Assembly: GCA_025738555.1 (NCBI GenBank)
Contig: JAOVFP010000007.1
Span: forward strand, 3,472,001-3,536,000
DNA from: Cyathus striatus
Lineage: Eukaryota; Basidiomycota; Agaricomycetes; Agaricales; Nidulariaceae
DNA: 64,000 nucleotides
Reading direction: 5' to 3'
The position numbers and the translations under genes were made by a program. Positions 1 to 64,000 of the stretch are shown here, one piece after another. A model generated the notes under the pieces. It worked only from the letters and a program-made list of their open reading frames with translations, ran no database searches and was not told the DNA's origin. How positions within the stretch are numbered: position 1 is the first letter of the stretch; the number at the start of each line of letters is the position of its first letter.

Positions 1-297
1 GAGATCAGTAAGCACAATGGGCCAAGAATTATTGGCTAAATTAGACATTTGCAAATCAACTGTTGATCTCTAAAATTAGTTCCATACCTATTGAAGCTTT
101 GGTGGAGAAAAAGGGTAGCATGTGTGCATCAATAAAGTCGACTGCCACTAGTACATCCATACCACCATCATCCTCATGCTGTATCTATTATTAAAATATA
201 ATACAAGTAACAAAACTACCATACCTCTTGATACTCATAAGCCATCTCACTAGATCAAGGGCACAATCATATAATGGCTGACCTGAACTGAACAATG
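1..297 (-). CDS. Possible partial coding fragment at the left edge
   Basis: On the minus strand a frame runs through two blocks separated by a plausible intron with GTATGG at its start and AATAG at its end. The downstream block reads HEDDGGMDVLVAVDFIDAH followed by MLPFFSTKASI. A second candidate intron (GTATGG to CAACAG) leads into DLQMSNLANNSWPIVLTDL and then off the window edge. The conceptual protein has reasonable amino-acid composition, but I do not recognise the family. It may be part of an unseen gene or a mobile-element protein cut by the window boundary. Confidence is low because only about 80 residues are visible and both introns are inferred. Confidence 0.3.
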
Positions 298-489
298 CAA
301 GTGACATATGTAGCCTTTGCATTAGAGTGCAATATTCCAAATAGGGCATCTCCCCATGTCTCCCAAATATTGGTTTCAGAAAGCCTAGTAACTAATTGCC
401 ACTTCTCTACTAAGAACTACAGCAGACTAGCAGTTGAGTATTGCAGTATACCCTCAATATGTAGCTACAAATTATGCTCAGAAAGCCTA

Positions 490-1685
490 GGCAACGTCAT
501 ACCCATACCCACAATAACCCATACCCATGGGAATGGATACAGGTTTGCATGGGTAATCCATGGGTTTTACCAATACTTTTTCAATTATATATTTTGATCG
601 ATCTAATTGGTCAATTTAACCATTTGTAGGCTCATTTTAAACGCATTGAGGAGGGTGTATTGTATACGAAACATGATACAAATCCGGACTAATTTGAAAG
701 AGTTACAACAGTTTGAATATAAATTGTTAAATATATTGAAATATTCAGTACTAAATTTAGACAGATCCAAGCAATCAATTTAAACGTTCATAGGCTCATA
801 TTAAACAGGTCACTGAGGGTCCTTATCATACAAAACTTGATATGAATACAGATTGACTTGAAAGAGCTACAAGAGTTTTAATTGAAATTATAAATATATT
901 CAAACAAAATGAAAGGGTTTAATTACATATTCAGGCTGATCCAAGCAATCAAATTAAACGTTCGTAGGCTCGTTACAAGCATGTCGTAGAAGGCCTGTAC
1001 TGTACAAAAAGTGATGTGAATACAGACTGATTTGAAAGAGTTACAACAGTTTTTAAAAGAAATTATTAAATGGATTCAAATGTTCAATAATATATTCAGA
1101 CCAATATGGGCTTCACAAATTAAATAAAAGTTGTATTAAGTCCAATATACAGTAGTATGGAACATGCCCATAGCACATGTAACCAGTATGTACTAGTGCA
1201 ATCTGTCTATTCAAATAAGAAATGAGTGATTGTAATTTAGAGTAGGAATTTTATTGTCTGTGTACAAGGATAGAGGCAAACAATATCATTCATAGAAACT
1301 GAACAAAATGGCCTAAAAATACAAATGTAAGGTCGTTACGACCGTGAAGTGTAGGTCTATTTAGGTATCTAATATCGATAACATACTAAATAAATTGGAG
1401 TCGTAATGTTAGTTTTAATGAACTGTATAATATTATATCACCTAAGCTCAACCCCACGAGCTGAACAAAATGCAAAACCGAGTTTTCCTGTAAACACAAA
1501 CACTTAATACAGTTATGTACACTATGCACTTAATAAAAGGTATTATGCTTATAGAAACTTCATTTCTGTCATTTTTATTCAATACACTACTTACGGGTAC
1601 CTGCGGGTTACGGGTCTCGAAGACCTGACCCATACCCGCACCCGCCGGTACCCTTACCCGTGACCCGTGCGGGTATGGCGTTCCC
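490..1685. mobile_element. Candidate non-autonomous inverted-repeat element with GC-rich ends
   Basis: The left end reads GGCAACGTCATACCC and the right end, on the opposite strand, GGGAACGCCATACCC. Next to both ends lie short CCCATACCC/GGGTACGGG-type repeats (490-560 and 1588-1680). The interior is AT-rich and holds a ~185-bp tandem array. No coding region is credible inside and I could not find a convincing target duplication, so the exact limits are uncertain. Confidence 0.45.
596..1125. repeat. ~185-bp tandem repeat, about three units
   Basis: Three successive units share the order: GATCCAAGCAATCAA-like start, TTAAACGTTCATAGGCTC, then TTTGAAAGAGTTACAACAG, then an AT-rich tail. Units begin near 596, 775 and 943. 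They differ by scattered substitutions and the third is shorter at its end. The array lies inside the 490-1685 element. Confidence 0.6.
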
Positions 1686-1689
1686 ATGC

Positions 1690-2940
1690 ATTTGCTTATA
1701 CAGTACGTAATCAGGAACTCAGTCACACCTAGCAGTCAGTCAGCAGGAAATTTTTAACAGAACAAGTCAGTCCCCTGCAAAAAAGAAATCACAATAATAA
1801 TTATAAAGTGTTGCCTTTATATATCTCAATTTATATGTCGAATGACACAAATTTGGCTATGATATAACAACTGTATGTTCGCCATGCCATCACATTATCT
1901 ATTTGGCTATGTATTTCCCATCAGCTGCTTGATATCTGGTGTACAGTCACTTTTAAGAATATCTTTTAGTATGGTGACTTATCATATTCAATTTTTGAGT
2001 TCAAAAGCACACTTTTACAACAATTTAACAGCATAATTGCTTTGTTTAAATTTTATAATAAAGGTTTAAGTTTGTATGTTAAGTATATTCCATATCCCCC
2101 CTACCACAAGTTGAAAGCACTACTGTGGACTGTGTAGTTGAACTTGGACCTTGAAATTTGGCTTTAATGTTATTGGTATTATTCAAAATATATTAGTGTA
2201 TTTATCGCACTTTTTACAGTATTATTTGAGATGCTGGAGTGATGAGATCAGAAAAATTCTATTTTCAGGACATAGAAATGTCAAATGGAGGAATTTTGGG
2301 AAAAGGCTTTCAACTCGCAAATAACTGTCGGAAATCTAATGAATGGTATCTCAATTATATTTTAGAAGCTTTTGTGGAAGTATTTTACAGTGAGCAACGG
2401 AGTAAGCTATTCTAATTGTTAACGAAATCTGCTTGTACCGTATTTACCTTACCCTGATTCGACCTTGTCTGAGGTGTAAACGCTGCGCAATAATAAGTTT
2501 CCGCGCTATGACCAGCTTCCTAGTTTTGTCCAAGATCGCATGCACTTTAAAAAAATATTCATAGAAACACACTGGAGCATCCAAAAATTACAAACAAGGT
2601 CTCAATTTATTCTTTAAAAGGTGTACAATAATGTTAACATAAATCAATGGCAGTATTTGAAATATTTTATGTCTTATTTCTCAATTGATCTTAGGTTACC
2701 GAGATCACCACCAGTGACTGTACTGCTGCTTAAAATTTTTCCTACAGTCCAACCGCTCAACTACCGGTCCTTTTGTTTTAACTTGACGCTGTCCTAATAT
2801 CTCAATCTCTGTTCGAGCGCAGGAACGACCCTCAAAATATAGGTGATACCTGTCCACATCTGGAACGTTCTAAGGGGTCAAAATTCAAAATTTTGTCCGC
2901 TTCGCAGAACGACCTTTGGGGTATATGTCCGGGGTCCTGG
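1690..2940. other. AT-rich intergenic DNA, no gene seen
   Basis: No open frame longer than chance, no RNA gene and no clear repeat was recognised. CpG content rises from about 2,430 onward, where the sequence passes into the CpG-rich duplicated locus. Confidence 0.4.
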
Positions 2941-2944
2941 AAGG

Positions 2945-5900
2945 CTGCAGGATGAGAGATCGTTATGAAGCGATTATGGGTAACCTGGTTGATGACTCGT
3001 TTCGATGAAATCGGGCAGATACGTAGACGCTACAACTGCATAAATGCGCTTTCCCAGGTGTACCTTAACGTGCTCAGAAGCTGACCCTATGCACCTCGTA
3101 TCGATCCGGTATCTCCTCTTGAACCTCAGAATCCCACTGCTGGATCCAGCATCGAACCAAGAATAGCAAGCGATGCTAAACACGCTTCCTTTACCCTTCA
3201 CGGATTCTCCTTGTGTGTAGGAAGCAGCGAGGTGAACGGAAAAGTTAACGAAGGCATAGCAAATGAACGCCGGTATCCGAACACGATAATTGGTGATTAA
3301 GACCTGGACCCCGTACTCCGGCTCCCTCAGCATAAGGCAGCTAGTGCATAGAAGAATACTCCCCCTAGTCTAACTCCTCCGTACGGGCTTAACACAAGAA
3401 GTAATCGGAAACCATGAAGAAAGTCGTTCTGGATAGCACATGAGACGATATATCTTCCCCTTTATCTCCATGCCTCACTTAATACGCAGGCGTCTTCGTG
3501 GTCCTAGAAGGAACGTAGATAACGGAAGAAACGTTACGAGCGTAGACGATATCACCTTCAGAGGTTATGAGCACACCTCGCTGAACAGCACAACATCGAC
3601 ATCCACCTGGTCAACAATTGTCAGAGAGAACATGCCAGTCGTCCAGTAAGCAACCCTACGCTGTCTCCTTGACTCGAGCTTTTATTCTCCTTCCACTCCA
3701 TCTCGAATCTCCTGGAACCACGAAAACTTTAATACGATACAACCCAAACCTCCTCCAACATGACCGTACACGCACTAGCAACGCTCTCCTTAGCTCTCTT
3801 CGCAGGTGAAGTAGGCGGAGTAGGGAAGGAGGCGGGTACGGACTCCTGAACGATCTACGTGACGACGCAGGCGTTGCAACTGGCGTATGGAAGAAAGGTG
3901 GCGCAAGACTGAAGGTGCAAGATAGCTAACTGTCTTTGCCGTTAGGTATCAAGGTGGAAGACATGTAGGACTTGAATGGGCGCAACACTGTGGATCACGT
4001 CGCACGTACGTGCAAAGGAGCAGAGAAGGCACACATTCGTCAACTAGGATGGTAACATATATCGTTGAGTCTCATCCCTATTCCAACCTAATGAAGCCGC
4101 CAATACCACCTCGGCACACGGTTGTTGTACGCGAGTAACACCGTAGAGAGTGTAGAATAGGTCTTGGATATCAATGATTGAACGTGAGGTACGAGCTAAG
4201 CGCAAGCGTAAGCACAAAGTAAAGAGATGAAATAGGAAGAAAAAACGCACCTATCACCTCCACAAAGCAATTTGAACCTTCTCCAGCCCACCCATCCCAC
4301 TGACCGTTAGATACTCATACATTGTTCCGCGTAAGAGCACGAGACGTCCAAGAGACATCGTTCTGTGAGAAGAGGTGTTAGTGCATGAACACGGAGAATG
4401 AAACGTGAACAACGGAAAAGGGGGACAGTGCTTACCTCAGCGATACCTAACCGCTACTTCCTCTCTCTTCTCTACTCCCTCGAAGTCTCCATCGACTGTA
4501 GCCGTCGGTATTCAACATGCGGAAGAAATCCTCCAGGGCTTGAGACGGTTTGATACTCCATATCGTCAAATTAGCATGCTTCGTAGTCTTGGATTCACGC
4601 AACAGGTAGCAAGAGGAATGAGGACGAGCAGTGAGGAGCGGAGCATAAAGAGGTCGAAAAATGTGTTTGGAGTAGCAAACGTACTGTTGACCTCAGGAGT
4701 AACGTGCAGAACGTACAGAGCGCGTCAGGCAAGGATGTATCATTCACCTAGAACCACCAACGGCTTCGTCTCTCGAGTCCATCTCCCTTCCATTCTAGCT
4801 TGAGCGCCAGCCGTACCCGAAGCACCACCCACACGCTCAGCGTTGGCTTTACCACACTCTAGACGGTCTATCATGGTTCGCTCCCCACTTCAATTCCTCA
4901 TGAGCCTCATCGTAGGCATAAGAAGCTAGAAGGACGCGGAGAGAGAACCGGAGACGCTCTGTGTAAAGGAGTAAGCGTTTCGGAGGGCACAGATAGCGGG
5001 GACGGTGCATAAGCTGGAAACGACACTGGGATGGCATGTGGTGAGGATCTAGCTGCTCGTTCCTGGTCTTGGTGGCATGTTTGGATGGTATCGTAGTGCG
5101 TAAGGCGTAAGCAGAATTGTTTCTCGAATGCTAGTGGTTATGCGTGCTGTGGGGGTGCGTGGGCGTAAGCAGAGAGGGGGGAAAGGAGAGAAGTGAACAC
5201 ACCAGTCATGTTCATGAAGCTATAAGAGCCCATTTCGCCCCATCCGGCTCATGGAATTTGACTATTGACTATTTGACTGCGTAAGAGAATCCTGCGTTGT
5301 CCTGTGAGAAGAAAAGTTAGAGTATGGCGGTGACGAATGGACGCGGGACTAGCTTCAGGATGGACCACGAAGAGAGGAGAGGAGAGACATTGCTTACCAT
5401 ATAGTACCCGGTACCTAACGTTTACTGCTCCTCTCCTTGAGTCTCCAGCGACTGCTGCTGTAGGCATTGAAGATGGAATACGAGCTTTGGGATCCTGGGA
5501 TCCTGGGACCTAAAGCGATTTGGTGCCCCCATTGTGTTGTCGAAGGAGTGTGTCTTCAAGTCTTCCTAAGATTGTTTAACGGGGAGTGCATATGAGCCAT
5601 TGATGTAATAGAAGTGGGATGGTGAAGGTCTATGTAGGGACGTTGTAGTTGGCATTCGAATATGTTCGGAACGTTCAAATTTCACACACATCATGTGATG
5701 TTTATATTATCGCATCGGCGCTATCAAATTTACAAAGTGAAGCGCGCACCCACCTATAGTCTATCGAGCGCGTCTAGATACGAATATATTCGACCACGAA
5801 GAGAAATGCACAGATGAGATCGATAACAGCTATGAACACGATCTTCCACAAGCGTCTGAACCGAAACATGGAACCGTTCACATCGATGTTTCCGTCATGC

Positions 5901-8650
5901 GCTCCTACACACTTGCTACACACGATACAATTATAACCGACCTAGCCCACCGGACCATCGATAACCACAGAAATAGAACGCTCTGGTTAATCGATACTTG
6001 TCAACATATGTCAAGTTGATCCAATCAGGCCTTCGTCGAATCATTCACATTGGTCAGAGACCAAATGTAAGTACTAGGCGATCCTACTATAACTAGCTAG
6101 TATACTTAAACTAACTTTCCATTTGTGCAAAGCGCATGCTCACAGTGCACTCTGCACGTGGATAAGATGAAAACTGCACTCGATCCGCACGATCTAAGTT
6201 CTATCGAGGTATGTATGTCGTTCAAGCGTGCCAGTTTAAGCCGTTAATTTGCCTTCAACCCTATATAGACCAAAGTTCTACACCAAATTACACATTATTG
6301 GGTTAACTGCGACCACAACAAAAGGTACATACCTTCCGATGTCGAGCCCAACCACCTGTGCATACCTCGAATTCAAATAATAATAAACCAGTACGTGACC
6401 CGTTCCAGTGGATGTCAACGATCGAACATTGGCCCGTGAAGACTTCAATTCGCAAAATCAAAGATGAGTTAAGACACGGAGGAGGTTATCAATGCTCTGG
6501 AGTCTGAATGCCCTTAAACGAGAACACATGGATCGACAATGAGGATGGAGCAGTATGAAGAGGTAATGTAACCGAGTATTAACGGCTGCATCCTCTGCCA
6601 GTGTCAGACTACCTATCGAAGACGAAGCAGTGTGTTAATGAACGGGAAAGCAACATCCAACGAAAAACTAGCTTCTCTCACCTAGTGCGAGCCTCGCAAC
6701 GACCAGAGGAATTGGAGAGGATAAAAGGAGAACATTGAGTAGCTGTCACGCACCCACATTCAATTCCTCTGCGTAGCTCTGTCTATTGTGCAGGCCCCTT
6801 CGTACGTGGAGGGACAGAGAGACCGTAGAGGTTACGAAGAATTGATAACATCGGCGTCGGAGAAGATACGCCCAGTTATATAGACATAACGTCGTCGCCT
6901 ATTTAATATACAATGTGCAGAGAGAATAAGACAAACATCGGTGTGCGAAGAATTCCGAGTATTACGTCTTCCTTGTTCTCGGATCTCCAGTCACCCTCCC
7001 CATTCCGCTACAACTCATACACAAAACTTAACTTCCGCCGATACGATCCTACACACATCACCGGAACCCTTCTCAACAGCCTTCGCAGGTCTCATCCTAT
7101 GCTATACAGAGATAGTGCTGGAGATGAGTCTGGGCTCTGGGGCGCTCAACTTAAAGCCATAGAGGTTGTAAGTCGGAGCCTGACCTGGAGGTAACACCTG
7201 ATATACGTGTGGTGAAAAGAACTTGCTGGTCCGTGTGTATTCTTCATGATCTTTGTGATCATGAATGGAGAGTAGTTGTGGTTGTGATTATGTGTATACC
7301 GAGACCCTTGACCCTCTCACCTCCTTTGCAGGACGCCATTGTAGGTGCAGAGAGAGGACGGCGCCACATAATAGGCTGAGGCCGATTGAAGTCAAGAAGC
7401 GAGTACTATGAAGAGCGCCCTAAACGTGATAGTATCGATGTTGGAAGCGGCGCAGGGGTAGTGTGCGTTGAAGAGACAGCTCCTCCAGTCGTAAAACGGC
7501 AGGGAGTACAGGCTAGGCCTGAAACCTCGATTACTATAAGACAGTTACAGTTAGAAGGAAGCTTCAAGGAGAAAAGGAGTATATGGTAGAGTGACGCACC
7601 AAGACACTAGTAGAGAACCGTTTCAACACATGAAAGAATGGGAGGACATATCTACAACGCGACGTAGCCCAGAGACAATGCTCAAACCACATACACATAC
7701 CTCCTAGCTCAATCGGTGGGCAGCAGGAGTGGGCATTGGTTTTACAAAGAAATGTGTCGCCAACGCAAACGGACATACATTGTCTCCCTGGCTCATTAAA
7801 TCCTCACCTCAATCCTGCGGGCGTGCTGCTACGTTACGTTGCAGTACTAGATTCAGTGAAGAATCTCAGTTCTCTCATCCCTACAGGAGCGGAAGCCGGA
7901 CGTAAAGGCAGCAAGACATATCGTGACAAGAAATCACCCCATCTTGCTCGAAAGGCCAGTGTAAGTTAAACAGTCACAGGGAATTGGTTCTTCCTCTCTG
8001 TCGAATGATGAGGCCAAAATGCAATGCTTCAGCATTCATCCTTCGACAATAGTGGTGGTTCTGCTACGACAACTTCAAATTAGTTGTGATCCACGCGCAA
8101 CAGGGGGTGGTTGAACCTACCAGACTACCAACGTAAAAGATCTCCCAACGCTGAGTAACCGTACCCCATTCAAAACGTATCATAACGTATCACGCGCAAG
8201 TGAGCACAAGTTGAACAGGGCACATTCGTGTAGACATCTAGGTAAATCTTGGACGCAAGGTTAGTTATCTTGACCATACTCAAAAAGGCGGGATTGACCT
8301 TATCGGGCAGCCTGATCTAGCCAAGAACATCCACAAGCACCAGAGTATCCACCACAAACCACGCATGACCACGCTCGCTTTGCCAACAAGGAATCGTCAT
8401 GTAACACCAGCAAAATGGGAACGAAATAAGGGCAGCGGGAGGCGAAGGAGGGTGCGAGTGCGCGAAGTTGTTGGCGGTGGGGGAAGATGCAGTTTGCTGT
8501 TGTTCAAAAGATGTCTGATTAGCCTAAGAGAGGTACGTTGCCCTCTGACTTAGCTTGATTCATAATGTGAACGGGCTGACACGTCACACCGCGATGATAG
8601 AACTAGTGGTCACCTCTCAGCCCTTCTCATAAACGCATGGAAGTTGGACG
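2945..8650 (-). pseudogene. Diverged, non-coding copy A of the 38.3-39.5 kb locus, with an internal partial re-duplication
   Basis: Blocks here match, in the same order, blocks at 8.66-13.5 kb: the stretch at 3,230-3,340 with GAAGCAGCGAGGTGAACGG also occurs at 8,800-8,900; ACGCAGGCGTCTTCGTGG occurs at 3,485 and 8,905; TTGTCCTGTGAGAA occurs at 5,298 and 10,658; and ACAGCTATGAACACGATCTT near 5,826 recurs with changes at 11,183. A further module near 3,640-3,830 reappears at about 7,000-7,130 and 9,600-9,720. Reading frames are broken everywhere, so this is an old gene relic. Unlike the 14-38 kb block it keeps many CpG sites. Confidence 0.5.
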
Positions 8651-8654
8651 GTAA

Positions 8655-11600
8655 AGTAAGGAGATGCATCGTAACGAGGGCATGGAGTCACCCTCCAGCA
8701 CAGTTCGAAAGGTCACGCAGAAGTGATACGAGGGAAGTCCAATCAAGATTAGCGGGCGCCACCAAACACGCTTCCTTCAATATGGATTCGCCGCGGATTT
8801 GGGAAGCAGCGAGGTGAACGGGAAGGTATAGGAAGCATCCCAAATGAATGCATGTATCCAAACACGCTATCGAGTCCTGCACCCCATACTTTGGCTCCTC
8901 AGCATACGCAGGCGTCTTCGTGGGCCTCGAAGGAGGAGAAAGCAAGAAAGCCGTTGCAGAGAACGGAAGGAGGGTCACGAGCGTCGATGATGTCAGCTTC
9001 AAAGATCACGATTAAACCTCGTTGAATAGGCACAACGTCGACGTCCGTCTCCTGAGCGACCGGCCTAGAGAACACTAAAAACACACAACGTCATTCTGAA
9101 CCGTCCCCGACCTCGTCTTCGATCCTGATCTTCCACCCCTTCCACTTCATCCTGATCAACAAAATCGACGACTCCCGAATAGCGGAAGTCAACCTCTGCC
9201 ATTATCATGAACGCCCTACGTGAATGCGGAGGTTTTGCAAGGGACATACTGAACGGACACGATAAAGGTGCCAGAGGAGACACATGCAGCGAAGGTAAAT
9301 GTCCAGCCTCTTCTTCCTCTCTTCGCTTTACTTCATGTGCAGACATCTTCCCGGGTCTCAGAGCGGAGAAAGAAGCATACGTTGCAAGGAATGGAAGAGG
9401 CGTTACGAAAAGCGAAAAGCCAACGGCATCAACGCTTGAAGAGTGAAGGCTACTCTCGTTTCATAGAGAGCATCGCCGACGTCTCCCTCGTCAGCGACGT
9501 GAAAACAGAACAGAATAAGGTGCCGTCCGTCGGGCAAGGCGAAATCCAAGGCCTCCCTAATCCTATACCCTTTCCAACACGACACGGCACGATTACCCAT
9601 CCACTGTTTAACCCAGCTCGAACTCCAGTGTCTAGACAACGATGTCTAACAAACTTCACCACAATCCTACGTGCATCATCGCCGGTCCCCCCTAGTCTTC
9701 TTCACAGGTGTCATAGTAGCGTTGAAGTAAAAAGCGGAGTTAGCGTTGGATATAGATCTAGACTCCGTGAAGGTTCAAGGTGAACGCGTAGGCTTTGCAA
9801 GATACAGGTGTAGCCCTAGGCCAGGCTACTGAGGGCACGCCAATATACGCGCGGTAAGGCCAAGAAATCTGTTGCGCAGTACGAATCTGTCTTGTTCTTC
9901 ATGTTAGATGCGCGGGGCGGTTGTCGTTGCAGCTGTCGGCATGTATCATAGAGAAAGGATGAACTGTGAGGGGCAGTTCATGAAGAGGTCGAAAGGTATG
10001 TGCTTAGATATGCGAAACGTCGCCGCCAACTTCGAGGGTAACATGCAGGACGTACGAAACGACGTCAGCCAGGAACCTGTTAACCAGAACCACCATTGTC
10101 TCACTTCTTCGCTCGATTCTATCCCCCCTTATACTCTAACTTGAATCCAGCAGAGCCCGCAGTACCACGCGCACGCACAACGATAGCATTCACCACACTC
10201 TAGATGACATACCACGGTTCGCTTCCCTTTTCAGTACTTCGTAGGTCTCACTGTAAGCGTAAGGAGTCGGAGTAACGGTGGGGACAGGATTGGGGACGCT
10301 CTCTGTGAAGGAGAAGGTGTTATAAGGGGCGTAGATAACGGAGACGGTGAATGCGTTGAAACCGACGCTGAGTGATACGTGGTGAGGACGCAGCTGCTTG
10401 TTCCTCGTGTTGGCGGTGTATATGGAAGGGCTCATGATGCAAAGGGCGTAAACGAGAGTCTGCAGAATAGGACTTGGATAATAATGGTTATACGTGCTTC
10501 AGGGAAGTTCAATCGCAAGCAGGGAGAGCAGAAAGTAGAGAAACGAACACACCCCTCAAAGTCCAGTCTCATGAGCGTAGAGTTGCGATAGTTCAATTCA
10601 TCCTATACGACTCACCAAATTTAACTGTCGATCACTGGACGGCGTAAGCATCTCGCATTGTCCTGTGAGAAACGAAAAGTTAATGTATGAATGAAGCGGT
10701 GACGAGTCGGCACAGGACGAGCACTAGCTGAGCATCCACACCGAGTAATGGAGACGGTGCTTACCACATGATATAGATACCCTCTTCTCTACTCCTTCAA
10801 GTCTCGAACGACTATAGCCGCCGGCATTCAACGTTTCAACATAGGACGACGAGCTTTGGGACTGCCACTCAGGGACCCAAGGGGGTTGGCGCATCATTTT
10901 GTGTCTTCTTGCCTTCATAAGATGGTGTAACGAGTAGTAGTGTGGCATATGTGAGTCAATCGTGTCGTAGAAGCGGAGTGGTGAAGGTCCAGGTTGAGTT
11001 CAAAACAGCGTCGGGACTCGGAAGATTCAACTTTCACACGCACACATCATCATATGATATCGATCTTATCTTATTAACGGCAGGCAAATTGTCAAAGTGA
11101 AGGGCGCAAACACATACAGAGCACGTTTACGAGAGTACACTCGACCACGAAGGGAGCACGTATGTTACATCGATAACAGCTATGAATATGATCTTCGACA
11201 AGCACCAGAACCGATACTTTGGACCGTTCGTATCGAGATTCGACGTCCTCATTGCTTAAAGTTATACACACGATCTAATTTTAACAGACCCAACCTCCTG
11301 GACCATCGACACCAACAGAACGGTGGTAGGTCCCCTGTTATAACTCGATGCGGATCTAAGGGTTGTCTAAGAGTCCGAAATTCCAAAAACGGCGTTTCAC
11401 GTGATTGGTTTGCAAGCCAGTTTGAGTACTGTAGCACATGAAAGCGCGCTTTTATGCCAATATCTTGTCCCACGCGCGCGTTTATGTTTTCTAGATGGTA
11501 CATACATTGAATTTGGCATTAAATATGTAGTAGACGTACAATTATTGATAAATAAGTATTGGTGATAATAAATCTATGTTTTCATTGTACCTAAGGCTGC

Positions 11601-13500
11601 CAAGGTAGACACTGAAAGCATAGTACAAATATACTAACTGGTCATGATGCTTTCAAATAAAATACAAAGAGAGATTTATAGCGACAGCATTACATATCAT
11701 GACTACACAGACTGAGAAAATTAACCTATTGATTCATCTGATTACAAGTGTACGAGAAGTACAACTGGTTAAGTATTTTACTCGCTCGTTACGACGTACT
11801 AGTACTTATCACTTTCTGGTGTAGTAGTGTTGTAAGTACTGTTACGGTAATAGTGATAGTACAAAATCACGGTATTGCATGTTCACACTATGGTACAAAT
11901 TATATAAGTGACATGTTTTATGTAGCATACTTAACATACAAGCAATATCCAAAATTATTATAAGTATATACTGGTTTTCACTTTTACAGATAAGTACAGT
12001 AGAAATAACACTCAGATAAGACTACAAATGTAGGAAAAAATATAATTAATACCTCACAACATATTTTGCCAGTGATAAAGTGAAAAATCGGAAGATAGAG
12101 CTTTGCATTTTAGTTACTTATCAAATCAACGAGCTGTCTATGAGCGTCCTATGTAGTAAGCGCTTGTAAGCGCCTTCTTAGCTGTGCGAACTGATTTGCT
12201 GATGGGCACGTGTTTCAGGGTCAACGCTAAGCGAGTTATAACAGGGGACTATGGACTCCCAACAGAAATAGAGCGCACTGGATGATCTATGCCCGTAAAC
12301 ATCAAGTCGATCCAATCGGACCTTTTTCGAACCACTGACACAGGTGAGAGACAAAATGTAAGTAAGTACCGGGCGATCCTACAATTGTCGATAAACCAAC
12401 ATTTCATTTGTACACGGTGCATGCCCACTCTGCACGCGCAAGCGATGAGAAACGCACTCGAGACCTGATAGATAAAGAAAGAAAAATTTAGGTAAGTATA
12501 CTGTTTAAGACTCTAATTTTCCTTCGGCTCCTCATATACAATTTTAAGGCGGCCGTGCTAACTTCAGAGAGACTGCAACGAAAGGTACAGACTAGCTAGC
12601 CATTTTCGAGTTCAGCCACTTGTTCATGCCCGTAATTCTAAACTAATGAGCCAAAAACATGACCAGGACTAGTAGTGGACGTCAAGGATTGAACGTTTGA
12701 ACGCTGGGAGGCTTCAGTTAGTAAAATGAAGGACGAGTTGAGACGCGTCGGGGGGATAAGTTTTAAATGAGGACACATGTATCAACAATGAGAACGGAGT
12801 ACAATGAGACAAGGTAATGTAAACTAATATGAACGATCCTCTGTCAGGTTCAGACTACCTAACGAAAGTAGTATCTTAACCAACGGGAAACGTAAAACAG
12901 CCAGGCGAAGTGGAAAGGAGACTTCGTCATCGTTCAGTGTCTTCGTACACGTCCCCGCTTCATTTCTTCACAATTTCATCACATACGTACGGCCCAGAAT
13001 CGTACTAAATCGAATGATGGTACATGCAGTACAGCTCCAGCTTTCTTTCCGCGATTTTAAGGAGTGAGTGTGATACGTGAGAAGTAAGAACACGGGAACG
13101 TACAGCATCGAATGCATCCCTTTCGTTTCTCTTTCCATCAACTTTCCTCCCTCCGTCCTTCAGATATTGTATCCATCCATACCCGGCCGTATCGAGCTCG
13201 TATTAACACTCCGAGAGTCTGGTGACACGCCTGCTCTTGATCAAATTCTCATAGGGGTTCTTATCATACCCGCACTTTCATCTTTCCACATCCAGTAGTA
13301 ACACGTTGGTATAGTTAGTGTGAGTTATATTAAGGTGATATCAACATGAAGTACTTAATTGCGATGGAAAAGGAGAAAGAACCGAAGGTGAGGTGAGATG
13401 GTGATAAGGTACACGTGCAATAGCAAAAGGAGTAGGTCGATGGGTTCATCACGATCCAGCAAATTGCCTACAGCTTGCCTAACTCGCATTCAGTAGTAAG
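8655..13500 (-). pseudogene. Diverged, non-coding copy B of the same locus, interrupted by a transposon
   Basis: This is a second head-to-tail relic of the locus also seen at 2.9-8.6 kb. Corresponding landmarks are listed under copy A. Around 10,700-10,900 it keeps a counterpart of the 39.4-kb exon, including the splice-donor-like GTAAGC (on the opposite strand) at its end, but the protein no longer reads through. The copy is split at 11,321-12,258 by a non-autonomous element, beyond which the match with copy A resumes (TCGATCCAATCGGACC at 12,308 against TTGATCCAATCAGGCC at 6,015). Confidence 0.5.
11321..12258. mobile_element. 938-bp non-autonomous DNA transposon (MULE-like MITE)
   Basis: Both ends carry TAGTCCCCTGTTATAACTCG in inverted orientation (left 11,327-11,347 with one extra G; right 12,232-12,252). 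The element is flanked by direct repeats CCAACAGAA at 11,312-11,320 and 12,259-12,267. The paralogous sequence near 5,961-5,980 has a single CCACAGAA and no insert, so it acts as the empty site. The outermost 6-8 bp of the two ends do not pair well. A 9-bp duplication is typical of Mutator-like elements. No coding capacity was seen. Confidence 0.75.
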
Positions 13501-13734
13501 TACTATAGTAAGAACAATAATGGTTGCTGAACTTTTCTTCCTGATCTTGATGTCGTCGTGTTGAAGGCGTGTAATTATTATTTGTTATGTTGACACATGT
13601 AATGCAAACGTGTTGTCAGACTCTATATATACTTAAGTAGAACGAGAATTAATATTCAGTAATAATTGATCGTTCCGATGATTTGGCTCAGTACACGTTC
13701 AGTAACGCATGTCAACTGAATTGGGATACACTAT

Positions 13735-13841
13735 ATAGCCCGTCCATATAAACTTTCATTCCTCCTTCCGTCTTCTCGAACACCCCATTGTTCAAGCTCT
13801 CAACAGCATACAAATTCAACATTGATTTCCCTGCTTACACA
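13735..13841 (+). promoter_or_regulatory. Probable core promoter and leader of the NACHT-WD40 gene
   Basis: A TATA-like CATATAAA lies at 13,745, about 97 bases before the chosen ATG, followed by a pyrimidine-rich tract (CATTCCTCCTTCCGTCTTC). This is the usual arrangement for fungal core promoters. The CpG-containing flank ends here and the CpG-free gene body begins. Confidence 0.35.
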
Positions 13842-16800
13842 ATGACTCAAACCACATCCAATGCTCAAATGTTTGCCAACGCAAACAATGTCAATGTGCT
13901 AGGTGGTCAGCAGAATGTCATTGGTCATGATCAAAACAATTATTACATTATGAAAAATGATGAAATTTCTGAAAAACTTAAGTTATTGAAGCCTATTGAT
14001 CACAACTTATATTGTCCACCTGCCTGTATGAAAGGTACCAGAGTTTCAATCCTGAAAGATATTCACAACTGGCTCAATGATTTTGGTATGTTCATCTATC
14101 TTAATCTATAAAAACCTTTTAATTTGATTTATAGATGAGTCTACTCCAAATGTTATGTGGATTACTGGTGGTCCAGGCTCTGGAAAATCTGCAATAGCTT
14201 CTACACTATTCAATACCCTCAACTCAACAGGATGGAAGAGATTAGGTGGTCATTATTTTTTTAAGAAGAATGATAACACTTTAAGTGATGCTAGTGTTGT
14301 TTGGAGAACAATTGCTGCAGAACTGGCATCTAAATCAAAGTATTCAGTAGTAAAAGAGAAGATGGCAGAGCATCTTGATAATAGCTTTCAGCTTTTAGAA
14401 ATTGATTGGCATTTCAAACATCTGATTGCTGATTCAATCATCACTTACCATGAACAACTGAAAAATGATCCTCCTGCATTTGTTATTGATGCACTAGATG
14501 AATGTAAATCATCTCATTTGTTAAGATCTCTAAATGAAACTTTACAAGACTGGGTCACACTTCCTAAGCAATATAAACTCATCTTGACTGGAAGGCCAGG
14601 CTCTCTACCAGATAAAATTCAGAATGAAAACTTTTGTAAGATTATAAAATTGGAAACTGATTCTGAACTTGACTCAGAGATAAATCAAGACATATATTTC
14701 TTTATCAAAAAAAGCTTTGAAAATCACCAATGTGAATTGCAACTTCATTCAATAGAGGATACATTACAGGTGATGTGCAAAAAAGCTGGTGGATTATTTA
14801 TCTGGGCATCTACTGCAGTCAAGTACATTACCATGGATTCAGAAAATGATGAACAACCTTCACCAACTGTAAAGCTTAAACAAGTCCTATCTGGACAGAT
14901 AGGGAATGGAGCTGATGCTCTATATTACCAAATACTTCAAGCTTCTTTTGAAAAATGGAATGAAGATAGAAAGGAAATTGTGAGACAAGTATTGGCAACA
15001 GTATTAATTGCAAAATCACAGTTGAAAAAAGAGGACATTCCACACTTCTTAGATTTTAGTGGCAATGAGAATGAAATTACAAGTGAAGTTCAAAGAATAT
15101 TACATTATCTTCAACCTGTTATTTCAATAAATGATAACAATGTAACATTCCATCATTTGTCATTTGTTGAATTTTTAGTAGGAGAAATAAATAATAAAAC
15201 ATTTAACATTAATCAAAACAAACATGTGCTAAGAATGAACAATATGGTTTTCAATATCATCAACAGTAAACTAAAATTTAATATTTGCAAAATTGAATCA
15301 TCATATGTAGCAAAAGAGGATGTTGAAAATCTATTGCAAATAAATAGCCAGTATATACCCACACATCTTCAGTACTGCAGCAAATATTGGAACATGCATT
15401 ATATTGAAACAATTGAAAATGAAGAAATTGATCATATACCTATAACAGCAGGATTAAATAAATTCTTATATTGCAAGTTCTTATACTGGCTAGAGGTCAT
15501 GAGTCTCTTAGATGAAATAAATACAGCACAAGAAATGATGAGAAGATTAGCATCTTGTACAAAGGTATTTGGTCAACTAGTTAAAATACATAAAAGGCTA
15601 AACTTCCTATAGATAGAGTTGAACCAGCTCAATTTCATTGAAGATGGTATTAATCTTGTTGCACATTTTTACATTCCCATTATAAGAAGCATATCACATA
15701 TATATATATCAGTGTTATCATTTGCACCTGAAAATTCTGTGATTGCAAAACACTACTCACCTTTCTTTGGAAATATACTTTCAATTAAGAAAGGGAGAGA
15801 CAGAGTCTGGAACTCAACAATGTATACAGTCTACTACACAGAATCATCTGTGACCAGTGTTGCATATTCTTCTAATGGAAAAGATGTTGTATTTGGCTCA
15901 AGTGATGGAACTGTCACACTGTGGAATGTCAAGAGTGGAAAAATCATTGCTGGACCATTTGAAGGCCACAGTGATTATGTGACATCAGTGGCATTTTCTC
16001 CTGATAGAACACAAGTGGTGTCTGGCTCATATGATAAAACTGTCAGAGTGTTTAATGTAGAGAGTGGAAAAACTATTGCTGGACCATTTGAAGGCCATAG
16101 TGATTCTGTGACATCAGTGGCATTTTCTCCTGATGGAACACAAGTGGTGTCTGGCTCATGTGATGAAACTGTCAGAGTGTGGAATGTGAAGAGTGGAGAA
16201 TTCATTGCTGGACCATTTGAAGGCCACACAGATTATGTGACATCAGTGGCATTTTCTCCTGATGGAACACAAGTGGTGTCTGGCTCAGATGATCAAACTG
16301 TCAGAGTGTGGAATGTGGAGAGTGGAGAATTCATTGCTGAACCATTTGAAGGCCACACTGATTATGTGACATCAGTGGCATTTTCTCCTGATGGAACACA
16401 AGTGGTATCTGGCTCAGATGATCAAACTGTCAGAGTGTGGAATGTGGAGAGTGGAAAAACTATTGCTGGACCATTTGAAGGCCATAGTGATTCTGTGACA
16501 TCAGTGGCATTTTCTCCTGATGGAACACAAGTAGTGTCTGGCTCAGAAGATAAAACTATCAGAGTGTGGAATGTGGAGAGTGGAAAAACCATTGCTGGAC
16601 CATTTGAAGGCCACAGTGATTATGTGACATCAGTGACATTTTCTCCTGATGGAATACAAGTGGTGTCTGGCTCAGAAGATAAAACTATCAGAGTGTGGAA
16701 TGTGGAGAGTGGAAAAACTATTGCTGGACCATTTGAAGGCCACAGCTCTTGGGTGACATCAGTGGCATTTTCTCCTGATGGAACACAAGTGGTATCTGGC

Positions 16801-18093
16801 TCATGTGATGAAACTGTCAGAGTGTGGAATGTGGAGAGTGGAAAAACTATTGCTGGACCATTTGAAGGCCACAGTTATTCTGTGACATCAGTGGCATTTT
16901 CTCCTGATGGAACACAAGTAGTGTCTGGCTCAGATGATCAAACTGTCAGAGTGTGGAATGTGGAGAGTGGAAAAACTATTGCTGAACCATTTAAAGGCCA
17001 CAGTGATTCTGTGACATCAGTGGCATTTTCTCCTGATGGAACACAAGTGGTGTCTGGCTCAGAAGATAAAACTATCAGAGTGTGGAATGTGGAGAGCAAA
17101 AAAACTATTGCTGGACCATTTAAAGGCCACAGTGATTCAGTGTTATCAGTGGCATTTTCTCCTGATGGAACACAAGTAGTGTCTGGCTCAGAAGATAAAA
17201 CTATCAGAGTGTGGAATGTGGAGAGTGGAAAAACCATTTCTGGACCATTTGAAGGCCATAGTGATTATGTGAGATCAGTGGCATTTTCTCCTGATGGAAT
17301 ACAAGTGGTATCTGGCTCAGAAGATAAAACTGTCAGAGTGTGGAATGTGGAGAGTGGAAAAACCATTGCTGGACCATTTGAAGGCCACAGCTCTTGGGTG
17401 ACATCAGTGGCATTTTCTCCTAATGGAACACAAGTGGTATCTGGTTCAGGGGATGAAACTGTCAGAGTGTGGAGTGTGGAGAGTGGAAAAACCATTGCTG
17501 GACCATTTGAAGGCCACAGCTCTAGGGTGACATCAGTGGCATTTTCTCCTGATGGAACACAAGTGGTGTCTGGTTCAGGGGATGAAACTGTCAGAGTGTG
17601 GAGTGTAGAGAGTGGAAAAACCATTGCTGGACCATTTGAAGGCCACAGCTCTAGGGTGACATCAGTGGTGTCTGGCTCACATGATAAAACTGTCAGAGTA
17701 ATGAATATAGACTCCACCTTAGATTACTTCAGAAAATATAAATTACTTGGAGGTACAAACATATTTGCATTACATTTTTCAGATGGGTGGGTAAAAGATA
17801 ATGATGACAATAAACTATTTTGGGTCCCTGTACATTATAGAGAACATTTTTGTACTCTTGAAACTGTTCAGATATTGCCTGATTATAAAATGTGTCAAGT
17901 TGATTTAACACATTTTGTTTATGGATCTGACTGGGCTCAATGTAAAACTGGTTCTCCAACACTTCCCAAAGATCTGAATCTTCCTACAGAACAGGAAAAG
18001 CAGAAATATATTGATATTATTTTCATTTGTCACATTATTATGATGCTAGTTGTCTCATTTTTTGTCTACATTCTGATACAACATTACAGTTAA
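13842..18093 (+). CDS. NACHT-WD40 NLR-like protein (STAND NTPase)
   Basis: This is a fungal NLR-type protein with nucleoside-triphosphate-driven oligomerisation expected from the NACHT module and ligand sensing from the WD40 propeller. I place introns at 14,086-14,134 (GTATGT to TTATAG) and 15,565-15,612 (GTATTT to CTATAG, branch-like GGCTAAAC); the second removes an in-frame TAG at 15,610. The spliced product is about 1,384 residues. The start at 13,842 gives the short N-terminal region seen in agaric relatives, with NVNVLGGQQNVIGHDQ; an upstream in-frame ATG exists at 13,788. Walker A GGPGSGKS lies near residues 93-100 and Walker B FVIDALDEC near 197-205. About 14 complete 43-residue WD40 repeats plus a shortened fifteenth span roughly 630-1,255. 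A hydrophobic helix near 1,355-1,380 could anchor the C-terminus. The gene is almost devoid of CpG, yet open throughout. The ligand is unknown. Confidence 0.9.
15840..17705 (+). repeat. 129-bp tandem array encoding the WD40 repeats
   Basis: Fourteen near-identical 129-bp units encode the framework SVAFSPDGTQVVSGS..T.RVWNVESGKTIAGPFEGH. Differences concentrate at a few codons: the two residues after GH (SD, TD, SS, SY) and the next one (Y, S, W, R), the residue before the conserved Asp (Y, C, D, E, G, H), and the one after it (K, E, Q). The final unit lacks 27 bp, removing nine residues in frame between two GTGG copies. Confidence 0.9.
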
Positions 18094-18099
18094 GTACTT

Positions 18100-18715
18100 A
18101 AATTTGTGTTACATTTTTATACTTTCATGTAAAACTTTTGTTTATCATACATCTGATTGTTTTATCTGATTTCTGATATTGTTGTACGTTTTGTAACAAT
18201 TTTATATGTAACAGTGGTATGGTAAGTGAGATGAACATCAAGTCATGTGTTATAAAACTACACTGAACTGCATTAATAATGGTAACTGAGAACATGTCCA
18301 CAAAACATGTTAAATCTGATGAACTAATTAGCTAACACATTAGGAACAATACAATTTATTAGTACAAGTTGGTGGACATCACTCAGAACAACCACTAGGT
18401 GTAAATGCACCTGGCCACCAAGATAGTTTATTTTTATTCTACAAGAGGTGATGAGATGACAATTCTAGATGAAAGAAGAATCATTACAATCACTTGCCAA
18501 TTCCTTGATATGCTTAAGCCAAGGACCATATGTAATTCATAGTGAAAATAATGAAAATATGAAGGTTGTCAGTAAAATGCCTTGAAGAATAACTTCAACA
18601 ACATGCTCAAGACCTATTTTTCACCAAGAGAATACAAATATATTCTAAAGGATTGATGTCCTCAAGCATTCACTACATAATTCACAAGAGGTATTGTACA
18701 TGAACAACATGGGAG
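18100..18715. other. 3' flank of the NACHT-WD40 gene, no gene seen
   Basis: AT-rich and CpG-poor. The first ~170 bp (including GGTATGGTAAGT at about 18,217) are repeated with divergence at 28,570-28,745 behind the decayed paralogue, so they belonged to the duplicated unit. Nothing else was recognised. Confidence 0.5.
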
Positions 18716-18717
18716 TG

Positions 18718-20833
18718 GTGTTAGCCAAAAATTTCAAAAAAAACCTAGGATAATTGATTGCCTCAATCATGCAAGCAAGGCTTTTTTGAGTGCCTATCTT
18801 TGTATGGGTATTAGTCCTTCAGGTGATCAAAAACAGTCATTGGTTCATTCTAATTGAATATTACTATTAATCTATTGGTGATCATAAACAATCATAAACA
18901 ATACTGATTGGATATTGCATCAATGTGTCACACTGTTTGAGCATGTCACATGTGTCACAGGTTTGTGCACTTCAGTATTTCCTGTGCATCATACTACTTT
19001 CCCATGCCTCAGAGATTTCACATGCCTCAGAGATTTAATGCACATTGCATCAGCATGTCACATAGTTCCTGTGCTTTAGTATTTCCTGCACATCACAGAT
19101 TTCATGCAGATCATTAGTCTCCTGTGCCTCACACATTTCTCATGTGTCTCATAGTATTTACATGTCATGCTATTCATGCATGTCACAATTTTCACATGTG
19201 TCATGCCATTTACACTAATCATGCTATTCATGCATGTAACACAGTATTCACATGTTGTGCTATTCATGTGCATCATGCATTCATGCACATCACCCCATTC
19301 ACATGTATAATGTCACACTTTCACACATCACACTATTAATATTTACACTAAGAGATCAATGTAGAAACCAATATGTTAGACAAATGCCATGGATAGTCTA
19401 GTTGAAGTGCAAGGATCAAGTTTGGATAACACATTAGATGATGAAGTAGCAAATAAGATAAGAGACATTGAGTATGAAGTATCATGTAGAATGTGTATAC
19501 AGTTGGACCTTTGACAGAGTATGAAAATTTGAAATGGGATGATATGAGATGTTTTACAATCAAGTCTGGATATGAGAGATAATAATGATTTTGGAAATAT
19601 CAACAACCAGACAAAAAAGACATGTGATGAAAGAATCACACATGGATACCAAATATACAAGTATGATGAACATATGTAATTTCACAAGTCATTAATGACT
19701 ATGTTTCTTGCATCAGACTATTGGTTATTCTAATATCTTCAACACATATTATTGAGTCACATATCTGCTTACTATATATGACTACATGACAGTCTTCTTT
19801 GTTTTATTAATACAGAGAGTTAATGAAAATGACTATCACTCCTATTGATATTGTGTAAGAGTTGGGTTAAGGTTTACAGTAGTACATAAGTAGACTTGCT
19901 TACATCACCACTCTTCAGTCTTTCTTACCATCATCCCTACGCCTGTGTAGCTAGTTTCTCCCTATAGAACTGGTCTTACGCACTTGGGACTGAGGAAGGC
20001 TCACCCTGTAGAGGACTACACCTCTACATATTGTGTCACAATCAGTTTCACTTCTACACTGCTATATGTATTCACTTCTCTGACATGTAATGTAGGGTTC
20101 TTTTAATATTAGTATACATTTCTAAGTATAAAAACCCCCTCCTGTACTGCTGCTCCTTCTAGTCCAACAGTCATTACCTTACAGTGATAAGAATGATAAG
20201 TCCATATCATGTCAACAGCATGAACATGTGTGAATAGCATGACAAGTGAAAGTTGAGTGACAAGCATGAAAGTGTGACACATGAAAATAGTGTGACATGC
20301 ATGAATAGCGTGATGTCTAAATACTATGAGATGCACAAGAAATGTGTGAGGCATGGGAAACTAATGATCTGCAAGAAATCTGTGATGTGTGGGAAATACT
20401 GAAGCATGGGAACCACATGACACACTAACATGATGGGCAGGAAAGTAGTGATGCACATTAAATCTCTGAGGTGTGTGAAATCTCTGAGTCATGGGAAAGT
20501 AGTATGATGCACAGGAAATACTGAAGTGTGTGAACCTGTGACACATGTGATGTGCTCAAACAGCATGACACATTGATGCAATATCCAATCAGTATTGTTT
20601 ATAATTGTTTATGATCACCAATAGATTAGTAGTAATATTCAATTGGAATAAGCCAATGATTGTTTATGATCACCAATAGATTAATAGTAATATTCAATTA
20701 GAATGAACCAATGACTGTTTTTTTATCACCTGAAGAACTAATACCCATACAGAGATAGGCACTCAAAAAGCCTGACTTGCATGATTGAGGTAATTGGTTG
20801 TCCTAGGCTTTTTTTGAAAATATTGGCTGACAC
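18718..20833. mobile_element. Foldback-type element with ~630-bp inverted arms
   Basis: The left arm (18,718 to about 19,350) and right arm (about 20,190 to 20,833) are inverted copies. The ends read GTGTTAGCCAA and, on the opposite strand, GTGTCAGCCAA. Shared landmarks are CCTAGG plus CATGATTGAGG-type sequence, the TGATCATAAACAATCAT repeats, TCAGTATTTCCTGTGCATCA, and an imperfect CATGTCACAC/ATTCATGCA minisatellite filling the inner part of each arm. The ~840-bp centre (19,350-20,190) encodes nothing I recognise. ATGAACAACATGG (left) and ATGAACATGG (right) lie just outside and may be a blurred target duplication. Confidence 0.7.
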
Positions 20834-20939
20834 TTATGAACATGGCATGTAAAAAAGATATGCTGTACATAAATGAATGAGTATTGATTTAGGCTGAATA
20901 TGTTATGTATCCAAATCCAAATGAAAGGGTAAAATATAG

Positions 20940-22290
20940 CATGCAGGTACTACAACAAGATGCTAATGATGATCTCATAGACACATAGTCCAAGAGCAAG
21001 CAGAATCCTTGTCCTCAATCTGTGAGTAATCAGATCTTTTTCATCATTCAAACCCAAAGGATAACAAAAACAAAGTGCAGCATATTTGATATAAAATCTT
21101 GATCCTATGCCCCTCTCCTCTCAAAAAGCTTTAAGCCAAGTCTATCAAGTTCTTCATATGAGCAACTCCAACTAATGTTCACTACCAAGTCTCTCAGATG
21201 AGAATGTTCTTGCACATGCAAGTGCTAGTTTCAAAGTAGAAGTAAGAATAAATGCATAAGAGAAAAATGAGGAGGGAGAGAATGGACCTATTGAGTTCAT
21301 AAAGCTGCAGGAGTCTATTTCAGCCCATTGAGGTCACTGAATTCCTTTTTGACCTATTTAAAAGTGTGTAGAAGTATCTGACACTATTCCTGTAAGAAAA
21401 GGGTTAGTCTGAGCTGAAGAAGCATGGTGGTGATCAACGGGGGTAGAAAAACACACAATCAACAGTGGAGAATGAAGATTGTAGCTAAGAATGTAGAATT
21501 GTAAGTGCTTACCTCAGTAATACTCAATGCCTCCTGTTCCTCCCTCTGTTCCATCTCAATCTGCAATAACTGCAGCTGATGCTGCTCAGCATGTGAGAGT
21601 GGAGGGGCTCCAGGTCCTAAAGCAACTTGGTGCATCTGCATTATTTTTTGATGAAAAAACAAAATGTGTATTGTAGTGTTCCTGGGCTCCAGATACTTCT
21701 ATGTATACTCAATGGTCTTCTCCAAATGAATTCATCACTATTGTCACCATGAAGTCATTGAGAAGAGAAAAAGCAAGCTATGAAGAAACAAGAAAGCAAG
21801 ATAGAGAGCTTGAAGGCCAGAAAGGCTGGGAGATGATGGTCACTGAGACACAGAATTCCAGACCATTGACTGCTACAGTGCTGGCTCTAAACTCTGCATC
21901 TGCACATTGTCCACACCAAAGTCCAGACTCCAACCATGTCCAACCTTGGTCCAACCTCTCATGATGCCCACAACCATGACAACCTCCAGAGTGTTGTCCC
22001 TTCTATCACTAATGGAAAGACTTGATAATGATACAGCTACTTGTACAAACTGGCCATTGAGTGTTGAGAAGACCACCTAAATGCACACCAATTCAACATC
22101 ATGCACATAGAACACTGGAGTAGCCTTAGTAGCCTTAGGTCCTGGAGGTTTTCTTTTGCATGTTGAACACTGGCAGCTGCAGCTAATGGAGGATGAGAAG
22201 GGGTAGAGAAAGCAGAGAAAGTAGTATTGAGTATACTTGGAGTAAGCACTCTCTTTGCTCTGCACTTCATCTTTCACTCTTTGCTGTCAA
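20940..22290 (-). pseudogene. CpG-depleted pseudogene copy C of the 38.3-39.5 kb gene
   Basis: Minus-strand sequence at 21,513-21,645 aligns with the intact-looking exon at 39.36-39.5 kb: MQMHQVALGPGAPPLS is identical, then RAEQRRL is replaced by HAEQHQL. The adjacent exon at about 21,305-21,408 corresponds to 39,126-39,227 but contains stops where the other copy has CGA or CGT arginine codons (ALRTRQ has become AL-stop-TQ). Most differences are CG to TG or CA. The rest of the copy reaches at least 22,280, with VQHAKENLQDLR at about 22,150, which resembles IQHAEEILQGLR at 4,513. The copy is dead by these stops. Confidence 0.75.
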
Positions 22291-22792
22291 TTACTCACAT
22301 TTTACTTTCACTGTTGGTTGATCTATCATCATCTCAGGCATAAACTGTGCCTTTGGCATACTAAGACTCCCTTTATGAGTGTGCTGTTCCAAAGACAATA
22401 ACCACTCAGTGTTATGATTTAGTTATCTGAAGATCATAAATCATACAAGTCCAAAAGTCATGTGACAAAAAAAGTTCAAAGAACAAGTTAAGTCAGTATT
22501 GAAGAAGTCTCATTGCAAAACTAAGGGACTTAAATCAAGCACACTTAAGTGTAAGTTGAGTAAGAATGTAGTAGTATTTTTTAAGCTGAAGTTTGAGCTC
22601 TACAGCCCAACTTCCTACTGTTTAAATACAAACTAGTTCATACTAATAATAGATATAGTATGAGTCAAAAGTATGTAAATGCTGTGCATTACCAATGTGC
22701 AGTAAAGAAGGGTGAAAATAAAGTAAGTATAGTACAATGACTTGAAATGAGTCATAACAAGTCAGAAATGTGAGAATGTAAGGTAATATTTT

Positions 22793-23030
22793 AGGTGATC
22801 ATATACAATTATTGATTCATTCTAATTGAATACTATACTATAGATATATTAGGTGATCATAAACAATCATTGACTCATTCTAATTGAATACTAGTATTAT
22901 ATGAATAGTTTAGGTGATCATAAACAATCATTGATTGGTTTAAAATGAATGGTAGTATTGTAAGAATGTTATAGGCAATCATAAACAATCATTTATTTTC
23001 TGATTGAATATTATTAGTATTGATATGCCT
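22793..23030. repeat. ~60-bp tandem repeat, four units
   Basis: Units begin at about 22,793, 22,851, 22,912 and 22,973 with AGGTGATCATAAACAATCAT, continuing with TGATTCATTCTAATTGAATA and an AT-rich spacer. The same unit occurs in both arms of the 18.7-20.8 kb foldback element (18,821 and 18,876), and a fragment is present near 25,887. It is therefore a dispersed repeat. Confidence 0.65.
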
Positions 23031-23773
23031 GATTGACATACAATGTGTATAAGTGTAATTTTTGTGATATCTATATAATATAAGCCACTCATTTGCAATC
23101 ATAATTGGATTACCTAAACATTGGAGTGAGGTCTGAGCTGCCAATGATCATGCTATTTATAGACACCACCACTAAGGACATAGTAAAAAGACCTAGAAAG
23201 CAATAGTGATTATAATAAGAGATAGAGTGAGAAAGCATGTATATAGAACCCCAGCAGCACTTGATCCACTATAAGCATGTGGTAACATGACATGTTTAGG
23301 TCATGGGACAGTTTCCCCAGTGCTACACACCCAGAGAAGCCAGAAATATCAAAGTGCCCATCAAGCACCAACAGCCAGCACCATCACCTGGACTCAAGCC
23401 AAATCAGCCCTCAGCATCTTGTGGATTAAATCTCAACCTGATCTGCTGATCAAAGCAAACAGACCATAGATCTGAAGCTGCACATGCTGATGGTTCCATC
23501 TTTAGGCTCATGACACAACAGGCATTTAGGAACATGCATCAGCCAATAAGTGCATCTCTATTATCCTGTGTGCCTGTACCCTTCAAGGCAATATGACCAA
23601 CACTCTCCTATCCAGACTTTACCTCCTGAGTGTGCACATCCCTCCTCCCAGCATCATAGTTAATTACCCTATCTAGACATATGTTATACCTGTACAGTAC
23701 CTTTACAGTATCTAAGAACTCTGCTTTTTCAGTAGTATATAAGGCTCACAAACCTGCTCATGTAGAACAAGCA
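23030..23773. other. CpG-poor intergenic DNA, no gene seen
   Basis: Only short chance frames are present. A TATA-like GTATATAAGG occurs at about 23,739, just before the possible LTR. I see no supportable gene. Confidence 0.4.
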
Positions 23774-25777
23774 TGTCACGAAAACTTAGTTTGCCACCCA
23801 ACGCATTACGGTGCATGTTAATGCCTTAAGGCATTTCCTGCCCCCCAAGAGAAAGAAATCTTAGATGGCATTGGAGACTTGTGGAGAGCCCCATAACACA
23901 CTTTAACAAGTGTGATAACTTGTAAAGCCCAGTACTGAGTCTTACAATGAAGTCAATGTCATTCGATGACTTTTAGGCTTGTATAAGAGTGATCCAAAAA
24001 GGTAAAATAAATGTTTAAATAACTTTCCAGCATAGGTGAAATTTTTCATTGAGTATTAAATAAAAAGTCTTAATTTCTTCTTGCTACGTACATACGATAC
24101 AACTAATGCTACTGTCTACTTATGGAGATAAGTAATACAGATTAGTACACACGTCACACTAAGAAGAGTACTTACCAGATTATCTTATTGCTTACCTTTA
24201 AATTATGTAACTTACCTACAGACTATAGTTCTTCAGTCAAGTCATAAGGACTTGACGAGCATAATGCCCTTGCTAGTGTCACCCTTTTATATGTCTTAGG
24301 TAGGTGCTTTAGTCAGCACTCAACCGGATCTTGAATAGAGCCGCTCTAAGTTCCAGGCTGTGTCCCTTTAGGCTTAGATGCTCTAGGCTTGTCCATAACT
24401 CTATCTAGTTTTACATGCTGCCGCTTCACAATGTTAATCTGTGTCACAAACCTTATAAAATATACCCATCGTAGTAATGGAATTATATTTCACCATTCAT
24501 GGGGAGTTGTTTTCTTTCTGGCTAATGGTAAGGTATACAAGTGAACTGATATCACCAATATATTAAAAGGCTACTTTAGAGTCAATAAATACACTCCTGT
24601 AATATGTATATATTAAGCATGTTGCAATGGAATATGGGGGTAGGGTAATATTGCTGTTACCTTGAAATTATGCCATAATCTTAGAGATACCTTAAGATCT
24701 CTTGTATAGTACTGGTAGCCTTATAATTTATTATAGGAAAGCCCATACCTTACAATGAATTGCGGTCTCATTGTGATGTCTTCAGTACTATCTTATAATT
24801 ATCTTACAGTGCATTATTACAAGAGTAATGGCTTAATGCCTTCCAAGGTAAATCAAACTTTCATGACACAATCCTGTATCAATTCTTCTGCTATTAGTGC
24901 AACTTAGCATATTCATGACAATCCATTTACTTCCAAGTGTAACAACCCATATGATCTAAGCCTTCCCAGAGCCTCAAAGGAGTTTTTAGTGTTATTAAAT
25001 AGTAGTTACAAACAAGCATTATAGTGTACAAGCCAATATACTAAGTGTGTTCATCCCCCCTTTTGCCTGGAATTACCTTGTGTATTCTGCAGATATTCCC
25101 CTGGTGTTACATCTGTGTCCGGAATCTGCTATTCCGCACTTCTGCACTATCCTGCACTTCCGCATTGGCCGCATTTCTGACCAATTGTCGGATACGTCGT
25201 CATGATTTATCACTTACTTACTCATGCTCATCCTCTATGTCACTATTTCATATTACTCCTCGATTACTACTCCTATCCATTTCACTATATTGCATACAGC
25301 CATTACTTCCATTCTTCAGCCACTACTCCTCTATGGTGGCTGACTCCATGTTTACCTATCCCTAGTTATACCCTTATACTTCGCTCAAAGTAAACTACTC
25401 CATACTTTACTTAGTATTTAAGATCTAGTTTTTGTACAGTAACTTTAGTTTTTCGTATCGACTACGATTATGAATATACCACTATACTCCGTCTTCTTGT
25501 CTCTAAGGTTTCGTCCTTAGTTCTGGTCTCTATTCCGACCTTTCTGCATTTCACACTCGACCTTGCTCCTACCTTGAGCTTGTTCCTACCTTGACTTTGA
25601 AATACGAACCACCGAGAATCACAAGGGGCGCAGCACATAAGCTGAAGCCAAGGTTCCCTTCCGCACTTTTTGAGTTCTCCGCTTCCGACCTTGAGCTTAC
25701 ATAATACTACGAGTAGCTCCCTCTGCGCTAAACCCAGCGCCTCCCTATTATCCCTCTGAGTGGTATGGTACGTAACA
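23774..25777 (+). mobile_element. Possible solo LTR or retroelement remnant
   Basis: The stretch starts TGTCACGAAAACTTAG and may end at GTACGTAACA, giving the TG...CA termini of LTRs. The opening block with CCACCCAACGCATTACGG and the long mixed-composition body resemble long LTRs of basidiomycete Ty3 elements as I remember them. It stands out from its surroundings because it contains CpG sites. The 5-bp flanks (AAGCA and CCTGG) do not match, so either the right end is wrong or the copy is rearranged. No coding region was seen. Confidence 0.35.
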
Positions 25778-25779
25778 CC

Positions 25780-26255
25780 TGGACTCACCCTTGCTTGACT
25801 GTTAGCAAGAGTAAGTGATGACCCTTACATAGTTTCATAGCTATTACTCCCTAGTAACCCTCTTTGCCCTTTTAGTGTATAGATGGTTAGGCAATTATAA
25901 GCAATCGTTGACTACTATTACAGGGTTTGATCACTCAATTGTACAGTCCCTCTCATCTTTACACTTGACCAATTCTTGATGTACAGGCATCCTACACACA
26001 AAAAAGTTGCTCTATATTATGTATTGTGATGTAAATGTATACTATAGAAATTTTTATGTGATTACAAGCACTCCATGCATAATAATTCTCAAAATACACC
26101 TAATTTTCACAGTATCACAAAATCTTCTGTGACATAAAACTCCACTTTTATATAGGGATAATTGCACAAATAATACTGTAACTACTATTATATCATGTCT
26201 ATCCACCATTTTAGGCTTAAACTGGCCCAAAAAAATCAGTAATTTATGCTTCCCG
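25780..26255. other. Intergenic DNA, no gene seen
   Basis: Short, broken frames only. A fragment of the ~60-bp dispersed repeat (GGCAATTATAAGCAATCGTT) lies near 25,887. Confidence 0.4.
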
Positions 26256-26259
26256 ACCA

Positions 26260-27276
26260 GTTTACATGGACTCCACATAACCTCCTCTTTTTTTGGGTGG
26301 AGTCCATAATTTCCATATATACTCCACATGTAGTCCACATTATCCTCTATGTATACTCTATGTGGAGTCTATGTAGACATTATATGGAATTCACATAACA
26401 CTGCATGTATAGATTGATATTGGCTGTTATATTGCATTGTTTTGCTAGTTTACATTTATGTAACAGTTGTCACTGCTGATTACAGATGTAATATAATCAT
26501 AAATTATCTCATTTGTCACACAGTGTCACAGTTGTCACAGTTATCTTAACACATTTAATTTTGTCTGTCATTGTCCCACCTGATAATGTTACTATTGCAG
26601 TTATTATAGTGTTATAGTTGTCACAGTATTTCAATATTATGTGTTTCACAGTATTGCAGTTATCACAGTTACTTTTCATATAGTATCACATTTGTCACAG
26701 TACTGCAGTTGTTGCAGTATCACACATGGTCATAATGATGCAAAGATCACATTCACATTGTCACAGTCCTCAGAGTCATCTTCATTATCACACTGTCACA
26801 TAGTGTCATAGCTGTCAAAATCTGTAACACTATGTAATAAGTTCTACATTGTGACAACTGTAGCAACTGTGGCTATGCATAGTGTCATGTGATGCACAGT
26901 TTCACACTCAACACACAGTGTCACACTCAACACATAGTGTCACACTCAATGACACTGTGTGACAAGTGTGACAATTGCTACCCTGTGGCAACTGTAGTGA
27001 CTGTGATAAATATAACACTGTAATACTATGAGTTACATAGTGCTACAGTTGTCACAGTCATTACACATGGAGTCTATGTGGAGTGTACCAGGATGTAATA
27101 TGGAGAATCCATGTAGAGTCCTCCTAAACTCCACAGACTCCATGTGGAATTTAGTGATTTTATGTGGAGTCCACATGGAGTCCATATAAAATCTGCCTAC
27201 CTTTCAATGTCAATAACACATCACTCCACATAGGCTCCTGAAAAGTTACAAGGAGTCCACATGGAGTCCATGTAAA
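26260..27276. mobile_element. Inverted-repeat element with GGAGTCCAT palindromes
   Basis: The ends read GTTTACATGGACTCCA (26,260) and its reverse complement TGGAGTCCATGTAAAC (27,262-27,276...). Each end region carries several self-complementary copies of TGGAGTCCATGTGGAGTCC-type sequence (26,260-26,380 and 27,068-27,276). The interior, about 26,510-27,060, is an irregular TGTCACAGTTGTCACAG simple repeat. No coding sequence was seen. This looks like a non-autonomous transposon that captured or grew a satellite core. Confidence 0.5.
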
Positions 27277-27279
27277 CAT

Positions 27280-28145
27280 GTGGGGGACCATAAAGCGCCC
27301 CAATGTACTTATATTATAATTGACCTGTACCAGCTCTTTTATGACAAAAGCATTTGCTTCCTACCTTTAAATATATAGTTATATAGTGTACATCACATAG
27401 CAGATAATGTATAGAGATGTATGTATACTCATGCATGATCTAGATAACTCTATACAACTTGACTATAAAATATGTAGTCTATATGTTCTATCCAACAGTA
27501 CAGCATGCTACACAGTGGTATATAGTTTGTATACAGCCATATGGCTTGGCAGGTGATTGGCATAGACTACTAAGCTTGGCACTTGGCTCAGTAACTGGAT
27601 CAGTGTTTCCTGATGCAGGCAAACTGCCTGCACTGTGAAATGCAAATTATTCAATACCTCAAGATGTTCCAAATCACATTATGTAATCACACATCACACT
27701 ACATTGATGTGTCAGTATGTGTTTCCCACTTTCCCCAAATTATACATCTTTGTACACCATTCCAACCATACCTATCCCCTGTGACTCTCCAAGTTCTCAA
27801 AATAACTCTGACATTGGCACTGAAGAAAACTTGTCTCCCTGCAAATCTCAACACATTAGACTTTCTTACTGAGTTTTCTATTCATTTCTAATGTTTCACA
27901 CTTTTCCTTTTACATCCTCCATCTGATATAATTACTTTTACTTATTTTAGATTTATTGGTTTTTCTAGTATAAAATCTCTGTAGTTACACTACAGACAAG
28001 TTAACCAAGTTTCTCTCACCTTAGAACACCCTAGATCAGATGGATGTCTTGATCAACTTGCTTATTTATTCTTTGACTAGGTACACCCAACCAACTTAAC
28101 ACCTCTTCAATAGTCTCCACATCAAATCACTTCAGCAAACTTACT
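27280..28145. other. AT-rich, CpG-poor DNA, no gene seen
   Basis: A weak frame at 27,613-27,891 has no recognisable motif and sits in repeat-flanked, CpG-depleted sequence, so I do not call it a gene. Confidence 0.4.
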
Positions 28146-28148
28146 TTA

Positions 28149-28569
28149 CTTGGAGGTGGAAGAATATTCCAATCTTGATATTCAGAGGGATGGGTGGAAG
28201 ATTGCAATGAAAATACACTGTTTTGGGTTCCTCTTCATAATAGAATACAGTTATGTAGCCCAGAAACTGTTCAAATGCAAAATACCTCAATCTTCCCATT
28301 GATTATTTATCAAAATGTTCTGATATTATGAAAGCAGAAAATAAATTGGCATTTACTGAATCTATAACAGAAGACAAAAAGTTTGAGCATTCAGAAAGCA
28401 ATGATTATTATTTATTGTCTTTACAGTCTGAAGGGTAAGAAATTTCATGTAGTTCCTCTTCCTTGAAAGAGGAAGAAAACCAGAAATATTTTGATATTTT
28501 TTTCATTCATCATGTTATTATCATGCTGGTTGTTTCATTTTATGTTTACATTGTAGTATAACATTATAA
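28149..28569 (+). pseudogene. Decayed C-terminal fragment of a NACHT-WD40 gene
   Basis: The sequence aligns with the last ~350 bp of the gene ending at 18,093: CTTGGAGGT, GATGGGTGG, TTTTGGGTCCCT/TTTTGGGTTCCT, GAAACTGTTCA, then CAGAAATATTTTGATATTTTT against CAGAAATATATTGATATTATT, and the membrane-helix region ending in ACATTATAAGTAG against ACATTACAGTTAA. Frames are broken by small indels. The 3' flank to about 28,745 also matches. No WD40 or NACHT portion precedes it, so only the tail of a duplicate survives. Confidence 0.8.
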
Positions 28570-28799
28570 GTAGATACTTAAGATTGTTTTATGTTTTGTA
28601 CTTTTCTGTAAATATCCCATTTACCACATGTTTCACTGTTTTATTTGAATTGTTATTGTGGTGTGTGTTATATAGTGGCTTTGTTTGTGATGGTATGGTA
28701 AGTAAATGAGATGAATATATGGTCATATTTTAAACAACTGCACTGTTGATAGAAGTTGAATGTTATATCTGAAAAATGGACAACACTATTATTGAACAG

Positions 28800-29130
28800 C
28801 ACCTAAAACAAGATACCAGTTACCTCTCATAAATACTTGATTCATAAGCAAGCAGAATTCTTGCTTTTAACTTGGTCATGAACAATAATAATCAAATAAT
28901 CAAATATTTTCAGTTGTTAGAACCCAAAGTATACAATAAAAAACACATAACATATTCAATATCATATTTCTATTGGGTTATAAGGTCATCTGGATTTCTC
29001 TATAAAGTGATTTACAGGATCTTGAACAGGATCTCAGTCTGATTGGCTGGAGGCCTGTGACTGCCTGTGATCTATTGACCTATTCAATATTGGCTTGTCC
29101 ATTTAGTACACCTTTGTATTGGAATATTTT
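28800..29130. repeat. Dispersed repeat shared with 20.95-21.13 kb and 35.64-35.77 kb
   Basis: AAGCAAGCAGAATTCTTG with downstream TTGTTAGAACCCAAAG resembles 20,993-21,060. GGATCTTGAACAGGATCT followed by CTGATTGGCTGG is shared with 35,700-35,740, preceded in both by GGGTTATA and CTATAARGTGATTT. The repeat is non-coding. Confidence 0.55.
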
Positions 29131-30655
29131 CAATTGTATCAGCTTCAATATTGATAAGACTAACTTTTAGAAGATGTTTATTTATGTAGTTAAATCACCA
29201 CCAATGTAGAACATAAAGTTCAAGTTAGATTCACCTAGTACAAAGGGTGTAAGAGTTGTAAATTAGAATAAAGACAATGAAATTAAACACTAGCTAGCAC
29301 AATTGCTTTCAGGTACTTTCAAAACAGACTTCAGACTAGTATTGAGCCAGTTGCATCAGCTCTCTGCTTTTGATTGCTCAGTGGCAACTTTGAGTCAGCT
29401 AAGCAGCTGCTTTAGCATTTGTAGGAAGATACTATACAGTTTGTGACTGGCTGGTTGAATGCTGAAATTTGATTTTGCTATAATATATTGTTGAGGTTTT
29501 TAACTCCTTATATAATTGATATATAGAATGCCTACAATGTATACTTACTTATTCTCATGTTTAATAGCTTTCTGACATGAATTGAAGGAGTGATATAATT
29601 TTTCTGGTTCAGAGGCAAAATTCTGTTGTAAAGTGTTACAAGTTTGTGATTGATCGAAGCCACTTCTTGTCACATAGCTTGATGTAATGCTGATTAGAGC
29701 TATTAAGTACCATCAAAATTCAGAAAAACATACAAAACCTGACATTGTAAGATAGCTATTGAGCCCAAGAACAAAAAAATTGTATATATAATTGTAGCTT
29801 AAACTTAGGTATATAAAAGCATGTAATTTTTATGACAACAAACACAGGAAAAAATCACTACTGTACAAGTGACTAATAGTGTACAACCAGCTGGTCATTA
29901 ACTGTATGAACAAATTAATGAATAATGCAGAAGTATCCCAACCACCTAGTACCAGCCTTATATGCTCATTAAATATTCCTCATGTACCTATATATCTGGC
30001 AATACTGTTTCGAGATATTGATGCTTTCTCTATTGTATACTTACTGAGTGCATGAACAGGGGAATCAGTTCTGCTACCCCACTTTTTTTTCAGCAGCACT
30101 TTATTTCCTTCCAATACAGAGCTTCAAGTGGCTGCTCTATATGGGCACATATTTTCTTTATGAAAAGAGACAATAATATCTAGACATAGTCAGATTTTAC
30201 TTGAATTGACAGAGCCACTACAAATGCTGAAGTTTTATTTTTGCTCAGATAACAGTATCAATTTCACACAGGATTCAAGCAAAGAAGAATAGCTACAAGC
30301 ACTAAAGATTGAGAGTGCAGATGACTTTAATGTAATTGAAGACATCACTGAGTTTGTCCAATTGCTTCTAGATGAGTAACTCCAAGTAGATATTTGTTGA
30401 CAGTGCTTAAAAGCTAGAATGATATTGAAAATATGCTACTATAATTTCTATTTATACCTGAGGTGCCTGAGCACCTGCTAAGCTGGCTCAATGAGCTGAG
30501 TTGTGAAAAGTGAGCTGTGCCTGGATTGACTCTGCCCAGCTCATGAACTGACAGGTAATAAAAGCTGCCCTGGGTGAGTGGTAGCTGAGTGGAGCTGAGT
30601 GGTGGCAATACTACTTCAGACTTCTGATTTGTACAGTACTTTCCACTCACCCACC
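29130..30655. other. AT-rich DNA, no gene seen
   Basis: CpG-poor sequence with short chance frames. The AGCTGAGTGGAGCTGAG stretch near 30,590 is a short direct repeat. I recognise nothing else. Confidence 0.4.
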
Positions 30656-30959
30656 TATACATGTGTACTTCACAAAAATACACTTAATTGTAAAATTTCC
30701 ACATGCACTTCACCTAATTCCACATGAAGTACATGTGAATTCCACTTCTTAAAAAATTTCATGCAGAAGGTGAATTTAGCTATGAAGAATGTGAACTACA
30801 CATGAAATTGTACATGTGGAATTCATGTGTACTTCACTCAAAACATTTAAAAATAATAGTATATTAAAATCTATTCAAATACTACTATTATTATTTAACA
30901 TCAGTCATGTGATATTGCACCCCATGCACCCTGCCTGCTCATTGCTCCCCTGCCCCACC

Positions 30960-31500
30960 ACCCTACCCACTTGTCATCATCAACACTCTCCCCCCCACTA
31001 TTGTTGCCTGCCTTCCCAACACACTACACTATGTGCACTTGTCATTGCCCTGCCATTCCCACCCTCCACATGTGTCATTCCCCCCTGTTCCTACCCTCCA
31101 TGCACCTCATTCCCTGCCATTCCTGCCCTCCATGTGCCTCATCCCCCCCCTGTTCCTTCCCTTCATGCACATCATTCCCTGCCATTCCCACTCCTCACAC
31201 TTGTCATTTACCACCATTCCCACCCCTCATGCTTGTCATTTACTGCCATTTCCACCTGCCATGGACATCATTCCCCCTGTTCCTGCCCTTCACATGCATC
31301 ATTCCCCCCATTCCTGCCCTTCACATACATCATTTCCCCTCATTCCCACCCTCCACATGCATTGTTCCCTGCCTTCCCCACCTTCCATGCACATTGTTCC
31401 CCCCCATTCCCACCCCTCATGCTTGTTGTTCCCCACCCTTCTCACTCTGCATGCATGTCATTTCCCACCATTCTTGCCCTAAGCACTCATCACTGTTCTA
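30960..31500. repeat. C-rich 31-32 bp minisatellite, about 17 units
   Basis: The unit approximates CATTCCCTGCCATTCCCACC followed by CTCATGCTTGT. Consecutive 31-32 bp units are easy to follow from 31,170 to 31,400. Because the array lacks stops it gives long reading frames in several phases, including a 284-codon one from 30,816. These are artefacts of base composition, not genes. Confidence 0.75.
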
Positions 31501-31789
31501 CCCCTCCTACTCTGCATGCATGGCCCTCCTGCCTTTTTGGTGTTGTCTTGCTTTGGGTTTACCCTCTTGATAGGAGAGAGAGGGTGAGGAGAGTGGGGGG
31601 GAGGGAGAGAGAGAAGGGAGAGTGGGAGAGTGGGAGAGGAAGGGACAGTAGGGAGAGTGGGAGATGGTAGTGGGGAGTGAAGAAGCAGGGCAAGGAACAA
31701 TGAGTTGGCAATGCATTAGCAATATCACATGATGTATATGCATGGAAATGTGCTGTAGGTCGTTATGTAGCCTTTGTTTCACCCATATA

Positions 31790-31882
31790 ATATGGTGCAA
31801 TGGCTTAACAGTAAATTGGATGGTTTTAATATGATTAGTAATCAAAGTAGTGGTTGATAGTTCAATTCCTCTTTGTGTCATT
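31790..31882 (+). pseudogene. tRNA-like fossil, possibly tRNA-Thr or tRNA-derived SINE
   Basis: An A-box-like TGGCTTAACAGTAAATTGG at 31,801 is followed, about 55 bp on, by a B-box-like AGTTCAATTCC (31,858-31,868), which equals the canonical GTTCGATTCC with CG changed to CA. A seven-base loop TTAGTAA between imperfect stem arms would present anticodon AGT. The T stem and acceptor stem pair poorly, so it is not a functional gene as read. Confidence 0.3.
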
Positions 31883-32179
31883 ATGCTAAAACATTTATTT
31901 TTATTATAATTGTAACAGAGAAGTGTATTACAAGTAATTACAAGTGTACTGTACAAGTGTAAACAGTCCACATGTATTCCTTGTGAATTTCACTTCACAA
32001 TTCCATATGGAATTTCAATATTCCACCCCTACATGTGCACTACATGTGTACTTCATGTGTACAAAAATCGCAAATTTGAATGGAAATTTGCTGATTTAAA
32101 TACATTTGAGGTGGAGTGTAGTACACATGAAAGGGTGGAATTCATGTGGATTCCATGTGTAACAGGGGGCAAGCATGAA

Positions 32180-32785
32180 GTCCTCGATTTGTACTTAGAA
32201 TCAATATCAATTTCAGAATGTACTCTACTGTGAGGATGGAAGATGGCTCATGCAGTGCTTCAGGTATTCTAAAGGTAAGTCTAGCTACTTACATACTAAA
32301 ATACATAGTAGCAATCTCAATTGCAATGGGATAGGTAAGGTAAAGAGTTCATCATAATATCTAAAGTTTCACAGAAGCCCTGGAGGTGTGGTTGACCCTC
32401 CACATGAGGAACCATATGGACACACTCCATTTCAGAGGTGCATCAAGTGCCAAGCTATGCCATTAATAGGCACACATCAAGACACATGCTAATACATATG
32501 CTAATCTTGGCCAGGTATTTAGATATAACAGACACTGGTATTACCAGTACTGGCATGTCTAATTGTACCACCAATGTGCCATGAGTAGTGTTTGATGCAC
32601 ATTTTAAAGTCCTGGGGGCACATGGTTTCCCACATGGCTGCAGTAATACACATGAGAGACTGTATGGGTGTTCTGGGTTGTTCAAGAGACTATGTGATAG
32701 CTATGAGTTGCTGTATCTGGTGGGACCAGTGGTACCAAGAGCTCTCCAGTCTGAAGTAGCTCACTGAAGTTATGTGATTGTCTAG
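32180..32785. other. Intergenic DNA, no gene seen
   Basis: CpG-poor sequence with no supportable frame, RNA gene or repeat. Confidence 0.4.
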
Positions 32786-32787
32786 CT

Positions 32788-33735
32788 TACTCATGGGTAC
32801 CAAAAGTGATGGCAGTTCCCACACTCAAGGTTACTCTCTCCTTTGCACTTATTCTATTGTCAGAAGTATAACACATCACAAACTGCTTCGAATACTCTAC
32901 AAAATTGTATAGATGTAATATATTGTATCATGTACTATATTACAAATTTACATATCACCTCAATTACTATTGGCTGTGATACATTTGTATCAATTAATAA
33001 ATGATATTTGCAAGCTATAGCCTACTAATTAACATGTGGGGATCTTCAAAGCGGGTGGTTCTGCTCAATATTTTGAGGGTATGAACTTTCCGACATAAGG
33101 TGTGGAACACAGAGAAATTTCATGTATAGCACATCTATGTCTTGATATATGATGCAATTAAACTGAGTCTTCCTCCTTCTCTGATTTGAGTAAATCAAAC
33201 ATCATAGTTTTCATCTTCTAAATACTGCTGGAATGGCATAATATCTCATTAATATTTATAGAATGAACACTGTAGACAAATAACATGTAATTATACTGCT
33301 ACTTATTCAATTGGAGGTAGATATCCAATAGTGGAGGATGAAGTTCATGAATCAATGATGTTTGCTGAATATTACAACTCTAATTGAGGGTCACCATATG
33401 GTGCATAATATATATAACTTAAATAATATATGTTATGTAGTTGGGACTATGTATAAGAGAAATATTGGAGCATTTCAAATTCCACAAGAAGTTCTGTAAA
33501 GCAATTTATCTATCCTGAATGTGATCATGATATTTCTAAGAAAACAGCCTGTATTGTGGTATAAAATAGACTTATAAACATGTAACTTTGCATATATATT
33601 TCATACATCATATAGTACATAATAATGAAGTATCAAGTCATTCCAAGCTGTATGTGTGATGCTACACTCAAAAATATATGAGGAACTGTTCTCCTGTTAT
33701 GTGGGAACTGCCATCACTTTTGGTATCCACGAGTA
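32788..33735. mobile_element. ~948-bp element with ~36-bp terminal inverted repeats
   Basis: The left end starts TACTCATGGGTACCAAAAG and continues TGATGGCAGTTCCCACA. The right end on the other strand starts TACTCGTGGATACCAAAAG and continues identically. Only two or three mismatches separate the arms in ~36 bp. The interior is AT-rich without coding capacity. No target duplication is clear, so the superfamily is unassigned. Confidence 0.7.
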
Positions 33736-33739
33736 GTAC

Positions 33740-35955
33740 TGGGAGTGTTAATCTAGGTATGGAGAGGTACTAATACATTCATGAGTATGGTCTTTGGGTC
33801 TTTTCTTTATTGTATAGCTATCTAGCTCTTGTAATTTATGTAGGAATCATTATAGCCCAAATATATTGCTGTTGTGTTGAATCCCTTGGTTCATATCAAG
33901 TAGATACTTTGACTGGCAGCATGGGACTCAACCCCAGCCCTTGGACTCTTCCCTTGGTAGTGTTATTCAAATAGAATATGCTAGTTGGCAGCTCAGGACT
34001 CACCCCAACTCTTGGACTCTTGGACTTGATTCACTAACTGTATTACTGGCACCAAATGACTATTACATTTCGAAAAATAGCCCTTATATTTTACTAGGTG
34101 TATCAATATATTCCTCCCCTATTTCCTTTTTGTCAACACATTCCTGTTATCACTCTTACCATTCTTCAATAACTTCACTCACTTTATGAGTATCCAATCT
34201 TCTATGTATGTTCCTCTTCTCTTGAACTTAAATTTCTCTAATTTTCTTACTTTCCATGACTAATCCTGTTGAGGATTCAAACCAACCCATTGCCACTCAC
34301 ACTCATAACCATCTGTTGGCTCCATATTCAGATGAATAAAAATTTACCTCTTTAACTTTAAACCATGTGTATATTCACTATCATACATTTCTAGACACCT
34401 TTCTCAAATTCCTTCACAGTCCAAATCCTTCTTTGGAGATCTGAATGATCTATCAATTTTATTTATTTCTATGAATTGTTTGAATTGTTTATTGAATAAT
34501 CATAGTATTGCATCTAATAACCTCAATAATTTTTTGGTGGTTGATCTTTTGAATCATATTGTCTCAGATCATTGCTTTACAAATTCAGAGCCAGCTCTTT
34601 GTAAATCTACTGCTTCACTTTTTACATTCCCCTTATATTTAAAAAGTTATTTTATAGAAATGGCTCTACAGTCTTCATCATCAACTCTGTTATGATTTTC
34701 TCTACTTATTTTACCTATCTTTCTTTTCTTTTACATTGCTTTACTTATGTTATTCTTTGTTTAGCTACAGCTAGAAGCCATTGCCAAACATTCTTTATTT
34801 AGCTTTTCTTTTCTTTTTTGCATTCTGACTTGCTATGACTCACTTTGAGTCATTTTCTTTCTTCTTTACTGTGCTGCAGTCATCTGCTTAGCAATGTGCA
34901 GTACTTGACTCATGTTCATTTATTTTTGCTTACAAACCCTTCACCCTAATTTATTATTAGTATGAGCCAGTTCATATTTAAACAGTAGGAACTTGGGTTG
35001 TAGAACTCAAGCTTCAGCTTAAATTGAACTTTACTCTGAAAAATAAATAATTGGAAATCATTGTATCTTCTCATGGAATTAATATTCTATATGACTCTTG
35101 GTCTGATGTTCAACTACAACAAGAACTACTCACTCATCAGGCCAATGGTTGGTGTGCCACCTCTGATATCTTTCAGTGTACTCAATTCAAATCTGAATGT
35201 CATACTTCTCTTCAGAGACCTTCCTCCCAAACTGAGCTGAAACATGTTTTACATATTATTGCAAATTCAACCAATACTCATTCTGGTTTAATACATCTGT
35301 TAAAACTCTCAATTTAAATATAGAAACTCTTTCTTCTTTACCTTTAACATGCTTAACATCTATTCTAATTGTTGTACAGAAATACATCTAATGCTGTCTA
35401 CCCCCTCTATAACTTACTAAATGAAATCAAAAACCAGTTGATTCAGAATTTTTTGAACAACACTAGGAAAGAATCACTGTCATTACAAGTATGTGCTTCT
35501 TGTGGTTCTTTGCATTTTTGCAGAACTGGTTTTGTTGTTCCATTTACTGATATTGACTTAGCACTTCTTTCTGTTTCATCAATTTCTCCCTCAGCTCCAC
35601 TACCTTATTATACCTCTAAACCTTTCAGAAATTATTCCCACTACCTTTTAAGGTAGCTGGGTTATAGGGTGGTCTTGATTTCCCTATAAGGTGATTTTGG
35701 GATCTTGAACAGGATCTGAATCTGATTGGCTGGTGCTTTGTGACGATCTGTGACCAATGATGGGTTGACTTGTCCCAGATGGTTTTTTCACCCCCCTCCA
35801 TTATCATCTTTCCTGACCAAACAATTTTTAAACAAACACACAGAAACAGATGACATAAATACTCATTTAACATCAGCTCCATTCACCACCCTACTACACA
35901 CACCCATGGCAACTCTGAATATAAAGCATTGCTTATCATATCCATTTTCTTTCCC
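33740..35955. other. CpG-poor region with unrecognised decayed coding-like stretches
   Basis: Frames at 34,471-34,695, 35,051-35,317 and 35,369-35,656 (plus strand) have non-random composition, e.g. VCASCGSLHFCRTGF followed by IDLALL near 35,490-35,560. They may be scraps of one mobile-element protein broken by stops and CpG loss. I cannot assign a family. A direct repeat (GGACTCAACCCCAGCCCTTGG at 33,925 and GGACTCACCCCAACTCTTGG at 33,998) and a dispersed repeat at 35,640-35,770 also lie here. Confidence 0.35.
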
Positions 35956-35957
35956 TT

Positions 35958-37000
35958 TCATTCCTTCTTAAAATGGTTTGAAATCAAGAATACAACTTCA
36001 AAGCTCTGCTCAAAGTTCAACTGAGGATCACAGAAGGACTGATACCCCAACTGCTGCTCATCCTCACTAAGCTTCATACTACCCCCAAGACACTCAGTGA
36101 CACTGAACCCCTCATTGTTAAGCTCTCCTGTAAACTCAAGACTGACCCCACCCAAGCATGAGCTGTTGGCAGCATCAATGTGAAAACATGACATGAGCTT
36201 GTCAATGATTGTTCCAAAGTTCCACATTTTCAATCTGCTACTTAAAGTTAACATGTTTCCATGCATGGGATTGCATATCCACACCACAGGATGCCCTAAC
36301 TTTCAAATGGCAGCAATGTGCCCTGGAAGATACCCATTGATTTTCTTGGCTCCATACTGCATTATCAATGTTAGCTAAACTACATATGCAGCCTCCTTAC
36401 ATCAGATTTCACATTGCTACTCATGTGACTGGTCACTCACACACATACACTTGCCTTCTCTATGCTGCAAGTTTGAACTTTGAAGGGACTGTAGAAGGCC
36501 TGTCTGATGCACTATATTTCAGCTGCACCATCAGGGCTTAATCAGATGCTTTATATGAACAGGGCAGCGGGCATGGAACACTCAGAAAACTCAACTTTTA
36601 TACTAGTCATGAAGGACTTATGTTAGACTATGAACAAGCTCTCACCTGTGAGTTTGCAGTGCCTTCTTCCACCACTTCACTATCCATGCCAGGGACTCCA
36701 AGCAGTGAAACTTCCAATGCACCACAGAGCATTAAAATCACTAACAGTGTATTTTTCGAAGTTGCTGCTTCATGGTTTAGCATATTGGCCTGCTATATGC
36801 CCAATCTGGATGACTGGTAGACAGGCTCCCCAGATAAGAATGAGGGAGAATGAGATTTGATAGCAAGGCCTTTCAATCTCTGATGGCATCACCATCAGTG
36901 GTAATGTATCAATTTTTGAGAGAACTTTTTCATGATGTGCTTTATCTGGATACACAATGTCCTCAGTGACAGGCTTCTGCTTCCATGAGTTGGGAGCCCA
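35958..37000 (-). pseudogene. Pseudogene of class II DAHP synthase (shikimate pathway)
   Basis: Functional relatives condense phosphoenolpyruvate and erythrose 4-phosphate to start aromatic amino-acid synthesis. Diagnostic blocks read on the minus strand are VTEDIVYPDKAHHEKVLSK, LPVIQIGHIAGQYAKP (family norm GRIAGQYAKPRS), QYGAKKINGYLPGHIAAI, GHPVVWICNPMHGN (norm CDPMHGN), GVSLEFTGELN, VTECLGGSMKL and DPQLNFEQSFEV. Stops interrupt the frame at 36,770-36,772 (at the invariant Arg of KPRSS) and 36,303-36,305. About 35-40 residues after EIER are deleted and the middle (36,310-36,760) is unrecognisable. The lesions fit CG to TG/CA change: Arg to His, Gln, Cys or stop, and Asp to Asn in the CDPMHGN motif. 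Confidence 0.88.
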
Positions 37001-37260
37001 GTTCTATTACATGTTTGGTGGAAGTTATCTGGAAGATGATAGACTCTGGTGACAATGGTGGGCTTAGAAGAAAGGAATAACATCTGAGGTAAAGAAAGTG
37101 GCCATTGGTGACCAAAGCATCATGTATGCCTACAAGTTATTTTGAGGTCAGATGGAGATGAAGGAACAGAAGGAGAAAGGAGATGCATGTCTAGCCATAA
37201 GTATACTGTATCTTACTCCTCTAGTTCTGCCTCTATAATGAATTGTATTTCTAATGGTAA
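37000..37260. other. Flank of the DAHP synthase relic
   Basis: Possibly a continuation of the N-terminal coding part of the relic, but I could not align it. No other feature was seen. Confidence 0.3.
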
Positions 37261-37261
37261 A

Positions 37262-37872
37262 TAGTGATGAGCAGGGGTATACCCCTGGGTATCAGGTGAG
37301 GGTACAGACCAAATGATCACTGATATATAATTATCAATACAGAATATTCTTCCCATTATTCAAAGTATACTTCTAAGAGTACATGTAATTAATTTATATG
37401 AGATGTTGAATGAACAATATTTGATATTCAGGTCTAATGGTATGCCAGTTATCTGTAACAGAGGAGAATGAAGAATGAATAAAGGGGAGACTATTTAGTA
37501 TTTTTATATATAATTTCTTTTGGTTTTGCAAGCAACTACATAGGTTTTACAGCATTGCATAGGTACTTGATAAGTAATACCTGTTCATATATTCACTAAT
37601 TACTACTTACATCCCATAAATGGTTTCAGTACTTACTTGTCTTCTTCAAATATATAGTTTTTTTATACAGTTCACTTTCCATAAATATTTAGAGAATGAC
37701 ATGTATCTAAATATATATCAAACTCAGGGTTTTAAACATGTTGAAGTAGTAGTACCATGTTTATTTAATATTTTCAGTATTTACATCAATAATACCCCTG
37801 GACCCTTACCCCTACCCCCCTTGGACCCTACCCATGGACCCCAGGGTATGCTGTACCCCTTGCTCATCACTA
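37262..37872. mobile_element. 611-bp hAT-like MITE
   Basis: The termini are TAGTGATGAGCAGGGGTA (37,262) and, on the other strand, TAGTGATGAGCAAGGGGTA (ending 37,872). This fits the TAGNG ends of hAT elements. Next to both ends are GGGTATACCCCTGGG / CCCTACCC-type short repeats. AATGGTAAA precedes the left end and ATTGGTAAA lies two bases beyond the right end, a probable mutated target duplication. The interior is AT-rich with no transposase. Confidence 0.7.
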
Positions 37873-37874
37873 AC

Positions 37875-38310
37875 ATTGGTAAATGTCTGTTTCATTAGAA
37901 GGTAGTGGGCCTTGCCACTTGCCTACTACATCCTGATAGAATTGTTTTAGATAACCACTATTCACAGTACTACAATCTTTATTTCTGCTAAATTAATTCA
38001 ATGGCTAGACAAGTATGCTTGGTTCAGAGTATGTTTGTTTCCTTACTTTTAACCACTCCACTAATGATTTATTTCTATTTCAGACTTATGAACTTCAAGT
38101 TCAAGGTATCTATCACTATAATTATTAATGTAGTATATTATTAACTATTCTCTTTTAATACAACTTGCTCAAGGGATATTAACATCAGTTCACAACCACT
38201 TGAGTCATGGTAAATTTCAGTTAAATAAAGAGGTAGCGGGCCCTGCCACTTGCTGGCCCTATTTCTTTATTCAATATCATATCTCTATACTAGGATCTAC
38301 ACCTAACCAG
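37875..38310. other. Boundary region between CpG-poor and CpG-rich DNA
   Basis: No gene. CTACACCTAACCAGGAATCT near 38,297 is the last CpG-free stretch. CpG frequency rises sharply from about 38,340. Confidence 0.45.
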
Positions 38311-38314
38311 GAAT

Positions 38315-39515
38315 CTACACCCCTCCCCTTTCAAATGAGCTCGATGTTGTGTCCACCATACCCCTCATACGAGTGACTTCAACTAATGCCTTTGATACCT
38401 CCATACGCGTAAATTGAAGACAACGTCTAAGTGTACAGTAAAGAATGGATGAATCTTGTACGAGCCTCATGGTGGGCATAGAACGTGACCACGACGAAGT
38501 AAACACCGGTAGCACTCGAGTTTCGAAGTAAAGCCATTGTAAGGTCGAAAAGCGCCTCGACGTCGTGTAATTGCTCTCCCTAGCGCTCATCGGTTGGCCT
38601 CGAGAAAGTCGGCATCGCTATTGACAATATATCTTGAACCCTATACCCCTTCGTTCACCTCAACGCTATAGATCAGTACCACTGTACTCCTCGCGCGAGC
38701 TAGTTTATTCAAGGTCTTCTACCAACTCTCCTTCGAATAGCTATCTGTGGACGTCGGAAATGGTGACGGTAGCGGAGACGATAGTGGAGAAGGAGCCGGA
38801 GACGCTCTAGGCGAAGGCATAGGCGTATCAAGCGAACTCTCATACGCGGACGCTTGAATATGCGTCATAACCGACACCGTACCCGTACCCGTACCCGTAC
38901 CAGTACGCAACGATCCAACAGAGCCACTGTGCGCTGTCCTCCTCTTCTTGCCCGAGCTCGGTTTACTTTGCACGGAAACAGCAACGTTATGATGATGCGA
39001 GAGGTGTAAAGGGAGAGGATGAGGCTTAGATCTCGGACGAGAATACGCGTGCGCGTGCGAGCGCTAGTTTTGGAGCAAGACTAAGCACGGATACGTAAGA
39101 GGAAAGTGAAGAGGGAGAGACGGACCTGTCGAGTTCGTAAAGCCGCAGGAGTCCACTTCAACCCATCGAGGTCGCTGAATTCTATTTTGACCGATTTGAA
39201 AGTGTGCAGGAGAATCTGACGCTGTTCCTGTAAGAAAAGGGTTAGTCGAAGAAGCAAACGGTGATCAATGAAAGGGGAAAGACGCTCAATCGACAGCGAA
39301 GAATGAAGATATATTGACGAGGAATGTACTGTAACTAAGAATGGAGAACAGTAAGCGCTTACCTCAGTAATACCCAAGGCCTCCTGCTCCTCCCTCCTCT
39401 GCTCCATCTCAATCTGCAATAACTGCAGCCGACGCTGCTCAGCACGCGAGAGCGGGGGAGCTCCAGGTCCTAAAGCAACTTGGTGCATCTGCATCATTTT
39501 TCGACAAAAAAGCAA
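38315..39515 (-). CDS. Hypothetical protein, best-preserved member of a locally duplicated family
   Basis: Read on the minus strand, an exon from about 39,494 (internal ATG giving MQMHQVALGPGAPPLS; an upstream ATG lies at 39,515) to 39,361 ends ALGITE before GTAAGC. After a short intron comes a 34-codon exon at 39,227-39,126 (EQRQILLHTFKSVKIEFSDL ... LRTRQ) bounded by CTTACAG and GTCCGT. Further downstream, 38,973-38,719 encodes a basic then Ser/Pro-rich tail (SGKKRRTAHSGS, then PSPRASPAPSPLSSPLPSP). The glutamine/glutamate-rich first exon could form a coiled coil. Exon joins in the 3' part are uncertain. The family is unknown to me. Relics lie at 2.9-13.5 kb and a CpG-decayed copy at 21-22 kb. 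Confidence 0.55.
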
Positions 39516-39529
39516 ATATCGCAGTGTTC

Positions 39530-40200
39530 CTGGGCCCTAGATGCTTCTATGAATCCTCAAGGGTCTTCCACAAATGTCTTCGTCGCGGTCGAAGTCGTGA
39601 AGTCGGAAGACAATAGCAAAGCAAGTAACGAAGAAACAAGAAAGCAGGGTTAAGATAAAGAAACGAAACGAAAGAGAAAGCAAGCAAGAAATAGCGGGGG
39701 AGAGACCAAATTCCAGACCAGGTGCGATTGAAATTCCCACTGCCAGCAGCTCGCTCTAAGCTCCGCATCCCCACTTGGTCCGTGCGTTAATTCTCGGCCC
39801 TGGATATTGACATGATTGATCTGTCTGATGGCAATGATGCCGCTGACGACCTCGACGACGATCGATCCTTTTGGGAAGTTTTGAATCTTGATCAATCTTT
39901 GACCTTCCATCCTGTTCTTTCGTCTCCGTCGAGTTGTTCACTTCCACATCTCATGTCTACACGGTGCTGGACACTCTATCAGTGATTAATTGATTGCGTA
40001 TATATTGAGAATGAGAACGGAGAAGAGGATTCTGAGGTGAGCAGTAGTCTGTTCTTGTACTCGTCCCTCCAACTCCCTCCTCGCTCTGCCATAACGAATC
40101 CATGGCAACTTCCCATGTAAGTACACATATCCTTCTAAGTCCATCCCCACAACTGAACATTCTAGTAAACATACTCAACAATGTCTCTGTTTCCATGTAA
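39530..40200 (-). other. Upstream part of the same locus, possible 5' exons
   Basis: Minus-strand frames such as LIKIQNFPKGSIVVEVVSG near 39,890 have coding character, and parts have counterparts in the CpG-poor copy near 21,870-22,280. I could not join them confidently to the 39.5-kb exon. Confidence 0.35.
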
Positions 40201-40560
40201 CGCTCGCTCGCACACCTCGGATCTGGGGTTAACGTTTATCTTAGACCTACCTATTACAGCTTATCACCTAAAGGTCGACATATGTATCATACGCAAAAGT
40301 ACGTATATTCTGTTTCTGTCCGAGGACATACTATAAGGAGAATATGAAGCACGTCTCCTCCGGACCTCCAGTTTCACATTCACAAAGAGACTCTATGGAA
40401 ACGGCTCCATTCCAGTCGTTTCATACTTAATGCGACATTAGAGAACAGCCACACCGACCTCTCAACTATCTATGTAAGTAAGTGCTTACCAAGTCGATTT
40501 TCTGCAAATAAATGCAGTGCTTCACTGACATTCACCTTCTCGACCCCGAAACTGCCGCTC

Positions 40561-41147
40561 ATGCTCCTCCTGGAAAGTCTCCGCATTCCACCGCACTGCA
40601 TTATACATCTCGATTGCACAAATAATTTATCGTATTATCAAGTCCCAGTCTGGACTTGGACTTCCTTCTCCACGCCACGACAAATCTTCTTCAGGAATTC
40701 CACCCTACCCACCTCCGAGCGTCTTACAGCCATGTCAAAATTACCACATTCTTTGCTGCGTGTAGCACCTCCCTATCGACGCTTCGTGAAACAAGAAAGG
40801 CACGTTATACATACGTGAGTTCCCTTGCGTACTCACACACTCTGACTCGTCTATTCAGCGAACATTACCAATCACTGCAAGGTATGCATCGAAGATCCAC
40901 GGATCCATTCGAATCCATACCTCGTCATTCAACCACACAAAACATCGGCATCTTAGGGCATACATACTCCATTTACACCTCTCCTCTATCCCATTCTCGT
41001 AACCCGCGATTCGTATTGACGTCGGACGCATTTCAACAATACTATCCCCTCCTCCAGCTTTCGAAATTACATAAAGCTCCACGTATCAGAATGCAATCGG
41101 AATGCGCAGAAGATAACGCAAGGACATACGTGTTAAGGTTATCGTAA
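40561..41147 (+). CDS. Hypothetical protein or gene relic
   Basis: A plus-strand frame covers 40,656-41,147 (for example LLHATTNLLQEFHPTHLRAS). A possible intron GTGAGT to ATTCAG lies at about 40,813-40,859. I recognise no domain. It sits beside the duplicated locus and keeps CpG. It could be the 3' part of a neighbouring gene, or chance. Confidence 0.25.
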
Positions 41148-41149
41148 AG

Positions 41150-41720
41150 CTCCCACCCACAAGACATTCTCTAGCGCATCACTCATCCCTGTCATATGTA
41201 CGATCCTGAGTCTATAGCAGAATCACATCCTGGAGTCAAGTTACAGACGTCCAATTCGTACTCAAGCCAAAATCAAATCAGCAAGGAGCACTGTCGAACG
41301 AACTCTTGTTGCATATTCTCAAAAGTTCAAGCTAAGTTGTGTCTTTGAAATGATATATCGGTGCGTGTGCCATATGAAGGGGTTGATAAGCTACTTACTT
41401 GAATAGGCTCATGCGAATATGAATGTAGACAACAGTCCGTCAATAGCTGTTGCGTCGGTTTCACTTGAACTTCGGGATATTTCTAAGAACGTTGTGGATT
41501 AGTTGGTGCGGTAGGTACATGTACATATGTTCAACGGCAAGTAAGAAACACTAACATCTGTTAAAAAAGGTATGAAAGTAACCGTTGTATGTTCTACAGA
41601 GATGCTAATATAATTAAATATAAAACCTCGTTCAGAGTCCAGACGAGAAGCATGTATACACACAGCATCAAAAAAAAGAGAAGAGGAACTATTTTGGTCG
41701 ACGGGGTGTCTTGCCATATG
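41150..41720. other. Intergenic DNA upstream of the membrane-protein array
   Basis: No supportable gene. The sequence leads into the 3' end of the first seven-helix gene. Confidence 0.4.
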
Positions 41721-41725
41721 ATATA

Positions 41726-42804
41726 TCACGGCCAAGCAACACCGAACGACTTCGACTTCGTAATCTGTGCAAACGTATTACTCGACCACGCCTTCCCTTG
41801 TATCACGCGATACAAAATCAACATCGGAGCAAGAGCCTACCAACAAGTCGTCAACACCTACCACAAAAAGCAAAAACAATACACACCTGAACCTGCGACA
41901 AAACCTCATAAACCAACAACGCCCAATGTCTACTCGTGCCCGGATGAATAAAACTCAACATAACACCCTGCGCAACAAGCGTCATCGCCTGCGACTCCGT
42001 CAACATCGCAGCGATGTTCGTGTACTCGCTTCCAAAGTTTGTTCCTAGCGCTTGCCTTACGCAATGTCGGAGGACCATGAGCCGCGATACGATGAGAATG
42101 GTGAGTATTGCGTTTAGAGCGAGGGTGGTGGATTCGTAGTATATCATGTCGACGTAGATGTCGTCGTTTGTCGTGCTTAGGACGTAGCAGAAGTAGCTGC
42201 CCAGTGCTGAGGATGGGTGTTAGCGATATGGAGGTGTTGTGGAGGAAGGGAGGGGGGTACCTATCGACGCGACTTGTAAAAGCATAGGAAACGCTACAAC
42301 GAGCCATTTCCTCTTCCCCAAATCATGGTACATGACTATACATCTCCATATCTATCCACTAAGTCAACCACGCCAACGTCAATCACAATAGCAACTCACC
42401 AAAAGCGCATCAGCAGCCCACGACGTAAGCATAAAGCACACGTTCCCCACTGTCCCAGCACCACCAGGTACAACCACCGGATCCGGCCCACTCCGAGTAC
42501 ACATTGCAATATTCAACAACGTAGCGGTCTTTTGCAAGATGCAAACAATCGTCATAGTGCAAAGCACGAACGTGAACGACGCGTATCCCAGTAGTACGAT
42601 CGCTTGACGCGTGAATAAGTCAGGTTTAGGGTATTGCTTCCGCATTAGTTGTACGTAGGCCACGTAGAGGATTGTTATTGCGCCATAGAAGATCCCCGCG
42701 AAGATGGTCCCGTAGATCCATGGTTTTGTCGTGGCCGAAGGGATAGGACATTCTGGGTAGTTGTCTTCGTAGGCGGTGCTGTTCACGGGAGGGATGAAGG
42801 ACAT
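41726..42804 (-). CDS. Seven-helix membrane protein, array copy 1
   Basis: Four exons are inferred: 42,804-42,400 (start MSFIPPVNST, chosen because it precedes the first helix at a position like the paralogues' starts; an upstream ATG at 42,984 is unlikely), about 42,350-42,262 (WRCIVMYHDLGKRKWLVVAF), about 42,214-41,886 (SYFCYVLS to YEVLSQVQ) and a last exon to 41,726 (ALAPMLILYRVIQGKAWSSN). Donors are GTGAGT, GTACCC and GTGTGT. Hydrophobic stretches give about seven helices, e.g. WIYGTIFAGIFYGAITILYV and TLALNAILTILIVSRL. Conserved elements are YHDLGKRKW and EYTNIAAMLTESQ. The family is common in Agaricomycetes but has no function I can name. It is probably a plasma or endomembrane protein of ~310-330 residues. 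Confidence 0.75.
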
Positions 42805-43389
42805 GGTGATGGGGGGGATGGGAAGCGAGGCATGAGAGAAGTAATGATGTTGGTAAACTTGCGTGAGTGGTACTATGGAAAGGAATGGAAAGGTTAGCGA
42901 CAACCCTTCGCTTGGGAATTGACAATCATCGATCATCTTTACATAAATTTGATCTTCTTGACTTCTTCCGCAGCTCGCGCACATTGCTCGAGCCTCGAAG
43001 TCGGCGCTAATCGGCGCTAATCGAAATCATGCTACGGTTCCATTCTAGATAACCAGGTCATTGGCCCGTATGAAATGAGACCAAAGGCTTTGCTGCGAAA
43101 GTCTTCAATCCCAGCCTCAGATCCTAGTATTTACATCCTTAAGCAACAGTGACGTTTGCGCTCCGTACCCTAGCAGCATCCAGACTTGAGGCCTGAGCAT
43201 ATGTGTGGCTTTTGTCGAAGATGCTGTTTATAAAAGCAATATCCGACTACAGATTATTCAGGCATGTGCAGCTAGACGGTCATAATAATACTACTTCACA
43301 ACGTCTTTGAACTAGTGCAACATTCCTATATATGCTTAATTAAATATGCAGTACAATAATCTGCTAGGTATCGAGAACTTGAGTTCCTA

Positions 43390-44499
43390 TTAAACCGTTC
43401 CAAATGAACGGGACTTCGTTATCTGTGCGAAAGTGTTGCTCGACCACGCCTTCCCCTGTATCACACGATAGATTATAAGCATCGGTGCAAGAGCCTAACA
43501 ATAATTTTAGCAACATAAAACACTTAATAAAATATTATTACAATACCTGAACTTGCCCCAAAATCTGATACATAGTTAATGATTCACCATTACTAATAAC
43601 GGGGTTGGAATAATATACGAACGCAAGCATGACGCTTTGCGCTATCATCGTCAATATCTGCGATTCCGTCAACATGGCAGCCAGGTTTGTGTACTCGTAT
43701 CCATAATCTGGACCCAGAGCCTTCTGTGTCCGACGACGAAGAAGTAATAAGCGCGAGATGATCAGGGCTGTCAGAATCACATTTAGAGCTAATGCTATAG
43801 ACTCATAGTAGATCATGAATCCGAAGAGGTCACGCCTGCTGGCACTCAGTACATAGCAGAAGATGCCGCCTGTAGCTAGAGAAAAAGTTTTATTACTGAC
43901 GAAGACAGACGAAATGAATACACACCGATTGAAGCTACTTGTAAGACCAACGGAATCGCTACAACCAGCCATTTCCTACGGCCCAAATCGTGATATATAA
44001 TCAAACATCTCCATATCTTTATAACATATGTTAAGGATACGATACAAAGTAGTACCATTACTGCTTTACTTACCAGAAGAGCATCGGATGTCCACGAAGT
44101 CAGCATAAAGCAAATATTGCCTACTGCCCCAGCCCCGACTCCCTGAATTTGCTTATATATAAACGACTCATCCAAACTACACAGAGGGTAGTTAAGAAAT
44201 TCGACACTCTTATTCACAGCAGATACTATCGTCAACGTGCAAAGAATAAATGTCAACGTTGCGTATCCTAATAGTATCCAGGCCTGGCGTGAGGGCTGAT
44301 CAATATTCCGGTACTGTCTTCGCATTAGCTGGACGTATGCAAAGTAGAGGATGGCTATTGAGCCATAGATTATCCCCGAGAAGATGTTGCCATACATCCA
44401 TGGCCTTATCATTGTATCATGAACGAGCTTGTAGTTCAAGAGGCAAAGGTCGAGGCCGTTGTTGAGAGGGGGAAACAAGTCCGACATAGTGGAAGTCAT
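43390..44499 (-). CDS. Seven-helix membrane protein, array copy 2
   Basis: The layout matches copy 1: exon 1 from 44,499 (MTSTMSDLFPPLN; a second ATG at 44,487 matches the MSD start of copy 3) to 44,074 before GTAAGT, a short exon with WRCLIIYHDLGRRKWLVVAI ending before GTGTAT near 43,927, a third with FCYVLSASRRDLFGFMIYYE to GQVQ, and a last exon ALAPMLIIYRVIQGKAWSSN ending at 43,390. IRPWMYGNIFSGIIYGSIA marks the first helix. Reading frames are intact in every exon, so the gene is probably functional. Regulation and substrate are unknown. Confidence 0.78.
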
Positions 44500-45034
44500 T
44501 GAGAGGAAGAGCGAGGAAGGTGGCGATGCTCTGTTACACCGCTTTTATTTTAATTTATGTACTTTCACAGCAAGTGATTGCTCCGTTGGGATGTGCTACT
44601 AATTTTCAAGCTATCATCAATGTCTTCGCGATGTCTCACGAGTGACAACTTCTTTCCACAGAAGGAACTTGGGGCGGAACTGGCGGAACCCGGCTGATAC
44701 AATGTACTTGACAACCATTTTTCTATATATATCTTGAACTGACGGTGGTCCAGTAGTGGTTCATTGAGAATTACATATGTATTGCACAATATTCATCTAA
44801 AGGAATCATTCGACGAGGTCGACGCGCGCAAACATCGAATTTCACCAAGACTTGGTGATTCAATATTCAGTTTCCAACTACAGAAATGATAGTACTGGGC
44901 GCTTATACCAACGTTGAGTCTACGTTTTTATTGTACTCGCCAGTGCTTGGAACAAGAGCGACTTCTATATTCATTATATATATACATGTACAGTAATCAA
45001 CTGGAATTATTATTACAGGTTTGATCTTTATAAA

Positions 45035-46168
45035 TCATACAGTTTCGAAGGAGCGAGACTTCGTAATCTGTGCGAAAGTGTTGCTTGACCATGCATTACC
45101 TTGAATCACTCGATAGATTACAAGCATGGGTGCAAGAGCCTATCACACATGACACAATTTCAGCATCTCGCTGAAAATGTATCATACAAGATAGCTACTT
45201 ACCTGGACTTGGGCGAGAATCTGATACATGACTAATGACTTACCATCATCCCTAATACGGCCGGAGCCATATGAGAACGCAAGCATAATACTCTGTGCTA
45301 TCATCGACAATGCCTGCGATTCCGTCAACATTGCAGCGACATTCGTATATTCATATTCATAATCGGATCCCAGAGCTTGTTTTGTTCGATAACGAAGGAA
45401 TAATAAATGCGAGATGATCAATACGGTGAGGGTTACATTAAGACCCAATGTTATGCCCTCGTAGATGACGATGGATCCCACAAAGTCAAAATAGCAGAAG
45501 TAAGCTCCAGCAACTAAAAACACAACTATATTACTATTGTCTCGGAGAAGAATAATCATTGATCACTTACCAGCAGAACCCACTTGCACAAGTAGAGGAA
45601 ATGATATAACCAACTGTTTTCTTCGGCCAAAATCATGATATATGATCAAGCATCTCCATACCTTCGTAACCAAGGTTAATGAGCTAGCAGTTCCCAAAGG
45701 GAACTTATGCGATATGATAACACTTACTAGTAAAGCATCGGCCGTCCATGACATCAGCACGAAACAAGTATTCCCAAAGAGTTCAACACCTAAAGATACA
45801 TTCACATACATGAATGACTTTGTGTCGTCCCAGCTGCACAAAGGATAATTAAGTGGCTCGACACTTTTCTTTAGAAAAGATGCCATGATCAACGTGCAAA
45901 GCATGAATGTCAACGTCGCATATCCAAGGAGCATCCATGCTTGCCGAGTGAGCAACTCGAGTTTTGGATACTGTTTTCGCAATAGTTGTATGTATGCGAA
46001 ATAGAGAATGATAATTGTGCCATAGACGATTCCGGATAAGATGCTGTCATACGTCCACGGTCTAATAACAACATCATGAGTGCGTTTATAGTTCCAGAGG
46101 CAGTAGTCGATGTCAAAGTGGGGGCTGCCATAGTTGTCGGGAGGCATCCAGTCAGGCCTGTCAGACAT
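45035..46168 (-). CDS. Seven-helix membrane protein, array copy 3
   Basis: The start is MSDRPDWMPPDN at 46,168. Exon 1 runs into a possible intron after DALL (GTAAGT-like start at ~45,730). WRCLIIYHDFGRRKQLVISF then leads to a donor GTAAGT near 45,571, an exon with YFCYFDFVGSIVIYEGI to ILAQVQ, and a last exon ALAPMLVIYRVIQGNAWSSN ending at 45,035. All frames are open. Identity with copy 2 is highest in the YHDxGRRK and EYTNVAAMLTESQ blocks and the terminal exon. It belongs to the tandem, same-strand array at 41.7-46.2 kb. Confidence 0.78.
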
Positions 46169-46169
46169 T

Positions 46170-47024
46170 GTTGAAGGAAAAATCCAAGGTCGGTAACGAT
46201 ACTCTTAACACACATGCTTTAAGTACCCTTTAAAATATTGTTGATTTTTTGATGCAAGCGAATTCTCCATTGGGCTGTGGTACATATTTGTCAAGCTGCT
46301 CCGGCGAAAATCATGTTGCATGGCGTGGCATCAAAGCTTCATTTACAATGTCTCACAGGCTCACAGCCGATCAACGGTCGATTCTAGAGAAGAGAAGTAG
46401 AAGAGAGCGGAGGCTCATGGATAAAGGGCGAAACGTATTTAACAGCACTCTATTATATGTAGCTTATAGCAATGTACCTGCTGTATCGACCTCAAAACTT
46501 TTTCATCAGAGTACTTATTACTGAATACCTGATCATTCGCAATGAAGTTGTACGTTTACTGTACATAGTTATGAACCCACGAGCCTGGTATGACTTACAT
46601 GTTATTTCTTGTCGTGTACGTACCTAATTATCGTACTCACTCAGACACAAACTCGAACCTATTTTTGGCAACTTACAGTCGAGTGCATCATATGTAGTGC
46701 TGCGCAAAAGGGTCGGGTAATGATCGACAACTCGTAATGGGTATTCATCTGTATTCATACGCGGAGCTAACGTCCCTTGTGAGGTACATGAGGGTACACG
46801 TGATGCTGCGGATGAATACAGAAGATGGATGGATCAGGATGAGATCTATGTAAGTGACGGGGAAATAAGCACATTCACGAGCCTGAATTCAGAGAGAAGG
46901 ATTCCTACATTTTGAGCATTTCTTCCTTGATTTCGGACTGCTTAGAAGAGAATGAATTGAAATAATAGGAAACTTAGACCATGGTGACCTCTGGTGACTA
47001 GTTCACTTCTTCCTGGTCACGGTG
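46170..47024. other. Upstream region of array copy 3, left flank of the giant transposon
   Basis: No gene was seen. The probable promoter of copy 3 lies at its left side. The 9-bp target site CATCAGCTT ends this stretch. Confidence 0.45.
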
Positions 47025-47033
47025 CATCAGCTT
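47025..47033. repeat. Left 9-bp target-site duplication
   Basis: CATCAGCTT immediately precedes the left terminal inverted repeat and is repeated exactly at 62,658-62,666. Confidence 0.88.
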
Positions 47034-47165
47034 GGGCCTACAGAATTTGACGTTGCCCCGTAATTTGACGTTGCCGTGACGTTGCCAGTGAATATCTTGC
47101 GGCAACGCCAACCCTCACATGGCAACGTCACGTAACCCCACGGCAACGTCAAGCAACGTCGCGGA
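47034..47165. repeat. Left terminal inverted repeat with GACGTTGCC/GGCAACGTC copies
   Basis: The first ~43 bp pair with 62,615-62,657. Beyond it the motif continues in both orientations (GTGACGTTGCCAGTG, then GGCAACGTCACG and GGCAACGTCAAGCAACGTC to 47,161). Repeated short motifs near transposon ends often serve as transposase binding sites. Confidence 0.8.
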
Positions 47166-47169
47166 AGCG

Positions 47170-49790
47170 TGAGGGGTGGCTGTGGTCGAAGTCGACGTGA
47201 TAATGCCATGTATAGGTGAAATAGACTTGCGAATGAAAAGAAAGAAGAAAAACAGGAGAAATATATGATAAAAACTACATATATGGAAGGGAACTTGAAA
47301 TGAATATAGAAGGGTGTCCAAAATCCATAGAATATACTTTGTTGATAACGTGAGAAGAGAAAAGTACGAGGGGAGAATAACTGAACAGAGATAGATTGCA
47401 CAAAAAGAGTAACCAAATATTGTCGCCAGTGACTGAATCGCCAGGACTTCATCCTGGTCTATGTGTCAAAACGACGACGACGAGGCGGCAGTGGTGGCAG
47501 AAGGGAGGTGCTGGTGGGACTGTGGTACCGGTGGTGGGCGAGACGATGTTGGGGGGACAGAAGTGAGGGATGTGGTAGCTGGGGCCGGGGAGAGAAGCTA
47601 GGGGAGGGGGGGAAGATGGAGGACGGATGACGGAGAGGTTGACGTGGCCATCTACCAGACGACCTGCATGAACTTGAGGAACGGGACATAGAGGTTGGGA
47701 GACGTTGAGGTAGGGAGCGGGCGCTCGTGCTTGTGGGGACCAGACGACGGACGTTGAGGATAGAACGTGCCGTCTACTCCACGTAGACGGCAGTGGGACG
47801 TTGAGGTAAGGATCGAGGATGACGTTATGAAGGGTCGATGTAGTCGTCTACGCTGTGAGACGATATTTGGAGGTGGATCATCGTGAGGAGGGAGAGGCCC
47901 TATATGGCGTAGAACGACCGTGTGGGGTACGAGGGGGCGAGACGACTACCCCATGAGGTGGACTTGGAGTGGAGGAGCGTCGTCGTCGTTGGTCGTTGAT
48001 TAGTCGTGGGGGGGTGGGGGGGTGTTGTCGCCGATTTGGAGCGTAGGCGGGGTAGTGGCGGGAATCCGTTCGAAATAAGCTTTCAAAAGCTTCTTGAGTC
48101 CCCCCATCGTCCTACTTCTTAACTGAACCATATCAAACGTTCAAAGATCTAAAACTTAAACATGGCAATAGAACCAATGTTCATCAGCTATAAGGAGCAG
48201 GCTGATTTTTATAATGTGCGTACCTTTCTCTTCACTTTCTTGTTTTCTAAACAACAAGATCGTGTTAGGCTGGGGAGCGAGTTATGGTGCGCTGGGGTGG
48301 ACCGGGGGCGCGCTGGAGAGCGGCTAGGCTTATGAGCGTTCATCATCAGGGAGAGGACAATGATGAGAGGAGGGAAAGGGGGCTTGAGATCACCGAAGTT
48401 GAAGTAAGTCTCTTGTCAATGTAAACCAATTAACACTGACCCGACCTTATAATAGACAGTGCACTTCTTTGTGTGCACGGGAAGGACGCCGAAAAGTTGC
48501 TGTGTAGTAGGTTGGTATAATATACGTCGCCAGTGAGTTTTTGTATTTGTTATGTTTTTTCTACCTAACATATCTTTAGTGCTCGCGGCAATTGAATGAA
48601 ATATAAAGTACATAAATATGTAGTTTAAAAGTTGTAAAATAGTGGTCCTTAATCAATATCTTGGAAGAAACTGGAATGAGAAAGAGATGAATGGATTGGC
48701 CTAGAACGTCGGGCAACGTAAAGAACGGAACGTTCCCCACAAAAAGCCCCCTCCTATGGCATACCTCGCTCCTTCAAAATAGTAGTTGCCTAGCTAATAC
48801 GAACCTATGGCATGTCCTTCGTGTGAATCGTGTCCGCCTATGCGCTATGCAGACACAAGCGCACAAGCGTGAAGCCTAACCTGGGGTTCGTCTAACTTCG
48901 TTTTCGTCTTCGTCTCTATGATGCTTAATTCACCGAGGCAGTTCAGTATCGGTCTGCATGAGGGTAAGAATGCTTGGCCCGTGTGGGAGGTGCAGGAGAG
49001 TCCTCCTGCTTGATGCCAGTGTCTCTCTCGTTCAGTGCTTCAACGTCGGTGCACTCTTCATTATCATGACGCTGTACAGATATTGAGTTATATTAGTTGC
49101 AATTAACGATAAACACAACTAAATGAATTCATACGTTCGTTGCAGTCACCCCCGAATTACTTCAAGGTGGGAGGAAGATAGTTGGCGACGAACTCTGAAT
49201 CCTCACCAGGCAAGGACGATCTTGATGGTGTTCTGACCTAAGGAGCGGACAAGTTTGCTGATGCCGATGGCAAACCGGCTCCGATGTACTCCGTCGCATC
49301 CTAGTCTTACTTCGAGACTCGAAGTGGCTGATCGTTCAGTTCCCACTCGATCGTTGCTCTAGCCCTCCGTAGTGGAGCTGGCTATGTGCAGACCTAGCAC
49401 TGTGTTTGGAATGCTCTGGTTTAGTTGGAGTGACTATTGATCTTGTTTGCAAGCTATGAGGATTAGAGCGCTGGAATGGCAACGTCGGGCAACGTCAATA
49501 ACGGACCGTTCCCCGCAGAAGTAAGCAATTCGCGCTATGAAAGGAACGCAGCCCCAGTACGAATATCAACACTGGCACTGGATTGAAGATTTTCTTAGGT
49601 CTAGCACCTGACCAGCAGTAATAGTCATATATAAGCCAATCACCAATATCCACTACGAATGATAACTCACACAGACAGGGACTGGCACAGCCGATGTACC
49701 GAGAGAACAAAGAGGAATCAATGAGCCAATTTGTAATATAGCGGTCTTTGATGAATATCTTGGAAGACCGGAATGAGAAAGAGATAACCG
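47170..49790. other. Non-coding left part of the giant transposon
   Basis: 47,460-48,060 is G-rich on the plus strand and lacks stops in some frames through composition only. A ~90-bp block with AATATCTTGGAAGA, GGAATGAGAAAGAGAT and GGATTGGCCTA occurs at 48,650-48,705 and again at 49,735-49,800. GTCGGGCAACGT followed by AACGGA/CGTTCCCC occurs at 48,709 and 49,485. I see no supportable gene here. Confidence 0.45.
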
Positions 49791-49794
49791 GATT

Positions 49795-50070
49795 GGCCTA
49801 CAACGTTGGGCAACGTCAGGCAATGCCAGCAATGTCGGGAAACGCCAGCAATGTCCACGGGCAACGCCAGGCAACGTCACGGCAACGTCAGGCAACGCCA
49901 GTCAATGCAAGCAACGTCAGACAACGCCAGTTCTCAGATGTTCGCAACGCCAGCAACGCCAGGCAATGTCAATTCACAGAATAGCAACGCCAGGCAACGT
50001 CAATCCTCAGAGGGGCAACGTCAAGCAACGTCACATGCAAAATTGGTGGGCAACGTCAGCAATGTCACTT
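49795..50070 (+). repeat. Left subterminal GGCAACGTC/GGCAACGCC array
   Basis: Some twenty imperfect copies of a 9-10 bp motif (GGCAACGTCA, GGCAACGCCA, GGCAATGCCA) are spaced irregularly by 9-20 bp. The same motif fills 62,410-62,645 at the other end and the terminal repeats themselves. It opens long reading frames rich in Arg, Gln and Asn that are not genes. Confidence 0.85.
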
Positions 50071-50100
50071 GCAAAACTCATAGTTATTGTACACGACACT

Positions 50101-50555
50101 CTGCTTTGGAGTTACCGGAGCAGGTATACAGAAGTAAATGAATGACTACGAAGGTGTCGGTGGCGTCGGTAATGAGCCTTCCAAGCAGTTGAGAACGAGC
50201 TAGGGCGTCTGCTTTAGAATTACCAAAGCAGTTGACGAGGTGGTGGGATGAGGGAAGAAGAAATTCGGCTTTAGAAGTACCAAAGCAGTGAGGTGATGGT
50301 CATGGTGGTGTAAAAAGGAACGACTACGAAGGGTCGGTAGTGTTGGTAATGAGCCTTCCAAGCAGTTCAGAACGAGCTAGTGCGTCTGCTTTAGAATTAC
50401 CAAAGCAGTTGACGAGGTAGTGGGATGAGGGAATAAGGAAGTCTGCTTTAGAATTACCAAAGCAGACGAGGTAGGAGTATGAGAGAAGAAGAAATTCTGC
50501 TTTAGAATTACCAAAGCAGCGAGGTGATGGTCATGGTGGTGTGAAAAGTAGGAAC
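50101..50555. repeat. Cluster of CTGCTTT...AAAGCAG hairpin repeats in a partly tandem unit
   Basis: Hairpins lie at 50,101-50,123 (CTGCTTTGG / CCGGAGCAG, wobble pairs), 50,209-50,231, 50,267-50,288, 50,386-50,408, 50,443-50,465 and 50,497-50,519. The common form is CTGCTTTAGAATTACC then AAAGCAG. Part of the cluster arose by duplication of a ~180-bp unit (50,135-50,310 and 50,320-50,550), sharing GGTAATGAGCCTTCCAAGCA and GTGATGGTCATGGTGGTG. Confidence 0.85.
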
Positions 50556-50559
50556 AATA

Positions 50560-51415
50560 CGACGATAGGCCGATACTATTTGTTGTTACTGTTTGTTGTT
50601 CAATGTTTGAGCTGGAATTTAAATTCTTAGGTAATTTGTTTTACACTCGGTCAACTAGAAGAGTACTGATACTTATAGGCTCGTAAGAAGTAGGCTTAAT
50701 TATATTAAAATATAATGGGTAAAAGTAACATGTACAACACTTAATCAAATGAAATGAGTAGCAGTCTAATTTAATCTATACAGTGTTTGGAATATAAAGT
50801 AATATTTTTATTGAGTACTGTATTACATATATCTAAACTAAGTTGATTTATGTAATATACAACAATCCTTGGAGTATATTTACCAAATTTTATGGTAGAA
50901 TTAGATGTTGAAACATATATAATATGAGGATTACGGAGGAGGTCACTTTTTAGCAAAAACCAGGACTTGACACAGTATGTCACGGGTGTCACAATAATTC
51001 ACACCTACGAGTTTGGGGGGGATCAAGAGCGTGTGACAAGCCTGTGTCACTCAACGGAAATCATCAAAATCGCTACTTTCTCAGTATTTCCTTTTTAAAC
51101 ATCGCATTTCTGCCTCTATCAAGCTAATATTGGAGGAAATGTATATATGTACTGTTAAAGTATAGATGAAATTTTGTAAGAAACTACCGCAGCTAGAGAA
51201 CTTAATATTTTGGTTATAAAACTGTGCCAAGATGAGATATTTACCTGACTTCGGAGTGATCCCTATTTATCTTCCCCTCCGCTGTACATAATTTTTTCAA
51301 ACTTTTCTTGAGAAGAGAATATACACAGTAGAAAACATATGCGAAAATTCTAAGCAATACAGCAAAATGGTGAGGGAGGAGGATGAAAGCACAGGTGTGT
51401 CAAGGAGTGTCGCTG
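50560..51415. other. AT-rich region 3' of the transposase gene
   Basis: No gene was seen. It follows the stop codon of the minus-strand transposase gene and probably holds its 3' untranslated region and polyadenylation signals. Confidence 0.4.
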
Positions 51416-51417
51416 TG

Positions 51418-54400
51418 TCAAGGAACGTCCAAACTCTGTATGGTCCTTCTTTTGGGATGTGGCTTTGGGCGTGGTTTTTCTTCCATTTGAACTGGCGCCT
51501 CCGAGTCCAATTCTGATTTTTCGTACAAAGGGCCTCTCTAATAAATAGTAAGAACAATTAGCCTTTTCGAGTCATGCAATATTACAATAGCACACCTCAA
51601 AATCTTCTTCAAAGTCTTCAAAGTTTGGATCGTTCCAGCCTTCAGGAAGATTTCCGTATGGATACCAACTATCCTGAAGGGGACCGCGATCCAAACCCCA
51701 TACACCACTTCCTGCTCTTCCTGCTTGAGGTGATCTTTCAAAAAGACGTCGCTCGAATGCATATAGGCACTCTTTATCAATATCGAGACCATTCACGATG
51801 CTTGGATGGCAGTTGAGCTGGTAATTCCATGATGCCTGTAACAAATCATTGCTGGAGCTAAACTCCTTGGCATATTTAGCTGCAATATAAACCGTTACTG
51901 CATGTGCGTAAGGGATTTTTAATAACCATTCTGATGCCTTCTCGATCTTGTTGGCTCCAGGAACGTTGAGATAGAACCAATGAGCTATTTCAGCACGTCT
52001 AAGGGCTGTGAGATCGCCATAGTGATCGACTGTTCCTGGTACATGTCCTAATTCTTTGGTATTAAGCCTGTTATGAACATATACCACCGCTGGTAAATTA
52101 AATGTGTCCTTATCAGTGTCCAGAGGATCACAATCAAGTAATGATTGGAATAGCGAGATGTGAGGTTGTAAGATAGTGCTCGTTTCATTAGTTACTTCGA
52201 TATCACAGAACTCAAATATTATGTCCTCTTCGTTATGAGTTTCAAAAGAGCAGGTCCATTTTCCGAGCTATTGTCCACTTAGTACAATTTCGAATGAAAT
52301 ATGAAATGACTTACACGTTTAGCACGTCGTCCCTTCAAATCGCCCCACAGTTCATCTACAATATTCCCCAATGTGACAATGTAATATAAAGAAGACACAG
52401 ATGATTCTTGAACAATGCAATCTCGCCAGAGGCGGACTTTCCACTGACGGTGACCTATCCTGGTGATAATTCTTGATGGATACCAATGATCCCCGATGCG
52501 AATTAAAGCCCCACAGCCTGGGCTATTTAATCACTAAGTACGATTCATGTAAGAGTAATAATTAAATTGCTCACATTAACCGACTGGAAAGTTTATTCTT
52601 CTCCCAGTTTAGTGGCTTTTGAGCTCTGGAAACAATGAATTAGTGGTACTAACTAGCCACGAGGGAAAGAGATCTTACTGGGGATATGAAAACTTGTTTA
52701 ATTGTAGTAGAGGTAGAGCTGTAGGGTATAAGCATTCATCACACTTAAAGTCCATGTTGGCCTTGAGATTCGAGGCACGACCATCTCTTTGACATGCTAT
52801 ATGCATCCAAGCTCTACAAAAGTCGCACTGCACTGCACTAGACCCCTCGTCATCAATCTCCGGTCCATTACCCTTCATCCCACATCGACAATCAAAAGGG
52901 GAATCTGATACACTCTTGACTTCATTGGTTTCAACATCTCCTTGCATCGGCTCCGCATCGTCTTCCAGAGGAACAATGGCTTCATCGGCAGATTCAATTT
53001 CTCCATCATCCAGCTGCTCCGCTTCACCTTCAAGAGGAAGAGTGGCTTCATCGGTAGATTCACCTTCGTCTTCGAGTGACTTAGCGTCGTTGTTTGATTC
53101 GACTTCATCAGCAGAAACAACTTCAGATTCACCTGAATCGACTTCGGGAATTTCAATTCGACTATCATATTCTAGGGTAGCTTTCTTGATTTTGTCTGAA
53201 GCCCAGAAACAATCCTCTGGATTCACTAGAGTAAACCCTTGACGCTGGAATGAAAGGGAGGCCGCTGTAGATAAAATGCGTTTTCCATTAATCTTAATGC
53301 CAAACCGTTGTTGGATATTTCGCTTAATAGAAGTCAAGTATCGTTGCTGAGCCCTCGTTCCACCCCGTAGCCGATAAACTACACTGGACGTTAGATAGTC
53401 TTCTGGCACCTTAATACTGGGCGCAAACAAAGCTTCGTCTGGTGTTAAGTCTTGCATTTCTTTTACCAATCTGCCTTCCAGTCCATCATAGTAGTATAGC
53501 TTTGAATTAGCGGTGTGGCGTGTTATAAAATGTCGATATTTGTGACTATAGAACACATGTCCAACCATATCATAAATAACGCCGTGTTCCCCTTCTAAGG
53601 ATGGAAGAGGCGTTAGTGTCGACGGAAAGTGCCATTCTTTTGGAGGCTCTGCTGTTAGACAGCTGTCGTCAATGTTAAATATTAAAATGACCAGAATTGA
53701 CATCCAAACATCATATTTGAAGATTTTTCCGTCGCAGAGGGTCTCCTCTTCATGCGTTCTAAAGCAGTTGAATGGTCCTTTCTCGTCGAATTGAATACGA
53801 GATTGTAGCCACAGAGTAACCTTGCCATTGTAGCTCTTGAAGTCGTCAAGAGAAAGATCATTGTACATGCGCCTCAATGGTGTTTTGGGGATGTGCACGT
53901 GTATTCCATCTGTAGATCGACATTCTCCAACAGTAATTTCTAGCCGTTCAAAATACAAATGTGCTAGATAACTTTTGTCACTACTTTCATTCTGGATAAT
54001 AGCGTAAAACCAAGACTGCGAATTATTTATTAGTGAATACAGAGAAGAAAATAAATAGAGATAATACATACCCACAGTGTGTTACATTTATCTTCAGTAG
54101 TGTCTCCAAGCTTACGAATTGTCAAAGATTTCCTGAAAGCATCCCGAGATGCACTCAGAATCTCTATAATGCCTTTAGTCTTGGGTGTCTTCTGAGCTCG
54201 CTCCCACTGCTTGAACAATTTCAGAAATTCTGAAAATGTTGAATCACCAAGAACTTTTCCAGACGTATTCTTGAAGTTCTTAGAATTACACTGAAGCGCT
54301 TCAAAAAGGAGTTGTAATGACGAGTCAAGCCAGCAGGAATTACGATACCACCCAAAACAGGGCAGTCCAGGGGGCTTCTTTTTATAGGATTTACAAATGG

Positions 54401-57400
54401 ATGTCTTATTTGAACTAGGGAGCACTTTCACCGATTTTAGAGGAACTTCAAGCGCCGGAACCGTATCAGGTGGTTGTCCATCATTTACATACACATAATT
54501 TTCCGTTGTCTTTTTCACTTTCATTTTCTTTTTGGGCGGCAGTATAGGCTCAGCTATAGAGTCTGTATTATCTTCATCATCCACGTTGGCTTTCCTTTTC
54601 TTTTTGGGGAGCTGTATAGGCTCAGATGTAGAGTCCGTATTATCTTCATTATCCTCATTGGCTTTCCTTTTCTTTTTGGGCAAGGGTGCATCCGTGTTAT
54701 CAGACGGTCCAGCTTTCCTGGTCTTTTTGGGCAAGGGTGCATCTGTGTCATCAGGCGATCCAGTTGTCTTTTTAGCTTTCCTTTTCCTTTCGGGCGGGGG
54801 TAAAAGCTCTCCTGGAGTGTCGGGAGGGCATCCGTCACTCTTCTCATTCTTGTTTTGAAAGTTACGGGACTTGCGTCTCTTACCCTTCCAACGATTAGCC
54901 CGGCCGTAGCGTATTATAGCACCATCTAAAAATTACAATTAGCTAAAAGTGATATTTAAATTAAAGTATGTACACCTACTGGCAGTCGCTTTAAAAAGCA
55001 TGTCGTAACTTTCTGCTACAGCATGAAGCGAATATAGTCCATTCTCGAAGAGGTGGTCACGTCCTTGAGTGCAGTAGATCTTCCAATGTTGGGCTTCCAC
55101 AGCATTTGTTGTTTCGGGCATTGAGTCCCAAATAGCAGGTTCCATAGTCCTCTTCGAAACAAATAGCATCGACGCTGTGGATTCACGTAGGTACCAATTA
55201 AGCCACGGCCTTGCTAAAGGAAAGTCGTACAAGACAGTTTGCACGTCTTTTCTAAACTGATGCACACCGCCGCAGTTCAACAGAGCCATCATTTTCTTTT
55301 TGAACTCCGGAACCCTTTCTGGCGAAACGACTCCATGAATGCGGGAAATTCGAGTAATATTGGCCCGAAAGTGTTCTCTGCAGCCTTTAAGTAAGCTTAT
55401 AGCTACTTCCGACAGCTCTTCTAATGTACGTGCATCATCATTGGCCTTCCTAACATCAACAAAAGCCTCTATAAACCCATTCCTTTCTGCTTCACTGAAG
55501 TCCATGACCTAGAACAATGGGTTCAATAACTATATAGATCTTTATTCGAATAAAAACTTACCCCAGCGAAGCAGTCATCCGGAAGATCTACATCCTGAAG
55601 TCCTGCTTCCCGATACATGCTATTGAAAAGTGCCTGAAAATGCTTCGCATAATGTTTTGAAGTTCCTCCTTCACTATACGAGAACATCACTGGAAGCCAA
55701 CTTGACAGAAGTACGGAGTAAATGGAGGAGATGATCAGAATAGAATTACTGTTCTTCCACCATCCATGGGTTGCGTCACTAACGAGACCGTTAATAGGAC
55801 TATCAGCACGCATTTCGAGAAGCATTTGAGATGCCATAAAGTCAGACTGAAAAGAAATAACTAATTCGGTTTTAATCCAGGCTTCCACGACAAAATCAGG
55901 ATATGTCTTCTCGAATTTTCTGTAAGATCGATAATCAAACCCAGCGCATGGGTTAAGACCTTCAGCCTTAATAATCTTATTCCAGTCATACGATATCCTG
56001 TCCTTGTTTGCATAAACAGGGGCTATCTCTACAGCCGGAATCCCAGGTTTTCCACTAACACTCTTTGCGCCTGAGTGAAGCTGTGCAGGTTTCGCTGCAG
56101 GATGATTTTTAACAGTACCTACAAATTGCTTATATTGACGTGGTAATGGGTGTATCTCCTGCCCAGGCTTCTCGTGACAATGGTACCCTTTGTTCTCGAA
56201 ATGAACACCTCCAGCCCAGGTGTATTGCGATGACTGAACCCCACAGTCAACATGGTACAACTGTGCAGTACAACTGCACACTCCATATGAGATTTTGGCA
56301 CCCTTTTTAACATGAGTAAGTCCTCGTAGGACAATCTTACATCCTGAGTTAATGCAGACCATAACACCTTGACATTTACGGTCCGTAACCTTGCCTTGCA
56401 TCCAATGATCAGCGTCAACTGAACCATGTCGTCGCCTCCCATTGGTTGACCGAACAACCCAGTGGTGCAAAAGATTGCCAGTTAATTTAACGTAATTATG
56501 GGACATGTCGATTTCAATATTTCCGTTTGGATACCCATCCCACCAAGTTATTTCGGGATCCCACTCTTCTAATTCTAATTCTGTACATTTCGATTGGTGG
56601 CCAGCTTCCCTATTTTGTTGCTTAGGAGATCGTTGAGACCGTAGTGCACATACAGTCTTCTTTGTCCGGTCATCCGATTCTCTCTCAGAGGATTCATGGA
56701 TACGGTGGCCAGCTTTCTTATTTTGTTGCTTAGAAGATTGTTGAGACCGTAGTATGCGTGAAGATTTCTTTGTCTGGTCATCCGATGTATTTTTATGGTG
56801 AACAGATTTCTTTGTCCTCTGGTAGCATGTAGCCTTCTTTATCTTCTGGTTGTCCGATTCGCTCTCAGAGCTCTCAGAGTCATCCTTCTATACCAGGTAA
56901 GTTATAACATACGTGACAACTGTAGAATGAGGATATTACCTTTTTATGCCTAGGAGACTGTGGTATATGTACAGTTTTCTTTTCCTTCTGGTTGTGTGTA
57001 GCCTTCTTTATCTTCGGGTCGTCCGATTCGCTCTCAGAGTCTTTAATCTCTGACTCAGAGTCACGTACATGAACATACTTCTACGCAAGGTAAGTTATAA
57101 CATACAGGTTAACTATAGAGCGGGGATCTTACCTTGGTCGTCTTTTTTGGTGTAGGAGATCATTTGATATCTTCAACCTCACTAAGTATATGTACAGTTT
57201 TCTTTATCTTTTTGGGGAGTATAGCCCTCTTTATCTTTCGGTCGTCTGATTTGGATACAGAAGCCGAATCCTCTGTCAGTTTACGTTTATCAAGTTTGGA
57301 ATCAGAAACGGGAGCTTCACGATCAAAGTCGCTCTCCGATTCAATCAATTCGACCGATTCGACCGATTCGACCGCAGAAAAAAGTGTCAGGGAATCGCTC

Positions 57401-58394
57401 CCTGATTCGGAGGCTTTAGATAGAAATGGACGAGGGGGTGCTGCTTCAGAGAGAAGAGGACGGGGGGAAGCTGCTTTTGAAAGGAAAGGATGGGGGGTAG
57501 CTTTCTTTTCAGGGCGTTTCCCCGGTTTCTCTTCCTTGATGATATCCTCGACGGAATTAGAAAGGAGCGGGGCTTCTTTCACCATAACCTCTCTGTTTTC
57601 ATCACCTTTGGCGTTAGAAGTGCTATCTACGGATATATCTGCTATGATTGCAATTGACGGGATACCCTTTGATTCGGAGGCTTTAGATAGAAATGGACGA
57701 GGGGGTGCTGCTTCAGAGAGGAGAGGACAGGGGGAAGCTGCTTTTGAAAGGAAAGGACGGGGGGTAGCTTTCTTTTCAGGGTGTTTCCCCGGTTTCTCTT
57801 CCTTGATGATATCCTCGACGGAATTAGAAAGGAGCGGAGCTTCTTTCACCGTAACCTCTCTATTTTCATTGCCCCCAGCATTAGAAGTGCTATCTATGGA
57901 TATATCTGCCACGATTGCAATTGACGGAATATCCTTTGATTTTCCGTCCACAATGTCAGTCTTAGCCCCTTCTGCTGCCTTATTAAGTCCTCAGTATCAG
58001 TACTACGAATATTTATATCATATTGGTGAATATCTCACCTTGCCCCCGGACCCAACATTAGCTTTGACATGGGCATCATCTGACTCATCACAGCTTGCTT
58101 CAACATAGTAGAGAACGTTTCCTGATAGGAAGAAAGAGTTCACTGACAAATCATATTTATTAAATATAGATTCCTTACCAGTTTTCCGATCTCTAACTTC
58201 ACATAGCTGTTTTTTGGTTTTTTTCTTCACTGGTGATTCAGTAACTTCAACCGGCTGCACGGACTGTTTTTTGGTTTTTTTCTCCATTGGTGAATCAGTA
58301 ACTTCAACTGACTGCACGCTTGACTCGGACAATTGTCGCTTCCGTTTCTTTTCATGTTTGAATAGTTCAGATATGAACCGTGCAACATTGGGCT
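51418..58394 (-). CDS. Fused transposase: GCM/WRKY zinc finger, DDE core, USP-like peptidase, PHD finger
   Basis: Inferred exons (minus): charged N-terminal exons from 58,394; 56,887-55,562; 55,508-54,980; 54,925-54,072; 54,015-52,679; 52,625-52,575; 52,522-52,315; 52,267-51,596; 51,537-51,418. All joins use GT-AG and keep frame. The GCM-type finger reads DRKCQGVMVC, GVCSCTAQLYHVDC, then FENKGYHCHEKPG. Likely catalytic acidic residues are in LVSDATHGWW, GVMDFSEAE and TTNAVEAQHWK. The chain continues RYGRANRWKGKRRK, Lys-rich repeats, a Cys box WYRNSCWLDSSLQLLFEAL, a His/Asp box RHFITRH...YYYDGLEG, a Cys4-His-Cys3 PHD-like finger (CRCGMKG, CDFCRAWMHIAC, CDEC) and WYPSRIITRIGHRQWKVRLW. Oddity: an in-frame TGA at 57,160-57,162 among the N-terminal repeats must be spliced out, bypassed by a later start, or is a lesion. 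The first exon is unresolved. Confidence 0.8.
56880..57150 (-). repeat. Tandemly duplicated exon-intron unit in the transposase N-terminus
   Basis: Two consecutive exons encode ESESDNQKIKKAT and ESESDDPKIKKAT. The introns before them both contain GTATGTTATAACTTACCT and start GTAATATCC or GTAAGATCC, so exon plus intron was copied together. A third, shorter protein repeat (SSKQQNKKAGHRI / SPKQQNREAGHQS) lies just downstream within one exon. Confidence 0.75.
57400..57960 (-). repeat. ~255-bp coding duplication in the transposase N-terminal exon
   Basis: Two copies encode VKEAPLLSNSVEDIIKEEKP followed by a Pro/Lys/Ala/Ser-rich stretch (PRPFLSKAASP). They are over 90 percent identical by eye and keep frame, giving a disordered, charged region ahead of the zinc finger. 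Confidence 0.8.
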
Positions 58395-58439
58395 GAAGGA
58401 GACACTGTTTATTACTCTCAAGTACTTACTAGATATCAA

Positions 58440-59635
58440 GGACTTACAAATGACATTAGAGTTGCTGTAGTTGTGCTTCGGAGTTTCGTAGAGAGCTAAA
58501 GGAAATGAAAAGAAAGAAAAACTGCTTTGGAGTTACCTGAGCAATTGTAAAGGGGGCTGTAGAGAGCTAAAGGAAAGGAAAGGAAGGGGGGCGCTGCTTC
58601 GGAGGTACCAAAGCAATCATAAAGGGGCTGAGGGAATAGAGACAGCTTTGAAGAGAGCTAAAGGAAAGGAAAGGAAAGGAAGGGGGGCGCTGCTTCGGAA
58701 GTACCAAAGCAATCGTAAAGGGGCTGAGGAAATAGAGACAGCTTTGAAGTTACAAGAGTCGTAAAGAGCCAAAGAGCCAAAAGAAAGGAAGAGTACTTTC
58801 GAGTAACAGAGCAACTTAAAGGGGGAGGGAAGAGAGTAACTGCGAACGCTTGGAATTTCAAAAAAAGAACCCCCTTGAGCAGAGTCGGACTCAGAAAAAT
58901 AAAGTACCAGCTGCATTAGGACACCGACGGGCTGACAGCTACCGATCACGTCGCAAGCGAGGTATAGACATGGAGAATAGAAATACATGCCTTAGAATTA
59001 CCAAGGCATGTTCGTGGGGAGAGAGATATGAAGATACATGCCTCAGAATTACCGAGGCATGTTCGTGGGGAGAAAGAAACGAAGATGAGAATAGAAATGC
59101 TTGCCTAAGGAGGCTGTGCGTGCTGAGATAATCAAAGCTCAAATATGGACCAACAAAAAATTTCTGCTCAAACATTGAACAACAAAAAGGACAGCTTTCT
59201 CGCTTCTTTTTATAACATCGCGTCGCTGCTTCGGCTTTCTAAGGCTGACGCTCTCCCCCCTACTTAGGTTTTTCCAAAGTAGACCTTCCCCTCTCCCGCT
59301 CCTTCACCATTACTTTCACACCGCTACCATATCGCTACTTAGGTACTTCCAAAGTAGGCGCCCTCCCTCCTTTACCATCATTTTCACACCACCACCACTT
59401 CGCTACTTCGCTACTTCCAAAGTAGACGGACGCTCTCTCCACTCCACCGCATCGCTGCTTCGGTACTCTAAAGCAGGCGCTCTCCCCTCCCCCTATCTTC
59501 CTAGTTTCCTTCGGTTACCGCTTTTTGGTAACTCTGGCATCGCATCAAACCCTTTGCCGCCCTTTACCCTACCTCTGCTGGTCAGTCTACTCCATATCCA
59601 CCCCTTGACGTTACACTAACTTCTTTCCTAGCAAC
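58440..59635. promoter_or_regulatory. Divergent intergenic region with hairpin repeats in opposing orientations
   Basis: This separates the minus-strand transposase and plus-strand cargo genes, so it should hold both promoters. Hairpins at 58,522, 58,594, 58,690, 58,986 and 59,037 have loops of the AGTTACC/GAATTACC type. Those at 59,226, 59,260, 59,335, 59,403 and 59,455 have the reverse-complement loop type (GGTACTT, GGTACTC). Purine-rich GGAAAGGAAAGGAAGG repeats lie at 58,570-58,685 and CT-rich tracts precede the cargo gene, as is common in fungal promoters. Confidence 0.6.
58986..59061. repeat. Two hairpins showing a compensatory base-pair change
   Basis: 58,986-59,010 pairs CATGCCTT with AAGGCATG. 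59,037-59,061 pairs CATGCCTC with GAGGCATG. The loop (AGAATTACC / AGAATTACC) is conserved. One T-A pair has become C-G with both arms changed. Confidence 0.85.
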
Positions 59636-62254
59636 ATGGCTTATCCTCCACTGGATCACTCCAATGGTCGTGCAATTAGGTCTAAAGGATGTGTGTTCTA
59701 TTCGCCCAACGCCACTCGAAACATTATCGTCCCAACATGCTACAGCGAAAATATGTATCTCTTCCGTAGCGACGCCTTGCTCAATGAGGTTTTTCAAAAA
59801 CCTATCTGGTGGTCCGATCCATATGGCTGGCTCTCGTTTGTCCCCTGTGCGCCATCGTTCATGGGCATCTTTTCTTGCCTCGCTGGGGCACCACGTATCA
59901 CGCGTCCTGATGGCGAGCATCAGTTCGGGTTGGATGAGACCTCTCTGCGCGAATGGTCTCAATTAGAGTCTCGGCTGATGTTCACCTACAAAATGCTTGC
60001 AATAAAATATGGGACTCTTGCCATCACTCCAGCTCCTCCTTCCTTCTCTGGATATAAAAGAAAACATAATACCAGAGAAATCGCGCGAAGATGTGCTGAA
60101 AATTCCCGCAGGTGGTTCGTATTGTGGATGGGGCTTCTCTCATATGCGATCGCCATGAGTGATAGCCAGTCCATCTGCCATGATAGCAACTCTGTTATGT
60201 ATCCCGAATGGTACACTTATCTCGCTGGATGTACGATTCCAGAGAGTCAGTGTACCATTCCGGAGACTTGGCTAACTGGAATACAATCGTCAATGATTTG
60301 TAATTTCTCCAAGCCTTGTCTTCGTGCGGGAATCATCGTTGATATTCCAGAACTTCAGAAAACTCACTGCCCGATGTATCCTTTCTTCTTGAAATTCAAC
60401 ATCCCATTCTGGTATGCATGGGGGCCTTACGAAAAAAGGCAATCTCAGGATTTCCAGCCATATAAGGCCTTAATACCTTCGCTGTCTATTGTACGGAAGG
60501 ATTTAAGTATTGTGGAGAGGCCTGATGACTATGTTCGACGTATTGAATGGAAAGAAACTTCATTTGCCCATGTGCACCCTGCTGAATCCGCTTCCCCTGC
60601 ATTGGCCCCATCATTGCAAACTTCCTCTCAACCTCCACATCCGCCCGCATCCTCTAATGTCAACAAATCAAAGCCTGCGTGGAAAGTGTTCTTGGAATCT
60701 CGTGAAGCTCATTATGAAGCTAGATGGAAAACAGAGACAGAGCAGCAACGCCAGACTCGCTTAAGTCGCGAACGATCTCGAGGTTGGATTAAGGCAAGAG
60801 TTTATGAGTGGCAACTAGATGACAACGACCCCCCTGTTTATATCAGGGTAAGGATTGATGGTAGAACCGCCAAGGAGTTGGTGATGGAGCAGTATGGCAA
60901 TAACCAGATGATATTCAACTCTTATGACAACGAGTGGGACTTGTGCGAAGAATTTGGATCCCCAGATTCAGATTCAGATTCAGATGAAGCCGAGCCTGAG
61001 CCTGCGTATGACGCCTCTGAGGATACATATACCATGTCTGATGCCGCGCGTGTTGTACAAACTTCCCATTTCGAGCATTCCCTTCCCATTTCACTCATTC
61101 CCCCTCAGGATGATGAATCCGATGATAGGGAAGATGTAGTCTCTCTCGATGATCTGTCCCTTTTTTATGGGTTCACGCACTCGGATCGAGTTACGGTAAC
61201 AACCACGTACAATTGGGACGACATGATGAGGGCCATTGGTTACATTGGTGGAGTTGCCCAAGCTCCCAATGACCGTCTTAAAACTTCGATCACCAGCTTC
61301 ATTGGGCCGTTGACACAGGGGTGTGCCCCCCCGAGTGCATTATGGGACATTCACAATACTAGGGATTTGCACAAAGAAATTATTGGCACATGCCGTGTAT
61401 ACAAGGTGCAAAGCTTGTATGTAGTGGTGCCGCATTCTGATGCTCAGAATGTTACCTGGTATTTCGGTGTAACGACAGCCCGTGATGCACTTTATGCATG
61501 CAGACTTCTCTCTGTTGTCGACAACATGACTGTGTATGGCGTGGCACGAGAATTTCTAGCTAGAGGTATTCCTTTCCATACGCTTCGGGAGCCACGGATA
61601 TCCTCTGCCGTGTCATTGAGCACCGATCCTGTCGTTAGCACCTGTCGTCTTCCAGGTTATAAGTTTACCTATAACGACTATGTTTCCTATGTTGAGATAC
61701 GTAAAGCATTTCTCAATTCTCCTCATGGGCGTGCAGCTTTACTTATGGGAGGGATTGTCAGACGAATAGCACGGGAACATCTTAGTTTCGATGGGGCCCT
61801 TCATGGTCCATCTTCTTCTGTGACTAATCACCAGATTGGAGTATGATATGTTCACAGTTCAGGATGGGAGCTATGCGACAATGGTCTCACTGAATATGAG
61901 GCTTGGATAGTATGTGGATGCTATATCATTTACACTAGTAAATTTTATTTTTTATATGACTATGATTATTATTGATGAGACTGGTAAGGTCAAATGCAGA
62001 AAAGTATTGTATCTTGGTGGCCACTTCCTGGATGCTGGGCACGTGAAGATAATGGTCAAAAATGGGGCTATTGGTCCCCATTTAATGAATATTGGTATGA
62101 AAAACGAGTGAAGGACATCAGATCGGGAGCGATGAAGCCTGAAAGCAATCTGGTTTGGCGGCAATGGCTCAGGGCAAATCACTTTGCTCGGACCTTACGA
62201 CAGACTGTGGAAAAGGAGTCGCATGACTATCTTGAATGTTATTTACAAAACTAA
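59636..62254 (+). CDS. Cargo protein of the giant transposon, unknown function
   Basis: The first exon starts MAYPPLDHSNGRAIRSKG in a good context (CAACATGGC) and stays open for over 720 codons. I infer a first intron at about 61,806-61,862 (GTCCAT to TTCAG, branch-like GACTAATC) and a second ending TGCAG at about 61,992; the last exon reads KSIVSWWPLPGCWAREDNGQ to the stop at 62,254. Visible features are SRLMFTYKMLAIKYGTLAI, a basic coiled stretch (ARWKTETEQQRQTRLSRERS), an Asp/Glu-rich linker near residues 440-500 and a conserved-looking C-terminal Trp-rich block. No catalytic signature is evident. I believe similar proteins occur widely in Agaricomycetes as hypothetical proteins, but cannot verify this. 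Its divergent position next to the transposase and inside the TIRs suggests an element-encoded accessory factor. Confidence 0.75.
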
Positions 62255-62404
62255 CCATTGCTTGCTACATACGTAACCACTGTAATGTTTTATATTTTAT
62301 TTTGCAATACATATACATCGATGCTTGTAGCTTGGAACTTAAGAAAATTTTGCAGAAAACATCGAACACAAGTCTAGCAAGCAACCATCAAACCTCTTGA
62401 GTCT

Positions 62405-62657
62405 TAGTAGCAATGCCAGGCAACAAACATCACACCAAGTCTAGCATGCAACGTCAAACCTCTTCATGGCAACGCCAGACTGCAAGACGGAAACGCCAGG
62501 CAATGCCAGACTGCAAGACAGAAACGCCAGGCAACGCCAGACTGCAAGACGGAAACGCCAGGCAATGCCAAAGTCCAATTACCAATGGATGGCAACGTCA
62601 CTGGCAACGCCACTGGGCAACGTCAAATTACTGGGCAACGTCAAATTCTAGTAGCCC
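62405..62657 (+). repeat. Right subterminal GGCAACGTC array and terminal inverted repeat
   Basis: GGAAACGCCAGGCAATGCC / CCAGACTGCAAGAC units repeat three times with ~30-bp spacing (62,470-62,575). GGCAACGTCACTGGCAACG and two copies of GGGCAACGTCAAATT follow up to the terminus. The last ~43 bp mirror the left terminus. Confidence 0.85.
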
Positions 62658-62666
62658 CATCAGCTT
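62658..62666. repeat. Right 9-bp target-site duplication
   Basis: CATCAGCTT, identical to 47,025-47,033, directly follows the right terminus. Confidence 0.88.
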
Positions 62667-62753
62667 GCATTAGCCAATCAGAGGGCCAGCCCCGTATGTA
62701 GCCCGAAATTCATCAAATCAGCATATCAACAAACATTTTCACATGGTATCTAC

Positions 62754-63040
62754 ATGTCGAGACTGGATAACACGCGAGTCGCCTTCGCATATCTCTCAAC
62801 CTATCTCAGTCCCTCCGATGTCCTACCAACATGTCGAACCCACCAACAGCACATATGCTGCAATGGTCAGCTATATTTCTCTATATTATGCACAGTAGGA
62901 CTATGTAGTTAGACCATGGGTGTATAGGAACCTCGTCGCAGGCGTTGTATATGGGGCTGTAATAATCAAGGGGTCTCCAGAAAAATATTATAAGACCCAG
63001 GGTCGGAAAATTTTGAAACAGCTCTGTGCTGTGGACTAAC
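62754..63040 (+). CDS. Possible 5' part of an F-box-like gene
   Basis: ATG at 62,754 opens MSRLDNTRVAFAYLSTYLSP and continues SDVLPTCRTHQQHICC. A possible intron (GTCAGC to GCACAG, about 62,867-62,896) leads to VVRPWVYRNLVAGVVYGAV and YYKTQGRKILKQLC, then a stop at about 63,039. The arrangement (short leucine/cysteine-containing box, then RPWVYRNLV) recalls fungal F-box proteins, but the evidence is thin. The frame is interrupted soon after, so it may be a relic or contain further introns. Confidence 0.25.
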
Positions 63041-63044
63041 TAAC

Positions 63045-63660
63045 TACCTTGTGAACATAATTCCTAAAATGGATCGGCAAGTGTCAGCTGACAACAGGTA
63101 ACTATGTATTAGTAATAGTAAAGTTCTCAGCCAAAGGCTCATTCGTCTCTGATGCTTTGTTTATCTCTTGTCTGCCTCACAGGCCTCGCAAACACTGCTC
63201 GTTGTTCTAAATCCAAGGCCGATGAAACCTATGTGATACTATACTACTTATAAGCTTTGTGAGTACATAACATATTTCTGAGCTGATTCATCACTAATCC
63301 AAACTGTTTCACAACCTTTCTTGCAATTTATGACGTTTTCATTGGCGTCTTTCTCCTCTTTCATCACCTAGTGCCCACAGGTACATGCTGACAATGCAGA
63401 GAAATCACAAATTATTCTCAATCTCCCAGAGCGCTTTGAAGGCTGGCCTATCACTGAATGGAATAGGACTTCAGCTTCATGGTATACTGGAAGAGGGTTG
63501 TGCATGCAAGCTCGCACCGGCAGATGCGGTTGCAACAGGTTCCTTGTTGGTATGTAAAGGTGAGTACAGCAAGCTTCTCCATAGATAATTATAACCAACC
63601 TGATGTGTGCTACCATCATTGTTACGTCCACTGTCCTAGATCTTCTCTGTGAACATCCTC
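63045..63660. other. Intergenic or unresolved exon-containing DNA
   Basis: A coding-like stretch, SQIILNLPERFEGWPITEWN (about 63,400-63,460), follows a possible acceptor CCCACAG, and GTATGT or GTGAGT could be its donor near 63,551-63,562. No domain was recognised. Confidence 0.25.
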
Positions 63661-63671
63661 AAGCTCTGTAT

Positions 63672-64000
63672 CTACCACCTCGCTGTCGATGCCACCTTCT
63701 CAGCTTGAGCTATATGCTCAGTCTCTGTGTCCATGATCTCGTTGATGCCCCCCTTCTCTGCTCCAGCGTCCACAGCCCCACAAACACTGACTTCACTGTC
63801 GACATCCGCCTTCTCTGCCTGAGCAACGTGTGCCGTGGCCTGTTTCAGTGTCCATCCCAATGTGCCCAGTTTCAGTGTCCATGACCTTACTGTCGACAGA
63901 CTCCTTCTCTGCTTCAGCAACGTCAATGGTTTCAGTGTCCACGACCTTGTTGATGGACTCTTTCTCTGCTTGAGCAATGTGAGCAGTTTCAGTGGCCATG
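63672..64000 (-). CDS. Partial repetitive coding region at the right edge
   Basis: On the minus strand, imperfect 51-57 bp units encode variants of DTET.HIAQAEKESINKVV. The frame shifts between units, so either the repeat is a non-coding minisatellite derived from a gene, or introns and frame changes lie outside view. The sequence runs off the window. The Glu/Lys/Ala-rich repeats would be helical or disordered. No family was identified. Confidence 0.3.
   Translation of the reverse strand, partial: WPLKLLTLLKQRKSPSTRSWTLKPLTLLKQRRSLSTVRSWTLKLGTLGWTLKQATAHVAQAEKADVDSEVSVCGAVDAGAEKGGINEIMDTETEHIAQAEKVASTARW

Follow-up and report, generated by a model that had tools for sequence, protein, structure and literature searches.

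Many Mutator-like elements (MULEs), such as Phantom/Muta and Hop, combine terminal inverted repeats, target-site duplications of 8–11 bp and a DDE transposase with a CH motif, and many of them, though not all, carry an N-terminal zinc finger of the WRKY-GCM1 type (available portions of PMC6446971 and PMC5225508). Cysteine peptidases and PHD fingers are also on record in transposons: the accessible text of PMC6117577, PMC2836005 and PMC6446971 describes Kaonashi and other Ulp1-bearing MULEs, MuDR-6_HM with an OTU peptidase and Rehavkus with a PHD finger. In Ginger1, the transposase has a C-terminal Ulp1 or OTU domain, with a PHD finger in one family, and the Trichomonas protein XP_001314237, in which an IS5-like transposase (transposase_11) is joined to a C19 peptidase, is cited as a precedent (excerpts of PMC2836005). 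Further, TET/JBP genes borne by fungal transposons and the VTD deubiquitinases of Helitrons are proposed to counter silencing or protein turnover, as stated in the available parts of PMC12730594 and PMC9741609.

The element under study resembles Phantom/Muta and Hop MULEs in its inverted repeats, duplication length, DDE and CH residues and GCM-type finger. Unlike them, it encodes a fusion of about 2,150 residues with a USP-fold peptidase and a PHD finger, to which the Pfam MULE profile is silent; also, its long copies measure 14–26 kb, whereas 1.4–10 kb is given for arthropod MULEs in the accessible text of PMC13359780. It shares with the Kaonashi/Ulp1 MULEs, MuDR-6_HM and Rehavkus a cysteine peptidase or a PHD finger and, where the available passages state them, duplications of 9 bp. 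However, Ulp1 belongs to family C48 and OTU to another peptidase family, in contrast to the USP fold (C19/C98) found here, where peptidase, PHD finger and GCM finger are united in one fungal transposase protein. Ginger1 and XP_001314237 differ in transposase superfamily and host and are devoid of a GCM finger, whereas TET/JBP is a dioxygenase and VTD a different class of deubiquitinase, with transposases also distinct from the present one. This kind of association is already known in transposons, and within the literature searched the combination looks new.

The window, by which we mean the whole stretch of 64,000 nucleotides analysed, corresponds to C7:3472001-3536000 of a genome of 107.45 Mb in 24 contigs. 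The transposon extends from position 47034 to 62657 (15,624 bp) and is flanked on both sides by an exact 9-bp duplication, CATCAGCTT, with no further occurrence in the whole window. The left end opens with GGGCCTACAGAATTTGACG at 47034, and the right end, read on the other strand, with GGGCTACTAGAATTTGACG, finishing at 62657. The features of the element, in window coordinates, are as follows.

47025–47033 (+): left copy of the target-site duplication, CATCAGCTT
47034–47075 (+): left terminal inverted repeat of about 42 bp, GGGCC(T/C)ACAG type; this left-type end is also found on other long copies
47048–47151 (no strand assigned): subterminal GGCAACG(T/C)CA repeats, left cluster
49488–50058 (+): internal GGCAACG(T/C)CA cluster, also in related copies
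50101–50512 (+): CTGCTTTRGARTTACC(AAAGCAG) units of the second repeat system, located downstream of the long gene
51412–58456 (−): long gene, 12 modelled exons, 2,151 codons
58456–58448, 58392–58039, 57978–57133, 57080–56940, 56887–55562, 55508–54980 (−): long-gene exons 1–6
54925–54072, 54015–52679, 52625–52575, 52522–52315, 52267–51596, 51537–51412 (−): long-gene exons 7–12
55562–56887 (−): exon for the GCM-type zinc finger and the first Asp of the DDE catalytic triad
54980–55508 (−): exon with second catalytic Asp, C-x2-H motif and catalytic Glu
52925–54400 (−): USP-fold cysteine peptidase domain, across two exons
near 54335, 53530 and 53490 (−): peptidase boxes of the Cys (NSCWLDSSL), His (RHFITRH) and Asp (YYYDG)
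52730–52895 (−): PHD finger, with a C4HC3 pattern in its sequence
58522–59476 (no strand assigned): further cluster of the second repeat system, in the interval separating the divergent genes
59636–61846 (+): second gene, 736 codons followed by TGA, no family assigned
62468–62643 (+): right-hand cluster of subterminal GGCAACG(T/C)CA repeats, a 31-bp tandem repeat among them
62616–62657 (−): right terminal inverted repeat, GGGCTACTAG type
62658–62666 (+): right copy of the target-site duplication, CATCAGCTT

The inverted repeats have a core of 34 nt with 97% complementarity, and reach about 42 bp once the outer 8 bases are added. Allowing up to three mismatches, the 34-letter end pattern has 71 matches in the genome, of which 37 are forward and 34 reverse, and the same pattern read backwards has none, which indicates that these ends do not arise by chance. 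Both repeat systems are also concentrated in the element, as it contains 21 of the 22 window matches to GGCAACG(T/C)CA (0.12 expected in the whole window by shuffling) and 16 of the 19 matches, at up to three mismatches, to the CTGCTTTRGARTTACC(AAAGCAG) unit (1.82 expected in the whole window by shuffling). We read the GGCAACG(T/C)CA repeats as putative transposase binding sites. In the left arm, the segments at 48.65–48.75 and 49.46–49.83 kb match each other at 85% over some 90 bases, and this arm (48650–49830) may hold an internal duplication. Elsewhere in the window, positions 15862–17648 comprise a tandem array in which a 129-bp unit recurs 13.9 times with 91% identity; the unit may encode WD40 repeats, as in fungal NLR-type genes.

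Pairing of 46 of the 71 ends resulted in 23 elements, whose duplications were scored at fixed ends. The flanking duplication is exact over 9 bp in 11 of them and over 10 bp in six, with no exact case of 7, 8 or 11 bp among the 23; three have a single mismatch (8/9 in the C1 copy, 9/10 in L051 and L056) and three score more poorly (6/10, 6/9 and 7/9 among L044, L047 and L055). When left and right flanks were taken from different elements as a control (506 combinations), the best match was 7/9 or 7/10. The paired elements comprise five long ones (14.4, 15.4, 15.6, 17.2 and 25.7 kb) and 18 short ones (1.2–6.0 kb), and three further long copies were completed, on C21 (15.2 kb, exact duplication), C13 (16.3 kb, exact) and C12 (21.5 kb, 8/9). 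The window copy and seven others (14.4–25.7 kb) are thus long copies with both ends, each with its own 9–10-bp duplication, exact in six of the eight and matching at 8 of 9 in two, and every complete element carries one left-type and one right-type end. The copy on C18 aligns end to end with the window element at 97% identity and that on C1 nearly so at 95%, whereas the C6 copy (about 94%) is interrupted by some 9 kb and other insertions, and the C5 copy (about 92%) by smaller ones. Moreover, 14 flanks of 156–350 bp from the eight long copies have no mutual similarity at E 1e-3. These results bear out the preliminary description in its proposal of a single mobile unit, with inverted repeats, an exact 9-bp flanking duplication and two repeat systems, of which further full copies with different duplications should exist. 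Short derivatives (1.5 kb) of the same family, also with exact 9-bp duplications, are located at C7:3459808-3461283 and C7:3567304-3568766, 12 kb to the left and 31 kb to the right of the window. Transposase or peptidase exons at 26–41% identity are also seen at some 40 further places, such as C4:5857707-5861683 (L061), which indicates that the genome holds several other, more remote families with this architecture; the ends of these more distant places were not found.

A site without the element was identified at C7:174200-174805, where the single relatives of the left and right flanks, each at 91–95% identity, adjoin each other. Aligned to the joined flanks (window 46734–62957), it has a single CATCAGC at the junction, with one indel of about 10 bp overlapping the last two duplicated bases and another some 20 bp upstream. 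These small indels indicate that the empty site is paralogous and not allelic, so that the search for an empty site, as proposed in the preliminary description, yielded an element-free paralogue that carries CATCAGC once, in place of an allele in which CATCAGCTT is single. Most of the check suggested in that description is answered in this way. Contig C7 holds, at 91–95% identity, a second copy of the host DNA that surrounds the insertion. In respect to age, the window and C18 copies differ by 232 transitions and only 3 transversions over 15,595 columns, and 180 of the 235 changes (77%) are of the C-to-T type at CpG, a share which ranges from 50 to 77% in the other four copies compared. Judging from this comparison the jump is recent, as had been anticipated. 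CpG transitions dominate the differences among the copies on C7, C18, C1, C5, C6 and C21, a pattern expected of methylated transposons, and the element is probably methylated. TGA is frequent among the internal stops of the copies, and it is the codon that CGA would give through CpG decay.

The long gene was modelled from splice signals alone, its start and N-terminal exons being uncertain, and the predicted protein comprises a GCM zinc finger, a DDE transposase, a USP-fold domain, a PHD finger and a C-terminus of no assigned family. Matches to the exon that encodes the zinc finger and the first Asp of the triad were found at 57 places in the genome, with identities from 98% down to about 26%. 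As inferred from the match of the family profile to 1odh (E 1.9e-9), the GCM-type finger previously noted is indeed present; Babu et al. are said to have linked WRKY and GCM1 in 2006. A DDE triad with C-x2-H between the second D and the E is also present, the residues being assigned by motif order. Homologues of the window belong almost exclusively to Agaricomycetes, apart from a single weak match in a rust. In the window copy, exon 3 contains one in-frame TGA upstream of the transposase part, which among the seven window-like copies aligned at this position is shared by those on C7, C21 and C1a and absent from those on C18, C5, C6 and C12. This stop makes the autonomy of the window copy doubtful, and the copy may be non-autonomous; the element can thus be called intact, as it had been, in its ends but not in the N-terminal part of its long gene.

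The preliminary description had recognised the long gene as a transposase, and this assignment stands, but the peptidase and PHD finger fused to it had been missed. The peptidase exon (about 54015–52678) has 63 matching places in the genome. The USP fold was seen in the predicted structure of a homologue (P0007) and not in that of the window protein, and the Cys-His-Asp triad is conserved, with Asp replaced by Asn in 6 and by Lys in 1 of 66 homologues. Pfam scores are below the curated cut-offs (15.6 bits against 27 for C98, 13.0 against 23.9 for UCH), and for this reason we name the domain USP-fold and not a member of PF00443 or PF15499. A profile search of solved structures with the peptidase alone gave no convincing match, the best being an unrelated kinase (E 0.52), with USP5 at E 1.6. 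Altogether, the domain looks like a ubiquitin-specific protease fold (C19/C98) and a putative deubiquitinase or deSUMOylase, as judged from the modelled homologue. The PHD finger matches PF00628 with E 4.6e-4 and 20.6 bits, under the 24-bit cut-off, and its family profile matches the Bye1 PHD finger with E 1.9e-7. Both the GCM and the PHD finger are clear by family profile, single-sequence Pfam matches being weak or absent.

The second gene, the cargo gene of the preliminary description, is confirmed. Its place in the gene order is unchanged among the window-like copies, and so it is in C13 and C1b, which are diverged. It has 74 matching places in the genome and 24 homologues, one from Cyathus at 45% identity and the rest near 25–33%; neither a profile nor a fold match was found for it. 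The in-frame sequence past its TGA still resembles the C-terminus of the family, so that the gene is probably shortened here. This nonsense codon is found in five of the copies compared (C7, C18, C21, C6, C1a) and is absent from C13, C1b and C5.

Such stops, which in several copies affect peptidase, PHD or second-gene exons, could suggest an ordinary MULE with captured host fragments, similar to a Pack-MULE, in which peptidase, PHD finger and second gene are passengers; indeed, gene capture is typical of MULEs according to the portions available of PMC6446971 and PMC6431247. However, the transposase and peptidase parts are both matched in 17 of 17 first-round homologues, all Agaricomycetes and from many genera, and the catalytic triad is maintained. 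Relative to the C13 and C1b copies, dN/dS is lowest in the second gene (0.25 and 0.24); it amounts to 0.43 and 0.32 in the long-gene C-terminus, to 0.55 and 0.48 over the peptidase and PHD finger, and to 0.63 and 0.71 over the transposase exons, all values being inflated by CpG decay after insertion. We consider this passenger reading unlikely.

In respect to superfamily, a Mutator-like element is the best fit to the duplication length, the motif order and the zinc finger. The inverted repeats of about 42 bp, together with duplications that are exact in 17 of the 23 paired elements and have one mismatch in three more, fall within what defines MULEs (8–11 bp). On the other hand, the Pfam MULE profile PF10551 has no match in this genome and the five transposase pieces match no MULE family, so that the Mutator assignment made earlier holds for these features and not for homology to MULE profiles. 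The best match in a viral structure library is the uncharacterised bracovirus protein O92526 (E 7.4e-10). MULEs have been reported from a polydnavirus, in a source available in part, and O92526 may or may not be that published element.

Another DNA-transposon superfamily of mushrooms, for example KDZ (Kyakuja-Dileera-Zisupton) or Plavaka, is a much less probable identity. Both are abundant in the genome, where profile matches number at least 159 for KDZ and 150 for Plavaka; in addition, four of the roughly 17 distant second-gene relatives have a KDZ transposase match, among those listed, at a distance of 11–18 kb. Yet none of the listed KDZ or Plavaka matches falls inside C7:3519034-3534657, and no KDZ or Plavaka Pfam match was obtained in the transposase pieces. 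Duplications also differ in length, as KDZ elements duplicate 7–8 bp of target, whereas those found here are of 9–10 bp. Values of 7 bp for Kyakuja and 2–3 bp for Plavaka are given in the available text of PMC12730594. The KDZ-near relatives of the second gene are located at C2:5805626, C12:1499084, C3:4654414 and C16:2856289, three of the four on the same strand as the KDZ match and downstream of it, and relatives at about 50% identity lie apart from any listed matching transposase. From these positions, the second gene may be passed from one transposon superfamily to another, as is the case for TET/JBP genes according to the same portion of PMC12730594. Finally, segmental duplication of a host region in place of transposition, which the duplicated surroundings of the insertion on C7 might recall, has practically no probability left, being refuted by the different flanks, the individual 9–10-bp duplications at the same end points and the element-free paralogue.

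We thus regard it as probable that the locus is a Mutator-like cut-and-paste DNA transposon of Agaricomycetes, with a fused peptidase and PHD finger and an accessory gene. By analogy with the families involved, the long protein would bind the ends and the subterminal repeats via its GCM zinc finger, and the DDE core would cut and join. With less certainty, the fused peptidase might act on its own transposase, or on proteins of chromatin or repair located at the element, by stripping them of ubiquitin or SUMO, and the PHD finger might read histone tails; the outcome could be a transposition complex which is stabilised or evades silencing. The second gene would act as a conserved accessory gene, and short copies in which the ends are preserved are probably mobilised in trans.

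A more specific reading, which we advance tentatively and hold to be possible and still rather doubtful, is that of a lineage of large Mutator-like transposons of mushrooms, in which the transposase includes a deubiquitinase or deSUMOylase aimed at chromatin. Through its PHD finger, the transposase would be brought to nucleosomes of the silenced, CpG-methylated element, the peptidase would strip ubiquitin or SUMO from substrates of silencing or degradation, and the second gene would be a further counter-silencing factor common to several superfamilies. Since the peptidase forms one covalent chain with the transposase and has conserved catalytic residues, a role in transposition is testable by single point mutants. 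These results indicate that in a fungus Mutator-type elements of at least 15 kb can be moved in their entirety, and that constraint on the protein is stronger for the second gene than for the transposase. In addition, the USP type joins Ulp1, OTU and VTD among the peptidases of transposons, which have apparently been gained repeatedly by unrelated elements, and, if the more specific reading is true, these mushroom transposons would carry an in-built counter-defence, parallel to that of the TET/JBP-bearing transposons.
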